A stretch of DNA of 64,000 bases. It comes from Sulfurimonas sp. Lineage in GTDB: Bacteria; Campylobacterota; Campylobacteria; Campylobacterales; Sulfurimonadaceae. The notes under the pieces are model-generated. The model did no database searches. It saw nothing but the letters and a program-made list of their open reading frames with translations, and had not been told where the DNA came from. The stretch lies in assembly GCA_021732045.1 (NCBI GenBank), contig JAKFWK010000002.1, positions 186,001 through 250,000 on the forward strand. Reading direction: 5' to 3'. Both the position numbers and the translations under genes were made by a program. Shown in pieces: positions 1-64,000 of this stretch (positions within the stretch are counted from its first letter, which is position 1; every line of letters begins with the position of its first letter).

Positions 1-2
1 AT

Positions 3-746
3 CCGTTTATAGACAAAAAGATTCAGACTTCATGGTCAAGCATGATGATAAAAGCCCTGTTTACGCTTGGTGAACTAGATAGCTCTTACAAACAAAAGGC
101 CATCAAGAACCTTGATGCACTCCTTGACACTATGTTTAAAGACACTAAACTCTATCACACAACGCTTATACATAAAAACCCTAAAATAGAGGCTTTCTTG
201 GAGGATTATGCCTATCTATCTCAAGCACTGATTGCCGCATTTAACTCAACTCAAAATGAACTATATCTTATAAAAGCTCAACACTTCACAAACTTAGCAT
301 TAGAGAAGTTTTACAACAAAGGAACATGGAAATTTAGCATAGGCGAGTTTGAGACAAAAGCGGAGATTTCAGACAACACCTATATGAGTTCAATTGCCAT
401 CATTATTGATGCCCTGCTCTCACTAAGTACACTTCTAGAAGATGAAAAATATGCTCATTTCGCATATAAAACACTCGAGTATAACTCGTTTGAGTTAGCA
501 AGAAGACCGATAATCTACCCATATATGTTGCGTCAGATGCTAAGGCATTTAAAGGGCGATAGAGTTATAAAATCAAGTATTAAAAACCTAGAGCAAAATG
601 CACTTGAGCTTAGCTCTCTAAAATATCCATTTATCCAAAAAAAAGCTACCAATGAGAGTGGCTTTATGGTTTGTGGAGCCAGCAGTTGCTTCGCTCAAAC
701 AAACGAGCATAACAAAATCAATGATATAATTAAAAATAGTTTTTAA
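3..746 (+). CDS. YyaL/DUF255-family protein, C-terminal part (5' truncated)
   Basis: The reading frame is open from the left edge, so only the C-terminal part (about 247 residues) is present. The edge sequence contains a stretch of the type K-x-x-TSWSSMMIKAL, close to the TSWN-GLMI-AL segment that follows the thioredoxin-like domain in YyaL/DUF255 (spermatogenesis-associated protein 20) proteins. The rest is helical and fits the alpha/alpha-barrel C-terminal region of that family, including a late CGASSC segment. The molecular function of this family is not settled. The gene ends 12 bases before plsC and is probably co-transcribed with it. The family call is by recall of motif layout and is fairly sure. 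Confidence 0.7.
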   Translation, partial: PFIDKKIQTSWSSMMIKALFTLGELDSSYKQKAIKNLDALLDTMFKDTKLYHTTLIHKNPKIEAFLEDYAYLSQALIAAFNSTQNELYLIKAQHFTNLALEKFYNKGTWKFSIGEFETKAEISDNTYMSSIAIIIDALLSLSTLLEDEKYAHFAYKTLEYNSFELARRPIIYPYMLRQMLRHLKGDRVIKSSIKNLEQNALELSSLKYPFIQKKATNESGFMVCGASSCFAQTNEHNKINDIIKNSF

Positions 747-758
747 TTAGGATTGATT

Positions 759-1454
759 TTGTTAAAAAAACTTTTTAAATATTTTTTTATGATTAAAGAA
801 GGCTACAGATATATAGCTGTTTTTAAAAAAACATTCTTTCATCCTTTTATCTCCGAGAGCTTTTTATACAAAGAACTCTCAAAAAGTCGTCAAAATTTCT
901 CAAATGGTGTCTTAGAGTTTTTAAATATTGAGGCTAAAATTATTGGCAATATACCGACAAAAAATCATATACTCTACGCTATAAACCACCGTTCACTGCT
1001 TGACATGATAGTTATGGAGAGTATATTTTACAAGTTTAACAAAACTGGGACTTGGATAGCAAAAGAGAAACTCTTTAGTGCCATTTATGGTGATTTTTTC
1101 AAGTATAGCGGATGTATAAGTGTTGATATAGAGAATAAAAAAGGGCTTTTTGCATTTTTTAAAAAGATAAAGGGAACTCTTGCGAAAGTGGATGATTTAA
1201 ACATCTATATCTTTCCTGAAGGTGAGAGATACGGTGGAGTTGGGATTAAAAGCTTTCAAAACGGAGCCTCAAAGATAGCCCTTGCAAATCATCTTGAAGT
1301 GGTTCCTGTTTTTATAAACGATACTTTAGAAAAAGTACTTAAAAATTCCCCTTTTAAAGAGAGAAAAATAGTTGAAGTCTTTTTTGGCGAGATTATTAAA
1401 GCAGAAGCGTTAGAAGAAGAGTACAACAAATTTATGACAAAGGTAACAAATTGA
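759..1454 (+). CDS. plsC: 1-acyl-sn-glycerol-3-phosphate acyltransferase (PlsC family)
   Basis: Membrane-associated acyltransferase that adds the second acyl chain to lysophosphatidic acid in phospholipid synthesis. The diagnostic NHRSLLD (NHx4D catalytic box) lies near residue 78 and the substrate-binding FPEGER block near residue 154, in the right order and spacing. The length of about 231 residues is normal. The start is uncertain: TTG at 759 sits 6 bases after AGGA, TTG at 753 has no spacing, and ATG at 789 is also in frame. The 3' end overlaps pdxJ by 4 bases, which suggests translational coupling in a plsC-pdxJ-pdxA operon. It could act on another lysolipid. Confidence 0.85.
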   Translation: MLKKLFKYFFMIKEGYRYIAVFKKTFFHPFISESFLYKELSKSRQNFSNGVLEFLNIEAKIIGNIPTKNHILYAINHRSLLDMIVMESIFYKFNKTGTWIAKEKLFSAIYGDFFKYSGCISVDIENKKGLFAFFKKIKGTLAKVDDLNIYIFPEGERYGGVGIKSFQNGASKIALANHLEVVPVFINDTLEKVLKNSPFKERKIVEVFFGEIIKAEALEEEYNKFMTKVTN

Positions 1455-2242
1455 ACAGTATGAAACTAGGTGTAAACATAGACCATGTAGCAGTTTTAAG
1501 AGAGGCACGGAGAGTGAATGACCCAGAGATACTACAAGCTCTTTTTGTTGCATGCAAGAGTGGAGCAGATCAGATAACCATACATTTAAGAGAAGATAGA
1601 CGACACATACAAGATGTTGATGTACAAAATATTTTAAAGCACTCTAGTTTGCCAGTAAATCTTGAGTGTTCCATAAATAGAGAGATTTTAGACATCGTCT
1701 GTGAGCTAAAACCGCACCGCGTGACGCTTGTTCCAGAAAAAAGAGAGGAAGTTACAACAGAGGGTGGGCTTGATGTTTTTAGATATGAAGATGAGATAAA
1801 GTACGCCATAGAGCAGTTGCACGACTCTTTGATTCCTGTTTCGCTGTTTGTAGATCCAACTATAGAAGCTATGCAAAAATCCAAAGAGTTGGGCGCTGAG
1901 ATAGTAGAGCTTCACACAGGTGCTTTTGCAAATCTTTTTGCCATGCTAAACTCATCGCTTCCTCACTCAAACCACTCCGTAAAAGAGCTTGAATTGCCTA
2001 GATATGAGCTATCAAGCAGACTGGAAAAAGCAATAGACAACATCCAAAAATCAGCCGCTTATGCCAAAAATATAGGTCTTGAAGTTGCCGCTGGACATGG
2101 ACTTAACTATCACAATGTCTCTTGTATGATGGGTATCAAAGAGATAACAGAGTTAAATATCGGGCAAAGTATAGTTGCAAGAGCTGTTTTTAGCGGTTTA
2201 GCAACTGCTGTAAAAGATATGAAAAAACTAACCACAAGATGA
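1451..2242 (+). CDS. pdxJ: Pyridoxine 5'-phosphate synthase PdxJ
   Basis: Cytoplasmic TIM-barrel enzyme that condenses 3-amino-2-oxopropyl phosphate with 1-deoxyxylulose 5-phosphate to make pyridoxine 5'-phosphate, the last step of DXP-dependent vitamin B6 synthesis. The N-terminal NIDHVAVLREARR and the HLREDRRHI segment are family hallmarks, and the C-terminal GHGLNYHN block is also present. About 260 residues is the usual length. TTG at 1451 has AAAGG 8 bases upstream; ATG at 1460 is the alternative. It overlaps plsC and, through ATGA, pdxA. The adjacency of pdxJ and pdxA puts two consecutive B6 steps in one transcript. Confidence 0.97.
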   Translation: MNSMKLGVNIDHVAVLREARRVNDPEILQALFVACKSGADQITIHLREDRRHIQDVDVQNILKHSSLPVNLECSINREILDIVCELKPHRVTLVPEKREEVTTEGGLDVFRYEDEIKYAIEQLHDSLIPVSLFVDPTIEAMQKSKELGAEIVELHTGAFANLFAMLNSSLPHSNHSVKELELPRYELSSRLEKAIDNIQKSAAYAKNIGLEVAAGHGLNYHNVSCMMGIKEITELNIGQSIVARAVFSGLATAVKDMKKLTTR

Positions 2243-3189
2243 AGCCTCGCATCGCAATTAGTGTTGGTGACTTAAATGGCGTTGGAATTGAGATAGCATT
2301 AAAATCGCACCAGAAAATTTTGGAGTTTTGCAGACCGATTTACTGCATAAACTCCCTCATGTTGAATCAAGCTACGAAACTCTTAGGCGTACAAGTTCCA
2401 AAAAATTTTGAGATATTTGCCATAGATGGCGAGTTTTTTATAGAAGCAGGAAAAACAACTGCGCAGAGTGGAAAATACTCATACGACTCATTTTTGAGTG
2501 CGGTTAAACTCTGTGAGCAAAAGAGTGCCGATGCTGTTGTAACAATGCCAATCCATAAAGAGGCATGGATGATGGCTGGAATCAGATACAAAGGTCACAC
2601 CGACCTACTCCGAGACTACTTCAAAAAAGATGCCATCATGATGCTTGGATGCCAGATGATGTTTGTGGCACTTTTTACTGAACATATACCACTAAAGGAT
2701 GTAGCATCATCCATAAAATATAAAAAGTTAAAACAGTTTTTTTTGGATCTTCACAGCTCAATTTCAAAAGAAAAAATTGCTGTTTTGGGTCTAAATCCAC
2801 ATGCTGGCGATAACGGAGTACTCGGCAACGAAGAGCTTATAATCACAAAAGCCATAAAGAGTGCCAATCTAAAAATTGGTTTTGAGCAGTTTGTTGGTCC
2901 AATTGTTCCAGACATAGCTTTTACGCCTCGTTCTAGGGAAAATTTTTACTACTTTGTCGCGATGTATCACGATCAAGGTCTAGCACCTCTTAAGGCACTA
3001 TATTTTGATGAGAGTATAAATATCTCACTAAATTTACCAATCACTAGAACTTCAGTTGACCATGGGACAGCTTTTGATATTGCTTATAAAAATATTGCAA
3101 ACACTCTTAGCTATGAAAATGCAATAAAAAGCGCAGTTAATTTTTGCTACAATCAAAACATTAAACAAAAAACAAGCAGAGAGATATGA
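2239..3189 (+). CDS. pdxA: 4-hydroxythreonine-4-phosphate dehydrogenase PdxA
   Basis: NAD-dependent, metal-requiring enzyme that oxidises 4-phosphohydroxy-L-threonine and supplies the amino-oxopropyl phosphate used by PdxJ. Visible family motifs are SVGDLNGVGIE at the N-terminus, YKGHTDLL (metal His) near residue 117, MYHDQGLAPLK near 248 and the late SVDHGTAFDIA. The length of 316 residues is normal. The start codon overlaps the pdxJ stop (ATGA), so the two genes are coupled. A downstream GGDEF/EAL reading frame begins within its last bases. Confidence 0.97.
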   Translation: MKPRIAISVGDLNGVGIEIALKSHQKILEFCRPIYCINSLMLNQATKLLGVQVPKNFEIFAIDGEFFIEAGKTTAQSGKYSYDSFLSAVKLCEQKSADAVVTMPIHKEAWMMAGIRYKGHTDLLRDYFKKDAIMMLGCQMMFVALFTEHIPLKDVASSIKYKKLKQFFLDLHSSISKEKIAVLGLNPHAGDNGVLGNEELIITKAIKSANLKIGFEQFVGPIVPDIAFTPRSRENFYYFVAMYHDQGLAPLKALYFDESINISLNLPITRTSVDHGTAFDIAYKNIANTLSYENAIKSAVNFCYNQNIKQKTSREI

Positions 3190-5653
3190 TTTCATCCAAC
3201 AAAAATCTACTTGATTTCTATCGTAATCTTTGGTTTAATTCTCGCATTTATGTTATGGCGTATCTACAAATCTCTTCAAATGGTACTAGGAGCCTCCCTC
3301 AATGAGCTTTATACTACCATTAACGCAATAGGAAGCGGGGATTTTTACTCCCCCATTATAATACCTTCAAACAAAAAAAGCAGTATCTTTGGTTGGCTTT
3401 ATGAGACACAACAACAACTCTCAAAGTTAGAGACAAACAGACAAAAATCAGAGAATGAAGCCAATCGCCTCACACAACTATATATAGCATTGAGTCGGTG
3501 TGATCAAGCAATCGTTTACTCTACTAATGAAAACGAACTTTTTAAGGTTATCTGCCAAGATGCAGTGGAGTTTGGCGGTATGCTAATGGCGTGGATAGGT
3601 ATGTATGACGAAAAAAAACAAGAGCTAAAACCTACTTTTTACGCTGGAAGTGGAACAGAATATCTAAAAAATCTACATATCTCAACTAGTGCAAACAGTC
3701 CAACAAGTCATGGACCCACTGGAATTGTATTTCGTGAAGATAGACCATACTGGTGTCAGGATTTTCAAAATGATTCTGCAACTGCACTATGGCATCAAAA
3801 AAGAGAGCAATTTGGATGGAGGGCTTCAGCTGCTCTTCCACTTCATCGTGATGGTTTAGTTATTGGTGTCTTCACTTTATATGCTAGCGAGGTTAATGCT
3901 TTTGATGAAATGGCACAAAAACTTCTCATAAAAATGGCTACAGACATTGACTTTGCTTTAAAAAACTTTGACCGCGAGGCTGCAAACAAAAAAGCAGAAA
4001 TTTCTCTAAATATACAAGCACAAGCTATGGAGCAAAGTTCTAATATCATTATAATTACAGATTTTAAAGGCAACATAAGCTATGTAAATAGTGCTTTTGT
4101 GAAGGCTACTGGCTACACAGCTGAAGAGGCAATAGAGAAAAATCCACGCTTTTTAAAATCAGGCAAAACGCCACTAAACGCGCATGATGATATGTGGTTC
4201 TCTATTACCCGTGGTTTATCATGGCAAGGAGAGTTTACCAACAAAAGAAAAGATGGCACAGAATATACATATTTTATCAGTGTCTCTCCTGTTGTGGATA
4301 CAAATGGTCGCACAACACACTATATTGCCATAGAAGAAGACATAACACAGCAGAAGCAAACCACGGAAAAAATTCATTATTTAGCAAACTATGATTTACT
4401 CACTGGATTACCAAATCGAGCACAACTAAATGACCGGTTCCAATATGTGCTTAATCTTGCAAAGCATAATGACCAAAGTTTTTCAATCATGTTTATTGAC
4501 CTTGATCACTTCAAAGAGATTAATGATACTCTTGGGCATTCTATCGGTGACGCACTGCTAGTTGAGATTGCAAGACGCTTTGGGTTACTATTGCGTGAAG
4601 AAGATACAATAGCAAGACTTGGTGGAGATGAATTTGTCCTACTCTTCCCAGATACCGACGCAAAAACCTCTCTGCTAATAGCACAAAAATTGCTAAAGAT
4701 TACGGCTGAATCTTTCCTTGTTAATGAATATGAGATTATAGTAACGGCTTCTATTGGGATAGCTCTGTATCCTTCTGATGGTTTAGACATAGAAACTCTC
4801 TCTAAAAATGCAGATGCAGCTATGTATCGCGCAAAACAAGAGGGTCGCAACAACTACTGCTTCTTTACACAAGAGATGCAAAAACGCTCTACTCGTACCC
4901 TTGTGCTAAGCAATGCACTACATCATGCGCTTGAGAAAAATGAGCTATATCTAGTCTATCAACCACAAATATCACTTAAAAATGGAAATATTATTGGTGC
5001 TGAAGTCCTCCTACGCTGGGAAAATCCACAGCTAGGAATAATCTCACCAGCGGAATTTATCCCTATTGCTGAAGAGAATGGATTAATCATCTCAATTGGA
5101 GAGTGGGTACTGCGCACTGCTATTGCTCAAACAAAAATATGGGTTGACAATGGTCTTGCGATTGTAGTTGCAGTCAACATCTCTTCCATCCAATTTCGTC
5201 AACCAAATCTCTCTAGAATAGTTACAGCTATGTTAAAAAAAACAGCCTAGCACCAGAGTATCTCGAACTAGAACGGCTATGCACAACCCACAAATGGCTA
5301 TTTCTATTATGAACAACCTTTATGAACAAGGCATACGAATGTCAATTGATGATTTTGGAACTGGATACTCATCTTTAAGCTATCTCAAGAAATTTAAAAT
5401 ATATAAGCTTAAAATTGATCAATCTTTTGTCCGTGATATCAGCACAGATGAAGAGGACAAGGCAATCGTAAGTGCAATAATTCAAATGGCACACAGTCTT
5501 GGGCTGGAAACAATTGCTGAGGGTGTAGAGACGATAGAGCAGTTAGAATATCTAAGAGAACAGGGATGTAATGAGATTCAAGGTTATTTTTACAGCAAAC
5601 CACTTCTACCAGAGCAGTTCAAAATATTCAGCGAGCAACACAAGAGCAGTTAA
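3186..5653 (+). pseudogene. GAF-PAS-GGDEF-EAL cyclic-di-GMP protein, disrupted in the EAL domain
   Basis: A cyclic-di-GMP signalling protein broken by frameshifts. The first open part (TTG 3211 to 5250) has one membrane segment, a GAF domain, a PAS domain (GYTAEEAIEKNP), an intact GGDEF active site (RLGGDEFVLL) and the first half of an EAL domain (EVLLRW). It stops after MLKKTA. Adding one A to the A8 run at 5234-5241 restores LAPEYLELE; a further lesion, best explained by loss of about 10 bases near 5271, removes the metal-binding ELTE motif. The second half (5279-5653) then resumes with DDFGTGYSSL and AEGVET. At the N-terminus, removing one A from the run near 3200 would join ATG 3186 to the membrane segment. 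The diguanylate cyclase half could still be made. Sequencing error is the alternative. Confidence 0.8.
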
Positions 5654-5658
5654 ACAGA

Positions 5659-5690
5659 CACTCTTAACCAATGAAACATAGTTAAGAGTG
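5659..5690. terminator. Bidirectional terminator hairpin
   Basis: Perfect 10-bp inverted repeat (CACTCTTAAC / GTTAAGAGTG) with a 12-base loop. It lies between the convergent EAL remnant and the YceI-like gene, placed to stop transcription from both sides. It has no strong T run. Confidence 0.6.
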
Positions 5691-5697
5691 GGTTGGT

Positions 5698-6330
5698 TTA
5701 CTTTAAAGGTTTAGCATTACAGACAAGTGCTTCTATCTTTGTTTTAAAACTTATCGCTACATCGCTCCATGTTTTTCCACCATGAAGATCAAAACAAGCT
5801 TGATTTATTGAACTTAGTGCTTTGTTTGCGTTAAACTCTAAGATGTCAATTACACCAGTTGCTTCAAATACACTATCTTTGAAACTGTATTTCATTAGAA
5901 CTATTTTCTTAACACCGTTCATATCTATCTCAACGCTAACAATACCAGTTCTTGGGGCATCTTTTATTTTTTCGTCAGCTTTAATATCTACTATTTTTGC
6001 CTCAATATTTTTTTGACTCATCATACCAAAGAAAAATTTAACTAGCTTCTCATCACGACCTTGATTTTTTGAGTTAACAGTTGTTGTGTCTATCACAACA
6101 GTTGAACCAACCAAAACAGAACGAAAATTATTTCCACTTTTGGCAACTGGGGTATATTTCACACTATCAAAAGAGCCACCAACTCCAACTTTAGCTGGCG
6201 TCTTATATCCAGTCCAACCAACCTCTACTGCTCCAACTTGGGAGAGCTCACAACCACTTTTTTCACTTGCACCAACTGACGAGCCAAAAGCTAAAATGGC
6301 AATAACAGCCAACAATACTATTTTTTTCAT
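5698..6330 (-). CDS. YceI-like periplasmic protein
   Basis: A 210-residue exported protein. The N-terminus is a clear signal peptide (KK, hydrophobic run, then A-S-E). The mature part has the alternating beta pattern of YceI lipocalin-like proteins: a VGWTGYKTPAKVGVGGSF segment, a V-I-DTTTVNS strand, then R-DE-L-KFFF, matching the T-V-N-RD-HL region of the family. YceI proteins bind isoprenoid-like lipids in the periplasm; the substrate here is unknown. The start ATG at 6330 is preceded by an AAGGAT-type site. The gene stands alone and converges on the broken EAL gene. Confidence 0.75.
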   Translation of the reverse strand: MKKIVLLAVIAILAFGSSVGASEKSGCELSQVGAVEVGWTGYKTPAKVGVGGSFDSVKYTPVAKSGNNFRSVLVGSTVVIDTTTVNSKNQGRDEKLVKFFFGMMSQKNIEAKIVDIKADEKIKDAPRTGIVSVEIDMNGVKKIVLMKYSFKDSVFEATGVIDILEFNANKALSSINQACFDLHGGKTWSDVAISFKTKIEALVCNAKPLK

Positions 6331-6465
6331 ACGAATCCTTTTGTTATTATTGAAGGAGTATAACCGCTTTTTCTTACACTAAAATGAGTAAAAATATTTA
6401 TATTCAACGAAGCTACACTAAACTCAACACAATAACAAAATAGGCTCTCTTTTACTTTTTTTTAG

Positions 6466-6471
6466 TATAAT
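6466..6471 (+). promoter_or_regulatory. -10 box of the pyrD promoter
   Basis: TATAAT preceded by a T-rich run (TTTTACTTTTTTTTAG), the layout usual for vegetative promoters of Campylobacterota, which lack a firm -35 box. It lies about 32 bases before the pyrD start. Confidence 0.5.
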
Positions 6472-6502
6472 CTCTAAATTTTTTAAAGGTTAAACAACAG
6501 AT

Positions 6503-7561
6503 ATGATTGATTACCAAAGCATCAAACCTTGGCTTTTTAAACTAGAGCCTGAAAACGCTCATAAACTGGCAGAATTCGCTCTTAGGGTGCCAAATGTTTG
6601 CCAGATTCCTTTTAACTCATTTTTAGGGTCTCATTTCATCACAAACAGCGTTTTAACACAAGAGCTTTTTGGTCGTACATTTTTAAATCCTATTGGACTT
6701 GGTGCTGGGTTTGACAAAAATGCCACCATGATTCGCGGTATGCAGATTTTGGGTTTTGGTTTTACTGAGATTGGCACTGTTACGCCTAAACCTCAAAATG
6801 GAAATCCAAAACCTAGAATGTTTCGTCATATTGACGAAGAGAGCATCCAAAATGCTATGGGATTCAACAATGAAGGGCTTTTGGAAGTAAAAAAGAGACT
6901 GGAAAAAAGGTTTCCTTTTACAACTCCAATCGGCATAAACATTGGAAAAAACAAAACGACACTTGATAGTGAAGCAGTAAATGACTATATTTCGTTGATA
7001 GAGGCTCTACACACTCTTGGCGATTATCTGGTTATAAATATCTCCTCTCCAAACACTCCTGGGCTTCGCGACCTGCAAAATGAAGCGTTTATAGCAAAGC
7101 TTTTTCAAGAAGCAAAAGCAATAACTTCAAAGCCAATTCTACTAAAAATAGCACCTGATATGACAGAAGAAGATGCGGTAACGCTTACAAAGCTAGCGGT
7201 TGAGTGCGGTGCAGATGGAATCATCGCTACAAATACGACAGTTGATTACTCACTCGTTAAACACCCAAAAGCTATCGGTGGGCTTAGCGGTGCAGTTTTG
7301 AAAAAGAGAAGTTTTGAGATATTTGAAGCGGTGGCAAAAGAGCTTTATGGAAAAACAGTACTTATCTCAGTTGGCGGGATTGACTCCGCACAAGAGGCAT
7401 ACAAACGCATAAAAGCTGGAGCATCGCTTGTTCAGATATATAGTGGGCTCATATTTCATGGACCTGATATGATAAGAGATATAAATCTTGAACTAACAGA
7501 GTTAATAAAAGCCGATGGGTACGACAACATAACAGAAGCCATAGGCGCTGACAGAAGATGA
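6503..7561 (+). CDS. pyrD: Dihydroorotate dehydrogenase (quinone), class 2
   Basis: Membrane-associated FMN enzyme that oxidises dihydroorotate to orotate in pyrimidine synthesis and passes electrons to quinone. Motifs in order: NPIGLGAGFDKNA, EIGTVTPKPQNGNPKPR, NAMGFNN, the class 2 active-site segment ISSPNTPGLRDLQ with its catalytic Ser, LLKIAPD, IATNTT and the C-terminal FMN phosphate-binding SVGGIDSA and GASLVQIYSGL. The length of 352 residues and the N-terminal helical extension mark class 2 rather than class 1. It starts an operon with the M16 protease gene, overlapping it by 4 bases. Confidence 0.97.
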   Translation: MIDYQSIKPWLFKLEPENAHKLAEFALRVPNVCQIPFNSFLGSHFITNSVLTQELFGRTFLNPIGLGAGFDKNATMIRGMQILGFGFTEIGTVTPKPQNGNPKPRMFRHIDEESIQNAMGFNNEGLLEVKKRLEKRFPFTTPIGINIGKNKTTLDSEAVNDYISLIEALHTLGDYLVINISSPNTPGLRDLQNEAFIAKLFQEAKAITSKPILLKIAPDMTEEDAVTLTKLAVECGADGIIATNTTVDYSLVKHPKAIGGLSGAVLKKRSFEIFEAVAKELYGKTVLISVGGIDSAQEAYKRIKAGASLVQIYSGLIFHGPDMIRDINLELTELIKADGYDNITEAIGADRR

Positions 7562-8859
7562 GACAATTTTTAATTTATATACTAATTTCAGGAGCCTTAA
7601 TGGCATCATCACTACCAAAATATGAGACGAAAACTCTAGAAAATGGCTTGCAGATAGTTGTAATTCCGCTACAAAACAACACAAATGTTATCAGTACAGA
7701 TATATTTTATAAAGTTGGTAGCAGAAATGAGGTTATGGGCAAAACAGGCATAGCACATATGCTTGAGCATATGAACTTCAAATCCACTAAAAACCTTTCT
7801 GCTGGGGAGTTTGATAAAGAAGTTAAGAGTATGGGCGGAGTCAATAATGCTTCAACAAGTTTTGACTACACTCACTACTACATAAAATCAAGCAGTGACA
7901 ATCTTGGAAAATCTCTAAAACTTTACGCAGAACTTATGCAAAATCTAAATCTAAAAGACAAAGAGTTTCAACCTGAACGCAATGTTGTAGCAGAAGAGCG
8001 CAGATGGAGAACTGAAAACTCTCCACTTGGATATCTCTACTTTGCAATGTTTAATAACGCTTACACTTACCATCCATACCACTGGACACCAATTGGATTC
8101 ATGAACGATATCCAAACTTGGACACTAAAAGATATAAAAGATTTTCACAAAACTTACTATCAGCCAAACAACGCAGTACTTATGATAACTGGTGATGTTA
8201 AGCCAAAAGATGTATTTAAAAAAGCAGAAAAAGAGTTTGGCGGTATCAAAAACAGAGTAAAAATTCCTGAAGTTAAGTTTATAGAACCTGAGCAAAATGG
8301 TCCAAAAAGAGCAATAATCTACAAAGAGAGTGAAGTTGAGATGTTAGCTATAACTTTTCATATTCCAAACTTTAAAAGTAAAGATCAAGTCACTCTAAGT
8401 GTGATTTCCGAGATTCTTTTCTCTGGAAAAAGCTCAAGACTATACAAAGAACTCATAGATAAAAAACGCCTTGTAAACAGCATCTATGCTTACAATATGC
8501 AAAATATTGACCCAGGTTTGTTTATATTTTTAGCATCGTGTAACCCAGATGTAAAAGTCGAAGATGTTGAAAAAGAGATAATCGCGCAGATAGAACTTAT
8601 CAAAAATGAAAATGTTGAATTAAGCGAGATTGAAAAGGTAAAAATCAACACAAAATCTGATTTTATATACTCGCTTGAGGGTTCAACTTCTGTAGCGGAA
8701 CTCTTTGGAAGCTATCTTGTCAGAGGAGATTTAACACCGCTTTTAACATATGAAGATGCTATAGAGAAGATAACAGTTAAAGATGTGAAAGAGGCTGCAA
8801 ATAAGTACTTTGACTTTAGTAAATCAACAACGCTAATTTTGAAAAAAGGCAAAAAATGA
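7558..8859 (+). CDS. M16-family zinc peptidase, exported
   Basis: A 433-residue pitrilysin/processing-peptidase family protein with an N-terminal signal-like hydrophobic segment (residues 1-18), so probably periplasmic. The inverted zinc motif HMLEH (HxxEH) is at about residue 65, with the distal glutamate expected in the NVVAEERRW segment near 140, both intact. M16 peptidases degrade short peptides; the substrate is unknown. It overlaps pyrD and dapA by 4 bases each, so it is translated within the pyrD-dapA-fabL operon. Confidence 0.9.
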   Translation: MRQFLIYILISGALMASSLPKYETKTLENGLQIVVIPLQNNTNVISTDIFYKVGSRNEVMGKTGIAHMLEHMNFKSTKNLSAGEFDKEVKSMGGVNNASTSFDYTHYYIKSSSDNLGKSLKLYAELMQNLNLKDKEFQPERNVVAEERRWRTENSPLGYLYFAMFNNAYTYHPYHWTPIGFMNDIQTWTLKDIKDFHKTYYQPNNAVLMITGDVKPKDVFKKAEKEFGGIKNRVKIPEVKFIEPEQNGPKRAIIYKESEVEMLAITFHIPNFKSKDQVTLSVISEILFSGKSSRLYKELIDKKRLVNSIYAYNMQNIDPGLFIFLASCNPDVKVEDVEKEIIAQIELIKNENVELSEIEKVKINTKSDFIYSLEGSTSVAELFGSYLVRGDLTPLLTYEDAIEKITVKDVKEAANKYFDFSKSTTLILKKGKK

Positions 8860-9749
8860 ATCTAGTAACAGGCTCAACAACGGCCCTGATAACTCCTTTT
8901 AAAAATGGAAAATTAGATGAGCAAAAATATGCTGATTTGATTAAAAGACAAATAAACAATGGAATAAATGCTGTTTGTCCAGTCGGTACAACCGGCGAGA
9001 GCGCAACACTAACTTATGATGAGGATAGAATCTGCATGGAGATTGCAGTAGCTGTCTGCAAGGGAACTAACACCAAAGTTTTAGCAGGTGCTGGAAGTAA
9101 CTCAACTGCAGAGGCAATTGAAGCGGCAAAAACTGCTCAAAAGTGTGGAGTTGATGCTATATTTTCAGTTGCACCGTACTATAACAAGCCATCTCAAGAG
9201 GGACTTTATCAACACTACAAAACGATTGCAGAGTCAGTTGCAGAACTTCCTTTTATGCTTTATAATGTCCCTGGGAGAACTGGAGTTGATATCCAAGCAG
9301 ACACCGTTATAAGACTTTTTAATGATGTTAAAAATATATACGGCATAAAAGAGGCAAGCGGAAACATAGAGAGAACTATTGAGCTTCTCTCTCGTAGACC
9401 AGATTTAAAAGTATTTAGCGGTGATGATGCGATTGACTATGCAATACTTGCTAACGGCGGCGCTGGTATAACTTCTGTTACATCAAATCTACTGCCTGAT
9501 TTTAAAAGTGAACTGGTTGCAAAAGCCCTTAGCGGTGATTTTGCATCTTCAAAAGTTCTTAACGATAAACTATTTCCCATCAATAAAGTCCTCTTTATTG
9601 AGTCAAATCCTATCATGATAAAAGCAGCTATGTTTATCGCAGGATTGATTGATACACTTGAATACAGACTTCCACTCGTTGCGCCAAGCAACGACAACTT
9701 AAAAAAATTAGAAGCTGTGATGAAAAACTACGAAATTAAAGGATTATAA
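8856..9749 (+). CDS. dapA: 4-hydroxy-tetrahydrodipicolinate synthase
   Basis: Schiff-base aldolase that condenses pyruvate with aspartate semialdehyde, the first committed step to diaminopimelate and lysine. Motifs: TALITPF at the N-terminus, PVGTTGESATL near residue 42, the catalytic Tyr in MLYNVPGRTG near 135 and the Schiff-base lysine in YGIKEASG near 162. The length of 297 residues is normal. It overlaps its neighbours on both sides (ATGA upstream, TAATG downstream), so the operon order is M16 peptidase-dapA-fabL. Confidence 0.98.
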   Translation: MNLVTGSTTALITPFKNGKLDEQKYADLIKRQINNGINAVCPVGTTGESATLTYDEDRICMEIAVAVCKGTNTKVLAGAGSNSTAEAIEAAKTAQKCGVDAIFSVAPYYNKPSQEGLYQHYKTIAESVAELPFMLYNVPGRTGVDIQADTVIRLFNDVKNIYGIKEASGNIERTIELLSRRPDLKVFSGDDAIDYAILANGGAGITSVTSNLLPDFKSELVAKALSGDFASSKVLNDKLFPINKVLFIESNPIMIKAAMFIAGLIDTLEYRLPLVAPSNDNLKKLEAVMKNYEIKGL

Positions 9750-10516
9750 TGACTGGAAAAACTCTATTTATAAGTGGCGGAACTCGTGGAATTGGCAAGG
9801 CGGTTGTATATGCGTTTGCTCAAAAAGGGTGTGATGTAGCATTTACTTATGCAACAAAAGCTGATGCAGCAAATGAGATAATTGCCGATGTTGAATCAAA
9901 GTATGGCGTAAAAGCTAGAGCCTATAAGCTTGATATTTTAGAGCCTGAAACATACAAAGATGTTTACGCAGAGTTTGATAAAGATTTTGACAGATTAGAC
10001 TTTTTTATCTCAAATGCTATTATTTCAGGTCGCGCGGTTGTTGGCGGATTTGGTCCATTTATGAGGTTAAAACCAAAAGGGTTAAACAATATCTATACAG
10101 CGACAGTTGATGCGTTTGTTGTTGGTGCACAAGAAGCAGCTAAGAGAATGGAGCTAACAGGCGGCGGAAGCATCATAAGTATGAGTTCTACCGGCAATCT
10201 TGTATATACTCCAAATTATGCAGGTCATGGAACAAACAAAGCTGCGGTTGAAGCTATGGTTCGTTATGCCGCTGCTGAACTTGGTGAAAAAGGCATTCGT
10301 GTAAATGCGGTAAGTGGTGGACCGATTGACACTGATGCACTAAAAGCATTTCCAAATTATGAAGAGGTAAAGAGTGAAGTGGTAAGACGCTCTCCTCTTT
10401 CTCGTATGGGAGAAGCTGAAGATTTAACGGGAGCATGCCTTTTCTTGTGTTCAAATAACTCCTCATGGCTTACGGGACAAACAATCGTTATTGATGGCGG
10501 AACAACTTTTCAATAA
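9749..10516 (+). CDS. fabL: Enoyl-[acyl-carrier-protein] reductase, FabL type
   Basis: Short-chain dehydrogenase that reduces trans-2-enoyl-ACP in the last step of each fatty-acid elongation cycle. The cofactor site GGTRGIGKAV is near residue 10. The catalytic pair is Y-x6-K (YAGHGTNK), the spacing of enoyl-ACP reductases rather than the Y-x3-K of ordinary SDRs. The following VNAVSGGPIDTDALKAFPN block is very like FabL of Bacillus subtilis, as is the C-terminal GQTIVIDGG. FabL-type enzymes are known to be less sensitive to triclosan than FabI; that is family knowledge and not shown here. It is the last gene of the pyrD operon. Confidence 0.85.
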   Translation: MTGKTLFISGGTRGIGKAVVYAFAQKGCDVAFTYATKADAANEIIADVESKYGVKARAYKLDILEPETYKDVYAEFDKDFDRLDFFISNAIISGRAVVGGFGPFMRLKPKGLNNIYTATVDAFVVGAQEAAKRMELTGGGSIISMSSTGNLVYTPNYAGHGTNKAAVEAMVRYAAAELGEKGIRVNAVSGGPIDTDALKAFPNYEEVKSEVVRRSPLSRMGEAEDLTGACLFLCSNNSSWLTGQTIVIDGGTTFQ

Positions 10517-10558
10517 GTAAAATTAAAATATTTACCTACAAGATGTTATCATCCACCC

Positions 10559-11467
10559 ATGAAAAAGATTGAAAAATTGATTGAACATTTAAGCCTCATC
10601 TACTATGAATATGATGGGGCAACTAACTCATTTATATTAGATAGAAACTACTCAAACGAGCATATATTCGAGGAACTCATAAAAATAACATATATTTTGA
10701 GTAAACATAATATAAATTTTTTTGTAGATGAACATAAATCCTTAGTATTAAACAGTAAAAACAGTTTATCTTTGAAAATAAAAAGAGTTATAGGCTCGTT
10801 TATACAAAACATAAAAAACAAATCTTTAAATATATATGTACTAAATGATAAAAAAGTAAAGTGGGCTAAAAATCTCCCTATTATCAAGATAGAGAGCATA
10901 AATACAGCTTTCGACATCTCATCATATGACGCACTTATTTTTACCTCAAAGAGCGCAGTATATTCACTAAACTCACATAATCAAGAGTGGAAGAGTAAGC
11001 CACTCTATGTCATAGCTCCTCAAACTGCAAAAGTTGCAAGTAATCTAGGCGGTAAAATAAAGTTTGTAAGCAAAGAAAAACATGGGGATGAGTTTGCAGA
11101 TGAGCTAATCCCTCTTTTAAAAAATAAAAAGGTGCTCTATATAAGAGGCTCCAAAGTTGTCTCAAACTTAGTGGAAACGCTAAATGAAAATGGTGTTATC
11201 TGTGATGATGTGATAGTTTATCAAACAGTATGTGTAAACTTTAAAAAGAGGATAAAACTTCCAAAAAAATCTGTAATAATTTTCTCTTCTCCATCCACAA
11301 TAGAGTGTTTTTTAAAAAATGCCACTTGGGATGAGAGCTACAAGGCTGTATCCATTGGCCACACCACCAAAAAATATTTTCCACCATACATAACTCCAGT
11401 TGTTGCCGACACACCTTCGCTTGATTCATGCGTGAAAAAAGCTATAGAGCTGTTATCAAAAAAGTAG
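10559..11467 (+). CDS. hemD: Uroporphyrinogen-III synthase HemD with extra N-terminal region
   Basis: Residues about 95-302 match HemD, which cyclises hydroxymethylbilane to uroporphyrinogen III in tetrapyrrole synthesis: IYVLNDKKVKWAKNLP at the domain start, YDALIFTSKSAV, LYIRGSKVVSNLVE, VYQTV and IIFSSPSTIE with a closing AVSIGHTT. The first 90 or so residues are not part of the usual HemD and are unrecognised: mixed helix and strand, rich in Lys, Asn and Ile. No start codon lies in frame near the expected HemD start, so the extension is real at the DNA level. Siroheme and heme supply for the nearby siroheme reductase is a plausible use. Confidence 0.8.
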   Translation: MKKIEKLIEHLSLIYYEYDGATNSFILDRNYSNEHIFEELIKITYILSKHNINFFVDEHKSLVLNSKNSLSLKIKRVIGSFIQNIKNKSLNIYVLNDKKVKWAKNLPIIKIESINTAFDISSYDALIFTSKSAVYSLNSHNQEWKSKPLYVIAPQTAKVASNLGGKIKFVSKEKHGDEFADELIPLLKNKKVLYIRGSKVVSNLVETLNENGVICDDVIVYQTVCVNFKKRIKLPKKSVIIFSSPSTIECFLKNATWDESYKAVSIGHTTKKYFPPYITPVVADTPSLDSCVKKAIELLSKK

Positions 11468-11497
11468 AGTATTAGTGCTTTATTTCATAAAGCACTG

Positions 11498-11503
11498 TAT
11501 AAT
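11498..11503 (+). promoter_or_regulatory. Extended -10 promoter of the Spy-like gene
   Basis: TGTATAATGCT, an extended -10 sequence, 37 bases before the start codon of the Spy-like gene and after the hemD stop. Confidence 0.5.
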
Positions 11504-11539
11504 GCTCGACTGTACAAATCAAAAAAAAAGGAAATTAAC

Positions 11540-12073
11540 ATGAAAAACATAAAAATAAAATTAGCTATTTTATCTTGCTCTTTAGTTATTAGCTCAAGTC
11601 TAGTGGCCGATGCAACACTTCCTCCACCGATTCAAGATGTTGTAAAAATGGAAAAAATGGCAGGTCCTGCAGGAGCATTTACAACAAAGGAGAGTTTCCC
11701 AAAAGATTACTTTTTGATGCCAAAAAATCTTCCATATCTAGTTGGTATGACTCTTTATGACAACTCAAGCGCAAAGTTAAATCTATCAAAAGAGCAGATT
11801 GATGCTATTTTAAAGATTAAAGAAGAGCTCTTATCGAAGGCAACAGAAAAAGCTCTCATTATTAAAAAACTAGAACTTGCTATGATGCAAGAAATTGGTC
11901 TTAAATATAAATCTAAAAAAATCAAAGAGCTTTATCCAACTGTTGATAAGATAGCAAAACTAAGAGCGGAACTTACAAAAATGCATCTTGTTTGTATAGA
12001 AAAAGTAAAAGCGGTTTTGACACCCGCGCAGTTTGAAGAGATGTTAGACTACGGTGTAGTAAATATGTTTTAA
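11540..12073 (+). CDS. Spy/CpxP-like periplasmic protein
   Basis: A 177-residue exported protein with a clean signal peptide (cut near LVADA). The mature part is almost wholly helical and shows two LS/LT-x-x-Q type repeats: NLSKEQIDAIL near residue 89 and LTPAQFEEML near 163. These are the hallmark of the Spy/CpxP/ZraP family of periplasmic chaperones and metal sensors. A pair of Met-rich segments (KMEKMAG, AMMQEIG) might bear on metal binding. It has its own promoter and a strong terminator, so it is a single-gene unit. The ligand is unknown. Confidence 0.65.
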   Translation: MKNIKIKLAILSCSLVISSSLVADATLPPPIQDVVKMEKMAGPAGAFTTKESFPKDYFLMPKNLPYLVGMTLYDNSSAKLNLSKEQIDAILKIKEELLSKATEKALIIKKLELAMMQEIGLKYKSKKIKELYPTVDKIAKLRAELTKMHLVCIEKVKAVLTPAQFEEMLDYGVVNMF

Positions 12074-12076
12074 ATT

Positions 12077-12109
12077 ATAGAGTCAATTTTTTTCAAGAAT
12101 TGACTCTAT
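12077..12109. terminator. Terminator hairpin
   Basis: Perfect 12-bp inverted repeat (ATAGAGTCAATT / AATTGACTCTAT) around a 9-base loop directly after the Spy-like gene stop. Confidence 0.75.
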
Positions 12110-12248
12110 CTGCAATATCTATATCCTCAAATCAAAACTAATTATTTCAAATTATCAGTAATTGTTTTTATCACAAAAGCAACAAATATATCATCAAGCC
12201 TATCTTAAGAGCCTAAAAGTTAAAATACGCGAAAAAACAAGGCTTTTT

Positions 12249-12803
12249 TTGTTAAATCTTCCTAATCTATTAGCATTCTTGCGTATTCTTTTAGCTCCAA
12301 TTATGTTTTGGATAATTCTGAATCCATCTCTATTTACGGATGCGGGTTATCACATTTCATGGAGTTACTTTACGGCTTCGCTCATCTTTGTACTAGCTAG
12401 TGTGACTGATTTTTTTGATGGTTATATTGCCAGAGAGTGGAACCAAATGACTATGCTTGGAGCAATCATCGACCCACTAGCTGATAAAATGCTTACAATA
12501 GCTGCTTTTTTAGGACTCATGATGGTTGGTTCCGCTAGTGCTTGGGCTATATATATCATAATTATTCGTGAACTCTTTATCACAGGCATCCGTACAGTTG
12601 CACTTAGTGAGGGTCTAGACATCAAAGCCTCTTGGTCTGGAAAAGTAAAAACCGTTCTGCAGATGATTGCGATTGGCTTCTTACTTATGCACTGGTCATT
12701 TGGAACTGAACTTTTATGGCTTGCAGTCGCACTTACGCTCTACTCTGGTTTTGAGTATCTTTGGGGATTTAAAAAAGCCATTTTAACGAGGAGCAACAAA
12801 TGA
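12249..12803 (+). CDS. pgsA: CDP-diacylglycerol-glycerol-3-phosphate 3-phosphatidyltransferase
   Basis: Integral membrane enzyme that makes phosphatidylglycerophosphate, the first step to phosphatidylglycerol and cardiolipin. The CDP-alcohol phosphotransferase signature DG-x2-AR-x8-G-x3-D-x3-D is complete (starting DGYIAREW, ending GAIIDPLAD). I chose TTG at 12249 because AAGG lies 6 bases upstream and the protein then begins MLNLPNLLAFLRI, the usual PgsA N-terminus, with a normal length of 184 residues; the frame stays open back to 12162. It overlaps rseP by 4 bases. Confidence 0.93.
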   Translation: MLNLPNLLAFLRILLAPIMFWIILNPSLFTDAGYHISWSYFTASLIFVLASVTDFFDGYIAREWNQMTMLGAIIDPLADKMLTIAAFLGLMMVGSASAWAIYIIIIRELFITGIRTVALSEGLDIKASWSGKVKTVLQMIAIGFLLMHWSFGTELLWLAVALTLYSGFEYLWGFKKAILTRSNK

Positions 12804-13852
12804 GTTTTTTAGTATCTTTAGCAGTTTTATCTGCGCTAATATTTTTTCATGAATTAGGTCACTACTTTGCAGCTCGTGCCGTAGGCATTCGCATAGAGGT
12901 TTTTAGTATAGGATTTGGTAAAAAAATCACTTCATTTAACAGATGGGGAAGCGAATGGAGGTTAGCACTTATCCCACTTGGCGGGTATGTGAGGATGAAA
13001 GGTCAAGACGATAGCGACCCAACAAAAAAAAGTTATGACAGCGATAGCTACAATGTAAAAACTCCACAACAAAAGATTTTTATTCTTTTGGCTGGTCCAC
13101 TTGCTAACTTTGTTTTAGCGTTTGTTCTCTACTTCATAATTGCCATCGGAGGACCAAACATCCTCTCTCCAGTTATCGGAAAAGTGCTTAAAGACTCTCC
13201 TGCTTTTGTTGCTGGACTAGAGAGCAATGATACGATTTTATCTATAAATGGGGTAAAAATTGAGACTTGGGAAGAGATGGCAAAGAACATCGAATACTCA
13301 TCGGATTCACTCAAGCTAGAGGTTTTAAGAAATGGGCTAATACAACAGATAGTATTGATACCAAAAACAACAATTACCACAAATATGTTCAATGAAAAAA
13401 TCCAAAAAAAGATGATAGGAATTGGAAGTGCGGGAATTACTCACAAACTTCAACTCTCTCCAAATGAACTTTTTTCTTACGCGAAAGATCAAACAGTTTT
13501 CGCCTCTACTCTAATTTTTACAGGGCTTAAAAAACTCATAGTCGGCGAGGTTCCAGCAAAAGAGTTAGGAGGTGTTATCTCTATTGTTAAATTAACATCT
13601 GATGCAACCGATGCTGGATGGATGAGTGTTTTGTTTTTTGCAGCTCTTATATCTGTAAATCTAGGAGTTTTAAATCTCTTACCAATTCCAGCACTTGATG
13701 GCGGACACATAATGTTCAACCTATACGAACTAATCTTCAGACGAGAAGCGAGCGAAGCAATAGTTATAAAGCTAACAATAGCGGGTTGGGCTGTTCTTTT
13801 TATGCTTATGGGACTTGGGTTATACAACGATATTAATAGACTAATAGGATAA
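12800..13852 (+). CDS. rseP: Site-2 protease RseP (M50 zinc metalloprotease)
   Basis: Inner-membrane protease that cuts substrates within the membrane, including anti-sigma factors and leftover signal peptides. The zinc motif HELGH is in the first membrane helix at about residue 17, the third zinc ligand region LLPIPALDGGH is near residue 295, and one PDZ domain (GLESNDTILSINGVKI) lies between them. The 350-residue length fits the single-PDZ form common in this phylum. It overlaps pgsA and is followed 3 bases later by yggS, giving a pgsA-rseP-yggS operon. Confidence 0.95.
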   Translation: MSFLVSLAVLSALIFFHELGHYFAARAVGIRIEVFSIGFGKKITSFNRWGSEWRLALIPLGGYVRMKGQDDSDPTKKSYDSDSYNVKTPQQKIFILLAGPLANFVLAFVLYFIIAIGGPNILSPVIGKVLKDSPAFVAGLESNDTILSINGVKIETWEEMAKNIEYSSDSLKLEVLRNGLIQQIVLIPKTTITTNMFNEKIQKKMIGIGSAGITHKLQLSPNELFSYAKDQTVFASTLIFTGLKKLIVGEVPAKELGGVISIVKLTSDATDAGWMSVLFFAALISVNLGVLNLLPIPALDGGHIMFNLYELIFRREASEAIVIKLTIAGWAVLFMLMGLGLYNDINRLIG

Positions 13853-13855
13853 AAG

Positions 13856-14530
13856 ATGAACATTGAAGAGTACAAGCTATATATTGACAATATTATTAGA
13901 AGAGTTGAATTTGCAAGAGTTAGAGTAAGTGGGCATCACATAGTTAAAATTGTAGCGATTAGTAAATACTCTACAACCGAAGAGATAGAGGCGCTATACA
14001 AAGTTGGTCAAAGAGCATTTGGTGAAAACAAAGTTCAAGATCTAAAATCAAAGAGTAATGAGCTTGAAGATTTACCACTTGAATGGCACTTTGTTGGCAA
14101 TCTACAAAAAAATAAGATTAACAATCTTCTAGATATAAACCCAGATTTATTTCAATCACTTGACTCCATAGAGCTGGCAAATGAACTGCAAAAAAAGCTT
14201 CACGAGAGAGATATGACTCTGGATACACTCCTTCAAATAAACTCCGCAAAAGAGGAGAGTAAGCATGGAGTTATGCCAGAAGTTGCAATAGATATATACA
14301 GAAAGATTCAAAAAGAGTGTCCAAACATATCTCTAAGAGGTGTTATGAGCATTGGAGCTCATAGCGAGGATAAAGCTGTAATAAAAAAGAGTTTTGAGTT
14401 AACTCACGCTATTTATAAAGAACTAGGAGATGCGTCAATCTGTTCTATGGGAATGAGTGGGGATTTTGAACTAGCAATTGAGTGTGGGTCCAACATGATT
14501 AGACTTGGCTCAATTTTATTTCCTAAGTAA
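13856..14530 (+). CDS. PLP homeostasis protein, YggS/PLPBP family
   Basis: Single-domain TIM-barrel protein that binds pyridoxal 5'-phosphate and buffers its supply; no catalysis is established for the family. The PLP lysine is in VAISKYST near residue 38. Other family blocks are GENKVQDL, WHFVGNLQKNK, the GVMSIGAH turn and the C-terminal SMGMSGDFELAIECGSNMIRLGS phosphate site. The length of 224 residues is normal. It ends the pgsA-rseP operon and is followed by a terminator. Confidence 0.93.
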   Translation: MNIEEYKLYIDNIIRRVEFARVRVSGHHIVKIVAISKYSTTEEIEALYKVGQRAFGENKVQDLKSKSNELEDLPLEWHFVGNLQKNKINNLLDINPDLFQSLDSIELANELQKKLHERDMTLDTLLQINSAKEESKHGVMPEVAIDIYRKIQKECPNISLRGVMSIGAHSEDKAVIKKSFELTHAIYKELGDASICSMGMSGDFELAIECGSNMIRLGSILFPK

Positions 14531-14559
14531 CTTCTTTAAAATTATTATCTTACATATTC

Positions 14560-14586
14560 ACTCTGAAGTATTTACTTCAGAGTTTT
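14560..14586 (+). terminator. Rho-independent terminator after yggS
   Basis: An 11-bp inverted repeat (ACTCTGAAGTA / TACTTCAGAGT) with almost no spacer, followed by TTTT. It lies between the convergent yggS and carbonic anhydrase genes and could serve both. Confidence 0.7.
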
Positions 14587-14644
14587 GCTTGCTTAATAAT
14601 CAGCAATCTCTTTTAAATAATTTTCCTTTAAAGGAAGTTATAAT

Positions 14645-15475
14645 TTAATAAACTACTTTTCTAGCATTGATTGGCTGAATAGGTCTATTATTGTTGTGCT
14701 CAAACAGATCTAAAAACTCTTTTGTCTGCTCTTTTGATATGGTAGTATAGTTTTTAAGAACCATCCATCTTACGCCCTCACTACAAGGTGGAGTTGTTAA
14801 TGAACCATCAAATCTATAGTATCCCTTATCTTTTGGTAAAAGTGCGTTTACTTCGCTAGCTGGAATATCTAAAGACTCTTTTTCTCCACCTTTTTTAGGC
14901 ATCTTTGCCCATACTTTTTTCAAAAATGGATTTTCAAGACCATCTTCAAACATTAGTGCAACTACTGCCAAAGAACCATCTTTTGTGGCGTGAACAAAAT
15001 GCCCCTCAAGCGGAAAATGTTCACCATTAATCTGATTTTCACTTGGTGTATGAAAGTGAAATTGAATCAATGGAAACTTAATTTCATCCACAGTAATACT
15101 ACTTCCTTCATCAAAATTAACCTGAATAGTGTGTCCGTTGTTAATTACGGATGATATACTAGTTTTATAATCAAATCCAATCTCTTCCAAGCTATGAGCC
15201 TGAACTGTAACACTTTTTGTAATGTTAATAGGAGATTGACTTTTACCATCTTTACATAACTTGTGCTCATCTGAGAGTAAGCCCCAATTTTCTGGTCCCG
15301 CATGACCCGTATAACCCCAATGAGTTGCATGCTTTTTATCCACTTTTTTGGTTGAACTCGTAACAGAGTCAGTTTTTTTGGTGTTTATAGATTTACTTAT
15401 AATCTCACCAGACAACAAAGCAGAACAAACGACAACAGATAGTAGAGATTTTACTAGAATATTTGGTACCTTCAT
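14645..15475 (-). CDS. Alpha-class carbonic anhydrase, periplasmic
   Basis: Zinc enzyme interconverting CO2 and bicarbonate. It has a signal peptide (to about residue 23), a Lys/Thr-rich linker, then the alpha-CA domain: HWGYTGHAGPENWG, CKDGKSQSPINI, the zinc histidines in FHFHTPSEN and EGHFVHATKDG, and LTTPPCSEGVRW near the C-terminus. Two Cys (in CKDG and PPCSEG) can form the usual disulfide. In a chemolithoautotroph it would help supply inorganic carbon. The gene stands alone with an AT-rich upstream region. An ATTATTATCATTAT stretch at 15527-15540 resembles half a Fur box but is weak. Confidence 0.95.
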   Translation of the reverse strand: MKVPNILVKSLLSVVVCSALLSGEIISKSINTKKTDSVTSSTKKVDKKHATHWGYTGHAGPENWGLLSDEHKLCKDGKSQSPINITKSVTVQAHSLEEIGFDYKTSISSVINNGHTIQVNFDEGSSITVDEIKFPLIQFHFHTPSENQINGEHFPLEGHFVHATKDGSLAVVALMFEDGLENPFLKKVWAKMPKKGGEKESLDIPASEVNALLPKDKGYYRFDGSLTTPPCSEGVRWMVLKNYTTISKEQTKEFLDLFEHNNNRPIQPINARKVVY

Positions 15476-15664
15476 ATTTTAATCCTTTTTTTTATTTTAA
15501 AAAATAACTATAACTAAAATAAATAAATTATTATCATTATAAAATAACTTTTTATAATACACATAATCATAAAATAAATATTTATTTTCATTAAAATAGG
15601 CTATATTAGGCATTAAAAGCATACTAAGTTAGCAAATTATTTAATTATTTTATTTTATGTTATG

Positions 15665-16261
15665 TTACAAAAAGTATCTAATAGAAGCAAATCCATAAGC
15701 ATTTGTTTCTTGCAAAATATCAACCTGCGATTTATTTACTACTCCACCAAGAGCGAAAATTTTAATATTGCACTTACTTAGAAGCCCTATTAAATCATCT
15801 AGCCCTTTTGGCTCGCCTTTATTTGGTGAAACAAATATTGGACTATATGTAACTGCATCAGCACCGAGCTGTTGGGCTTCTAGAACTTCATTATGAGAAT
15901 GTGTGCTGATTATAACTTCAAGCCCTAAGCTCTTGGCATAGCTTATCTCACCAAACTGCTTTGAATTTAAATGAACTCCAGTCGCATTTAATTTTTTTGC
16001 TAAATCTATATCTTGATGAATAAAACTTTTAACTGAATTAAATTGATTGCAAATTCTTATAAACTCAATAGCTAACAAATCATAGTTTGGATTTTCTTTA
16101 TCTCTAAAAAGTACATATTCTGGCAAATATTTTGTAAGTTTTACTTGTAGAGTTGTACTAAATATAGCAGTGTCATTTGTATATAACTCTTGTGATGTTA
16201 TGAGGTACTTTTGCACAAAACTATCTTGGTGATTACTATTTTTTAAGAGAGGTAAAATCAA
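15665..16261 (-). CDS. ThiE/TenI-like thiamine phosphate synthase family protein
   Basis: TIM-barrel protein of 198 residues. The C-terminal two thirds match ThiE/TenI: GVHLNSKQFGEISYAK, the strand-turn IISTHSHNEVLEAQQLGADAVTYSPIF, the substrate loop SPNKGEPKG and ALGGV. ThiE couples the pyrimidine and thiazole moieties of thiamine; TenI is a related thiazole tautomerase. The N-terminal 70 residues are divergent, so TenI-type activity or another role is possible. The start is TTG at 16261, overlapping the end of the upstream gene by 26 bases. Confidence 0.75.
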   Translation of the reverse strand: MILPLLKNSNHQDSFVQKYLITSQELYTNDTAIFSTTLQVKLTKYLPEYVLFRDKENPNYDLLAIEFIRICNQFNSVKSFIHQDIDLAKKLNATGVHLNSKQFGEISYAKSLGLEVIISTHSHNEVLEAQQLGADAVTYSPIFVSPNKGEPKGLDDLIGLLSKCNIKIFALGGVVNKSQVDILQETNAYGFASIRYFL

Positions 16262-16658
16262 CTTTTTTTACATCAATATTTTCTTGATATATATTTTTTA
16301 AAATATTAGTTTGATGTTCCAATCTATTAAGTAAGTATTGCTCAGTAAAATCGTATTTTGATTTTGCGTAACTTATATAGTCTTGTAAAAACTCTAACTT
16401 TTTCATATCATCATCAAAGTAGATACCACTAATGATGTCCTCTATAATCTCATATTCATGAGTACACTCTCTTAAAAAATCATACGATAAATCAATAGTT
16501 TTCATGCTGTCTATCGCTCTTGAGAATGCAAAATGATTATAAAGCATACATCCAACAAAATACTCTATATCAGACTTTTCAAACTCACTATACTGATGAC
16601 TCTCATCACTAAAATGCTCATGCCAAATTTCTAAAATTTTTTCTATTTTTTTATCCAT
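16236..16658 (-). CDS. Hypothetical helical protein
   Basis: I do not recognise this 140-residue protein. It is acidic and predicted almost all helix, with no signal peptide or membrane segment, so it is likely cytoplasmic. Aromatic and His residues are frequent (IWHEHFSDESHQYSEFE). It overlaps the ThiE-like gene by 26 bases on the same strand and is probably co-translated with it. Its divergent neighbour is the anaerobic ribonucleotide reductase operon. Confidence 0.7.
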   Translation of the reverse strand: MDKKIEKILEIWHEHFSDESHQYSEFEKSDIEYFVGCMLYNHFAFSRAIDSMKTIDLSYDFLRECTHEYEIIEDIISGIYFDDDMKKLEFLQDYISYAKSKYDFTEQYLLNRLEHQTNILKNIYQENIDVKKVDFTSLKK

Positions 16659-16815
16659 CTAAAATTATACCAACCATTTTTTTATAACATTATATTGTTA
16701 TTTTTACAATGATGATACATAAAAACAAGTAGTGACAAAAGCGTGACACATTTCATCATTGAAGTTTAACCACTCATTATATAAACTACTAAAATTTATT
16801 TTTTTGGAGCAAGCT

Positions 16816-18909
16816 ATGATTGAGAGTATTTTAAAAAGAGATGGTACGCACAAAGAGTTCTTATCATTTAAAATTGAAGATGCTATCAAAAAAGCTTTTG
16901 CTTCTCAAAATGTGACCTACGACAGTTCAATATTTTTCAATGTTTTAGAAAAACTCAAAAGCAAAAGAGTTGTTGCGGTCGAAGATATACAGGATTTGAT
17001 AGAAACTGAACTCTTCAAAGCTAGATATTTTGATGTAATGAAGTCATTTTTACTCTATCGACACCTACATAAACTTCAAAGAGATAGCCTACTTGACGAA
17101 GATACGACATACATTAACTCCACGCAAACAATTGAAGAGTATATTGGCGGAACTGACTGGCGCATAAAAGCCAACTCAAACACAGGTTACTCAAATGCAG
17201 GACTTGTAAATAATACAGCAGGTAAAGTTATAGCGAATTACTGGCTCGATAAAATCTACTCCAAAGAAGAAGGTTATGCTCACCGTAATGGTGACTATCA
17301 TATCCATGATTTAGATTGTTTGACTGGGTATTGTGCCGGATGGTCACTTAGAGCGCTACTGGATGAGGGTTTTAATGGCGTTAGGGGCAGAGTTGAGAGT
17401 GATGCACCTAGGCATTTTCGCGAAGCTCTTGGTCAAATGGCAAACTTTCTTGGAATTCTTCAAAGCGAATGGGCTGGAGCACAAGCTTTTAGTTCATTTG
17501 ATACATACTTAGCACCTTATGTTTTTAAAGATAAACTCTCTTATAGTGATATAAAAAAAGCTATTAGAAGTTTTATTTACAATCTCAATGTACCCGCCAG
17601 ATGGGGACAATCTCCGTTCACAAATATCACGATAGATTGGACAGTACCAGAGGACTTAAAAGCACAAATTCCAACATCAAAACAAAATCACATCTTTAAA
17701 AATCTAAAAGATGCCGAGCTTGAGAATGAAGCACTTGCAAGAGGTTGTAAAAATCTTATAGATATGACATATAAAAACTTTCAACCTGAAATGAACCAAA
17801 TAAATAGAGCATACTATGAGATAATGACAGAGGGCGATTTAACTGGGCAACCTTTTACCTTCCCTATTCCAACCGTAAACATAACTGAAGATTTTGATTG
17901 GTATGGAGAAAATACTGATGTGTTATTTGAAAATACAGCAAAAGTTGGTTCATCATATTTTCAAAATTTTATAGGATCTCAATTTAAAAGAGATATCGAT
18001 GGCAAACTGGTTCCAAACGAAGAAGCATATAAACCTGGACATGTAAGAAGTATGTGTTGTCGTTTGCAACTTGATCTTAGAGAGCTACTAAAAAGAGGTG
18101 GTGGTCTCTTTGGTAGTGCAGAGATGACTGGAAGTATAGGCGTTGTAACTATCAATATGGCGAGACTTGGATTTTTATATAAAGGCGACAAAGATGCTCT
18201 TTATGCTCGCCTTGATCAACTTATGAATCACGCAAAAGTAACACTAGAGAAAAAGCGTGTATTTATACAAGAGATGTACGACAGAGGTCTTTATCCATAC
18301 ACAAAAAGATATCTACCAGGATTTAAAAACCACTTCTCAACCATTGGTGTTAACGGCATAAATGAGATGATAAAAAACTTTACAAGCAATGGATTTGATA
18401 TAAGCTCTGAGCAAGGAATTGAATTTGCAATAGAGATATTAAACCATATGAGAGATAAAATGGTTGAGTATCAAGAAGAGTCTGGAAACTTATATAACCT
18501 AGAGGCAACGCCTGCTGAGGGAACAACATACAGATTTGCCAAAGAAGATAAGAAAAGATATGGAGACTCTATCATACAGGCTGGATTTGGTGATAATATA
18601 TACTATACAAACTCATCACAAATTCCAGTTGACTTGACAAATGACCCATTTGAAGCACTTACTCTTCAGGATGACTTGCAGTGCAAATATACTGGAGGAA
18701 CCGTTCTTCACTTATATATGCAAGAAAAAATAAGTTCAACTGAAGCTTGTAGAAAACTAGTGAAAAATGTAATAACAAATTTTAGACTTCCATACATCAC
18801 AGTAACTCCGCTCTTCTCAGTTTGTCCTAAACATGGATATATCGCAGGCGAGCATGAGTACTGTCCAAAATGTGATGAAGAGATTTTGAATGAAAATAGT
18901 TTATCTTAA
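16816..18909 (+). CDS. nrdD: Anaerobic ribonucleoside-triphosphate reductase NrdD, catalytic part
   Basis: Class III ribonucleotide reductase reducing NTPs to dNTPs without oxygen. Residues 1-90 are an ATP-cone allosteric domain (ILKRDGTHKEF). The catalytic barrel has NTGYSNAGLVNN, HRNGDYHIHDLDCL and GGGLFGSAEMTGSIGV. The C-terminus holds a zinc site (CPKHGYIAGEHEYCPKC) and then stops at TAA 18907-18909, before the glycyl-radical loop that ends normal NrdD proteins. That loop is on the next gene in the same frame. ATG 16816 is chosen because GGAG lies 6 bases upstream; the frame is open further 5'. It forms an operon with the radical-tail gene and nrdG. Confidence 0.95.
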   Translation: MIESILKRDGTHKEFLSFKIEDAIKKAFASQNVTYDSSIFFNVLEKLKSKRVVAVEDIQDLIETELFKARYFDVMKSFLLYRHLHKLQRDSLLDEDTTYINSTQTIEEYIGGTDWRIKANSNTGYSNAGLVNNTAGKVIANYWLDKIYSKEEGYAHRNGDYHIHDLDCLTGYCAGWSLRALLDEGFNGVRGRVESDAPRHFREALGQMANFLGILQSEWAGAQAFSSFDTYLAPYVFKDKLSYSDIKKAIRSFIYNLNVPARWGQSPFTNITIDWTVPEDLKAQIPTSKQNHIFKNLKDAELENEALARGCKNLIDMTYKNFQPEMNQINRAYYEIMTEGDLTGQPFTFPIPTVNITEDFDWYGENTDVLFENTAKVGSSYFQNFIGSQFKRDIDGKLVPNEEAYKPGHVRSMCCRLQLDLRELLKRGGGLFGSAEMTGSIGVVTINMARLGFLYKGDKDALYARLDQLMNHAKVTLEKKRVFIQEMYDRGLYPYTKRYLPGFKNHFSTIGVNGINEMIKNFTSNGFDISSEQGIEFAIEILNHMRDKMVEYQEESGNLYNLEATPAEGTTYRFAKEDKKRYGDSIIQAGFGDNIYYTNSSQIPVDLTNDPFEALTLQDDLQCKYTGGTVLHLYMQEKISSTEACRKLVKNVITNFRLPYITVTPLFSVCPKHGYIAGEHEYCPKCDEEILNENSLS

Positions 18910-18927
18910 ACAAAGGAGGAGAACAAA

Positions 18928-19080
18928 ATGAGTAAAACTGAAGCTTTAATAATGTTAAAAGACAAAAGACAAAAGTGTACTGTCTACACAAGAGTTATGG
19001 GTTATCACAGACCTGTTGAGAGTTTTAATTTAGGAAAAACTGGTGAACACAAACAAAGAAAACAATTCACTGAGTGCTAA
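18928..19080 (+). CDS. Glycyl-radical tail of NrdD as a separate 50-residue protein
   Basis: A 50-residue protein that corresponds to the last segment of class III ribonucleotide reductase. It contains TRVMGYHRPVESFN, the counterpart of the R-V-x-GY loop that carries the glycyl radical; the radical glycine would be Gly25. Cys17, just before it (KCTVYTR), matches the position of the last zinc-site cysteine in unsplit NrdD. It has its own strong ribosome-binding site (AAAGGAGGAG, 18912-18921) and lies in frame with nrdD, 18 bases after its stop codon. It overlaps nrdG by 38 bases. It must pair with NrdD and be activated by NrdG; that is inference from the family. Confidence 0.88.
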   Translation: MSKTEALIMLKDKRQKCTVYTRVMGYHRPVESFNLGKTGEHKQRKQFTEC

Positions 19081-19744
19081 AACAATATACGATTTAACAT
19101 CATTCACTCACTTAGACTACCCTGAGCATCTTGCGTGTATAGTGTGGTTTAGTGGGTGCAATATGCGATGTGACTACTGCTATAACAAAGATATAGTTTT
19201 TGCAAAAAATGGAAAATACTCCCCTGATGATATTTTAACCTTTCTAAAAACTAGAGTTAATCTGCTCGAAGCCGTTGTGCTATCTGGTGGAGAAGCATCT
19301 TCATACGACTTAATATCATTTTGTCGAAAGATACGAGAACTTGGTTTTAAAATCAAACTAGACACAAATGGAACAAACTTTACACACATAAAAGAGCTAT
19401 TAGAGCTAAAACTGCTCGACTATATAGCACTTGACTATAAAGCACCTGAATCAAAATTTACGCAAATTACACACTCAAACAAATATGATGAATTCTCAAA
19501 AACGCTGGACTTGTTAATAAACACAAAGTTTAATTTTGAAACAAGAACAACAATCCATAACGAACTTCTTGATGCCGATGATATAAACAAAATCATCCTA
19601 GACCTAAAACAAAGAGGCTACAACAGACCATATTATCTGCAAGAATTTTTAGATACAGGTTCAAATATTGGAAATATCACAGCACCAAAAAAGAAATTTA
19701 ATAGTTCACTTTTACTCAAAGAGATTGAAATTGTCTTTAGATGA
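19043..19744 (+). CDS. nrdG: Anaerobic ribonucleotide reductase activating protein NrdG (radical SAM)
   Basis: Radical S-adenosylmethionine enzyme that abstracts a hydrogen from the reductase glycine to make the glycyl radical. The cluster motif C-x3-C-x2-C is present as CNMRCDYC near residue 40, preceded by IVWFSGC, and the SAM-binding LSGGEAS follows near residue 79. Next comes IKLDTNGTN. At 233 residues it is longer than E. coli NrdG and closer to the broader NrdG/PflA-like group. ATG 19043 lies inside the radical-tail gene, so the two are coupled. Confidence 0.93.
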   Translation: MNTNKENNSLSAKTIYDLTSFTHLDYPEHLACIVWFSGCNMRCDYCYNKDIVFAKNGKYSPDDILTFLKTRVNLLEAVVLSGGEASSYDLISFCRKIRELGFKIKLDTNGTNFTHIKELLELKLLDYIALDYKAPESKFTQITHSNKYDEFSKTLDLLINTKFNFETRTTIHNELLDADDINKIILDLKQRGYNRPYYLQEFLDTGSNIGNITAPKKKFNSSLLLKEIEIVFR

Positions 19745-19789
19745 CCTATATCAATAAAAATTATTTTAATTATTAGATAAAATACCTCT

Positions 19790-21493
19790 ATGGAAGAAAA
19801 ATTAAATAAAAGAGAGCGATACAAAGCTCAACTAAAACCGATTGATTACTATAAAGATTTTGATAATCTTGACTTTGAGAGTCTAACAGAAATAGATAGA
19901 TTTTATCTTCAGGACTTTGGAATATTTAACACAAATTTTCTTGAAGATGAGTTTACCATCCGCATCCGTATCCCAGGCGGAAAAATCAGTGCGGATAATT
20001 TTCAAAAGATAGCCAATATTGTTGATGAGTATAATCTAACTATTATCTTGACAGCAAGAAGTGGCATTCAGCTCCACGGCGTTGAGGCAGAGAATGTTTT
20101 AGAGATACACAAGCGCATAAATATTCTTGGAGTATCCACATGGCAGAGCTTTGGGGATAATGTTAGAAATATTATTACAGATGCCTACGATGGATGTGGG
20201 GAGTTCTCTGAAATAGAAGCTTATCCTCTCGTTATGGCAATGCATAACTATATTATAGAAAATCCTCGCTATGTCGGGATGTTGCCTCGTCGTATCTCTG
20301 TTGGAATATCTGGTAATCGCTCAAATGTAAGCTCATTTTTTGCAAATGATATATACTTTGGGCTTGCAAAAAAAGATGATGTTTTTGGATTTAATGTATA
20401 TTTGGGTGGTAAAAATACAGAAGTGGCAGTAAGCGCTGATATATTTTTACTAGAGAGTGAAGTTTTTGATTTTTTTAAAGCATTTATTGAATCTTTTTAC
20501 ATTCATGGTTCTCGCTCTTCTAGGGCAAAAACTAGAATCTTTCATATGATTGAAGAGATTGGTATGGATGCCATTAAAGCTTTCATACAAGATGAGTATA
20601 AAAGTGATTTTCAAAGCGAAGGTGAGTTAATCTTTGAAAAAACAAAGTTTAATGAGTTTCATAAACTAAAAAATGGTAAATACGGATTTTGTTATCAAAC
20701 AGATTTTTCAAGGTTAACAACTAGCGAAATAAAAGATATAGCCTCATACGCTACTACAAACTCTCTAGAAATTAGACTTGGAATGGATCAAAATATCTAT
20801 CTAATCGGTTTAGATAAGCCATCAACCACACTAAAATCACAAGCACTAAGCAGTACTATCATTGCGTGTGCTGGAAATCTTTGTCCATATGCAGTTTGGA
20901 GTATTAAAGATGAGACTTCATATCTTCCGCTTGATAAGATAAATAAGCATGGTATCGAGGTTGGATTTTCTGGCTGTGCGAAAGGCTGTGGAAGGCATAG
21001 ACACACAGATATTGGTCTTATAGGTTTAAAAACAAACAACTTTGGTGACACAGAGGGAGGAGCTAGAATCTTTTTAGGAGCGGAGCACTCAGATGGTAAA
21101 GCTACTTCGAGACAACTATTTTCTATGGTTCCATTTTTTCATCTGAATCGTGTTGTCTCCATTATTATTGAGCTATTTGAACTAAGCGGATATGATAATT
21201 TTGAAGAGTACTCAAAAAAAGTTTTAAACAGATATTCAGAAGAGTTTTTATCTTTGTGGGTATTGGCTATTTTTGAAACGAATCGTATGATTGCACTGCC
21301 ACAACAGAAGCAAATAGAGAGCTTTGAGCATGAGACGGCACTACTTAAAAAAGAGTTTGATGGCTTGGATTTCTTTGATTATATAGATTCAAACTTTTTC
21401 AACTCTGTTAGCTATTTATCTAAAAAATTATGGACAATTGAGGGAGCTAGTCCCATCTACAAGCCATCCATAGATAGAGTTAATTTTCGTTAA
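19790..21493 (+). CDS. Ferredoxin-type nitrite/sulfite reductase (siroheme, [4Fe-4S])
   Basis: Siroheme-dependent reductase, 567 residues, with the two ferredoxin-like halves of the NirA/SiR family. Substrate-side residues are in LTARSGIQLHGVE and DNVRNIITDAYDGC. The cluster cysteines are in CAGNLCPYA (near residue 360) and GCAKGCGRH (near 400). The first pair is C-x4-C, where family members usually have C-x5-C; the second, C-x3-C, is normal. Whether it reduces sulfite or nitrite cannot be told from sequence alone. It converges on the response-regulator gene with a 14-base overlap. Confidence 0.85.
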   Translation: MEEKLNKRERYKAQLKPIDYYKDFDNLDFESLTEIDRFYLQDFGIFNTNFLEDEFTIRIRIPGGKISADNFQKIANIVDEYNLTIILTARSGIQLHGVEAENVLEIHKRINILGVSTWQSFGDNVRNIITDAYDGCGEFSEIEAYPLVMAMHNYIIENPRYVGMLPRRISVGISGNRSNVSSFFANDIYFGLAKKDDVFGFNVYLGGKNTEVAVSADIFLLESEVFDFFKAFIESFYIHGSRSSRAKTRIFHMIEEIGMDAIKAFIQDEYKSDFQSEGELIFEKTKFNEFHKLKNGKYGFCYQTDFSRLTTSEIKDIASYATTNSLEIRLGMDQNIYLIGLDKPSTTLKSQALSSTIIACAGNLCPYAVWSIKDETSYLPLDKINKHGIEVGFSGCAKGCGRHRHTDIGLIGLKTNNFGDTEGGARIFLGAEHSDGKATSRQLFSMVPFFHLNRVVSIIIELFELSGYDNFEEYSKKVLNRYSEEFLSLWVLAIFETNRMIALPQQKQIESFEHETALLKKEFDGLDFFDYIDSNFFNSVSYLSKKLWTIEGASPIYKPSIDRVNFR

Positions 21494-22157
21494 TTGTAAG
21501 CTTGTATCCAACTCCAGTTATATTTAGAACTAAATCTTTTGAGGTTTTTTCTCTAAATCTGCGGATAAAAGTTCGAACTCTCTCATCGCTCGCCTCTTCA
21601 TTCCATAGTGTTTTTTTAATTGTTATAACATCAATAACTTCACATTTTTGTCTAAGCATCAAGGATAAAAACAGTATCTCTTTTTTAGAAAGTGCTATAA
21701 ATTTATCATTCTTGTAGAGTGAATTTGATGATTTGTTGAATGTGAACTCATCGCCAAGTCCAATTAATTTATTTGAAATTTTTGGAATAATCTGTTCAAT
21801 ATACTCTAAGATATCATCTGGTTCAAACGGTTTCATAAAATATTTTGAGACACCAACATCTATCGCGCTGAGAAACTTCTCTTTCTCGCTAAAAGCACTT
21901 AGCATTATAATTACAATATTTGGATCAATCTGTTTTAACTCTCTTGCCATCTCTAATCCAGATAAGTTTGGCATCTCAATATCAGTTATCACAATATCTG
22001 GTCTTCTTTTTTTAAAAAGTGCTATACCTTCTAAACCATCTTTTGCGATAATAAAACTATGAAAATTCTCACCTATTGCATCTTTTAGCAATCTTGTAAT
22101 ATTCTCCTCATCCTCCACAAGCAGCACTTTAAGATCTTTTATTGCTCTATGTTTCAT
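21480..22157 (-). CDS. OmpR-family response regulator
   Basis: Two-domain response regulator. The receiver has VEDEEN near residue 17, the phospho-acceptor Asp in VITDIEMPNLSG near residue 57, and the conserved Lys in FMKPFEPDD. The C-terminal winged helix (LSKKEILFLSLML, VRTFIRRFREKTS, ITGVGYKL) is of OmpR type and binds DNA. It overlaps the upstream sensor kinase by 4 bases, so they are a cognate pair. The stimulus and regulon are unknown. Confidence 0.95.
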   Translation of the reverse strand: MKHRAIKDLKVLLVEDEENITRLLKDAIGENFHSFIIAKDGLEGIALFKKRRPDIVITDIEMPNLSGLEMARELKQIDPNIVIIMLSAFSEKEKFLSAIDVGVSKYFMKPFEPDDILEYIEQIIPKISNKLIGLGDEFTFNKSSNSLYKNDKFIALSKKEILFLSLMLRQKCEVIDVITIKKTLWNEEASDERVRTFIRRFREKTSKDLVLNITGVGYKLTINEN

Positions 22158-23359
22158 ACTGACGCCAATGGAATTTTTATACTAAATGTTGTTGTTTGCT
22201 TTTTGCTTTTTGCATCTATTGTCCCATGTAAGCCCTGCTCACAAATCATTTTTGACATAAATAGTCCAAGTCCAGTTCCACGACTTTTATGCTTTGTTGT
22301 GAAATATGGCTCAAAAATTTTGTCTATATTATCTTTTTTTATTCCACCAGCATTATCCTCTACTTCAATAATTGCAAATTCATGGTCTTTGCGTAGAGTT
22401 ATATTTATCTCTTTTATCAAAATACCATTACTTATAAATGCATCTTTTGAATTATGTATAAGGTTTATGATAACCTGCGTAAGCTCATTTTCAACCCCAA
22501 GAACTTCGATATCAACAAGATCTGTTTTTATGTTTATGGCTTCTTCTTTTATGATGTTATCCAAAAGAACTAGTGATTCTTTTATGCTATTGCTAATGTT
22601 AAAATAATTTTTTGCTTTATTTGGTTTAAAGAAGTTACTAAAATCATCTATAGTTTGAGACATATTTTGTATGATATTTTTACTCTCACTGTAAAACTTT
22701 GCCACACCATCAGTGTTACTATTTTGAGCAGATTTTTTTATATTAAATATAGTTAGACTAAGCTCTGTAAGCGGTTGTCTCCACTGATGTGCTATATTTG
22801 CTAACATCTGTCCAAGACTTGCATGTCTTGATTGCAAAAACATAACTTCTTGCTTATCCTTATTTTTCTCTATTTCATCTTTTACACGCTTTTCTAAGGT
22901 TTTATTTAATTTTTTTAGCTCTATTGTCTGTTCTTCAACTCTTTTTTCAAGATTTCTGTTTAGCTCTTCATACTCCTGTTCTTTTTTCAAAAGCTTATCT
23001 TTTAACATTACCTCTTGTGTCACATCATATCTTATTGCTACAAACTCAACTATCTCATCACATTCATCAAGTATAGGAATTATTGTGGTATTTAAATAAA
23101 AAACTGAGCCATCTTTTGCTAGATTTTTAACAGTATCTTTATATATATTTTTTGCATTTATGGTATCCCAGAGAAGTTTAAACTTCGCAGGATTAGCATA
23201 TGGATCTTTTATAATGTTGTGATTTTTACCAATGAGTTCGTCTTTTGCATAACCGCTAATAGCGCAAAACTCATCATTTACAAATGTTATGATTCCATCT
23301 ATATCTGTTTTTGAGATTATATTGCTCTTTTCTATTGCCCGAATAAACTGTTTGTGCAT
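22154..23359 (-). CDS. PAS-domain sensor histidine kinase, cytoplasmic
   Basis: No membrane segment is seen. Residues 10-120 are a PAS domain with its PAC motif (VNDEFCAISGYAKDELIGKN; FVAIRYDVTQE), followed by a long coiled coil (about 125-175, Glu/Lys rich). The phospho-acceptor box is NIAHQWRQPL near residue 192. The ATPase domain shows the N box (INLIHNSKDAF), G1 (VEDNAGGI) and G2 (GTGLGLFMSKMI). The PAS layout resembles Aer-like or redox-sensing PAS domains, but no cofactor can be assigned. It is co-transcribed with the response regulator. Confidence 0.93.
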   Translation of the reverse strand: MHKQFIRAIEKSNIISKTDIDGIITFVNDEFCAISGYAKDELIGKNHNIIKDPYANPAKFKLLWDTINAKNIYKDTVKNLAKDGSVFYLNTTIIPILDECDEIVEFVAIRYDVTQEVMLKDKLLKKEQEYEELNRNLEKRVEEQTIELKKLNKTLEKRVKDEIEKNKDKQEVMFLQSRHASLGQMLANIAHQWRQPLTELSLTIFNIKKSAQNSNTDGVAKFYSESKNIIQNMSQTIDDFSNFFKPNKAKNYFNISNSIKESLVLLDNIIKEEAINIKTDLVDIEVLGVENELTQVIINLIHNSKDAFISNGILIKEINITLRKDHEFAIIEVEDNAGGIKKDNIDKIFEPYFTTKHKSRGTGLGLFMSKMICEQGLHGTIDAKSKKQTTTFSIKIPLASV

Positions 23360-23493
23360 AATTTATTTTACTTTTTATTGAACTTTTATCACCATTTTAT
23401 CTAATTTATCAATTAAAATTCTTTCATACTGAGTCTAATTATTAAAAAAATATTTCAATTTGTCATATTTTTTAGTTGCGCACACAAAAGTAG

Positions 23494-23499
23494 TATAAT
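23494..23499 (+). promoter_or_regulatory. -10 box of the radA promoter
   Basis: TATAAT in the context AAAAGTAGTATAATTCTTC, 28 bases upstream of the radA start. A T-rich stretch (TTTTTTAG) lies further upstream. Confidence 0.5.
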
Positions 23500-23526
23500 T
23501 CTTCAATTACCAAAACAAGGCAATTT

Positions 23527-24873
23527 ATGGCAAAGATTAAAGCACTATTTGAGTGTCAACATTGTGGGTTTACAACTCCAAAATGGATGGGAAAATGCAC
23601 AAATTGCAACGCTTGGGACTCATTTATAGAGCTCAATGAACATCAGCAAGAGGTAGTTAAAAACAGCAAAATTGCCTCAAACTCAGCTTCAAAAGCAATC
23701 AGCATGAACAAGATCATAGAGAGTGAGGTTTTTAGATATAGTTCACTAGATAAAGAGTTAGATATGGTTTTGGGTGGCGGTATTGTCCCTGGTTCTCTTA
23801 CGCTAATTGGAGGAAGTCCTGGAGTTGGCAAATCAACACTTCTACTGAAAGTTGGAGCAAATATAGCATCACTGAATAAAAATGTTCTTTATGTAACTGG
23901 TGAGGAATCAAGCGGACAGATAAAACTTCGCTCAAATAGACTTGGTTCAAACCAAGACACTCTTTTTCTGCTAAGTGAAATAAGACTAGAGCAGGTTTTA
24001 ATTGAGCTAGAGCATAGAGAGTATGAATTTTTAATCATAGATTCTATCCAAACCATGTACTCCGAAAATATCTCATCAGCTCCTGGTTCTGTTACTCAAG
24101 TTAGACAGATTACATTTGATTTGATGCGAATTGCAAAGGATAAGGGAATAGCTATTTTTATTATCGGGCACATCACAAAAGAGGGTTCAATCGCTGGACC
24201 ACGAGTGCTGGAACATATGGTTGATACGGTTTTATATTTTGAAGGCGATAGCTCACAGGAACTTAGAATATTGCGAGGGTTTAAAAATCGTTTTGGACCG
24301 ACCAGTGAAATTGGGGTATTTGAAATGAAACATAATGGGCTTATCTCTGCCACCGATGTTGCATCAAGATTTTTCAACCGCAACTCAGAACAAGCAGGTT
24401 CTGCACTTACGGTAATCATGGAGGGTTCTCGCCCAATAATCTTAGAAGTTCAAGCACTAGTTTCAGAATCTCACACAGCAAACTCAAAAAGACAAGCGAC
24501 TGGCTTTGACAACAACAGGTTAAATATGCTTTTAGCACTTCTTGAGAGAAAATTAGAGATTCCACTCTCTGGTTATGATGTATTTATAAACATAACTGGT
24601 GGAATCAAAATAACTGAAACTTCAGCTGACTTAGCAGTTTTGGCTGCCATTATCAGCAGTTTTAGAAATCGTGCGATCTCAAAAGATAGCGTTTTTATAG
24701 GCGAAGTCTCTCTTGTTGGCGATGTTAGAGATGTATATGCTCTAGATATTAGGCTAAAAGAAGCATCAATGCAAAATATTTCAAAAGCTCTGGTACCAAA
24801 AAAACCACTGGAGAAAACAAAAATAAAAACATTTATTGTTGATGAAGTTACAAAACTTTTGCAGTGGTATTAA
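23527..24873 (+). CDS. radA: DNA repair protein RadA
   Basis: RecA-like ATPase that drives branch migration in recombinational repair. It has the N-terminal four-cysteine zinc finger (C-x2-C-x11-C-x2-C, residues 9-26), Walker A GGSPGVGKST near residue 97, Walker B LIIDSIQTM, the RadA-specific KNRFG motif and the C-terminal Lon-protease-like domain (GYDVFINITGGIK, DLAVLAAIISS). The length of 448 residues is normal. It has its own promoter. Confidence 0.98.
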   Translation: MAKIKALFECQHCGFTTPKWMGKCTNCNAWDSFIELNEHQQEVVKNSKIASNSASKAISMNKIIESEVFRYSSLDKELDMVLGGGIVPGSLTLIGGSPGVGKSTLLLKVGANIASLNKNVLYVTGEESSGQIKLRSNRLGSNQDTLFLLSEIRLEQVLIELEHREYEFLIIDSIQTMYSENISSAPGSVTQVRQITFDLMRIAKDKGIAIFIIGHITKEGSIAGPRVLEHMVDTVLYFEGDSSQELRILRGFKNRFGPTSEIGVFEMKHNGLISATDVASRFFNRNSEQAGSALTVIMEGSRPIILEVQALVSESHTANSKRQATGFDNNRLNMLLALLERKLEIPLSGYDVFINITGGIKITETSADLAVLAAIISSFRNRAISKDSVFIGEVSLVGDVRDVYALDIRLKEASMQNISKALVPKKPLEKTKIKTFIVDEVTKLLQWY

Positions 24874-24963
24874 CATTAAACTGCACAAAATCAAATAAAT
24901 TTAACTATACGATATAATATAGAAAAATTATATGGTCAATAATTCCGCAATAGAGGTAATCTA

Positions 24964-25692
24964 ATGAAGCATTTAATCATTTTTATATATGGAATTTTTG
25001 CTTATCTGTTTGGTCTTTCCACATTGGTTTGGTTTTTGTTATTTGTTGGCTCGTGGGATTTTCTTCCATCACATATTGACTCTATGCAGACAACCTCTTT
25101 TGAATCAGCACTGACTATAAATATCACTCTTGTTATTTTATTTGCTCTACAACACTCCATCATGGCGCGACAATCATTTAAAAAGTATATAACAAAGTTT
25201 ATACCGATATCAGCGGAACGAAGTACATATGTTTTGGTTTCAGGAGTCTTTTTATCTCTAATTTGCATCTACTGGCAAGGCATTGACGGTTATCTTTGGC
25301 GAGTGGATAATCAAGTGGGACAGATTATATTGATATCTATCTATATTTTTGGTTGGACATTTTCCGTAGTCTCATCATTTTTAATCAATCATTTTGAACT
25401 CTTTGGGCTAGAACAAGTCTATCTAAATCTTAAAAATAGAGTTGCACCAGAAATTACATTTAAAGAGAGCTCTTTTTATAAATTTATAAGACATCCTATA
25501 CAGCTAGGAACGCTCATTGGAATCTGGGCAACACCAAACATGTCATACACCCACTTGATGCTATCAGTCACTTTCACTAGCTATATCTTTATTGGTTTAT
25601 ATTTTGAAGAGAAAGACTTAGCAAAAACTATTGGCAAAAAGTATGAAGCCTATCAAAAACAAGTACCTATGATAATTCCGTTTATAAAATAA
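24964..25692 (+). CDS. mddA: MddA-like methanethiol S-methyltransferase (membrane)
   Basis: Integral membrane protein of 242 residues with five or six hydrophobic segments. It resembles MddA, which methylates methanethiol to dimethyl sulfide with SAM: the N-terminal IYGIFAYLFGLSTLVWFL, FALQHSIMARQSFK near residue 62, FFxFIRHP-type FYKFIRHPIQLGTLIG near residue 178 and the C-terminal GLYFEEKDLAKTIGKKYEAY are all typical. The RHP and E-E-x-DL motifs are shared with the isoprenylcysteine methyltransferase/NnrU fold, so substrate is inferred. The gene stands alone. Confidence 0.72.
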   Translation: MKHLIIFIYGIFAYLFGLSTLVWFLLFVGSWDFLPSHIDSMQTTSFESALTINITLVILFALQHSIMARQSFKKYITKFIPISAERSTYVLVSGVFLSLICIYWQGIDGYLWRVDNQVGQIILISIYIFGWTFSVVSSFLINHFELFGLEQVYLNLKNRVAPEITFKESSFYKFIRHPIQLGTLIGIWATPNMSYTHLMLSVTFTSYIFIGLYFEEKDLAKTIGKKYEAYQKQVPMIIPFIK

Positions 25693-25763
25693 GCATTAAA
25701 TCTCAACAACTAGAAATTAATATTGTGTTAAAATGAGAAAATTCAGAGTGAGGAGTTATTATA

Positions 25764-27131
25764 TTGGCGCAATATCTAAAAATTTGGCTGTTAGTTGTTT
25801 TTTTAATCTCCAAAACATTAGCAGACAGCGATCCTTTTAGTGTCCTAGAGGGACAAAATCCAAACGGTTGCTCTGTCTTGGACTTAAGCCAACCAATTAA
25901 ACTCGCCGATGCCGTAGCACAGGCACTATGTGCTAACCCTCAAACTCATGTTGCTTGGGCAAATGTCCGTTATCAGTCTGCACTAGTTGGGACTTCTAAT
26001 ACAAATTATTACCCTACCCTAACAGCAAACATTGCCACTTCAGAAAATCACGATAGTGGCAAATCTGTTGGCTCGCCAAACTACTCTAAGCTGAATGGAA
26101 ATGTGGTATTTAACTATCTTTTATATGATTTTGGAAATCGTGACGCACTTCATAATCAAGCCACATCAGCTATGCTCTCATCTAAAAACAGCTATGAGAG
26201 TGCAGTTCAATCTGTTTTTTTTACAACCGTGCAGTCATACTACAATCTCTTTGCTGCACAAGCATCACTAGAAGCGTATATAAGCGCTGAAAATGCTGCT
26301 AAAGAGAGCTTAGATGCTGTGCAAACTAAAGTAAAAGCTGGCATAGCTGTTCCAGCAGATAGGCTTCAGGCCCGTGCCTCTTACGCACAGAGCATTTTAA
26401 CTCGCGTTGGTGCAGAAGGTACGCTTGCTCTTGCTAAAGGAAATTTTGCAGCTGCTTTAGGGTTAGATGCTCAAACTTCTCTTGCTGTTTTACCGCCTCA
26501 AAATAGTAAAAACAGTCCTATTCCAGAAAATAGACTTAACGATTTAGTAAGTAAAGCCAAAGAAATGCGTCCTGATTTGGTTGCTGCTCGGTCGGATATT
26601 AAAACAGCAGATGCTGCAATCATCGCCGCCAAAACTTCCGCGATGCCAACCATTTCACTAGCTTCATCAGTAAATGCTATGGATACATCAGCTTCTACAT
26701 CAACAACAAGCTCAAATATAGGCGTTAATCTCTCTTTTCCAATTTTCACAGGATATGCCACAACATACAAAATTGCTGAGGCAAAAGAACAAAAAGGTAT
26801 CAAAGAAGCATTAGCTAAATCACTTGAAAAACAAGTTACGCTGGATGTTTATACTGCTTACACAAATCTGCTTACTGCAAGCAATCAAGAAGCACTAACC
26901 GATGACTTAGTTGTGAGTGCTAGCGCATCTTATGATGTTTCTCTAGGGCGATACAGAGCTGGAGTTGGAACAATTTTAGATGTTGTATCTTCACAGGCAC
27001 TCTTATCAAGCGCAAAACAGCAAAAAGTTACAACTCTTTATCTGCTTGCCATAGCGCGAATAGCCTTAGCAAGAGCTCTTGGCGATAAAGAGCTAATGAA
27101 TAATGAACTAAACAAAGAGGTAGGTCAATGA
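25764..27131 (+). CDS. TolC-family outer membrane efflux protein
   Basis: Outer membrane channel of a tripartite efflux pump. It has a signal peptide (residues 1-20) and two tandem OEP repeats of coiled helices and strands, typical of TolC: KAGIAVPADRLQARASYAQ in the first half and GRYRAGVGTILDVVSSQALL in the second. The length of 455 residues is normal. The TTG start at 25764 has AGGAG 8 bases upstream. It overlaps macA by 4 bases and forms an operon with macA, the macB ATPase and the permease. Confidence 0.92.
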   Translation: MAQYLKIWLLVVFLISKTLADSDPFSVLEGQNPNGCSVLDLSQPIKLADAVAQALCANPQTHVAWANVRYQSALVGTSNTNYYPTLTANIATSENHDSGKSVGSPNYSKLNGNVVFNYLLYDFGNRDALHNQATSAMLSSKNSYESAVQSVFFTTVQSYYNLFAAQASLEAYISAENAAKESLDAVQTKVKAGIAVPADRLQARASYAQSILTRVGAEGTLALAKGNFAAALGLDAQTSLAVLPPQNSKNSPIPENRLNDLVSKAKEMRPDLVAARSDIKTADAAIIAAKTSAMPTISLASSVNAMDTSASTSTTSSNIGVNLSFPIFTGYATTYKIAEAKEQKGIKEALAKSLEKQVTLDVYTAYTNLLTASNQEALTDDLVVSASASYDVSLGRYRAGVGTILDVVSSQALLSSAKQQKVTTLYLLAIARIALARALGDKELMNNELNKEVGQ

Positions 27132-28285
27132 AAAACGCAAGTGTGGCAAAGTGGATGTTAGTCGTCATAATTACGATTTTAGGTGGCTTTGGATATTGGT
27201 GGTTTATGATATACAAAGCACCAATTAAAGAACGATTTAAACAGGAGAGCATTGAGCGAGGAGATGTTCTTCAAACAGCTTCAGCCAATGGAACACTCAA
27301 TCCTGTTGTTCTTGTAAATGTTGGCACACAAGTATCTGGAACAGTAAAAGAGCTTAAAGTTGATTTTAACGATCATGTTAAAAAAGGAGAGGTAATGGCA
27401 ACCCTTGATCCATCACTTTTTAACGCACAAATTGCTCAAAGTAGTGCCAATGTTGCAAATGCACAATCCAGCGTTGCACTAGCAAGAGCAAACAAAAATC
27501 GCTCTCATGAACTTTTTGAAAAAGAGTATATCTCAAGGCAGGATTATGAACACACTCTACAGACACTAGAATCAGCCGAAGCCTCTCTTGCCTTAGCTAA
27601 GGCTCAGATGCAACGAGATCTTACCAATAAAAACTACTCTATTATAAAATCGCCAGTATCAGGTGTTGTTGTGGATAGGCAAATTGATGTTGGTCAGACT
27701 GTAGCTGCTAGTTTCCAAACACCAACACTCTTTAAAATAGCTCAAGATTTACGAAAAATGCAAATTGATGCTAATTTTGCCGAAGCTGATATTGGTCAAA
27801 TCAAAGTCGGTCAAGATGTTACTTTTAATGTTGATGCTTTTTCAAATAGAACATTCAAGGGAGTTGTAAAGCAGATTCGTTTAAATGCAACAATTACCTC
27901 AAATGTTGTAACCTATGATATTGTCGTCTCCGTAGATAATCCACAACAGATTTTATTTCCAGGAATGACTGCTTATGTGACAGTTATTGAAAATCGCCGC
28001 ACTAATGTACTGCTTGTTTCGAATGCGGCACTGCGCTACGACCCAGTACCTAATAAAAAAATAGGCAAGAAACAAAATGGATTAGCAGATGCAACAAAAA
28101 GGCATGTTTATATTCTTGAAAATGCTCAACCTAAAAAAATCAATATATCTGTTGGCATAACGGATGGAAAATATACAGAAGTAACAGATGGCGCTTTAAA
28201 AGCTGGAGACAAAGTGATTGTTGGTGAAAACAAAGATGATAGTGCAAAAGATAATAAAAACAAATCATCATTGAGATTATTCTAG
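27128..28285 (+). CDS. macA: MacA-like periplasmic adaptor (HlyD/RND-type membrane fusion protein)
   Basis: Periplasmic adaptor linking an inner-membrane ABC transporter to TolC. One N-terminal membrane anchor (residues 8-28) precedes the barrel-sandwich half-motif GTQVSGTVKELKVDFNDHVKKG, a helical hairpin (about 95-160), the second half-motif SPVSGVVVDRQIDVGQTV and beta-barrel and proximal domains. The 385-residue length and the MacB partner downstream support MacA. The C-terminal end is Lys/Asp/Asn rich and probably unstructured. Confidence 0.92.
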   Translation: MKNASVAKWMLVVIITILGGFGYWWFMIYKAPIKERFKQESIERGDVLQTASANGTLNPVVLVNVGTQVSGTVKELKVDFNDHVKKGEVMATLDPSLFNAQIAQSSANVANAQSSVALARANKNRSHELFEKEYISRQDYEHTLQTLESAEASLALAKAQMQRDLTNKNYSIIKSPVSGVVVDRQIDVGQTVAASFQTPTLFKIAQDLRKMQIDANFAEADIGQIKVGQDVTFNVDAFSNRTFKGVVKQIRLNATITSNVVTYDIVVSVDNPQQILFPGMTAYVTVIENRRTNVLLVSNAALRYDPVPNKKIGKKQNGLADATKRHVYILENAQPKKINISVGITDGKYTEVTDGALKAGDKVIVGENKDDSAKDNKNKSSLRLF

Positions 28286-28288
28286 ATT

Positions 28289-29002
28289 ATGTCCAATATT
28301 ATGATTAAAATCAAGAACCTAACTAAGAGCTATTCCACTTTTGCTGGTAAGGTAGCAGTTCTTAGAGGTATTGATTTGGAGGTACAAAGTGGCGAATTTT
28401 TAGCGATTATGGGTGCATCTGGATCAGGTAAATCTACCTTAATGAATATCCTAGGATGCCTAGATGCTCCAAGTGGTGGAATTTATGAGCTAAATGGAGT
28501 CAATGTACAAAATCTAAATAAAAATGCTCTAGCATCATTTCGAAATCATATAATCGGATTTGTTTTTCAAGGGTTCAATCTTCTTCAGCGCATGACACTG
28601 GTTGACAACATCGCTCTTCCACTGGTTTATGCTGGCATTCCAAGAGAGCAACGCAACGAGAGAGCTAATGCTATGTTGATAAAAGTTGGTTTAGAAGGAT
28701 ATGGGACATATCGCCCAAACCAAATCTCTGGCGGTCAGCAACAACGAGTTGCAATTGCCCGAGCTTTGATTAATCATCCAAAACTTATTCTAGCAGATGA
28801 GCCTACCGGTAACCTTGACACAAAAACAAGCCAAGAGATTATGGAGTTGTTTAGTGAGCTTAACATAACAGACGGAATTACTGTTATTCTTGTGACACAT
28901 GAGCTGGATATTGCCCAATATGCGCGACATATTATCCATGTCAAAGATGGACAAATTAATTTTCGTGAACCAACTAAGCGCATGAAAGAGATAGAAAAAT
29001 GA
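28289..29002 (+). CDS. macB: MacB-type ABC transporter ATPase (stand-alone)
   Basis: Nucleotide-binding subunit of the MacAB-type pump. It shows Walker A GASGSGKST, Q loop FVFQGFNLL, ABC signature ISGGQQQRVAIARAL, Walker B LILADEPTGNLD and H loop VILVTHEL. In E. coli MacB this domain is fused to the membrane domain; here the permease is a separate gene overlapping by 4 bases, the LolD/LolE-like layout. The 237-residue length matches a stand-alone ATPase. Confidence 0.95.
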   Translation: MSNIMIKIKNLTKSYSTFAGKVAVLRGIDLEVQSGEFLAIMGASGSGKSTLMNILGCLDAPSGGIYELNGVNVQNLNKNALASFRNHIIGFVFQGFNLLQRMTLVDNIALPLVYAGIPREQRNERANAMLIKVGLEGYGTYRPNQISGGQQQRVAIARALINHPKLILADEPTGNLDTKTSQEIMELFSELNITDGITVILVTHELDIAQYARHIIHVKDGQINFREPTKRMKEIEK

Positions 29003-30219
29003 TCTGGTTTATGCTACGCGAAGCATTTGATGCCATGATAGCAAATAGAATGAGATCTTTCTTAACTATGCTTGGGATGATGATTGGCGTTGGCGCAGTT
29101 ATAGTTATGTCAGCTATTGGAACGGGGGCTCAAGATGTGGTCGAAAAGTCAATCTCTTCTATGGGTAGCAATCTATTTATTGTTCTCTCTGGCTCAACTA
29201 CATCTGGTGGAGCACGAATGGGAAGCGGTGCTACACCAACGCTCACACTTAGTGATGCAGAGGCAATTGCTGAACTCCCGTCTATCGGAGCAGTCGCACC
29301 AATCGCACCTGGGACAGCACAGGTTGTTTATGGTGCAAATAACTGGAGCACAACGATAATTGGCTCAACTCCAAGCGCGCTGATTGTAAGAAATTGGGAG
29401 CTAGAATCTGGTTATGCCTTTACAGATGCTGATGTTCGCGGAGCAACTAGAGTCGCTATAGTGGGTCAAACAATAGTTGAAAACTTGTTTAAAGATGAAG
29501 ACCCAATCGGCAAAATGATCAGAATTAAACAAGCTCCATACCAGATAGTTGGAGTTTTGACTAAAAAGGGGCAGAGCTTAGATGGACGAGATCAAGATGA
29601 TACAATCTTGGTGCCAGTCACAACAGCACAACGCAAATTATTTGGGTCACAATTTAAAGGAACAGTCCGGCTTATAATGGTTCAAGCTATCTCAGCAGAA
29701 CAGATGGATGAAACCGAAAAAGCTATGATGGAACTGCTGCATCAGCGCCACCGCATAAGAGATAATGCAGAGGATGATTTCTCTATTAGAAACTTAGCGG
29801 CAATGGCTGCTGCTGCGGCTGATACTGCTGAAGTAATGTCACTAATGCTAGGTGCGATAGCCTCAATCTCACTACTTGTGGGAGGCATAGGAATCATGAA
29901 CATCATGCTTGTCTCAGTAACTGAAAGAACAAGAGAAATTGGCATCCGAATAGCCATTGGCGCACAAGAGAGAGATATTTTACTTCAGTTTTTACTCGAA
30001 GCGCTTATGATATCGTTAATTGGGAGCTTGATTGGGATACTACTTGGTGTTGGTGGCGCACTAATAGCTGAGCGTTTTTTCTCAATGTCAGTTATCTTCA
30101 CCTCACAATCCATCCTAAGCGCCTTTGGAGTAGCTGCAATGGTAGGAATTTTCTTCGGCTTCTACCCTGCCCTAAAAGCCGCTAAAATGGTGCCTATTGA
30201 TGCGTTGCGTTATCAGTAA
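28999..30219 (+). CDS. MacB/FtsX-type ABC transporter permease
   Basis: Membrane subunit of 406 residues with the type VII ABC layout: an N-terminal membrane helix after MIWFMLREAFDAM, a large periplasmic domain (about residues 45-270), then three C-terminal helices in the FtsX domain. Visible motifs are RSFLTMLGMMIGVGAVIVMSA, the Gly/Ser-rich early periplasmic stretch, GGIGIMNIMLVSVTERTREI and FGFYPALKAA. Together with the ATPase, MacA and TolC it forms a mechanotransmission efflux pump, probably for a peptide, lipid or macrolide-like substrate. Confidence 0.95.
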   Translation: MIWFMLREAFDAMIANRMRSFLTMLGMMIGVGAVIVMSAIGTGAQDVVEKSISSMGSNLFIVLSGSTTSGGARMGSGATPTLTLSDAEAIAELPSIGAVAPIAPGTAQVVYGANNWSTTIIGSTPSALIVRNWELESGYAFTDADVRGATRVAIVGQTIVENLFKDEDPIGKMIRIKQAPYQIVGVLTKKGQSLDGRDQDDTILVPVTTAQRKLFGSQFKGTVRLIMVQAISAEQMDETEKAMMELLHQRHRIRDNAEDDFSIRNLAAMAAAAADTAEVMSLMLGAIASISLLVGGIGIMNIMLVSVTERTREIGIRIAIGAQERDILLQFLLEALMISLIGSLIGILLGVGGALIAERFFSMSVIFTSQSILSAFGVAAMVGIFFGFYPALKAAKMVPIDALRYQ

Positions 30220-30245
30220 AGAGCCAAAGTCTAATTCTTGTTTCT

Positions 30246-30641
30246 TTATTTAATCAAAAAAGTTTTTAAAAGGAGTTCTTCTACATACTCCTCGGTCTGA
30301 TACCCATATATCTCTTCAACTATTTCAGATGCTTTTTTATCGTTTGACTTAATCATATATGTCATAGGATATATTATGATTTTAAATCCAAACTCTTTTC
30401 TCAATTGTGAAAAAATTTCACTTCCCTTCTCAACTTTAAAAAATTTTATATTTTTGCTATATTTTTCTACAATCTTGCCTTGCAACTCTATTTCATATTT
30501 TGTACACCAAGGACATCCCTTTTTTTCAAAAACCAAGAATACTAGGCTATTCTCTTTTAGTTGCGAGAGTGATTTTAAATCTTCAATAGCATTAAGCGGT
30601 ATATATAAAAACAATAGTATTATCAAAAGTAGTTTTTTCAT
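30246..30641 (-). CDS. Exported thioredoxin-like protein (SoxW/DsbE-like)
   Basis: A 131-residue thioredoxin-fold protein with a signal peptide (residues 1-18). The active site is GCPWCTKYE (C-x2-C) near residue 42, and the cis-proline region is IIYPMTYM. The short form with a CPWC motif resembles SoxW-like periplasmic reductases of sulfur oxidisers; DsbE/CcmG-type roles are also possible. It converges on the MacB permease gene. Confidence 0.75.
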   Translation of the reverse strand: MKKLLLIILLFLYIPLNAIEDLKSLSQLKENSLVFLVFEKKGCPWCTKYEIELQGKIVEKYSKNIKFFKVEKGSEIFSQLRKEFGFKIIIYPMTYMIKSNDKKASEIVEEIYGYQTEEYVEELLLKTFLIK

Positions 30642-30893
30642 CTTTTCCCCTTTCTACAATCTACCCTATTTTTGCATATAAACAATTAAAAGAAAGGTAA
30701 GTTCTATCAAAAAAGCTCAATATCTTCCCATAAAAAGGTGAAATGCTTACAAAGCAGATTATATACAAGCTCATTTACAAATTAGAATTTAAAAACGATA
30801 AGGGAGTCTAGAACTCGATAGCAATTAATATTTAAGATTTTATCCCATTTAACTATATAAGACATAATCAAAACACAAAACAGAGGAGTTACT

Positions 30894-31435
30894 ATGAAAC
30901 TATACGCGCCTTGGCAGAGGGCTTTTGAGAAAATAGCTACTCCTTTTGAGTGGTTTCTTCATGCTCAAACAACTACTGGGCTTATTTTAATGCTTATGAC
31001 AGTCGTTGCTTTAATCCTCGTAAACTCACCATTTGCAGATGCTTATCTACACTTTTTTCACATAAAAATAGATATTTTTATAGGATAGTACGGTTCTCAA
31101 AAAGTATTCATCACTGGATAAATGATGGACTTATGGCAATCTTCTTTTTTATAATCAAATTAGAAATAAAAAGAGAGATTTCGGTTCCCAATCAGCTAGG
31201 CTTGAGCACTCGCTTCATCTTCCTGTGAGTTTAGTAGTTATTCCTATTTTTGCACTCGCCAACACCAGTGTTTCAATCGATTTTTCATCAGCATGCGAGA
31301 CTCTGCTTCAACCCATCTCTTCAAGAATCATAATCTGGCTTATTTTTGGAAAAGATAGGAATTTTAGCGGCATCTCTACTTGCCGGATTACTTGGTTTTA
31401 TCTGGCTTAGATATGTTGCAGAAGGCTCAAGCTAG
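30894..31435 (+). pseudogene. nhaA: Na+/H+ antiporter NhaA, degraded remnant
   Basis: Pieces of NhaA in order but in different frames. Frame 1 gives the N-terminus ([22 protein letters not shown]). After a stop at 31086-31088 another frame gives [14 protein letters not shown] followed by LEIKREI. The middle of the protein, some 250 residues in NhaA, is missing. Then [24 protein letters not shown] appears, and after another shift the C-terminus LLGFIWLRY. About 180 residues survive of a protein of nearly 390, so no antiporter can be made. Confidence 0.93.
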
Positions 31436-31485
31436 AGAAGTTTTTTACTTCCGAGCTAGAACCCAGAAACAAAAAATAATTACTA

Positions 31486-33513
31486 TTAAATCGTAATCTC
31501 TTTAATATCCGCAATCTTTAAAATACTCTTATAGATTGACCCAACAAGCGCTTTTCTGTTGTTTTTAACACTCTCATTTTCAGCATTTACCATAACACTC
31601 TCAAAGAAAGTATCGAGCTCAGGCTTAAGTCCCAAAAGTGCATCTAACTCCTCTTCGTAAGAGTTGTATTTAACACTAACGACTTCCTTATATCTTCTAT
31701 CTAAGCTGCGCTCAGCTTCTTCTTCAAACAATTTTGCATCTACGCTCAAGTCTACCGACAAATCAATATCTTTTGTAATGTTTGATACTCTCTTAAAAGT
31801 AGAAAATGCCTCACTGAAGCCTTCGCTGTTTACCATTGTGTTTAGTGCGTATATCTTTTTACCCATAGCAACCAACTCTCGCTCGCCAGTTACAAAAACT
31901 GCTTCTATGATAGATGGATTTACTTTATAAAACTGCTTTATCCGCTCTAAGAAAAAGATTTCTAATTTTTTTGTATCAAAATCACTGTAGTTTTTAGACA
32001 ACAAATCCATAGTTTTAACTATATCAAACTCAAGTTCATACTTCTCTACGATTCTTACCAAACCATTTACGGCACGACGAAGGGCGAATGGATCACGAGA
32101 ACCTGTTGGGATTTGATTCACACTAAAGAGTCCAAGAAGAGTGTCTAGCTTTAAGCTCATAGCAACAATCGCACTCATGAGGGTTGATGGAAGTGGGCTA
32201 TCTTCACCATTTGGTAGATACTGCTCTTTGATGGCAAGTGCAACTTCTGCACTCTCACCCTGCTCTAAGGCATAGTAGCAACCCATGATGCCCTGCAACT
32301 CTGTAAATTCATAAACCATCTCACTTGTTAAATCAGCTTTGGCGAGCAATACAGCTCTTTGTAGTAAAGAGTTTTCAAAACCGGCTGGTTTGTAGATCTC
32401 AAACAACAAATTTGCTATCTTTTTTTCTCTCTCTATCTTGTCAGCCACACTGCCCAAACCATTAAAAAATGCAACTTTTTCAAGCTCTGTGGTGCTTAAA
32501 CCTTTTTTTAAGTCATTATCATAAAAGAAAAGCCCATCCGACAAACGAGGCCTCAAAACTCTCTCATTTCCCTCTATAACTTTTGAGAAATCATCGGTTA
32601 GTGCGTTTGAGACGACGACAAATTTATTTATAAGTTTGCCATCTTTAAAAACTGGAAAATATCTCTGATGCTCTTTCATTGAAGTAATAATAACCTCAGG
32701 TGGCAATCTTAAAAATTCTTTATCAAAAGAACCAAGAAGCGGCGTTGGATGCTCTGTAATAGCTACAACTTCTTCAAGCAAATCCTCATCAATTTCTATT
32801 TTTATACCATTTTTCTCTTCAAGCTTTGCAAAATCACTTAAAATCTTCTCTCTTCTCTCATCGGCAAAAAGTGTTACTCCACCTTTTTTAAGAAGCTCAA
32901 AATAGTCTCTTGCACCACTAACACTAACCGCTTCAAAGTTACTTATACGATGCACAAAAGTAACTTTAGATGATTTTTTACCAAAGAGTTCCATCTCAAC
33001 AAGCTCATCATTAAGCATCACATTTACCCAACGAATAGGACGGATAAAACTCTCTTTTAAACTTCCCCATCTCATAGATTTACCAAAATCAAGTGATTTT
33101 ATCCACTCATCTATTATCGTTGGCAAAAGCTCTACTGAGGGCGCTCCTTTTAACTCTTTTTTATAGTAAATAATCTCTCTACCATCTTTTACTGTAGTGG
33201 ATATTTCACTCATCAAAACGCCACACTTTTTAGCAAAACCAAGAGCCGCAGGTGTTGCCTCACCATCTTTAAACGCTACTGCAACTGGAGCGCCGAAAAA
33301 CTCTTCCACACTATCATCTTGCAGAGTTTTAAACTCTCTATGCCAAAGCACCAAACGGCGTGGTGTGTAGTGAAACTCAAACTCGCCCAAAAGAGACTGT
33401 TTTTCTAAAATATCTACATACCTTTTTTCTATATTTTTTAGCTCTTTTAAAAGTGGAACGGCTGGTAGTTCTTCTACGCCGATTTCAATAAGTAATGATT
33501 TAAACATTTGCAC
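31486..33513 (-). CDS. glyS: Glycyl-tRNA synthetase, beta subunit
   Basis: Beta subunit of the alpha2beta2 bacterial glycyl-tRNA synthetase, which charges tRNA-Gly and carries the tRNA-binding parts. The N-terminal LLIEIGVEELPAVPL, the FHYTPRRLVLW block, MRWGSL-x-FIRPIRWV and the SRDPFALRRAVNGLVRI segment near residue 465 are all diagnostic. The length of 675 residues is normal. The glyQ alpha-subunit gene is not in this window. It is transcribed divergently from sulP. Confidence 0.98.
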   Translation of the reverse strand: MQMFKSLLIEIGVEELPAVPLLKELKNIEKRYVDILEKQSLLGEFEFHYTPRRLVLWHREFKTLQDDSVEEFFGAPVAVAFKDGEATPAALGFAKKCGVLMSEISTTVKDGREIIYYKKELKGAPSVELLPTIIDEWIKSLDFGKSMRWGSLKESFIRPIRWVNVMLNDELVEMELFGKKSSKVTFVHRISNFEAVSVSGARDYFELLKKGGVTLFADERREKILSDFAKLEEKNGIKIEIDEDLLEEVVAITEHPTPLLGSFDKEFLRLPPEVIITSMKEHQRYFPVFKDGKLINKFVVVSNALTDDFSKVIEGNERVLRPRLSDGLFFYDNDLKKGLSTTELEKVAFFNGLGSVADKIEREKKIANLLFEIYKPAGFENSLLQRAVLLAKADLTSEMVYEFTELQGIMGCYYALEQGESAEVALAIKEQYLPNGEDSPLPSTLMSAIVAMSLKLDTLLGLFSVNQIPTGSRDPFALRRAVNGLVRIVEKYELEFDIVKTMDLLSKNYSDFDTKKLEIFFLERIKQFYKVNPSIIEAVFVTGERELVAMGKKIYALNTMVNSEGFSEAFSTFKRVSNITKDIDLSVDLSVDAKLFEEEAERSLDRRYKEVVSVKYNSYEEELDALLGLKPELDTFFESVMVNAENESVKNNRKALVGSIYKSILKIADIKEITI

Positions 33514-33615
33514 TCTTTCATATTAATTACGCGATTTTACCTACTGTTTAGTTAAAAAATACTGTTTTTTGAGACAGGAGTGATACAATTCTAATTAAAA
33601 AAAATAGGTACAAAA

Positions 33616-35253
33616 ATGAAAGAAATCTTTCAGCCAAAACTTTTCACTCTACTAAAAGAGGGCATCTCAAAAAAGCAGATAGTCTCAGATATATTTGCAG
33701 GAATCATAGTTGGTATTGTAGCGCTTCCCTTGGCTATTGCTTTTGCGGTGGCTAGTGGAGTCTCTCCAGAAAAAGGTCTTGTGACAGCAGTCATCGCTGG
33801 TTTTATCATATCTTTTTTAGGCGGAAGCAGAGTTCAGATTGGCGGTCCAACGGGTGCTTTCGTCATAATCATTTACGCGCTAGTTGAGAAATATGGCATC
33901 GATGGGCTTATAATCTCAACTATTATGGCTGGAGTTATCTTAGTGATTTTTGGATTACTAAGGCTTGGTGCGCTACTTAAGTACTTTCCATATCCGCTAA
34001 TTGTTGGTTTTACAAGCGGTATCGCGGTCGTAATTTTCTCAACACAAGTCAAAGATGCACTTGGGCTAAATATAAACAAATTACCATCAGAATTCTTGCA
34101 AAAATGGGGCGTTTATCTCTCAAATATCCAAGATACAAATCTTTACGCACTTGCAATCACAATCGTAACCATCCTCATTGTTATCTACTCTAAACATCTA
34201 ACAACAAAGGTTCCAGGCTCTTTTGTGGCGATAATTGCCATAACCTTAGTCGTTACAATTCTTGATATTCCAGTCTCAACAATAGAATCTTTTTTTGGAA
34301 TAATTCCAAACAACATCAGCTTCACTCTGCCCCATTTAGATTTTAGTAACCTCTCCATGTATATTGCCCCTGCCCTCACCATAGCGCTTTTGGGTGGCAT
34401 AGAGTCTCTACTCTCGGCGGTTGTTGCAGATGGCATGATAAGCTCAGTTCATCGCTCAAACACTGAATTAATTGCACAAGGTATAGCAAACATAATAACA
34501 CCATTTTTTGGTGGGATACCAGCAACTGGAGCAATTGCAAGAACTGCCACAAATGTCAAAAATGGTGGAAGAACACCCATAGCGGGGATGGTTCACGCAC
34601 TAACACTTCTTCTAATTATGCTACTTTTTGCTGATTACGCAAAACTAATCCCGATGTCATGTTTAGCTGGAATCCTTATCGTGGTTGCCTACAACATGAG
34701 CGAATGGCGCTCTTTTGTCTCAATTTTAAGGGCTTCTCCGTTTGATGTGGTTGTTCTTTTGGCAACTTTCTTCTTGACGGTATTAGTAGATTTGACTATT
34801 GCCATAGAAGTTGGAGTTGTTTTAGCATCGCTGCTATTTATGAAAAGAATGGCAGATATTGAGACTATACTTCCAAATGAAGAGCGAAGTGAGCATGTGG
34901 AAAATTACTCAAATATTCCCAATGGTATCGCTGTTTATGAGATAGGAGGACCACTATTTTTTGCATCAGCAAAACAGTATGCGCAAACAATAAGAGACAT
35001 AGGTTTTTCAAGCAAAATCCTAATCATTCGTATGCGCCTTGTTCCGTTTGTTGATGCCACTGCCCTTAATAATCTAAAAGAGACCATTAGAACACTAAAA
35101 AATGCCGGAATCATTGTAGTTATGTCAGGAGTAAACTGTGGAGTTTATAAAGATTTAGAACAAAACCACATAGCTACACTTATAGGTAAAGAAAATATTC
35201 TTAAAACTTTTGAAGAGGCTCTCTCATACGCAAAGAGCATACTAAAAAATTAA
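33616..35253 (+). CDS. SulP-family anion transporter with STAS domain
   Basis: Membrane transporter of 545 residues with about 11-12 hydrophobic segments followed by a cytoplasmic STAS domain (from about residue 440, with VPFVDATALNNLKE). Motifs include ALPLAIAFAVASGVSPEKGL, the QIGGPTGAF loop, and GGIPATGAIARTATNVKNGGRTPIAG. SulP proteins carry sulfate, bicarbonate or other anions, usually with Na+ or H+; the substrate is not set by sequence here. It has its own transcript, ending in a hairpin. Confidence 0.93.
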   Translation: MKEIFQPKLFTLLKEGISKKQIVSDIFAGIIVGIVALPLAIAFAVASGVSPEKGLVTAVIAGFIISFLGGSRVQIGGPTGAFVIIIYALVEKYGIDGLIISTIMAGVILVIFGLLRLGALLKYFPYPLIVGFTSGIAVVIFSTQVKDALGLNINKLPSEFLQKWGVYLSNIQDTNLYALAITIVTILIVIYSKHLTTKVPGSFVAIIAITLVVTILDIPVSTIESFFGIIPNNISFTLPHLDFSNLSMYIAPALTIALLGGIESLLSAVVADGMISSVHRSNTELIAQGIANIITPFFGGIPATGAIARTATNVKNGGRTPIAGMVHALTLLLIMLLFADYAKLIPMSCLAGILIVVAYNMSEWRSFVSILRASPFDVVVLLATFFLTVLVDLTIAIEVGVVLASLLFMKRMADIETILPNEERSEHVENYSNIPNGIAVYEIGGPLFFASAKQYAQTIRDIGFSSKILIIRMRLVPFVDATALNNLKETIRTLKNAGIIVVMSGVNCGVYKDLEQNHIATLIGKENILKTFEEALSYAKSILKN

Positions 35254-35261
35254 TCTTTTCT

Positions 35262-35288
35262 TAAACAAGATAAATACGCTCTTGTTTA
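35262..35288 (+). terminator. Terminator hairpin after sulP
   Basis: Perfect 9-bp inverted repeat (TAAACAAGA / TCTTGTTTA) around a 9-base loop, 9 bases after the transporter stop. No long T run follows. Confidence 0.6.
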
Positions 35289-35350
35289 TGTTTGTGTAAA
35301 AGTTTTTATAGTTACAATATCACAATTTAAAAACATTAAAAGGATTAAAA

Positions 35351-35737
35351 ATGCCAACAATCAACCGTTATGTAGATATTGACACAGTAGAAAGAGAAAG
35401 TAAAAAAGATTATATTGACCGTCACTCACCATTTATTCACTGTGAGAGCAGTGCTAAAGAGGGAGAGATGTTTAGCGTAACTGTAAAAATGGGTAACGAA
35501 TACACTCATCCAGATGATTTTGACCACTACATAGCAAATGTAGCTCTTTACAATGGCGAAACTCTTTTAGCTCGTGCTGATTTTGTTGCTGGAACTCTAG
35601 CAAATATGAAAGCTCATGCAACGGTTACTTTCAACATTATTCCAACAGGAAGCAAGTTAAAACTAACTGCTCAAGCATACTGCACAAAGCACGGTATCTG
35701 GGAATCAACTCCAGTTGTTGTAGAAGTAACTAAATAA
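35351..35737 (+). CDS. Superoxide reductase (neelaredoxin type)
   Basis: Non-heme iron enzyme that reduces superoxide to hydrogen peroxide without making oxygen, typical of microaerophiles. The 128-residue protein has only the catalytic domain, with no desulforedoxin N-terminal domain. The iron ligands can be followed: a His in DRHSPFI, two in YTHPDDFDHYI, and Cys and His in AYCTKHGIWES near the C-terminus. A strong AGGAT site precedes the ATG. It is a single gene closed by a terminator. Confidence 0.92.
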   Translation: MPTINRYVDIDTVERESKKDYIDRHSPFIHCESSAKEGEMFSVTVKMGNEYTHPDDFDHYIANVALYNGETLLARADFVAGTLANMKAHATVTFNIIPTGSKLKLTAQAYCTKHGIWESTPVVVEVTK

Positions 35738-35745
35738 TTACTACC

Positions 35746-35769
35746 TGCCTTGGATTTAACTCCAAGGCA
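35746..35769. terminator. Bidirectional terminator hairpin
   Basis: Perfect 9-bp GC-containing inverted repeat (TGCCTTGGA / TCCAAGGCA) with a 6-base loop between the convergent superoxide reductase and EAL genes, followed by AAAATAAAA, which is a T run on the other strand. Confidence 0.75.
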
Positions 35770-35778
35770 AAATAAAAA

Positions 35779-37359
35779 CTACTTTAAACTCACAGATGGT
35801 GAATCTATATAAAACCCTTGCGAATAATTAACCCCCGCGTTTCTTACAATATCAAAAACAGTGCTTGAGTGGACATACTCGGCAATAGTTTTTATCCCGA
35901 GCTTATTTGCAAATTCAACAATTGTCTCTACAATAAAAAGTGAACTTGTGTCAATATCTATATTTTGAATCAAAGTACCATCAATCTTTATATAATCTGG
36001 ATTCATCTGAGTTAGATATTTAAAATTAGAATATCCACTTCCAAAATCATCAATAGCTATCTTAGCCCCATATCTTCTAACTTCAGATACAAATCGCTCA
36101 ACTCTTACAAAATCTTCTATAGCATCTGACTCCAACAACTCAAATACCACTCTGTTTGAAGCTTTTGAATTTTTTAATTTTTTTACTATAAATTCAAATA
36201 GCTCATAACAAACAATATCTTCAATAGAGAGATTAATACTAAATTCAAACTCATTATTCTCGAAAGTCTCAAATGACTTATCTATCATAATCTTTGTTAT
36301 ATCTTTATAGAGCTTTATCTTTTTTGCAACAGGTATAAATAGCGTTGGTGATATGATTTTTTCATTTTTATCAACCAATCTTGCCAGACACTCATATTTT
36401 GATATTTCACCAGTTCTACTATCTACTATAGCTTGAAAATATGGAATGATTCTTGAGTTTACAACGGCATCTCTGATGATACCCGAGAGCATTAAATTTC
36501 TCTCATAATCATTCTCAAAATTCATCCGATTTTCATATATCCAAAAATCTTTTCCACTCTCTTTTGCATACTTTAATGCCATTGATACTTTTGAGAAAAT
36601 ATTTGTTTTGTCAGCATTTGCACACGATGCAAGAGTAAAATCAATATATATTTTTATATCCTGATACTCAATAACAATATTTTTTAATTTTTCATAAAGA
36701 GAACTTAAATACTCTTTTAACTCATAGAATCCTATGTTTTCATCCATTATAAAAGCAAATTCATCACCAGAATATCTGTATAGAGTGTGTTGTGGTAAAT
36801 TCTTTTTAAGATACTTTCCAACATGCTCGATAACATAATCACCAATTATATAGCCATAGAAGTTATTTACCATTTGAAAGTTATCTATATTAAATATTAC
36901 TAACGCAAAATTTTGCCTATCATCTAAATCACTTCTTAGCTTATATACATTTGGAAGATTTGTTAGATGATCCGTAAAATATCTGCTAAAAATCTCATCT
37001 CTATATTTTTCTATTATTAAGTCTTTATTTTTTGTCTGTACAAAAAGTTTTTGAAGCAAGTCATGGTTAATATCTTCTATATTAAGCAAGCTATCCAATG
37101 AGTAGAGAACTAAATTTGTTTGATTTCTGTTTTCGTGTTTTAGAAGTACTATCTGTGAATTTTGCAGTTTCTTAGAGATAGCATCTTTTAAATTTTGAAC
37201 TAAAACAGTATTGTGTATAAAAGAGACTATGTGAACAAGAACTCTCTTGTTTTGAAAAATTTCGATACTTTTAATAACACTATCTATATCATTTGATGAA
37301 TTTAATATAAATTCACTAATCTCTATTTCACTATTATCTAAACTCAAAAAATACTCCAA
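35779..37359 (-). CDS. GGDEF-EAL domain cyclic-di-GMP phosphodiesterase
   Basis: A 526-residue cytoplasmic protein. The first 130 residues are unassigned. The GGDEF domain has YRYSGDEFAFIM, so its active-site motif is SGDEF, and the domain is likely a weak or regulatory cyclase. The EAL domain begins ECLARLV and holds the catalytic-loop IAIDDFGSGYSNFKYL, PDYIKIDG and IAEYVHS; it looks competent for hydrolysis apart from the changed EAL triplet (ECL). No membrane segment or signal peptide is seen. Confidence 0.88.
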   Translation of the reverse strand: MEYFLSLDNSEIEISEFILNSSNDIDSVIKSIEIFQNKRVLVHIVSFIHNTVLVQNLKDAISKKLQNSQIVLLKHENRNQTNLVLYSLDSLLNIEDINHDLLQKLFVQTKNKDLIIEKYRDEIFSRYFTDHLTNLPNVYKLRSDLDDRQNFALVIFNIDNFQMVNNFYGYIIGDYVIEHVGKYLKKNLPQHTLYRYSGDEFAFIMDENIGFYELKEYLSSLYEKLKNIVIEYQDIKIYIDFTLASCANADKTNIFSKVSMALKYAKESGKDFWIYENRMNFENDYERNLMLSGIIRDAVVNSRIIPYFQAIVDSRTGEISKYECLARLVDKNEKIISPTLFIPVAKKIKLYKDITKIMIDKSFETFENNEFEFSINLSIEDIVCYELFEFIVKKLKNSKASNRVVFELLESDAIEDFVRVERFVSEVRRYGAKIAIDDFGSGYSNFKYLTQMNPDYIKIDGTLIQNIDIDTSSLFIVETIVEFANKLGIKTIAEYVHSSTVFDIVRNAGVNYSQGFYIDSPSVSLK

Positions 37360-37459
37360 ATAAACACGCGTTACACCATTCTATCAAAAAATTATAAAGT
37401 TGCTTTTAATCGCTCTTTAAATAAACTTCCTATCTTACTTCAGTTTCAAAAGGTTACTA

Positions 37460-38122
37460 TTGAAATCATTTCAAAATCTACTTCTACTTCAAAATTTATA
37501 TAGATTAAGAGCTGTTGGATATGAATATAGTGACTCATTTTTTATCAATCAAAAAAGCATCAATAAAACAGCTCTCACCATCGATGAACTAAACAAAGAG
37601 ATCTCAACATGTCATCTATGCGACTTAAGCAAATCAAGAACTCAAAGCATGAGCGGATATGGCAATCCTAACGCTGAGATAATGATAATTGATTATACCG
37701 TTTCAGCAAATGAAGACAATACAAACTCATACTACTGTGGCAGATCTGGAGAGGTTTTAAAAAATATGATTCAAAATGTTTTATGTCTATCAATAGAAGA
37801 TATATATTTTACCCATGCTGTAAAATGCAAACCACTAGGCTCAAATATGCCATCAATTTCGGAATGGGACTCATGCAAAAACTATCTTCTTAGACAGATA
37901 GAGTTTATAAAGCCAAAAATAGTTGTAACACTAGGTGAAGAAACATACGCCAAAGTTACATCTGAGAATAATAACTTTCAAAGCGTCAGAGGACATGTTA
38001 TAGATTTTAAAGAGTATAAACTCATACCAATCTACCATCCAAATCATCTTCTTAGAAATCCTAAAGATAAAATGGTTGCATTTAATGATCTAAAAACTAT
38101 AAAGAGCTGTTTGGTAAATTAA
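37460..38122 (+). CDS. Uracil-DNA glycosylase family 4-like protein, divergent active site
   Basis: Iron-sulfur protein of the UDG superfamily, 220 residues. The cluster cysteines are visible: CHLC near residue 52, then the Cys of VKCKPLG and of WDSCKNYL. The second catalytic motif HPNHLLRNPKDK is conserved. The first motif, normally GEAPG followed by a GRPF-type turn, is replaced by IDYTVSANED, with CGRSG following. Base excision may be altered or directed at another lesion. TTG 37460 has AAAAGG 7 bases upstream. Confidence 0.75.
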   Translation: MKSFQNLLLLQNLYRLRAVGYEYSDSFFINQKSINKTALTIDELNKEISTCHLCDLSKSRTQSMSGYGNPNAEIMIIDYTVSANEDNTNSYYCGRSGEVLKNMIQNVLCLSIEDIYFTHAVKCKPLGSNMPSISEWDSCKNYLLRQIEFIKPKIVVTLGEETYAKVTSENNNFQSVRGHVIDFKEYKLIPIYHPNHLLRNPKDKMVAFNDLKTIKSCLVN

Positions 38123-38323
38123 AACGAGGCTAACTACAACTAGCCATAATCCAGACCGCTGAATCCACTCTTTTTTTGGCTTTGTCTTTTTCTAATATAT
38201 AGAAAAAAGTAATATATCTGAGTGCTCAATCTTCATAATATGCTCCTTAAATTATAATTTTTTATCGACAAACAATAGACATTTCTTAGTGCCATCTATA
38301 GGGAAAAGATTTTTATTTTAGTA

Positions 38324-38352
38324 TTGACATTTATTATAAATTTCACTATTAT
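38324..38352 (+). promoter_or_regulatory. Promoter of the TDT transporter gene
   Basis: TTGACA at 38324-38329, a 17-base spacer, then TATTAT at 38347-38352, about 38 bases before the start codon. This is the best matched -35/-10 pair seen in the window. The bases before it (38123-38323) hold no clear gene. Confidence 0.55.
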
Positions 38353-38390
38353 TTATAATAATTATAATTTTTAATGATTAAGGATTCTAA

Positions 38391-39353
38391 ATGGAGAGTG
38401 TAATTGAGCTAAATAGACTAAAATTTTTTCCAGTTATGATGTTTGCCATAATCATGGGACTAAGTGGTCTTACCATAACATATCAAAAAGCTGCTCTATG
38501 GCTTGGCTTTCCCTCTTTGATAGGTGAAATTTTAATCTATTTTACAACCGCTATCTTTCTAGTTGTTTTATCAATCTATCTAAAAAAAGCGCTTAAATAC
38601 AAGATGGCTGTAATAAACGAGTTTTCTCATCCAGTAAGAATAAACTTTTTTGCAGCTATTTCAATCTCCATGTTGATGCTAGCCATTATATACAAAGAAG
38701 AGTTCTCTTTTGTAAGTGCCATTTTTTGGTATCCTGGAATGCTTTTACACTTCTATCTAACCATGTATACCATCTCTTTTTGGATAAATAAAAATCAACA
38801 ACTAGACCACTCAAACCCTGCTTGGTTTATTCCAATTGTTGGAAATCTTTTGATTCCCGTTGGTGGCATTGGATTTGTTGATATTGATGTTTTGGTATAT
38901 TTTTTCAGTGTTGGAATTTTCTTTTGGGTTATCCTCTTTTCTGTAATACTTAACAGAATAATTTTTCATAATCAACTAGCCGTAAAGTTTATGCCGACAC
39001 TTTTTATCTTGATTGCACCTCCAGCAGTTGGCTTTATATCCTACTTTAAAATATTTGGAATTGTTGATACTTTTGCTCTTGTACTGTTTAACCTTGCTCT
39101 ATTTTTTACACTTTTGGTTCTGTTTATGTATAAAAATTTTATAAAAATAAAGTTCTTTATCTCGTGGTGGGCTTTTGTATTTCCAGTAGCTGCAATGACA
39201 ATAAGCACCATGTTGATGTATCACATAAAAGGATCTCTATTTTTGGAAATTTTATCCTATGTAATGGTGACCGTTACAACTATAATTATACTAATCGTTA
39301 CATATCAAACAATTGTGCATATTGGCAAAAAAGAGATTTGTATTCAAGAGTAG
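38391..39353 (+). CDS. TDT/SLAC1-family transporter (TehA-like)
   Basis: A 320-residue membrane protein with about ten hydrophobic segments in the pattern of the tellurite-resistance/dicarboxylate (TDT, SLAC1) family. The first helix MFAIIMGLSGLTITYQ, the paired NPAWFIPIVGNLLIPVGG, and the LIAPPAVGF helix match the TehA type. Members are anion channels or carriers; the substrate here is not known. It has a strong upstream promoter and no close partner genes. Confidence 0.85.
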   Translation: MESVIELNRLKFFPVMMFAIIMGLSGLTITYQKAALWLGFPSLIGEILIYFTTAIFLVVLSIYLKKALKYKMAVINEFSHPVRINFFAAISISMLMLAIIYKEEFSFVSAIFWYPGMLLHFYLTMYTISFWINKNQQLDHSNPAWFIPIVGNLLIPVGGIGFVDIDVLVYFFSVGIFFWVILFSVILNRIIFHNQLAVKFMPTLFILIAPPAVGFISYFKIFGIVDTFALVLFNLALFFTLLVLFMYKNFIKIKFFISWWAFVFPVAAMTISTMLMYHIKGSLFLEILSYVMVTVTTIIILIVTYQTIVHIGKKEICIQE

Positions 39354-39586
39354 AACTTTAAAAGAAAAAACACTGTTTATGGACAGATGTCCTATTTTTG
39401 TGTTAAGTTTTTAAACAATTAGATGTGACGCTCAAATTGATTCTAAGTTCATGATGGCTATAATAATCCATAATAAAATATCCATACTTTATTCATAAAT
39501 TACTTTTCAAAGCATGGATTTAAAGCTTTAAAATTCTCAGCATAGACTTGCGTTAAGAATTTAAACAAAACCATAAAAGGTCGTCT

Positions 39587-40765
39587 ATGATAAAGAAACA
39601 GCTACTATTTATTCTGCTTCCATTCCTGCTCTTTGGTGCTCCAGAAGGTGAAACAAAAGCCAAAGCAGATACAAAACCAAACATTGTAATAAAAAGAGTG
39701 GGAAATATCTCTCAACAAAAAAAACTCCCAGAAACAAAGCAAGAGACAAAACTAACAGAATCTGAACAAAAACTTAATATCAATTTACTAGAATCTAAGT
39801 CAAAAGTTTGCTCTTCACTAAAAATAGCAATGCTGTTACCATATAAAAAAATAGGGAGATATGCTTCATCAACAACAAATGCCTCATTGGCGTATTTAGT
39901 ATCAAAAAATAGACCTTTTGAACTAAAAGTTTACAAAATTGAAAATGAGAGTTTTGAAGAGATATCAAAAGCATTTAAAAAGATAAAAGATGATGATTTT
40001 TGTTATGTAGTTGCTACGCTGACACAAGAAGGTGCGGATGTTGTTGCTAAAGTCAATCCAGATATTACAGTATATTTTCCAGCTATAAATAAAAAAGATG
40101 CAACAAGTAACTCGAAGTATCTATACTACGGAGGAATCGACTACAGGGCACAAAGCGATATGCTTTTAAAGTATGCAAAATCTCCGCTTATTATATTTCA
40201 TGATGAGTCAAGTGTTGGTAAAAAACTCTCTTTCTATCAAGAGAAGAAAAATGGTGAGCTATACAAAAAATCAACCACAACCCAGTATCTGGTTCCAGAA
40301 AAAACAACGGCTCTAGACAAACAGCTTAGCAACAACAGAAGCATTCATAACAGTTCAGTCATACTAAACACTCCGATTGTAAAAAGTGGAATGATTGTCT
40401 CTCAATTGACACTATTTAATACAGATGCAGTAAATATCCTCTCCACTCAAACGAACTACAACCCGCTACTGCTCTCAATGACGCAGTATCAGGACATAAA
40501 AGATATGATAATAGCAAACTCAATCACCCAAAGCAGAGATGTTCTTATAGAGACAAATGCGCTACTTGATAATGATATATTGTATGATTGGATAAACTAC
40601 ACAACTACGGTTGGCGTAGACTTTATTTACAATACCGTATATAAAGAAGATAGAGAGTACGACATAGATGTCATAAACAACCAAATAGTCTATCCGATAG
40701 AGCTATTACAGCCATCTTTCACAACCTTTAAACCATTTATATCAGACATCAAAGAGATTCAGTAA
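39587..40765 (+). CDS. Exported hypothetical protein, possible ligand-binding fold
   Basis: A 392-residue protein with a signal peptide (residues 1-17) and a Lys/Glu/Thr-rich linker (20-75). The body alternates strand and helix (LKIAMLLPYKKIGRYA, DDFCYVVATLTQEGADVV, VYFPAINKK, PLIIFHDESSVGKKL), like periplasmic-binding or LpoA-type proteins. I do not recognise a specific family. It converges on ybgC with a 24-base overlap. Confidence 0.7.
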   Translation: MIKKQLLFILLPFLLFGAPEGETKAKADTKPNIVIKRVGNISQQKKLPETKQETKLTESEQKLNINLLESKSKVCSSLKIAMLLPYKKIGRYASSTTNASLAYLVSKNRPFELKVYKIENESFEEISKAFKKIKDDDFCYVVATLTQEGADVVAKVNPDITVYFPAINKKDATSNSKYLYYGGIDYRAQSDMLLKYAKSPLIIFHDESSVGKKLSFYQEKKNGELYKKSTTTQYLVPEKTTALDKQLSNNRSIHNSSVILNTPIVKSGMIVSQLTLFNTDAVNILSTQTNYNPLLLSMTQYQDIKDMIIANSITQSRDVLIETNALLDNDILYDWINYTTTVGVDFIYNTVYKEDREYDIDVINNQIVYPIELLQPSFTTFKPFISDIKEIQ

Positions 40766-41122
40766 CATCTCTTTAACACCAGATGTAATCTTTTGGGGCT
40801 TTGCCTCATGCGATACATAGGCTAAAACAATCTTTAATTCAAATATTTTTTTATTATCTTTTAAAACAACCTGCAAGAGCTCAAACGAAGCATTTCTCAT
40901 CTCTTTAAGTACGGTTGCAACTTCAAGCTCATCACCAAACTTCGCACTACTTATGTAGTTTGCCTCTAACTTTTTTGCCACAAAATGACCACTCTCCAAG
41001 ATGGGATTCAAACCTTTTTTAAAAAATATATCACTCCTAGCTCTTTCACAAAAGTTAAGATAGTTTGAGTGATACACAACGCCACCAACATCGGTATCCT
41101 CATAATAAACTCGTATTTGCAC
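40742..41122 (-). CDS. ybgC: YbgC/4-hydroxybenzoyl-CoA thioesterase-family protein
   Basis: Hotdog-fold acyl-CoA thioesterase of 126 residues. The active-site block YYEDTDVGGVVYHSNYLNF, with its catalytic Asp, is at residues 6-24, then RSDIFF and the FGDELEV strand. The GTG start at 41122 has AGGGG 8 bases upstream. It lies only 11 bases downstream of the stop codon of the element integrase on the same strand, so its native promoter was probably displaced by the insertion. Confidence 0.9.
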   Translation of the reverse strand: MQIRVYYEDTDVGGVVYHSNYLNFCERARSDIFFKKGLNPILESGHFVAKKLEANYISSAKFGDELEVATVLKEMRNASFELLQVVLKDNKKIFELKIVLAYVSHEAKPQKITSGVKEMLLNLFDV

Positions 41123-41133
41123 CTTATAAACCC

Positions 41134-42315
41134 CTATTTATCAGTATTCTTATCATCGCTATTATCAAACTTGACCATAAACTTGTCCATTTGAGCGATT
41201 TTTCTCAATCTTGTTTCATCGTCTTCTTGAATAAATTTCGTGTAAATTTTGAGTGTGATTGAAACATCTTTGTGACCAAGCATTTTAGAAACCCAAGTTA
41301 TATCTGCCCCTTTGCTAATCATCTGAGAGGCAAAAGTATGTCTTAAATTATACAAGGGTCTCGCTTTTACACCGCTTTGCTTTAATATTTTTCTAAAGTT
41401 TACGCCGATGATATCATGATTATAAAATGGCATATTTGATTGATTTAAAAAGATATATTCACTCTCATTTGTAAGCTTAGATTGTGCCATCAATGCATCA
41501 TAGGTTGCATTGAGCATATCAACAAAACGGTTGCTTGACATTGTTTTTGTTAGTCCATCAACTATATCCTCTCCTTTTTTAGATCGAAGTCTAGTTCTTT
41601 CTACTTTGATGGTTCTTTTTTCAAAATCTATGTCACTCCATTTTAGAGCAATGATTTCCCCTGGTCGCATACCTGTTGCTGCCATGAGTTTAATAAAATT
41701 TTTCATATATCCATTTGCATGTTCTATTATTTGGTTGAGTTCTTTTTCGGTGAATGGATTGATTTCTTCTATTTTGAAATTGTTTTGCACTTTTGGTGCC
41801 GTTACTTTTTCTAGCGGATTTTTTAACACAAGATCATTGTGAAGTGCTTTATCATAGATAGAAAACAAAATAGATCGAAACTTTTGAACCGTTAGGTGTT
41901 TGTACTTTTGTAAAAGTTGATTTTGCCATCTTTCTATCTCTAAAGGGGTAATACTTCCTAGCTCTCTTTTACCAAAATATGGTGCTATATGATTATTGTA
42001 GTGCATAATATTTCGCTCTAAAGTGTGTGGTCTGATTTGTGTTTTTTGCAACTCAAAGAACTCCTCTGCAAAATCTTGTAATGTCCAAGTTTTAGCCTCC
42101 TCTTCTATCCCAATAGGCTCTTTTCCTAATCCTTCGTAAATATCAGGAATTACTTGGCGTTTGATGACTTTGAGATTTTCAGCAGTTGCTTTTAGCTTAG
42201 TCGTACCTCTTTGTCTTTCTCCAGATGGCAAGTAAAAATCTAAATACCAATGCCCAAACTGCTCTTTGATTGTAAATTTTAGTTCTCCATAAACATATTT
42301 GATACTTTTAGCCAT
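41134..42315 (-). CDS. Tyrosine integrase (phage type)
   Basis: Site-specific recombinase of 393 residues. It has an N-terminal arm-binding domain (YLDFYLPSGERQRGTTK), a SAM-like core-binding domain (about 75-175) and a catalytic domain with the full set: Arg in ATGMRPGEIIALKW, Lys region ERTRLRSKKG, LRHTFAS (H-x2-x type second Arg in the YNLRH segment), LGHKDVSITLKIYTKF with the His and nucleophilic Tyr. ATG 42315 has AAAGG 9 bases upstream. It lies at the junction with ybgC, as expected for an integrase at an attachment end, and overlaps the upstream HTH gene by 8 bases. Confidence 0.95.
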   Translation of the reverse strand: MAKSIKYVYGELKFTIKEQFGHWYLDFYLPSGERQRGTTKLKATAENLKVIKRQVIPDIYEGLGKEPIGIEEEAKTWTLQDFAEEFFELQKTQIRPHTLERNIMHYNNHIAPYFGKRELGSITPLEIERWQNQLLQKYKHLTVQKFRSILFSIYDKALHNDLVLKNPLEKVTAPKVQNNFKIEEINPFTEKELNQIIEHANGYMKNFIKLMAATGMRPGEIIALKWSDIDFEKRTIKVERTRLRSKKGEDIVDGLTKTMSSNRFVDMLNATYDALMAQSKLTNESEYIFLNQSNMPFYNHDIIGVNFRKILKQSGVKARPLYNLRHTFASQMISKGADITWVSKMLGHKDVSITLKIYTKFIQEDDETRLRKIAQMDKFMVKFDNSDDKNTDK

Positions 42316-42655
42316 TTGAAACAACCTTTCGATTATTCAAAAATTTTGAGGCAATTGGATTTAAAGTTTTTTCTACTTTTTTAACATCATATATACGGTG
42401 CTTCAACTCTTGCTTGAATTTTATAATTCCCTCTGGGATAAACTCCTCTTTACCATCATAGTTATAAAAATAGTGTATCTCCTCTGTGAAACGACCATCT
42501 TCAATATATTTTGATACTGTTGATGCAGATACACCCAAAAATTTTGCAACTTGCTTTTTTGTGCTCAGTGTTGTCATGCTTAATGCAAAAAGTTGTCTAT
42601 AAAGGCTTAGTTCACTTCTAATATCTTTTAATGTATTTTCAAGATCTTCAAACAT
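42308..42655 (-). CDS. Helix-turn-helix protein upstream of integrase
   Basis: A 115-residue protein. An N-terminal helical stretch (LENTLKDIRSELSLYRQ) is followed by a clear helix-turn-helix: KKQVAKFLGVSASTVSKYIEDG near residues 33-54. It overlaps the integrase start by 8 bases, so the two are coupled. The position suits a recombination directionality factor or integrase regulator; that is inferred. A 15-base sequence shared with another element gene lies 23 bases upstream. Confidence 0.8.
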   Translation of the reverse strand: MFEDLENTLKDIRSELSLYRQLFALSMTTLSTKKQVAKFLGVSASTVSKYIEDGRFTEEIHYFYNYDGKEEFIPEGIIKFKQELKHRIYDVKKVEKTLNPIASKFLNNRKVVSNG

Positions 42656-42677
42656 ATTTTTCCTCCAATTCTTTGTA

Positions 42678-42692
42678 TATATTCATAATTTA
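42678..42692. repeat. Shared 15-bp upstream sequence, copy 1
   Basis: TATATTCATAATTTA, identical to 45566-45580. Each copy lies about 22-27 bases before a minus-strand start codon in the element, as a shared promoter core or operator would. Confidence 0.5.
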
Positions 42693-43874
42693 AAAAAGCT
42701 TTAGCTCTTCGATTGGTCTTGGTTCGTACTTTGGCAGTTTCGCAAGTTTTTCAGCTTCGCTCTCTAGTCGATAGAAAATTGCATTTTTTTCACTTGGTCT
42801 TTGCTCATATATCCATTTGCCTTTATCTCCCCACACTTGGAGCCACTTGATAGCTTTTTTCTGCCCCACTTTATACTCACTAAAAAACTTCACTTTTTCA
42901 AGATAGGATAAAACCTCACTTTGGTTCATTTCACCATCTTCCAGTGCATCAAGTACATACATCACAAATTTTGATTCTCTTTGACTTATGTTAAAAGTGT
43001 CATAATCCACTTCTTTGTCAATTATTCTATTGTTTGTGAGATATGCTCTTCCTGTGATGTCATAACGACTTGCTTTTTGTGGATGTAACAAAATACAAGA
43101 GTTAAATTCATTTCGCTCAATCATATAGGTGTAATCCGCATAATTTTCAATCTGTTGAGTATCTGCAAACACTCCAGCTTTGTTTGTGTGATGTATCAAA
43201 AGTGATCCACCACCTACATCACGAAGCATTTTTTCATATTTGTACAGATGGTCTGTATCGATAAAACCTCGCCTTTTTTTGGCAGTTAAAGTAAGTGAAT
43301 CCTCTATTACAAAATAAGTTCTCTCAGGATGATTCTTTTGCTCTATCACTGTATCTCGCAGTAGATTTTGTGATGCCTCTGAAAAATAATCTGCATTTTT
43401 TCCTGCATACATAAATCTATTGTCGTACCAGTGCATCATCTTATCGATGCCAAGCTCTTTGATTTTACTTACACTCATATCCCCATCGATATAGATGATA
43501 TAAGCATGTTTATAGCTATCTAAAATGATTGAACACAGATGTAAAACCAAAGTTGTTTTACCGCTTCCACTTGGTCCTATTAGCACTCCAATGCTTCCTT
43601 GTGGTATGAGGTTTTGTATAAGCCATTTTGTTCTTGGTGCTGATTGAATATCGTTGTATGTATAAAAAAAGTTTTTATGTTTCTCTTCTAGTGTTAAATT
43701 CACTTGCGTAAGACTGTTTTCTAGTCTTAGCCTTTCATTTTCCAAAGCTACTTTATCGCTATCACTGAGATAGTGGTATTTGTTTAAAAGAATTGAATCA
43801 ATTTTTTCGATAAGCTCTGGAATCCTTTGTTGTTTTTTGATTTTTTCTTCTATTTTTGTTAGTATGTCATCCAT
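42690..43874 (-). CDS. RepA-like hexameric AAA/RecA-type ATPase
   Basis: A 394-residue ATPase of the RepA/AAA_25 group, the helicase-like ATPases of plasmids and integrated elements. Residues 1-75 form a helical coiled region. Walker A is IGPSGSGKTTLVLH near residue 95, Walker B YFVIEDSLTLT near 170, followed by the sensor LLIHHTNKAG typical of RecA/DnaB-like proteins. The C-terminal 100 residues look like a winged-helix domain (DGEMNQSEVLSYLEKV). It may open or move DNA for replication of the element. Confidence 0.85.
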   Translation of the reverse strand: MDDILTKIEEKIKKQQRIPELIEKIDSILLNKYHYLSDSDKVALENERLRLENSLTQVNLTLEEKHKNFFYTYNDIQSAPRTKWLIQNLIPQGSIGVLIGPSGSGKTTLVLHLCSIILDSYKHAYIIYIDGDMSVSKIKELGIDKMMHWYDNRFMYAGKNADYFSEASQNLLRDTVIEQKNHPERTYFVIEDSLTLTAKKRRGFIDTDHLYKYEKMLRDVGGGSLLIHHTNKAGVFADTQQIENYADYTYMIERNEFNSCILLHPQKASRYDITGRAYLTNNRIIDKEVDYDTFNISQRESKFVMYVLDALEDGEMNQSEVLSYLEKVKFFSEYKVGQKKAIKWLQVWGDKGKWIYEQRPSEKNAIFYRLESEAEKLAKLPKYEPRPIEELKLF

Positions 43875-43895
43875 TTTGGTCTCCTGCTACGGTTA

Positions 43896-44558
43896 TCAAA
43901 ATACAAAAACAAGCTGAGAGTGGCCGCTTTCAGTTTGTTCTTTTTTTAGATTTAGTTTCACTAAATCATCGGTTCCAAAAACATCTTTGATACTCAAATC
44001 AAACTTTTTACAAAGATATTCGATATCCTCTTTATCAAGTGAACTATCAAAATATCCATCTTCCCATATAAATTTCAAAGCTTTTATGATTTGCTCTTTT
44101 GGAAGTTTTTGTAGTTTTTCAAACTCCAAAACATCTTCTATATTGCTATGAGTGGTACTTATCTCATCATTGAAAGCGATTTTGATTTTTGAGATATCTA
44201 TGTACTCTTTATAGGCTGGATTTGAAGTGAGATTTATAAAAGTATTTATCCATCTATCAATTATCCAAGCTACTGTTTTTTTACTTGAGCAAAGATTGGT
44301 AAATAGTTTATTTTGAGATTTGATTGCTTTTTCATACATCTTAGTAGCTCTATTTGTGAGATATTCATCTACAATAGGTGCTACATCATCAACATATGAA
44401 GTTAAAAACATTTTTGATGTTTGCGTCTCAAAAAACTCTTTAGCACTATCTTTTGCCCAAGGTAGAATCGATTTAAAAATATTTATATCTTTGAATATCA
44501 TTGCAGGATTGCTGATCTTTGGTGCAAGATATTCGACGGCTATCTGTTTTGAATGCAT
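43896..44558 (-). CDS. Hypothetical element protein
   Basis: I do not recognise this 220-residue protein. It is helical, without signal peptide or membrane segment, and its C-terminal third (DKEDIEYLCKKFDLSIKDVFG) could be a small helical DNA- or protein-binding module. It is the first gene of the minus-strand run that leads through the RepA-like ATPase to the integrase, divergent from the repressor, so it is likely repressed through the operator between them. Confidence 0.75.
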   Translation of the reverse strand: MHSKQIAVEYLAPKISNPAMIFKDINIFKSILPWAKDSAKEFFETQTSKMFLTSYVDDVAPIVDEYLTNRATKMYEKAIKSQNKLFTNLCSSKKTVAWIIDRWINTFINLTSNPAYKEYIDISKIKIAFNDEISTTHSNIEDVLEFEKLQKLPKEQIIKALKFIWEDGYFDSSLDKEDIEYLCKKFDLSIKDVFGTDDLVKLNLKKEQTESGHSQLVFVF

Positions 44559-44596
44559 TTTTGCTCCTTTATGTAATTTATGATATAATTAGTCGT

Positions 44597-44612
44597 ATTA
44601 TTTATAAATAAT
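44597..44612. promoter_or_regulatory. Palindromic operator between repressor and element operon
   Basis: ATTATTTATAAATAAT, a perfect 16-base palindrome, lies just downstream of TATAAT (44584-44589, plus strand) in the divergent interval between the cI-like repressor and the minus-strand operon. This is where a dimeric HTH repressor would bind. Binding by the neighbour is inference. Confidence 0.6.
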
Positions 44613-44660
44613 CATTTGAGTATATTATCACAAATGAAGATAAATAGTCAAGAGGAACAT

Positions 44661-45365
44661 ATGGATTTTTCTGAAAAATTTTCTATTATTCAAAAAGAGT
44701 TAAAACTCTCACAAAAAGATTTTGCTGCAAAAATAGAGTTATCTCCAAATGCAATTTCTCAATACTTAACAGGTAAAAGAAAGCCTGATATACATACAGT
44801 TCAGAAGCTTATAGATATTGGTGTATCACCTTTATTTTTATTTGCTGATGCACAAACACCATTTGATGCTACATACGATAAATTCGTAGAAGCAAGACTC
44901 AAATATGGTGATGAAGAGTTAACAGAGATAATTGAAAACTATTTGCTGAGTAAAAATATTTTGACAACTATAAAAGAAAAAATCGAAAGATTAAAAGGTC
45001 AGACATTTTTTGAAAAACTATCAAATATCATGAGTGGTGATGGGGAAAGAATGTTAGTGTTGTTGTATTCGTTTTTTCTCCATTTAGAAAAATCAGATAT
45101 AAAAATCTCAACTGAGAATTTAAACCTAAAATTTTACGAATTACTTGAAAATTATGAGTTTAATCCAAAAGAAACACTCAAATTTGGTGTTTTAGTGAGA
45201 AGAACTGATTTGGATAAACTCATAACATGGGCAAAATCTGACTTGGATTCTGTTTCAATTATCGAAATAATCTCAAGCCTTCCAGAACTAAAAAAATATG
45301 TAAAAGATCAACTTTACAAAATTGATAGCTATGCGATAAGCATAGTTGAGAAATATTTCCTATAA
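44661..45365 (+). CDS. cI-like XRE-family repressor
   Basis: A 234-residue protein with an N-terminal XRE helix-turn-helix (KELKLSQKDFAAKIELSPNAISQYLTGKRKP). The C-terminal region is helical and unassigned, with none of the LexA/S24 Ser-Lys autoproteolysis motifs, so induction would not be by RecA-driven self-cleavage. ATG 44661 follows AGAGGA by 4 bases; the frame is open from 44616. It is divergent from the element operon and its 3' end overlaps the stop region of a 59-residue gene on the other strand. Confidence 0.85.
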   Translation: MDFSEKFSIIQKELKLSQKDFAAKIELSPNAISQYLTGKRKPDIHTVQKLIDIGVSPLFLFADAQTPFDATYDKFVEARLKYGDEELTEIIENYLLSKNILTTIKEKIERLKGQTFFEKLSNIMSGDGERMLVLLYSFFLHLEKSDIKISTENLNLKFYELLENYEFNPKETLKFGVLVRRTDLDKLITWAKSDLDSVSIIEIISSLPELKKYVKDQLYKIDSYAISIVEKYFL

Positions 45366-45539
45366 AGCATCTATTTTTATATTTTTTGTAACGAAGTGAT
45401 GAAAAGCATTGTAGCTAATCTTCGCTTCTTCTGGTAGATGAGAGTTTATAATTCTCCAAGCTGAGCGAATTGATGAACCTCTACTGATAAGATATACGAT
45501 TTGTCCTCTGAATTTTTCCATTTTGCTGTATATAGCCAT
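45360..45539 (-). CDS. Small 59-residue HTH-like protein
   Basis: A short gene with a good ribosome-binding site (AAAGGAG, 8 bases before the ATG). The protein is basic and begins MAIYSKMEKFRGQIVYLIS. It has the pattern of a short HTH: L-ISRGSSIRSAWRIIN, a turn, then SYNAFHHFVTKNI, similar in layout to small DNA-binding proteins of mobilisable elements. It meets the repressor gene tail to tail with overlapping 3' ends. The shared 15-base sequence lies 26 bases upstream. Function is inferred only from shape. Confidence 0.7.
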   Translation of the reverse strand: MAIYSKMEKFRGQIVYLISRGSSIRSAWRIINSHLPEEAKISYNAFHHFVTKNIKIDAL

Positions 45540-45565
45540 TGATAGCTCCTTTTGTTATCTTTAGC

Positions 45566-45580
45566 TATATTCATAATTTA
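45566..45580. repeat. Shared 15-bp upstream sequence, copy 2
   Basis: TATATTCATAATTTA, identical to 42678-42692, upstream of the 59-residue gene. No other gene lies in the surrounding 45540-45703, which is AT-rich with nothing else recognised. Confidence 0.5.
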
Positions 45581-45703
45581 CTTTATTCTGGTGATGATAT
45601 TCTCAAAGCGATTATTTTAAACACAAAAGACTTTCATTTTAAAAACAATTTTACATAAGTGGCAGTGAAATTCTAAAATCTCAACTATCTTGTTTTTTTT
45701 GTA

Positions 45704-46300
45704 TCAAATCTTTATAATATGATGATTTGGTATTGCATTATTTTTATCTGCACCTGTATTATAAACTGTAGTATTACCAATTTTATCTATTTTATCTAAT
45801 GGATAGTGCATATGCCCACACAACAAAACTTTTGGTTTTAAAATCTTTTTTTGAAGAAGTCTTGCTACCTCTTTGTCTCCCCAATCTGCGTTGGTTTCAC
45901 TATGTATCGCTGTTTTTGATTGAGCAGGTGGCAGATGATACAAAAGAATATCGCATTTATCAAACTCAAAAAAATCTGGGGCAATATAAGGAACACAACC
46001 AAAGTTAACCCCATTTATGGTTTTGATACTATTATCACTATAAACATTGGGTATCTGATTGAGCCAATTTTCGTTTTCAAGTTCTTCTATATCATGATTT
46101 CCGCTACATACAAATAAAGGTTTTTGGAAACTTTTCATCCAGTTTGTTATCCACTCTATTTGTTCCAAAAGTGTTTCATCTTTTGAGCTTTCCAAAAAAT
46201 CCCCAGTGATGCAAAATACATCATAGTTATTTTGCTGTGAAGCTATCCAAGTAAACCAGTTTTTATTGAAATGCAAATCTGTAGTATGGAGAATTTTCAT
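45704..46300 (-). CDS. Calcineurin-like metallophosphoesterase
   Basis: A 198-residue enzyme with all five metal-binding blocks of the family in order: DLHFN (residue 7), GDF (33), GNHDIEE (63), LLYHLPPAQS (120) and CGHMHYPLD (155). These hold the two-metal site, so activity is expected on a phosphodiester or phosphomonoester; the substrate could be DNA, RNA or a nucleotide. It starts 3 bases after the stop of the FtsZ C-terminal-domain gene and is therefore in the same operon. Confidence 0.9.
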   Translation of the reverse strand: MKILHTTDLHFNKNWFTWIASQQNNYDVFCITGDFLESSKDETLLEQIEWITNWMKSFQKPLFVCSGNHDIEELENENWLNQIPNVYSDNSIKTINGVNFGCVPYIAPDFFEFDKCDILLYHLPPAQSKTAIHSETNADWGDKEVARLLQKKILKPKVLLCGHMHYPLDKIDKIGNTTVYNTGADKNNAIPNHHIIKI

Positions 46301-46303
46301 TTA

Positions 46304-46633
46304 TTAAGCCATCCCCGTAGCAATTATTTTGAATTTTATTGACTCTTTTTCAATAGTATCGTTTTGTTTTGTACCAAATATAACATCAGCATCTTCGCCA
46401 ATAAAGTCGCAAAGCTCCTCCATCAAAGATGAAATGATGGTTAATGGTGCATCACTGTGTTGCTCAAATTCTATCAATACACCTTTTGCATTTTTAAGAG
46501 AAAGTTTCAAGTTCTCACTCAAACTACTTATAAATTCACTAGCACTACAACTGCAAACAAACCCTTTAATTTTTCCTTTATGTGAGAGTATTGTTTGATA
46601 ATCTGCAAAATCTATATTAATATCATTTTGCAT
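46304..46633 (-). CDS. Stand-alone FtsZ C-terminal domain protein
   Basis: A 109-residue protein matching the second domain of FtsZ from its start. It opens with NDINIDFADYQTIL, the T7 synergy loop: Asn6, Asp8 and Asp11 correspond to the N-x-D-x2-D residues that reach into the GTP site of the next subunit. It ends with DADVIFGT and IKFKIIATGM, the classic closing strands. It lacks both the GTPase domain and the C-terminal FtsA/ZipA-binding tail. The start at ATG 46633 overlaps the GIY-YIG stop by 11 bases; the frame is open to 46693. The matching GTPase domain is encoded at 47768-48271. Confidence 0.87.
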   Translation of the reverse strand: MQNDINIDFADYQTILSHKGKIKGFVCSCSASEFISSLSENLKLSLKNAKGVLIEFEQHSDAPLTIISSLMEELCDFIGEDADVIFGTKQNDTIEKESIKFKIIATGMA

Positions 46634-47405
46634 TACTTGTTGCTTTGTTTTGATATTTTTTAATTTCTTGAATAATAATGTTTTGTTCCCCATATAAACT
46701 TAAATAAAACCATTCTTCATTGTCGATTATTTTATAAGGCTCGAATTTTTGATTGATTTTTTTTGTTGATGCTAAAATAAGAGTTGTATTATTATTCCAC
46801 AATTCATATTCTAAACCAAACCAGATATCATCACTTATAAAAAAACCATAACCATCTTCCTCATTATATATTTTGCTTTTTTCTACTTTTAGCTCTTCTG
46901 CTATAGATTCAATCAATGTATAAATTTTGTGTTCTTTTGTGAATGCTGTTGTAGAGATTTCTTTAGACAAGCTTCTAAATGTTCCTAAATTTATAACTCT
47001 ATAATTCTCATCTGCAAATTTTAATGAATTTATATTAGATGAATTTTTAGCTGGAGCATGATAGTGAATCAATAATGATTCTGCTTTGCTTATATCTTCT
47101 AATGCATCATTATGAAGTAAGGCATCATCATAATATATCTTACCAAGATAAATTTGAACATTATCTGCATCCTGATTATATTCAATTACGCTTCTTCCGT
47201 TGAGTCTTTCCAAAAACTTTTGTTCTGTCTTACCTATATATATTAAAACATTATCTCCATAAATAGGATGTGCACCATATATTTGATACAAACCAAAATC
47301 TGTCGGCTTAACAGCAAATTTTTTAGTTTCTATTCTATTTTCGTTATAATTAACTACATCTTCATAAGTATATGGACCGCTCCATTCTACATATATTTCT
47401 TCCAT
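46623..47405 (-). CDS. GIY-YIG family nuclease
   Basis: A 260-residue protein whose central part carries a GIY-YIG nuclease domain: GLYQIYG and VLIYIGKTE for the two strands, FLERLNGR with the catalytic Arg, then KAESLLIHYHAPAKNSSN with the metal-binding Glu and the final Asn. All catalytic positions are present. The flanks (residues 1-30 and 150-260) are unassigned and may give specificity. It sits between the two FtsZ-piece genes and overlaps the C-terminal-domain gene by 11 bases, so nuclease and FtsZ piece are co-translated. Confidence 0.82.
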   Translation of the reverse strand: MEEIYVEWSGPYTYEDVVNYNENRIETKKFAVKPTDFGLYQIYGAHPIYGDNVLIYIGKTEQKFLERLNGRSVIEYNQDADNVQIYLGKIYYDDALLHNDALEDISKAESLLIHYHAPAKNSSNINSLKFADENYRVINLGTFRSLSKEISTTAFTKEHKIYTLIESIAEELKVEKSKIYNEEDGYGFFISDDIWFGLEYELWNNNTTLILASTKKINQKFEPYKIIDNEEWFYLSLYGEQNIIIQEIKKYQNKATSNAK

Positions 47406-47452
47406 TCTGAATTCTCCTTTTTTTAATTAATTTCTTTAGTTTCAGATTCAAG

Positions 47453-47704
47453 TCATTTAACAATTTTGCACTCATGACACCTCTTTACTTTAGGCATTAC
47501 GCAAGAACCCGTAAGTCTCAAATATTTATTGGAACTGTTTTTCAGCTCTTCATGTAAAGACCAAAATTTTTTCATATTTGCTCTTCTTAGAGCAGGACGC
47601 ATAAACCTTTGTTTAAAAGCTTTTTTTTGTCTTCCTTGAAAACGGTACTTGTTAAATTTATAGAGCAAAATTCTTGCAAGTAGTCTGTAATACACTCTAT
47701 TCAT
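47453..47704 (-). CDS. Small basic protein with Cys pair
   Basis: An 83-residue, strongly basic protein (many Arg and Lys: RFQGRQKKAFKQRFMRPALR). A C-terminal CVMPKVKRCHEC gives three cysteines with a C-x2-C pair, which could bind a metal or nucleic acid. A good AAGGAT site precedes the ATG. I do not recognise the family. It lies between the FtsZ GTPase-domain gene and the GIY-YIG gene, on the same strand. Confidence 0.65.
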   Translation of the reverse strand: MNRVYYRLLARILLYKFNKYRFQGRQKKAFKQRFMRPALRRANMKKFWSLHEELKNSSNKYLRLTGSCVMPKVKRCHECKIVK

Positions 47705-47767
47705 GGCATCATCCTTATAGCAATATGCAAAGCATATACAACATGAATTTTGATTTATAACATTAAT

Positions 47768-48271
47768 TTAGCATTTATCGGCAAGAATATACTCACAAAT
47801 TTGCTTATCCATCCGCTTAAAAGTTTCTTGGATTGGCGCACCGTCTTGAGTAATTTTAAGCAGCTCATTATTGTCATAAATTTTGTATTTTATACCAATT
47901 GGATCCAATTGGCAAATCACTTCATCGGCAAGCTCTTTTTTTAATCTTGCCTCCCAACTAAATGGTTTGATTAAAATCACTTGAATTTCTAAATCATATT
48001 TCTTTTTCATATATAAAATCAGCGGCAACAATGATTTACTGCTACCTCCACCAAGACCATTTAATATAACAATCGATTTTGCAATGATTAAATACTTATC
48101 TAGTTCTTCAAAATCTGACTCTATGCTTAACTTATTTTGAACATTACAACACTCTAATGCCTTCGCATCATCCGACATTGCAACGAGAGCGAAGTACTCA
48201 CTCAATAACTCTTTTTGTCCTTGTAAAAAGTTTAGCCCAACCCCACCAAATCCTATAATCAATTTTTTCAT
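47768..48271 (-). CDS. Stand-alone FtsZ-like GTPase domain protein
   Basis: A 167-residue protein that matches the N-terminal GTPase domain of FtsZ. The T1 loop is IGFGGVGLN (residues 6-14), T2 is SDDAKAL (33-39), the tubulin-signature T4 loop is GLGGGSSKS (72-80, with GGGSSKS in place of GGGTGTG), then IKPFSWEARLKK (101-112) and the T6 base-contact region DNNELLKI (133-140), ending in a helix like H7. The T3 loop is shortened. The protein stops where FtsZ would go on into the T7 loop, which a separate gene (46304-46633) supplies. ATG 48271 has AAAGGA 6 bases upstream. GTP binding is likely; hydrolysis is uncertain. Confidence 0.85.
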   Translation of the reverse strand: MKKLIIGFGGVGLNFLQGQKELLSEYFALVAMSDDAKALECCNVQNKLSIESDFEELDKYLIIAKSIVILNGLGGGSSKSLLPLILYMKKKYDLEIQVILIKPFSWEARLKKELADEVICQLDPIGIKYKIYDNNELLKITQDGAPIQETFKRMDKQICEYILADKC

Positions 48272-48370
48272 ATTCTGTCCTTTCAATTACATACAACACC
48301 TATTGAAAAAAATAACATCTATAGTGTAAAAAATCTCAACTCATACAATTATGTTTCATTTTTACCCAAT

Positions 48371-49477
48371 TTACCTATTACACCAAAACTCAAACAACGG
48401 ATCAGCAAAATAATACCCATCACTATTTTTATCGATGATATCTTTTTGCACAAGTCCGTTGAGTGCTGTCTGAAATGAGCCTGATTTGATTTGGTATTTG
48501 GCTAAGTATTGCTCATCATAGAGTGATTTTCCCTCTTTTTCAAGAACTATTTTTAGAGCTTTTTTTTGATTTGGTGTGAGGTTATCCCACTCAACTGCAA
48601 AGAGGTCTTCCTCCCTTTCTATTATAATTTTAAGAGTTTTTTCAAAAATATCATCATCCACTTTTATTTCGCATTGGTTCCATAACTCATAGGCAAATTG
48701 TTGTGTATAGTATGGAAACCCTTTGGTAAACTCAAATATTTTATCTATATAAATCTCATCTATCTCTTTGATTGTCGCTTTAAATTTTGAAGTGATAAAC
48801 TCACTCCATGACTTTTTTTGTATCTCTTTGATTTTAAAGTGTTTTACTGATTTATAAAATGGTCTATTTTTGTCTAAAAACATCGCATGAAGTAAAGATT
48901 TCTTACTTCCCATAAAGATGTAGCTTACTTTATCACTGTGGTGTTGGATGACACTTCGCATCTTTGCTTCAAGGTCGAAGTTTGCTATCTCTTGAAATTC
49001 ATCAAATATCACTACTATTTTTTGTCCCTCTTTTGCAAAGGCTAGAGGGATATTTAGTACATCTTCTAAAGCTTTTGTTCTATCTTCATTGTTTAGTGCC
49101 AGTGAAAAGCTTGGATTTCCGGTTGCATCAAAATTTACATTGATATTTGGACGAAGGTTTAAAACACTTTTGAAAAAGTTCACTATTTTATCGGTTGGCT
49201 CTTCTAGGCTTTTGGCTAAGACATTAAAATATTTATTGATAAATTCATCGAGAGTTGAGAGATACATCAAATCCAAAAATACATATTTTACTTTTTCCTC
49301 TTTTAGCTCTTCCATTGTTTTGAGTACAAAAGATGTTTTACCAAATCTTCTTGGGGCATATATTAGAGTATTTAGTCCTGCATTTACATCGATTTTCAGC
49401 TCTTTTATCTCATCAATTCGATTACAAAAATGAACACTGCTAACAGCTCCACCGTAATAAAAAGGGTTTTTAATCAT
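48371..49477 (-). CDS. AAA ATPase with C-terminal winged helix (archaeal ATPase type)
   Basis: A 368-residue protein of the ATPase_2/archaeal-type P-loop group. It begins NPFYYGGAVSSVHFCNR, has Walker A APRRFGKTSFVLK near residue 42, Walker B KIVVIFDEFQEI near 153, a sensor YIFMGSKKS, and a C-terminal winged helix (LTPNQKKALKIVLEKEG; LAKYQIKSGSFQTAL). Such proteins occur in mobile elements and in toxin- or nuclease-linked loci; their targets are unknown. It is upstream of the FtsZ GTPase-domain gene, 99 bases away, on the same strand. Confidence 0.85.
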   Translation of the reverse strand: MIKNPFYYGGAVSSVHFCNRIDEIKELKIDVNAGLNTLIYAPRRFGKTSFVLKTMEELKEEKVKYVFLDLMYLSTLDEFINKYFNVLAKSLEEPTDKIVNFFKSVLNLRPNINVNFDATGNPSFSLALNNEDRTKALEDVLNIPLAFAKEGQKIVVIFDEFQEIANFDLEAKMRSVIQHHSDKVSYIFMGSKKSLLHAMFLDKNRPFYKSVKHFKIKEIQKKSWSEFITSKFKATIKEIDEIYIDKIFEFTKGFPYYTQQFAYELWNQCEIKVDDDIFEKTLKIIIEREEDLFAVEWDNLTPNQKKALKIVLEKEGKSLYDEQYLAKYQIKSGSFQTALNGLVQKDIIDKNSDGYYFADPLFEFWCNR

Positions 49478-49585
49478 GATATAAACTCCAACTATGTTTT
49501 AAACATAATATCTAAAGCATAATTAAATTTGCTTGAGTTGTGCAAAATTATGAATACCTTGTAAATAAAATCAAACGAGGTGAAC

Positions 49586-50107
49586 ATGGAACAAAAAAAC
49601 AACATTGTTGACAGTGGAACTCTATCAAGTTTAGAATTTCACACAAAGCTCTCCAAAGAGCAGCGAAAAACACTTATAAATTGGTTCAATAAACAAAACA
49701 TCGAATTTCAGATACTGATATTTGATGAACAAAAGAATCAGTTTTTTAAACTCAAAAATGATGGAATTGATAAAAAGCTTTTATCTTTGGCTTCATATTT
49801 ACTTGCCATCAAGCACTTTTACGACAAAGAGCAGCTTTTAAAATCGAAAAATAAAAGTCAAACTCTAAGTGAGCTTGGAGGTATCGCCAAAATAGAGAGG
49901 ATAAAACTCAAAAAAGAGAAACCAAAACAAAAGCTTCAAATGCTTTTATCGATTCACTCTGTTATTTTGGCACTGCATAACGATGGGTATAGTCTAAGAG
50001 ATATAAAACAACACCTGCAAAGCAAATATAGAAAAACTATCTCACACACTTATCTATCACAATACATCAATGAATACATCATAAAAAAGGATGAGAAAAA
50101 TGTATAA
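49586..50107 (+). CDS. HTH-containing element protein
   Basis: A 173-residue basic protein. The first 100 residues are mixed and unassigned; after a Lys-rich linker (RIKLKKEKPKQK) comes a helix-turn-helix of the form LALHNDGYSLRDIKQHLQSKYRKTIS, similar in plan to small DNA-binding proteins of conjugative and mobilisable elements. The ATG at 49586 follows CGAGG. It opens a plus-strand cassette of three genes, overlapping the next by 8 bases, and is divergent from the AAA ATPase. Confidence 0.7.
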   Translation: MEQKNNIVDSGTLSSLEFHTKLSKEQRKTLINWFNKQNIEFQILIFDEQKNQFFKLKNDGIDKKLLSLASYLLAIKHFYDKEQLLKSKNKSQTLSELGGIAKIERIKLKKEKPKQKLQMLLSIHSVILALHNDGYSLRDIKQHLQSKYRKTISHTYLSQYINEYIIKKDEKNV

Positions 50108-50498
50108 CCAAACAACTTTTATGATGATGCAGGTGGTTGTGTTTTTTAGTGGAGTGATTGCTGGAGCTGGTATATTTTATTTTTTGCAAGATAGATTTGC
50201 CCTTGGGATTCAAAAGCTTTTAATGAACTACTCATCGGAGTTTCAAACCCAACTAGCTCAAAATGTTGATGAGATAGAGGAGCAATTTAGCGAGTATAAA
50301 AAATATCTTTTAAAAATTGCTAGTGAAAATGCAAAAGAGCAAAAAGATATCCAAAATAGTTTCAAACTTATAGACAACAGCCTTTCTAAATTTCATACAG
50401 AGATAAAGTCAACCCATTATGTTAGAGAGTCTTTAGAAGATGAGATCACAAAACTAAAAAATATTATCAAACGACAAAACAAACAAAAGGAGCGATAA
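50100..50498 (+). CDS. Membrane-anchored coiled-coil protein
   Basis: A 132-residue protein with one N-terminal membrane helix (about residues 7-28: MMMQVVVFFSGVIAGAGIFYF) followed by a long, charged coiled-coil region (about 45-130). This is the shape of a single-pass anchor with a cytoplasmic or periplasmic rod. No family is recognised. It overlaps the HTH gene and abuts the next one (stop followed at once by ATG), so the three are one operon. Confidence 0.7.
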   Translation: MYNQTTFMMMQVVVFFSGVIAGAGIFYFLQDRFALGIQKLLMNYSSEFQTQLAQNVDEIEEQFSEYKKYLLKIASENAKEQKDIQNSFKLIDNSLSKFHTEIKSTHYVRESLEDEITKLKNIIKRQNKQKER

Positions 50499-50831
50499 AT
50501 GGGATTTCCATTTGATATGTATGAAGATATGTTTAAAAAGAAAACAGGTGCAGCATTTAGCCAAGAGGAAGCACAATATGTAATTGTTTATGGAAATGCA
50601 TCGTATATGTCATCATCTAAAAAAATATACTGTCATGCCCTATATTGCATGAGAAGATTTTTCCCACTATTTTTGGTGCGATTGATTGTACAAAAAAAAG
50701 TTAAAGAGACATTCGAAAAAGAAAATGCTCCACAAAGTATCCAACTGCTTTATAAAGATTTTGCAGAGGTTCTTTTAAATACTGCTATGAAAAACTATGG
50801 TACACATGGTGGGAAGTGTGAAAAATCATAA
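50499..50831 (+). CDS. Hypothetical element protein
   Basis: A 110-residue protein I do not recognise. It is fairly aromatic and contains two Cys in YCHALYCMRRFFPLFLVRL, a semi-hydrophobic stretch that might be a membrane-binding helix. It starts directly after the stop of the coiled-coil gene and ends just before a 13-bp inverted repeat. Confidence 0.65.
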   Translation: MGFPFDMYEDMFKKKTGAAFSQEEAQYVIVYGNASYMSSSKKIYCHALYCMRRFFPLFLVRLIVQKKVKETFEKENAPQSIQLLYKDFAEVLLNTAMKNYGTHGGKCEKS

Positions 50832-50844
50832 ACTTTCCACCATC

Positions 50845-50876
50845 TTACAAAAGAGTTCCTGTCAACTCTTTTGTAA
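50845..50876. terminator. Perfect 13-bp inverted repeat after the three-gene cassette
   Basis: TTACAAAAGAGTT, a 6-base loop (CCTGTC), then AACTCTTTTGTAA, all 13 pairs perfect. The position 14 bases after the stop codon suits a terminator, but its perfect symmetry and the TTGTAAA repeats that follow (50871, 50881 and 50917) also suit a protein-binding or transfer-origin site. Confidence 0.55.
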
Positions 50877-51366
50877 AGCCTTGTAAAAATAGGTGTAAAA
50901 TCAAGCTCTTCTCTTTTTGTAAATTATCTCTTCACTACCCCTAAAACAAAGCACTTTTCTTCCAGTCTAAAAAAACAAGGAAACGCGGAGCAAAAAATCT
51001 TATCGCAAATCTTTTTTTATAAGAGCAGTTATACTTGACAAATTTGGTGTTAGAATTTTCTTTTTTATAACCCTTACCAAAAGTAAGCATTGATTCAAAC
51101 AATGACTAAAGTTGAGCTAGGTGGAAGAGTTTACCAGAATCTTTTCTTTCTAGACTATTTAAAAACTGTGAAGCAAAATGTAAAGTTCTCAGATACTTTT
51201 CAAAACTGTATAGCTGCTTTTAGCAGTAGGAGAAACACCTAAATTTAGTTTTATTAGATCTATCAAAAATCTAATCTTTGTTTGATGCTTTCAAAGTCAA
51301 AAAGAAAGTAGAAGGACTCAACACACACCTGTAACTAGAGGCAGGAAAAAGAAAAATTATAGATAA
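50877..51366. other. Long non-coding stretch in the element
   Basis: No convincing gene. It holds TTGTAAA repeats at its left end, a CTTAC/GTAAG hairpin (51073-51087) and a 46-residue frame (51102-51242) without a ribosome-binding site that I do not accept as a gene. Its position, between a cassette of DNA-binding and membrane proteins and a recombinase gene, would suit an origin, a recombination site or a small RNA; nothing seen decides this. Confidence 0.4.
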
Positions 51367-52308
51367 ATGGAAAAAGTAAAAATGAGAGGAAGTGTATATT
51401 ATCAAACAGCGGTACTTACAAAGCTCATATTCTTTGAAGGTGCAAAAAAATCTGATAGAGTAAATCCAAATCATGAGCATTATGGATGTGTATCATCTTT
51501 TAAAACGATGGAGAGTTATAGAAATGTTTGGAATAACTTTTTTAACTACCTCAAAGAACACTTTAAACTCAAAAACTGTGAGCTTATAACAGATGAGCAT
51601 ATCAAAAGCTATATTGAGTATAAAATAGAATACTACCCATCTAAGCAATACTTGGAAAAAATCACATCTGCTCTTGGTAAACTAGAGATTGCCCTAAATC
51701 GCTACTCAAAAGAGAAATACCAATTTCCAATTATCTATGATTTTAAAATAAGACAAGAGCTTTTAAACAATGCTCGAGATTTAAAACTTGTGGCAAATAA
51801 TTACCATAACAGGGTTTATGATAATCCACATCTTATCATAGAAAATCTTTCCAATCCAAAACACCAATTAGCTGCGACTATTCAGCTTGAAGGAGGGGCT
51901 AGAAGTGAGGGAGTGACACTTATCAAAGAGGAGCAACTAAAAGCTATAAAAATTGATGAGATTACCAACAAAAGTGTTGGAGTCATTGAAACCAAAGAAA
52001 AAGGTGGAAAAATTGGTGATGTGTTTGTTTCAGTCAAAACCTATGAAACTTTGCAAAACTTTTTTTTACAAAATGACACTTCATACTTTAAAATCTCTTA
52101 TCAAGAGTATATTGATGATATCAAAACCACATGCCAAAAGTTAAATATCCCTCATCATGGTTCACACGGCTTTAGATGGACTTTTGCACAAAACCGTGTA
52201 AGAGAGTATCAAAATCACGGCTACACTTATGAACAAGCATTACAAGGGGTGAGCTGGGAGATGAAACACTATAGGGCAAGTATCACCGAGCACTATCTTG
52301 GACACTAA
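51367..52308 (+). CDS. Divergent tyrosine recombinase
   Basis: A 313-residue protein with the tyrosine-recombinase plan: an N-terminal helical core-binding domain (SYRNVWNNFFNYLKE), then a catalytic domain with Arg in LEGGARSEGVTL, the HGSHGFRWTFAQNR segment (H-x2-R) and MKHYRASITEHYLGH, which supplies the last His and candidate Tyr. Spacing and context differ from the integrase at 41134, so it belongs to another subgroup, perhaps a resolvase or XerH-like plasmid recombinase. A long non-coding region lies before it. Confidence 0.75.
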   Translation: MEKVKMRGSVYYQTAVLTKLIFFEGAKKSDRVNPNHEHYGCVSSFKTMESYRNVWNNFFNYLKEHFKLKNCELITDEHIKSYIEYKIEYYPSKQYLEKITSALGKLEIALNRYSKEKYQFPIIYDFKIRQELLNNARDLKLVANNYHNRVYDNPHLIIENLSNPKHQLAATIQLEGGARSEGVTLIKEEQLKAIKIDEITNKSVGVIETKEKGGKIGDVFVSVKTYETLQNFFLQNDTSYFKISYQEYIDDIKTTCQKLNIPHHGSHGFRWTFAQNRVREYQNHGYTYEQALQGVSWEMKHYRASITEHYLGH

Positions 52309-52335
52309 AAATAAACCATTACAAAGGAAAAACAA

Positions 52336-52539
52336 ATGCAAACACTTATTATCAAAGAGTATTTAACGGCTATAAAACTAGATGAAGAAAACAAACTTCT
52401 ATTTGCCTATGACATCAAAGATAATATCATAAATGAACAAAGTGAGGGGATTTTAAGTGAAGTAAATGAGCTGATGTATCAAAAAATAGCATCATATTTT
52501 CATATCAAGCCAGAAGATTTTGGAGTGCAAATGGTTTGA
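52336..52539 (+). CDS. Small acidic hypothetical protein
   Basis: A 67-residue acidic protein with no recognised family. It follows the recombinase gene by 27 bases with an AAAGGA site, so it is likely co-transcribed with it. A hairpin follows 40 bases later. Confidence 0.6.
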   Translation: MQTLIIKEYLTAIKLDEENKLLFAYDIKDNIINEQSEGILSEVNELMYQKIASYFHIKPEDFGVQMV

Positions 52540-52579
52540 AATTTGAGCTAAATTTTGATAAAATTTGTTTTGAATATCA

Positions 52580-52631
52580 AGCCCTAAGACGGGAGCGACT
52601 CTGCTAGATCTTGAGGGCTGAAACCTTTTTA
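52580..52631 (+). terminator. Terminator-like hairpin
   Basis: AGCCCTAAGA pairs with TCTTGAGGGCT, with a one-base bulge, around a GC-rich 19-base loop, followed by CTTTTTAC. It closes the recombinase unit. The loop (GGGAGCGACTCTGC) is richer in G and C than its surroundings. Confidence 0.6.
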
Positions 52632-52732
52632 CTTCTCAATCTTTACAAAATTATTCATCACTATTCATCAATACAACTTATACTTAGCCAAATTTGAGTA
52701 AAATAAGTGATATTTTATTCAAGGTACTAATC

Positions 52733-52915
52733 ATGGAAGACAAATGGCTTACTGTCAACGAAATATGCGAATACCTGCACACTACAAGAGATACTGTTTA
52801 TAAATGGATCGAACAAAAGCAAATGCCTGCAAATAAAGTTGGTAGAAAATGGCTTTTTAGAAAAGATGAAGTTGATGCTTGGGTAAAAAGCGGTAAAGCT
52901 GCCGATGAAAAATAG
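52733..52915 (+). CDS. Excisionase-like HTH protein
   Basis: A 60-residue MerR/excisionase-type DNA-binding protein: WLTVNEICEYLHTTRDTVYKWIEQK is the helix-turn-helix and VGRKWLFRKDEVDAWV is the following beta wing. ATG 52733 has AAGG 8 bases upstream; the frame is open from 52694. It lies 18 bases before the DUF262 gene in the same direction and could control the defence operon. Confidence 0.85.
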   Translation: MEDKWLTVNEICEYLHTTRDTVYKWIEQKQMPANKVGRKWLFRKDEVDAWVKSGKAADEK

Positions 52916-52933
52916 CAATATGAGGATAATTTA

Positions 52934-55021
52934 ATGACAGCCATTCAATCAAATTTACTAGAATTTATATCAAAGTCTTCACAATTCGTCATTCCAATTT
53001 ATCAAAGAACTTATAGCTGGACTGAAAATGAATGTTTACAATTATGGAAAGATATATTAAGAGCAGGAAAAAATAATCAAATAGGGGCTCACTTTATTGG
53101 TTCTGTTGTTTATGTCCAGGATGGGCAATACTCTGTAACAGCACAATCGCCACTTTTAGTTATAGATGGTCAACAAAGGCTTACAACGGTTACACTGCTT
53201 TTAACTGCACTATCCGATTTATTAGACGATGAGCAAGAAATAATAGATGGTTTTTCAAAAGAACAATTAAAAGATTTTTATCTTATGGATCCTAGAAAAA
53301 AAGATAACAAAAAATATAAACTTATCTTATCTCAAACAGACAAAGACACTTTAATAGCCCTTATTGATAAAAGCAAAGTAAATTTCCCAAAAGATTATTC
53401 TCTTAGAGTAAAAGTAAATTATGAGTTTTTTAAAAAGAAACTGGCTGAAAATATAGATGAACTTGAAACTATTTGTAAAGGTATAGCTAAACTACTAATT
53501 GTAGATATATCACTTGATAGACAATATGATAATCCTCAATTAATTTTTGAAAGCATGAACTCAACAGGTAAAGAGCTAACTCAAGCAGATTTAATCAGAA
53601 ATTACATTCTGATGGGATTAGAACATGACCTTCAATCAAGACTCTACGAAGAGTATTGGCGACCGATGGAGCTTGATTTTGGACAAGAAGCATATCAGAC
53701 ATATTTTGATGCTTTTATGAGGCATTATCTCACTGTAAAAACCAAAGAAATTCCGAAAATAGATAGTATTTATGAAGCATTTAAAAAATATCATAGAGAA
53801 GAAAATCTATCTATAGAATCATTGGTATCAGATATCAGAGCTTATTCTCAATATTTTTGTAAAATGGCATTAGGGCAAGAAGAAGATAAAGAGTTATCTT
53901 ATGCTTTCAAAGATTTAAAAGAATTAAAAGTCGATGTTGCATATCCATTATTATTAGAGCTTTATGATGATTATGAAAACAATCATTTATCTAAAGATGA
54001 TTTTGAAAAAGCTATTAGATTAATAGAAAGTTATGTATTTAGAAGAGCAGTTTGTGCAATTCCTACCAATTCACTTAACAAAACATTTGCAAATTTTACA
54101 AAATCAATCAAAAAAGATAGATATTTAGAGAGTATTCAAGCTACATTTATGCTTTTAACATCTTATAAGAAGTTTCCAACAGATGATGAATTTAAAATAC
54201 ATTTATCATCAAAAGATCTTTATAACTTCAGAAATAGAAGTTATTGGCTTAGAAGATTAGAGAATTTTGGTAGAAAAGAGAGAGTTAATGTCAATGATTA
54301 TACGATTGAACATATTATGCCTCAAAATGAAAACCTATCACAAGAGTGGAAAAATACTTTAGGAGAAAACTGGCAAGATATTCAAGCTCAATGGCTTCAT
54401 ACATTAGGAAACTTAACTCTTACAGGATATAACTCTGAGTATAGCGATAAACCTTTTGAAGAAAAAAGAGATATGGAGGGTGGTTTTGCTAAAAGTCCTC
54501 TCAAGCTAAATGAGTATTTGAGAGATTCAAATCTTATTTGGAATGAAGATGCTATAAAAAGTAGAGCTAGTATTTTATCAAATCAAGCAGCCAATGTATG
54601 GGTTAGTCCAAAACTTGAAACATCTATTTTAGAGACTTATAAAGCACCTAAAATTTCAAATAGTAATTATACTATTGATGATCATCCAAACCTTTTAAAA
54701 ACTCAAAATAAAAAGCTTTTTGAAGAATTTAGAAAAGAGGTATTGTCTTTAGACTCAAATGTAACTGAGGAATTTTTAAAACTCTATATAGCTTATAAAG
54801 CTGAAACAAATTTTGTAGATATAGTTCCGCAAGCAAATAGTTTAAAACTTTATGTAAACATCGCACTAAATGAACTAGAAGATCCAAAAAAACTTGGAAG
54901 AGATGTATCAAATGTAGGAACTTGGGGCAATGGGGATACTGAAGTAATATTAAACTCTATAGATGAAATTCCATATATCATAGGCTTAGTAAGACAAGCT
55001 TTTGAAAAACAATTTGAGTAA
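52934..55021 (+). CDS. DUF262-DUF1524 (GmrSD-like) nuclease with DUF5655-like tail
   Basis: A 695-residue protein with the two-part plan of GmrSD type IV restriction enzymes. DUF262 at the N-terminus has VIPIYQRTYSW, HFIGSVVY and the nucleotide-site block LVIDGQQRLTTVTLLL (residues about 14-95). DUF1524 follows near residue 455 with the His-Me finger region YTIEHIMPQN, then LHTLGNLTLTGYNSEYSD. The C-terminal 110 residues resemble DUF5655. GmrSD enzymes cut glucosyl-hydroxymethylcytosine DNA; the target here is unknown. It is in operon with hsdR. Confidence 0.88.
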   Translation: MTAIQSNLLEFISKSSQFVIPIYQRTYSWTENECLQLWKDILRAGKNNQIGAHFIGSVVYVQDGQYSVTAQSPLLVIDGQQRLTTVTLLLTALSDLLDDEQEIIDGFSKEQLKDFYLMDPRKKDNKKYKLILSQTDKDTLIALIDKSKVNFPKDYSLRVKVNYEFFKKKLAENIDELETICKGIAKLLIVDISLDRQYDNPQLIFESMNSTGKELTQADLIRNYILMGLEHDLQSRLYEEYWRPMELDFGQEAYQTYFDAFMRHYLTVKTKEIPKIDSIYEAFKKYHREENLSIESLVSDIRAYSQYFCKMALGQEEDKELSYAFKDLKELKVDVAYPLLLELYDDYENNHLSKDDFEKAIRLIESYVFRRAVCAIPTNSLNKTFANFTKSIKKDRYLESIQATFMLLTSYKKFPTDDEFKIHLSSKDLYNFRNRSYWLRRLENFGRKERVNVNDYTIEHIMPQNENLSQEWKNTLGENWQDIQAQWLHTLGNLTLTGYNSEYSDKPFEEKRDMEGGFAKSPLKLNEYLRDSNLIWNEDAIKSRASILSNQAANVWVSPKLETSILETYKAPKISNSNYTIDDHPNLLKTQNKKLFEEFRKEVLSLDSNVTEEFLKLYIAYKAETNFVDIVPQANSLKLYVNIALNELEDPKKLGRDVSNVGTWGNGDTEVILNSIDEIPYIIGLVRQAFEKQFE

Positions 55022-55037
55022 GTTGGAGGTGATTTAA

Positions 55038-57425
55038 ATGTCAAAAAAAGAACTCTCAGAAAGAGATATTTGTACCAAATATATCACTCCAGCTCTCGCA
55101 AAATCTGGTTGGAACATTGAAACTCAGATAAGAGAAGAAGTCTCTTTTACGGATGGAAAAATCTATGTAAAAGGTAACCTAACCAAACGAGGTAAAGGTA
55201 AAAGAGCTGATTATATTCTTTACTATAAACCAAATATTGCAGTAGCTATTATCGAAGCAAAAGACAACAATCACAAACTTCAAGATGGAATTCAACAAGG
55301 TATCGAATATGCAAGAATTTTAGATATTCCTGTAGTGTTTAGTAGCAATGGTGATGGTTTTTATGAACATGATAAAACACTTTCAAATGGTACAATAGAG
55401 CGAGAAATATCACTTGAGAACTTTCCAACTCCAGAAGAACTTTGGCAACGATACAAAAAATATAAAGATATCTCAACACCAGATGAAGAAAAAGTAGTTT
55501 CTCAAGATTACTTTTTTGATGGGACAAGCAGAAATCCAAGATATTATCAACAAATAGCTATCAATAGAACTGTAGAAGCTATTGCAAAAGGTCAAAAAAG
55601 AGTTTTACTTGTGATGGCAACGGGTACAGGTAAGACTTACACTGCATTTCAAATCATCCATAGACTTTGGAAAAGTGGTGCAAAAAAGAGAATACTCTTT
55701 TTAGCTGATAGAAATGCTCTTATTGACCAAACAAAACGGGGAGATTTTAGACACTTCAAAGATAAAATGACCGTTATCAAAAAAAAGCAAATCGATAAAT
55801 CGTATGAAATATATTTGGCTCTTTATCAAGGACTTACGAACTATGATGAAGATAAAGATGCTTACAGAGAATTCAGTCCTGATTTTTTTGATTTGATAGT
55901 GATAGATGAGGCTCATAGAGGAAGTGCAGCCGAAGATAGTGCCTGGAGAGAGATACTTGATTATTTTGGGAGTGCTACACATATTGGACTTACTGCAACT
56001 CCAAAAGAGACAAAAGAGGTTTCAAACATCGAATACTTTGGAGAACCTATTTATACCTATTCTCTTAAAGAAGGTATAGAAGATGGGTTCTTAGCTCCGT
56101 ACAAAGTTATTAGAGTTGGTTTAAATGTAGATTTAGAAGGCTATGAACCAGAAGCTGGCAAAAAAGACAAAGATGGCAACGATGTAGATAAGAGAATCTA
56201 TAATAGAAAAGATTTTGATAAAAATCTAGTTATCGACGAGAGAACAGAAGCTGTTGCATCAAAAGTCACAGAGTTTTTAAACAAACATGATAGATTTGAC
56301 AAAACAATTGTATTTTGTACCGACATTGACCATGCAAGCAGGATGAGAAGTGCTATTGCAAATCTAAATAGTGATTTAATGGCACAAAATCCAAAATATG
56401 TAATGCAAATAACAGGCGATAATGATGAAGGTAAAAGAGAACTTGATAATTTTATCAACCCACAAGAGAGATACCCCGTAATCGCCACTACTTCAAAACT
56501 AATGACTACTGGTGTTGATGCCCAAACTTGTAAACTCGTAGTACTTGATAGTAATATAAATTCTATGACAGAGTTTAAGCAAATCATCGGACGAGGTACA
56601 AGAATAAACGAAGAGTACGGTAAAACATTTTTTACAATTATGGATTTTAGAAATGTTACAGATAAATTTGCTGATCCTGATTTTGATGGTGAAGCTGTTC
56701 GAATCAAAGAGATAAAAGAAGATGAACCACTTGACTTCGTAGAGGAAGAAGAAAATGATGATACACCAATCATAGATGAAGAAAGTGGTGAGGAAATTAT
56801 TTTTGAACCACCTACAATTAGAGATGGTGGAGAGATTGATGAAGATGAAAAAGCACCAAGAGAAAAAATCTATATAAACGGTGTAGATGTAACAGTTTTA
56901 AATGAGAGAATTCAAGTAAGAAATGACAAAGGTGAGCTTGTAACCACAAGCTACAAAGACTATACAAAGCAAAAAGTTCACGAAGAGTTCAGCTGCCTTG
57001 ATGAGTTTTTAAATAAATGGACAACCGCAGAAAAAAAACAAGCTATCATAGATGAGCTTTATGAAAAAGATATTTTATTCTCTGAACTCAAAGATGAAAT
57101 TGGCAAAGATATGGATATATTTGATCTTATTTGCCATGTGGCTTATGATAGACCACCGCTTACAAGAAAAGAAAGAGTTGAAAATATCAAAAAAAGAGAC
57201 TATTTTACTAAGTATGAAGGCAAAGCAAGAGCAGTAATAGAAAAACTTCTTGAAAAATATGCCGATGAGGGAATAGAAACAATTGAAACCATAAGTGTAC
57301 TAAAACTTCCAGAGTTTAACGAATTTGGCTCTGCATTAGAGATAGTAAATATGTTTGGCGGTAAACCAAAATATTTGGAACTAATACAAGAAATAGAACA
57401 TGAAATTTATAAAGAGGTAGCATAG
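55038..57425 (+). CDS. hsdR: Type I restriction enzyme R subunit
   Basis: Motor and nuclease subunit of a type I restriction-modification system. The N-terminal PD-(D/E)xK nuclease has AIIEAKDNN near residue 77. The helicase motor shows motif I MATGTGKT (near 195), motif II DEAHRGSA (near 290), motif III LTATP and motif VI IGRGTRINEEYG. The C-terminal part resembles the EcoEI-type R C-terminal domain that binds HsdM. At 795 residues it is the compact EcoEI-like (type IB) form. It is followed 3 bases later by hsdM. Confidence 0.95.
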   Translation: MSKKELSERDICTKYITPALAKSGWNIETQIREEVSFTDGKIYVKGNLTKRGKGKRADYILYYKPNIAVAIIEAKDNNHKLQDGIQQGIEYARILDIPVVFSSNGDGFYEHDKTLSNGTIEREISLENFPTPEELWQRYKKYKDISTPDEEKVVSQDYFFDGTSRNPRYYQQIAINRTVEAIAKGQKRVLLVMATGTGKTYTAFQIIHRLWKSGAKKRILFLADRNALIDQTKRGDFRHFKDKMTVIKKKQIDKSYEIYLALYQGLTNYDEDKDAYREFSPDFFDLIVIDEAHRGSAAEDSAWREILDYFGSATHIGLTATPKETKEVSNIEYFGEPIYTYSLKEGIEDGFLAPYKVIRVGLNVDLEGYEPEAGKKDKDGNDVDKRIYNRKDFDKNLVIDERTEAVASKVTEFLNKHDRFDKTIVFCTDIDHASRMRSAIANLNSDLMAQNPKYVMQITGDNDEGKRELDNFINPQERYPVIATTSKLMTTGVDAQTCKLVVLDSNINSMTEFKQIIGRGTRINEEYGKTFFTIMDFRNVTDKFADPDFDGEAVRIKEIKEDEPLDFVEEEENDDTPIIDEESGEEIIFEPPTIRDGGEIDEDEKAPREKIYINGVDVTVLNERIQVRNDKGELVTTSYKDYTKQKVHEEFSCLDEFLNKWTTAEKKQAIIDELYEKDILFSELKDEIGKDMDIFDLICHVAYDRPPLTRKERVENIKKRDYFTKYEGKARAVIEKLLEKYADEGIETIETISVLKLPEFNEFGSALEIVNMFGGKPKYLELIQEIEHEIYKEVA

Positions 57426-57428
57426 TAA

Positions 57429-58862
57429 ATGAATCATAATATAAGTGCGATAATAAAATCAATCCAAAACTTGATGCGAGGTGATAAAGGGCTAAACGGT
57501 GATGCCCAAAGAATAGAACAGCTTGGATGGATGATATTTCTTAAAATTTTTGATGACAAAGATATCGAGATAGAACTACTTGAAGATGATTATATTTCAC
57601 CAATTCCTAGTGAGCTACAATGGAGAAATTGGGCAAGCAATGATGAGGGGATCACCGGTGATGCACTTTTAGATTTCATAGATAATAAACTTTTCCCTAC
57701 TCTAAAAAACTTGCCAACAGCTGCGACAAACAAAAGAGCACTTTTGGTAAAAGAAGTTTTTGAAGGTAACAACAACTACATGAAGTCTGGTACTATCATC
57801 AGACAAGTTATCAATAAAATAAACGAAGTAGATTTCAATAGCAGTGAAGATAGACATCTATTTGGAGATATTTATGAAACTATCTTAAAAGAGCTTCAAA
57901 GTGCAGGAAACAGTGGAGAATTTTATACTCCAAGGGCTATTACTCAGTTCATCACTGAAATGGTAGATCCAAAACTTCATGAAGTTACAATGGATCCTGC
58001 ATGTGGTACGGGCGGATTTTTAGTAAATACTATCGAACACATCATCAAAAGTGGTGAGCTCAAAAATACTGATGATAGAATCACTATGCAAAAAAATATC
58101 AAAGGGATGGAGTTAAAACCACTTCCTCATATGCTAGCACTTACAAACCTCATACTTCATGATATAGAAGTGCCAAATATAGTTTATGATGATGCACTCT
58201 CAAGAGAAATCTCATCTATCACTTCAAAAGATAGAGTTGATTGTATTTTGGCAAATCCTCCTTTTGGTGGGAATGTAAGTGATGGTATGGAGATGAATTT
58301 TCCTATGAATTACCGTACAAAAGAGAGTGCAGATCTGTTTTTGATACTTATGATTGCATTTTTAAAAGATAGCGGAAGAGCTGGGATAGTTCTACCAGAT
58401 GGAAGTCTTACGGGTGATGGGGTAAAACAAAGAATTAGAGAAAAACTACTAACCGATTGTAATCTTCACACAATTGTACGACTTCCAAACTCAGTATTTC
58501 AACCTTATGCATCCGTTGCTACAAATCTTTTATTCTTTACAAAAGGAACTCCTACAAAAGAGATTTGGTACTATGAACATAAATTACCAGAGAATCAAAA
58601 AGCATATAGCAAAACAAAACCTATAAAGCTTGAAGAGTTTGAGCCATTGAAAATTTGGTGGAGTGAAAGAGTAGAAAACGAGCAAGCTTGGAAAGTGGAT
58701 ATAGAAACTATCAAAGCAAATGGATACAACCTTGATATTAAAAATCCTCATAAAGAGGAAGTAGAACACACCTACTCATCATCAGAGCTTCTTGAGATGT
58801 TGTCAAACTCTTTTGCAAAAAGTAATACACTTTTAGAAAAGTTAAAAAGTGAGCTTTCATGA
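57429..58862 (+). CDS. hsdM: Type I DNA methyltransferase M subunit
   Basis: N6-adenine methyltransferase of 477 residues. An N-terminal helical HsdM domain (SIQNLMRGDKGLNGDAQRIE) precedes the catalytic domain, with SAM motif I MDPACGTGGFLV near residue 187 and the catalytic NPPFGG near residue 277. EFYTPRAITQFITEMV is a family hallmark. It overlaps the AlbA_2 gene by 4 bases. Confidence 0.96.
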   Translation: MNHNISAIIKSIQNLMRGDKGLNGDAQRIEQLGWMIFLKIFDDKDIEIELLEDDYISPIPSELQWRNWASNDEGITGDALLDFIDNKLFPTLKNLPTAATNKRALLVKEVFEGNNNYMKSGTIIRQVINKINEVDFNSSEDRHLFGDIYETILKELQSAGNSGEFYTPRAITQFITEMVDPKLHEVTMDPACGTGGFLVNTIEHIIKSGELKNTDDRITMQKNIKGMELKPLPHMLALTNLILHDIEVPNIVYDDALSREISSITSKDRVDCILANPPFGGNVSDGMEMNFPMNYRTKESADLFLILMIAFLKDSGRAGIVLPDGSLTGDGVKQRIREKLLTDCNLHTIVRLPNSVFQPYASVATNLLFFTKGTPTKEIWYYEHKLPENQKAYSKTKPIKLEEFEPLKIWWSERVENEQAWKVDIETIKANGYNLDIKNPHKEEVEHTYSSSELLEMLSNSFAKSNTLLEKLKSELS

Positions 58863-60325
58863 TAGTAAGAAGCACAGACTATATCAAATCTCTTGTAAAT
58901 GAGATTATAAAACTTCCAAATGAAACTGAATGGATAGAGTTCAAGCATAATAACGAAGATCCTCAAATGATAGGTGAATATATAAGTGCTCTTTCAAACT
59001 CAGCTACACTCAATGGTAAAACAAACGGCTATATCATTTGGGGTGTAGATGATACTACTCATGAGATTTTAGGTACGACTTTCACTCCATCATCTGCAAA
59101 AAAAGGTGGAGAAGCACTAGAAAACTGGATACTGCGACTTCTTGAACCAAAAATTGATTTCAAATTTTATGAAGTAGAGATAGATGAAAGAAGTATCGTT
59201 TTACTTGAGATAGCACCTGCATATAGACACCCAGTAACATTTTCAGGTACAGAATACATCAGACTCGGCTCTCACAAAAAAAAGCTTAAAGAGTTAGCAG
59301 AAAAAGAGAGAGAACTCTGGAGAATATTTGACAAAGTACCTTTTGAAAAGCAAATAGCAGTAGATAATATAGACGCTAGTGAAGTACTAGGATATCTTGA
59401 ATATACTAAATATTTTGAGCTATTAAACATACCTTTACCAGAAAATAGAAATGCTATCTTAGAAGCACTTATAGCTGATAATATGGTCAATAAACTTGAT
59501 AATGCAAAATATGCCATCACAAACTTAGGAGCTATTCTTTTTGCTAAAGATTTATCAAAGTTTAATAACCTTAAAAGAAAAGCCATAAGGGTTATCCAAT
59601 ACAAAGATAATACAAAATTCCAAACTACAAAAGAGATAGTTGGCAATAAAGGTTATGCTGTTGGATTTGAAGGACTTATAGAATACATCAACAATATGCT
59701 TCCATCAAACGAAGTGATAAAACAAGCATTTCGTGAAAACAAAACAATGTATCCAGAACTCTCAATAAGAGAGATCGTTGCAAATGCTATTATTCATCAA
59801 GATTTCTTTGCTACTGGAAGCTCAGTGATGATAGAAATTTTTGCAAACCGTTTTGAAGTAACAAATCCAGGAACTCCTCTTGTAGATACTGAAAGATTTT
59901 TGGACTCTCCGCCAAAATCAAGAAATGAAGCAATCGCATCATTTATGAGAAGAATCGGTATTTGTGAAGAGCGAGGAAGTGGTGTAGATAAGATAGTAAT
60001 CCAAACAGAGCTTTATCAGCTTCCTGCACCGATATTTGAAACAAATGGTGATCATACAGTAGCGATACTTTTTGCACATAAAGAGCTAAAAGATATGGAC
60101 AAAGCAGATAAAATCAGAGCTTGTTACTTGCATGCAAGCTTAAGATATATCCAACATGACTATATGACAAACACATCTCTTAGAGAGAGATTTAACATTG
60201 ATGTCAAAAACCGTTCAATGGTTTCAAAAATCATCAATGATGCAATTGAAGCGAACAAAATAGCCATCTATGATGAAAATGTAGGAACAAAAGCAAGAAC
60301 TTACATACCAAGTTGGGCAAGATGA
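58859..60325 (+). CDS. AlbA_2/Schlafen-type ATP-binding protein in the RM operon
   Basis: A 488-residue protein with an N-terminal AlbA_2 (Schlafen AAA_4) domain: TEWIEFKHNN, ISALSNSATLNGK and GYIIWGVDD. A GHKL-type HATPase_c_4 region follows near residue 310 (REIVANAIIHQDFF; EERGSGVDKI), then a C-terminal winged-helix segment. Such proteins are often found between hsdM and hsdS; their role, DNA/RNA binding or control, is not settled. It overlaps hsdM by 4 bases. Confidence 0.88.
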   Translation: MIVRSTDYIKSLVNEIIKLPNETEWIEFKHNNEDPQMIGEYISALSNSATLNGKTNGYIIWGVDDTTHEILGTTFTPSSAKKGGEALENWILRLLEPKIDFKFYEVEIDERSIVLLEIAPAYRHPVTFSGTEYIRLGSHKKKLKELAEKERELWRIFDKVPFEKQIAVDNIDASEVLGYLEYTKYFELLNIPLPENRNAILEALIADNMVNKLDNAKYAITNLGAILFAKDLSKFNNLKRKAIRVIQYKDNTKFQTTKEIVGNKGYAVGFEGLIEYINNMLPSNEVIKQAFRENKTMYPELSIREIVANAIIHQDFFATGSSVMIEIFANRFEVTNPGTPLVDTERFLDSPPKSRNEAIASFMRRIGICEERGSGVDKIVIQTELYQLPAPIFETNGDHTVAILFAHKELKDMDKADKIRACYLHASLRYIQHDYMTNTSLRERFNIDVKNRSMVSKIINDAIEANKIAIYDENVGTKARTYIPSWAR

Positions 60326-60478
60326 TGAAAATTTGCTTCACCGTTGCTTCACTGAACACTTATAATAGACTTAAAAATATTGGAGAAACCCTTTATTATA
60401 GGGCTTTCCCTTCTCAAAATTTGCTTGACTGTTGTTTGTCCTCGTGCCTGCGGGATTGCATGATTGATGGAGCAAAGT
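60326..60478. repeat. Repeat and hairpin in the gap before hsdS
   Basis: An imperfect direct repeat (AAAATTTGCTT-x-AC-x-GTTG at 60328-60346 and 60416-60434) flanks a bulged hairpin, GAAACCCT / AGGG-C-TTTC (60385-60408). A GC-richer stretch, CCTCGTGCCTGCGGGA, follows. This is the only real gap in an otherwise overlapping operon. It could be a short repetitive element, an attenuator or a recombination scar. Confidence 0.5.
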
Positions 60479-61837
60479 ATGAGTAATTGGCAAAAAGTAA
60501 AGATTGGAGATTTTTTAAAAAGAATTAAAAGACCAATCAAACTAGAAAAAGACAAAAACTATAAACTAGTTACCATAAAAATGCACCACGATGGAATTGT
60601 ATTAAGAGAAGAAAAGCAAGGTAGCTTAATAAAATCTAATATGTATGAAGTACACAAAGGAGATTTTATACTTTCAGGTATTGATGCAAGAAATGGAGCT
60701 TTTGGAATTATTCCAGAAGCATTAGACAAAGCAATTGTAACAAATGACTTTTGGTACTTTGAATTAGATGAAAACATAGTAAATAAGTACTTTTTTCTTG
60801 AATTAACTGCAACTTCTTGGTTTGATGATATTTGTAAAAAAGGCTCAGATGGAACAACTCAAAGAATAAGACTTCAAAAAGATAAATTTTTCAATCAAGA
60901 AATAGTTTTACCACCACTAAAAGAACAAATCATATTCATAAAAAAATTTAAACAAATAAAATCAACAAAAGAAGATTTAGAGTCTGAAACTTCAACTCAA
61001 CAATCTCTTTTAAAACAACTAAAACAAACTATTTTACAAGAAGCTATAGAAGGTAAGCTCACAGAAAAATGGAGAGCTAAAAATCCTGATATCGGCACAG
61101 CAAAAGAACTTTTAGAGCAGATAAAAACAGAAAAAGAGCAGCTTGTAAAAGATAAAAAAATAAAAGCTTCAAAACCACTAGCACCAATAAATGAAGATGA
61201 AATTCCATTTGATATTCCGTCAGCTTGGGAATGGTGTAGATTTGGAAAAACAATAGCATGGTTTAGTGATTATCATGCAAATGGTTCATATAAAATATTA
61301 AAAGAAAATGTATCTCTTCTTGAAAATAAAGACTATGCCATTATGTTGAGAACAACTAATTTTCATGAAAAAAACAAGAATAATTTTCTCTATATTGATG
61401 AACATGCATACAATTTTTTATCAAAGACAAAACTATATCCAGAAGATATCATTATGAATAAGATTGCTGATCCTGGTAGAGTTTTTTTTGTGGAAGATTT
61501 AGGAATGCCAATGTCATTAGCTATGAATCTATTTCTTTTAAGATTTAACAATAAATATGTAATTCCAAAATATGTGTATTATTACCTGTTAAGTAATTAT
61601 GAGTATATATTTTCTTTTGCTGCAGGAAGTTCAACTTTAACTATTACAAAAGATGCAGTAAATGAACTTCTATTTACTCTCCCACCTCTTGAGGAACAAA
61701 AAGAGATAGTAGCCACAATAGAAAAACTTTTTGCGATTTGCGATGAACTAGAAGGTGAAATCAACCAAAACAAAACCACAGTTCAAACCATAATGGCAAC
61801 ACTCCTTAAAGAGGCGTTTGGAGATGAAAATGTATAA
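60479..61837 (+). CDS. hsdS: Type I restriction enzyme specificity subunit HsdS
   Basis: DNA-recognition subunit with two target-recognition domains (about residues 5-160 and 225-390), each closed by a conserved helix: LPPLKEQIIFIKKF near 150 and LPPLEEQKEIVATIEKL near 405. The repeated LPPLxEQ blocks mark the two halves of the pseudo-symmetric protein. ATG 60479 has GGAG 6 bases upstream; the frame is open from TTG 60464. The domains differ, so the target is bipartite and asymmetric. It overlaps the HipA-type gene by 8 bases. Confidence 0.95.
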   Translation: MSNWQKVKIGDFLKRIKRPIKLEKDKNYKLVTIKMHHDGIVLREEKQGSLIKSNMYEVHKGDFILSGIDARNGAFGIIPEALDKAIVTNDFWYFELDENIVNKYFFLELTATSWFDDICKKGSDGTTQRIRLQKDKFFNQEIVLPPLKEQIIFIKKFKQIKSTKEDLESETSTQQSLLKQLKQTILQEAIEGKLTEKWRAKNPDIGTAKELLEQIKTEKEQLVKDKKIKASKPLAPINEDEIPFDIPSAWEWCRFGKTIAWFSDYHANGSYKILKENVSLLENKDYAIMLRTTNFHEKNKNNFLYIDEHAYNFLSKTKLYPEDIIMNKIADPGRVFFVEDLGMPMSLAMNLFLLRFNNKYVIPKYVYYYLLSNYEYIFSFAAGSSTLTITKDAVNELLFTLPPLEEQKEIVATIEKLFAICDELEGEINQNKTTVQTIMATLLKEAFGDENV

Positions 61838-62651
61838 CTTTATTCAAGCTGTAGAATATGTAGCAAAACCACAAGATATGGGTACTAGTAAATGGACTCT
61901 TGTGCGAGGCGAAGATGATGTAGTATATCAAGTTAAATTCAATCAGGATGCCTTATCAAGCAATATAAATGAATTTATCGGCAACTATCTTGGATTTTGT
62001 ATCGGTGTTCCAGTTCCTGATGGTAATTTTTTAATGATTCCAGATAATATTCTCGAAGAATGTAGTAATAGTCTTGGATTTAATATAGATATGTCAAGTG
62101 TAAAAAATAATCTATTTTTTGGAATTAAATGGATATACGGTCAAGTAAATTTTTCAAATATCGATTTATTGATAGAAGAGATTAAAAATAGTACAAATTA
62201 TAAAGAGTATCCATCAATATTTCCATATGATCAGTATTTGAGAAATGCAGATAGACATATAGACAATCACTTAATCATTCAACATGCTGATAAACAAAGA
62301 TTTTACTATTCTATTGATAGCGATAGAATTTTTGAAAGCTATCCTCATAATGCTATTGAAATGATTGTAACCAATTTTGATTGCTTTGAAAATCCAGTTT
62401 ATAAAGATTTGTATCGTAGTATTGATGATGAACTTTTTGCAATTATGTTAAGGTATGCTGATAAAGTAGATAAAATTACTGATGAACAAATAGAAAAAAT
62501 AGATGAATATTTGGAATCTTGTTATGAATGTAATTTAGATATTAGAGAACTGATAATTTCATTTTTAAAAACAAGAAGAGTAATTGTATCAAAATGTGTA
62601 GATAACCAAAGTTGCTACGATAGTCTTAATAATCAAATTTTGATATCTTAA
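61830..62651 (+). CDS. HipA_2-type kinase-like protein
   Basis: A 273-residue protein resembling the HipA_2 branch of HipA-like Ser/Thr kinases. The catalytic loop LRNADRHIDNHLI (NxDRHxxN) is near residue 145, and IDSDRIF, the metal-binding Asp region, follows near residue 170. The N-terminal lobe is short. ATG 61830 has GGAG 6 bases upstream. HipA_2 genes usually pair with DUF3037 genes, as here. It may act as a toxin or signalling kinase; no HipB-like antitoxin is adjacent. Confidence 0.75.
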   Translation: MYNFIQAVEYVAKPQDMGTSKWTLVRGEDDVVYQVKFNQDALSSNINEFIGNYLGFCIGVPVPDGNFLMIPDNILEECSNSLGFNIDMSSVKNNLFFGIKWIYGQVNFSNIDLLIEEIKNSTNYKEYPSIFPYDQYLRNADRHIDNHLIIQHADKQRFYYSIDSDRIFESYPHNAIEMIVTNFDCFENPVYKDLYRSIDDELFAIMLRYADKVDKITDEQIEKIDEYLESCYECNLDIRELIISFLKTRRVIVSKCVDNQSCYDSLNNQILIS

Positions 62652-62662
62652 AGGAGTACAAG

Positions 62663-63490
62663 ATGCTAATACCAGAATTTAAAAAATATCCTAATGGTGA
62701 GTATTCATTAATTCAGATTTCTCCTACAACTGATTCGTCTGAACTTATAAATATAGGTGTTATTGTTAAAAATTTAGAAACAAATGAGATAGAATTTAAA
62801 CTTTTTGAAGATATTCCTAAGCTTTCAAAAAGAGTTTATATAGAAAATCATAAATCACTAGAATATACATTTGAAATTTTGAAAAAAAGTATTTTAAATT
62901 ATTCAGATAGCTTTGAATATAAAAACTTTACCAACGCAATAAAAATAAATAAACCACTACCAATTAGTATAGTTTCTACATCTTTAGAAGAACAAGCTAT
63001 AAAAATGTATAAGGATAAAGTTACTTTATTAAAAACTTTTCATCAAACTGTAGTTGCTAATAATAGGGAATATGATAAAAGACATATAATTGATAGCATA
63101 AATACATATTTAAGAACAAAAAATTTAGAAAATATTGTAAAAACTAGAAAAATGATGCCTACATTATTTGGTTCTGCAAAACAAGTTGACACTATCGTTT
63201 ACAATGAAGACAATAAGCCAATAATTGTTTCAGACATCATCTCTCCTAAAACATCAAAAGTAGAAGACTTGTATATGAAAAGTTTATTTACACTCAAAAA
63301 TTTAAGTGATACAACTATCAAAGAAAAATTATTTTATATACCAGATATGGACGATCTAACTATAGAAACTACTCAAAAAATTAATTTTATAAAAGAAAAT
63401 ATCAAAAAAGAAAATTTAAAAATAAATGATTCAAAAGATGAAAAAGAATATATTGAGATGCTAGTAGAAGAGTCAAAAAAAGTATCATGA
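62663..63490 (+). CDS. DUF3037-family protein
   Basis: A 275-residue protein whose N-terminus (YSLIQISPTTDSSELINIGVIV) matches the DUF3037 pattern, a domain commonly encoded next to HipA_2. Function is unknown. It has an AAAGGAG site (62651-62657) and follows the kinase gene by 11 bases. Confidence 0.72.
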   Translation: MLIPEFKKYPNGEYSLIQISPTTDSSELINIGVIVKNLETNEIEFKLFEDIPKLSKRVYIENHKSLEYTFEILKKSILNYSDSFEYKNFTNAIKINKPLPISIVSTSLEEQAIKMYKDKVTLLKTFHQTVVANNREYDKRHIIDSINTYLRTKNLENIVKTRKMMPTLFGSAKQVDTIVYNEDNKPIIVSDIISPKTSKVEDLYMKSLFTLKNLSDTTIKEKLFYIPDMDDLTIETTQKINFIKENIKKENLKINDSKDEKEYIEMLVEESKKVS

Positions 63491-63499
63491 GTAATTAAA

Positions 63500-64000
63500 T
63501 TGGAAAATGAAAATTTAGAATATTTTTCAGGACTAGATGAAAAAGATAAAAAATCTCAAAATAAACAATTTGAGATCATTAAAAATTTAACAGTTTGGAG
63601 TGATTTACTAGGATTTGGCAAAGACTTTTATAAAAATCAATGGGAATTAGATAATGATAAATGGCAACAAATTGACTTAAGACTAAAAAACTTTTATAGA
63701 CACCATTATCTTAATTTTGCTTCTATAAATGAGTACATTTTTATTTTAAATGATGGGATTGTAAGGACAATACCATTAGTTTGGAAGGATACTACAATAA
63801 TTAATCAACTCTTGGAAGTTTCAATGTGGATTAGAAATATTATTATCTCACATGTGAATGTAAATCAAAATGATAATATCGGAGCTAGAACAGTTTTATC
63901 CTATGGGGAAAGATTCAATAGTTTTTTAGATGAAATTACAGTAGATGATTTAGTTTATAACTATACAAAAAAAGACAAAAATCAAAAATCGCAGTTAGCT
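63500..64000 (+). CDS. Hypothetical protein, 3' truncated by the window edge
   Basis: An open frame from TTG 63500 to the right edge (167 codons) with no stop. I do not recognise it. It is rich in Asn, Lys and aromatics (VWSDLLGFGKDFYKNQW) and looks cytoplasmic. It begins 9 bases after the DUF3037 stop, so it is probably the next gene of the defence operon. The start is weakly supported, as the ribosome-binding site is poor. Confidence 0.6.
   Translation, partial: MENENLEYFSGLDEKDKKSQNKQFEIIKNLTVWSDLLGFGKDFYKNQWELDNDKWQQIDLRLKNFYRHHYLNFASINEYIFILNDGIVRTIPLVWKDTTIINQLLEVSMWIRNIIISHVNVNQNDNIGARTVLSYGERFNSFLDEITVDDLVYNYTKKDKNQKSQLA

Follow-up and report, generated by a model that had tools for sequence, protein, structure and literature searches.

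To our knowledge, all known FtsZ/tubulin proteins other than those of the FtsZl1 type carry both domains on one chain. FtsZl1 and FtsZl2 are divergent accessory FtsZ-like GTPases (Makarova and Koonin 2010, PMC2875224), and FtsZl1 is the closest earlier example of a GTPase half that lacks the FtsZ C-terminal domain; in the passages of that account cited here, the FtsZl1 C-terminal domain is described as without detected similarity to its FtsZ counterpart, and an FtsZ C-terminal domain encoded as a separate gene is not reported. FtsZl1 contains a coiled coil together with a C-terminal domain that is helical, and its partners are of the vWA or kinase type (PMC2875224), whereas the N-terminal half presented here ends at H7 and no vWA match was found among 10 scanned proteins of the window, by which we mean the whole 64,000-nucleotide stretch of Sulfurimonas sp. 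DNA that was analysed. FtsZ itself (TIGR00065, PF00091 plus PF12327) shares with the window proteins both domain folds and the T1 and T4-T7 positions, but in the window these are spread over two chains, with no T3 and no C-terminal linker or tail, and are encoded by accessory island genes.

A different kind of comparison is with proteins that inhibit FtsZ. CbtA, SulA, MciZ, Kil and Gp0.4 are not known to share a fold with FtsZ, whereas the window proteins are FtsZ's own halves. These inhibitors are small proteins acting at FtsZ interfaces (PMC5624674, PMC13423816), and interface action is also proposed here for the halves. CapRel-Ebc reads the complex of FtsZ with Gp0.4 of phage T7, which is predicted to bind at the synergy-loop surface (PMC13423816); as described there, FtsZ is part of an immune trigger, but host FtsZ is used and no FtsZ part is encoded. 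NTP-dependent conflict systems include rare FtsZ/tubulin homologs as effector domains, and calcineurin-type phosphoesterases are common in them (PMC7159879). Our locus likewise holds FtsZ-superfamily and phosphoesterase domains of the kind found in biological conflict, but the cited parts of that survey contain no half-FtsZ pair, and the MoxR-vWA/GTPase-system core genes were not seen in the window operon. DriD, a WYL regulator, activates the division inhibitor DidA (PMC4211646), and WYL proteins co-localise with phage defence islands (PMC9122601). A search of the open-access literature found no paper on a two-gene FtsZ or on orphan FtsZ C-domains, which is not proof of absence, and none under the name PDC-S10, the PADLOC candidate that the window phosphoesterase resembles.

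The window locus

Two intact genes encode both structural halves of FtsZ within one run of closely spaced genes in an island. All genes of the run lie on the minus strand, in the order AAA ATPase (ATPase_2; 48371..49477), FtsZ-N half or GTPase domain (47768..48271), a basic ORF of 83 amino acids that is in frame with FtsZ-N (47453..47704), a 260-aa protein (46623..47405), FtsZ-C half with the full C-terminal domain (46304..46633), and a calcineurin-like metallophosphoesterase (MPE, PF00149; 45704..46300). The ATPase gene ends 99 nt upstream of the N-half ATG, and we infer that it belongs to the operon. The gaps that follow are 63 and 47 nt, then an 11-nt overlap between the 260-aa gene and FtsZ-C, and 3 nt between FtsZ-C and MPE. 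The initial annotation had the two ORFs, their strand and their products of 167 and 109 amino acids right; its spacing of about 1.1 kb with genes between also stands (1,134 nt, holding the ORFs at 47453-47704 and 46623-47405), with the correction that the halves are part of a longer close-gene run.

The 260-aa protein displays GIY-YIG-like residues by eye and has no Pfam match. The 83-aa ORF gave no match in a tblastn search of 23 loci. The stop between FtsZ-N and this ORF (window 47453-47770) is missing in the database relatives P0018 and P0025, in which N reads on into the ORF. A self-splicing intron with a homing gene between the halves was also considered. Rfam detected no group I or group II intron in 45600-48400, with just five weak matches, to snoRNA or miRNA, and in relatives the start of the C-half is separate and conserved; the intron reading was therefore dropped.

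An integrase gene (PF00589; 41134..42324, minus strand) is taken as the island edge, and its product clusters with the integrases of loci L040, L043 and L051. A GmrSD-type gene (52934-55021) lies in the same island as the operon, and the segment 52934-61837 holds, besides this gene, type I restriction-like genes recognized by eye. Among seven window proteins compared with PADLOC, MPE matched PDC-S10 (3.4e-14) and PDC-S60, and the upstream ATPase weakly matched mad8; the other five, FtsZ-N and FtsZ-C among them, had no match, and the full gene set of a named system was not found. Neither half matched PHROG; TubZ/PhuZ systems for segregation or the phage spindle use a full-length tubulin-like chain together with an adaptor and a centromere. 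The window operon has no WYL gene.

Identity of the two halves

The N-half product is 167 amino acids long from its ATG (172 from an upstream TTG) and matches PF00091 with an E-value of 3.8e-5 and 24.5 bits, under the curated cutoff of 33. That cutoff is reached by its relatives in L042 (45.5 bits), L039 (33.3) and L081 (89.4). The C-half, of 109 amino acids from its ATG (129 from an upstream ATG), passes the PF12327 cutoff of 27 (1.5e-8, 35.2 bits). On the NCBIfam ftsZ profile the matches are consecutive, with N at positions 90-197 (3e-11) and C at 207-324 (6.5e-12). The TIGR00065 equivalog describes one chain scoring at least 295 bits, and the halves score 43.2 and 45.4 bits. The AlphaFold2 models reach pLDDT values of 90 (N) and 82 (C); the best Foldseek match of each is FtsZ (3.8e-11 and 5.9e-8); all 50 matches listed per half are FtsZ, as are the PDB matches listed. 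The profile check suggested by the initial annotation thus succeeded for C and gave a sub-cutoff match for N, and Pfam and NCBIfam profiles, AlphaFold2 models and Foldseek agree with its claim of complementary FtsZ domains on two genes.

Loop names on the alignment are those we take to be T1-T7. Aligned to host FtsZ, the window N-half keeps T1 (GFGGVGLN), T5 (KPFSWE), T6 (YDNN) and H7; T4 (GLGGGSS) is altered and T3 is missing. In the model the chain stops in a helix at the H7 position. The C-half starts at the T7 loop (NIDFAD) and keeps its Asp pair. To the loops first assigned to the pair, the absence of T3 has to be added. T3 is absent also from the N-halves of L039, L040 and L042; it is kept in the membrane-anchored L081 protein and in P0033. 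Across the aligned orphan C rows the second T7 Asp is present in 10 of 10 and the first in 7 of 10, the three losses being in L042, L052 and L085.

Both halves have accessory half-FtsZ relatives in the phylum. A database search with the N-half found 8 proteins, and a profile of 7 N rows extended this to 42, including N-only proteins of 158-174 amino acids with about 30% identity as well as longer proteins; further down, the list includes proteins carrying both domains of FtsZ and entries that bear the FtsZ name. The N-only relatives end after H7 like the window protein, except for L082 N, which extends beyond. The window N-half matched 12 of 13 full FtsZ proteins of the phylum, taken as host copies, at 25-31% identity. 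The C-half search returned 17 proteins, counting the window's own and fragments; 12 of these have 109-110 amino acids, 13 share a common start, and they show 55-84% identity to window C, as against 32-41% between window C and the thirteen full FtsZ proteins of the phylum, again taken as host copies. The score of other C-halves with PF12327 varies: the second frame of L081 C reaches 35.7 bits, L042 (19.4), L009 and L052 fall under the cutoff of 27, and those of L044 and L085 have no match and rest on a custom profile. For L044 the NCBIfam ftsZ match is 0.032, and the custom profile gave 9e-14 before this sequence was itself included. The C-halves of L042, L081 and L085 start about 35-50 residues ahead of T7 and others start at T7, so that the split point is not uniform.

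A set of membrane-anchored FtsZ GTPase halves that end after H7 was also observed, comprising the L081 protein (6941-7714; genome G010) and P0033, P0034 and P0036, which share 42-46% identity with it. Near the N terminus each of the four has a hydrophobic segment (Kyte-Doolittle 2.57-2.73 across a 19-residue span), and each has a T3-like segment in the alignment, which P0036 keeps less well than the others. A profile of these four rows matches in 8 of 387 genomes at 1e-30, with the anchor covered in G010 only; the frames are short in G106 and G014, and those of the other five genomes have 383-393 amino acids. Another variant, in L084 (6301-7227), is a 308-aa protein with an FtsZ-N-like start (profile 3.5e-13) and a different C-terminal part. 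In L096 (2078-7496) an N-half gene lies within a prophage-like stretch with a terminase-like gene recognized by eye, and a double-AAA gene is found 5 kb away.

Matches of P0033 lie in 19 plasmid records, of which 13 are annotated as FtsZ at the match and 6 are not, and in four phage records. Among plasmids the window N-half had no match, and the window C-half matched at one place, an annotated ftsZ of a Campylobacter jejuni plasmid (NZ_CP048757.1, 23859-24473) that P0033 also matches; the L009 C-half had no match. A phage or plasmid origin was considered and set aside, no relative being confirmed in viral_contigs.

Occurrence of the halves in the phylum

Six other N loci with flanking sequence look complete (L039, on a 4.2-kb contig, and L040, L042, L081, L082 and L096), and two more are incomplete (L041 and L043). 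The arrangement N then C, on one strand and within 0.6 kb, recurs in two of the six, so the search for the same pair in relatives, as first proposed, was successful. In L042 (G106) the N-half (1785-2309) is followed by a gene of a small family, X (1336-1650), and by the C-half (816-1262). In L081 (G010) the N-half (6941-7714) is followed by a C-half in two overlapping frames (7938-8234 and 8219-8476). No C-half was found near N in L039, L040, L082 and L096, nor in the whole genome of G350. In G188, N lies on one contig and C-halves lie on two others.

Strong C-half matches (profile A6, 1e-26) are present in 6 of 397 genomes of the phylum, at a cutoff below which weaker C-halves hide among host FtsZ. 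C occurs without N in four g9 genomes of one genus (G089, G244, G263 and G122); each has one N-type match among the matches listed, taken as host FtsZ. Among the matches listed, N is found in at least 5 and C in 6 of the 397 genomes, with 2 in common (p 0.0019), and 5 of the 6 C genomes are also among the 19 with MPE (p 8e-7). These p-values are not relied on, because A6 was partly built from C-halves beside MPE or N and four of the genomes belong to one genus.

Unsplit forms occur as well. In L083 (G362) an unsplit FtsZ paralog of 301 amino acids, lacking T3, comes ahead of X, a protein of the 260-aa family and a WYL regulator. L085 (G265) contains a 337-aa FtsZ paralog with a C-half 5 nt downstream (profile 4e-14) and, 4-6 kb further, a WYL-type regulator and another 260-aa relative; this segment (6566-8016) places a divergent full-length FtsZ paralog directly before a stand-alone FtsZ-C-like gene, with an integrase-like gene ahead. 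A DUF2779 gene (PF11074) adjoins the FtsZ-C-like gene in L052 (5459-7455) and L085 (7585-9612). In L002, a Campylobacterales MAG that was the one other close named relative in the scan of genome contigs and on which the assignment of the phylum to Campylobacterota rests, MPE and C are adjacent in reversed order, and MPE has an in-frame stop. Profile matches were found for both window halves, and relatives are neither degraded throughout nor always fused, but incomplete N copies exist in G128 and G334 and the G010 C-half spans two frames.

Trees and selection

The N tree separates the N-halves, as a single group, from host FtsZ and two paralogs (support 100/99, 11 rows against 16, with the bootstrap not fully settled), and the L083 paralog groups with host FtsZ, apart from the N-halves. 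In the C tree the window-type C-halves form one group (100/99, 6 rows, with a long-branch warning on L047 C), and the G010 C piece falls among full FtsZ. These main trees exclude the L087 host row, the N-halves of L082 and P0031, and the C-halves of P0007, L042, L044, L052 and L085, and include the second frame of L081 C. An earlier tree, with the L087 host row miscut, also joined 13 N-halves including L082 in one group (99/94) and placed L042 C, on a long branch, among host FtsZ.

Since the N and C trees differ, N and C were probably not excised together from one gene, at one time, in all loci, although unequal rates could mimic such a pattern. Of the split FtsZ of the initial annotation, the part that holds is that these are separate, complementary genes with conserved stand-alone relatives; halves that occur alone, the variable start of C and the differing trees speak against a simple division of one gene. 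As the halves occur alone and the trees give them different histories, we regard them as a modular gene set and not as one gene cut once. The four g9 C-halves have dN/dS values of 0.15-0.95 on just 5-17 changes, compared with 0.11-0.24 for their MPE. Their dS is lower (0.02-0.11, against 0.17-0.42 for MPE), which would fit an exchange of the C cassette.

Neighbouring genes

MPE was detected in 19 of 397 genomes at 1e-20. In G089, G244, G263 and G122 a C-half of 105-106 amino acids lies between a WYL regulator and MPE, overlapping the MPE start by 8 nt. The slot between WYL and MPE holds FtsZ-C in L009, L010, L014 and L016 and Fic (PF02661 in the one protein scanned) in L011, L012, L013 and L017, from sibling g9 genomes; this alternation looks as if phosphoesterase partners were being swapped. 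L044 displays the order C, WYL, a 173-aa protein, X, MPE. Turning to C-halves that were not found by way of MPE, L002 has an adjacent MPE, and none was found in the stretches scanned around the C-halves of L042, L052, L081 and L085.

WYL regulators stand beside N in L040 and L082, beside C in L044 and L047, and after the unsplit paralog in L083; 5 of 5 match Pfam WYL, and matches to WCX and to the PADLOC WYL entry were also found. The relatives of the 260-aa protein that follow FtsZ paralogs share 40% (L083, 2e-33) and 38% (L085, 1e-33) identity with it. A GIY-YIG gene as common neighbour, in L044 and L039, was rejected: a joint profile had grouped these proteins, but pairwise BLASTP shows no relation to the window 260-aa protein. 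X is a small family with an NGAxYxI-like core (L042 1336-1650, L044 7726-8166, L046 9046-9549, L083 7508-7828 and L086 999-1340), without a Pfam match in the members scanned, those of L042 and L083. It occurs in 5 of 392 genomes, with an FtsZ-type gene within about 2 kb in G106, G188 and G362, MPE in G333 and neither in G356; the query was built from four of these five genomes. L081 also encodes an IetA-like double-AAA protein, and proteins related to it occur in L083, L002, L046 (a piece), L051 and L096; GmrSD_N proteins are found in the window, L047 and L052. These neighbours are defence- or damage-type genes and favour a defence or damage context.

Proposed function

The halves are almost certainly separate conserved genes and families, and a meaningful link to their recurring neighbours is probable; our confidence in that link was lowered because the GIY-like genes of L044 and L039 showed no relation by BLASTP. 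We predict, with a probability of roughly 0.42, that the operon is a modular conflict unit, for defence or for DNA damage, aimed at the Z ring. We infer action on or through host FtsZ from the defence- and damage-type neighbours together with the precedents of DriD-DidA, WYL in defence, CapRel-Ebc and the conflict systems surveyed in PMC7159879. By analogy with these, the halves might act on host FtsZ, a tentative reading, and that they would arrest division rather than sense its state is doubtful.

The C-half, with a T7 loop bearing the catalytic Asp pair and no nucleotide pocket, would be expected to cap host FtsZ by docking on its exposed GTP face. The N-half, with a pocket-like top face, no T3 and no T7 of its own, would not support elongation; T7 loops of the host may bind to it, or it may form a pair with the C-half. 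Expression of the halves would block division or restrain it, and MPE and the 260-aa protein might meanwhile act on an invader or lift the block. WYL regulators, absent from the window operon, would take part in several sister loci. A speculative extension is a conflict-system family in the phylum, in which a GTPase half, either lacking T3 or anchored in the membrane, and a half that bears T7 bind the two filament ends of host FtsZ or each other, accompanied by a phosphoesterase and in several loci WYL, with the effect that cells facing infection or DNA damage halt or monitor division.

The same genes might instead be baits for phage proteins that block the T7 (synergy) face of FtsZ, with binding to C or between the halves activating a paired enzyme. 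Gp0.4, predicted at the synergy-loop surface, and the reading of its FtsZ complex by CapRel-Ebc (PMC13423816) provide a model for this, window-type C-halves retain T7, and Fic replaces FtsZ-C between WYL and MPE in sibling g9 genomes as if sensor and effector parts were swapped; but a decoy would not require the N-half, and we consider this unlikely. It is quite unlikely that half-FtsZ, MPE, WYL, the 260-aa family and X share islands merely as collected small defence genes, with no common task for N and C. The shuffled order of genes among loci, the finding of each gene without the others, the differing N and C histories and the lack of a demonstrable relationship between the window's GIY-like gene and those of L044 and L039 all fit such a collection, but the N-then-C order, on the same strand and within 0.6 kb, in G106 and G010 does not, each half being rare in the phylum.

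That N and C form one GTPase with its own filament, for segregation of an element or another cytoskeletal task, is improbable, and the plasmid-segregation filament suggested by the initial annotation gained no support. The matches of the two halves follow one another on the FtsZ profile, the split falls at the H7/T7 boundary, the domains of FtsZ fold independently (PMC5624674), and an unsplit T3-less paralog in L083 adjoins relatives of the window neighbours. That paralog, however, groups with host FtsZ and not with the N-halves, window-type N-halves lack T3 and have an altered T4, halves are found alone, and the locus is an integrated island in which, without a dedicated search, no centromere-binding partner was recognized. 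An accessory FtsZ that has broken up and is being lost could explain the incomplete N copies in G128 and G334, the two frames of the G010 C-half and the in-frame stop in the L002 MPE. Such decay is very improbable for genes whose C relatives stand alone with the same start (13 of 17), the same length (12 of 17) and 55-84% identity, whose N relatives end alike at about 30% identity, and whose products both fold confidently in AlphaFold2 models.

On the preferred reading of a conflict unit aimed at the Z ring, the recurrence of half-FtsZ genes in islands may reflect a novel means by which the division ring is jammed or monitored. The naturally parted halves are also a ready test of which FtsZ functions each interface supports alone, and they point to the interfaces of FtsZ as a battleground between bacteria and mobile elements.
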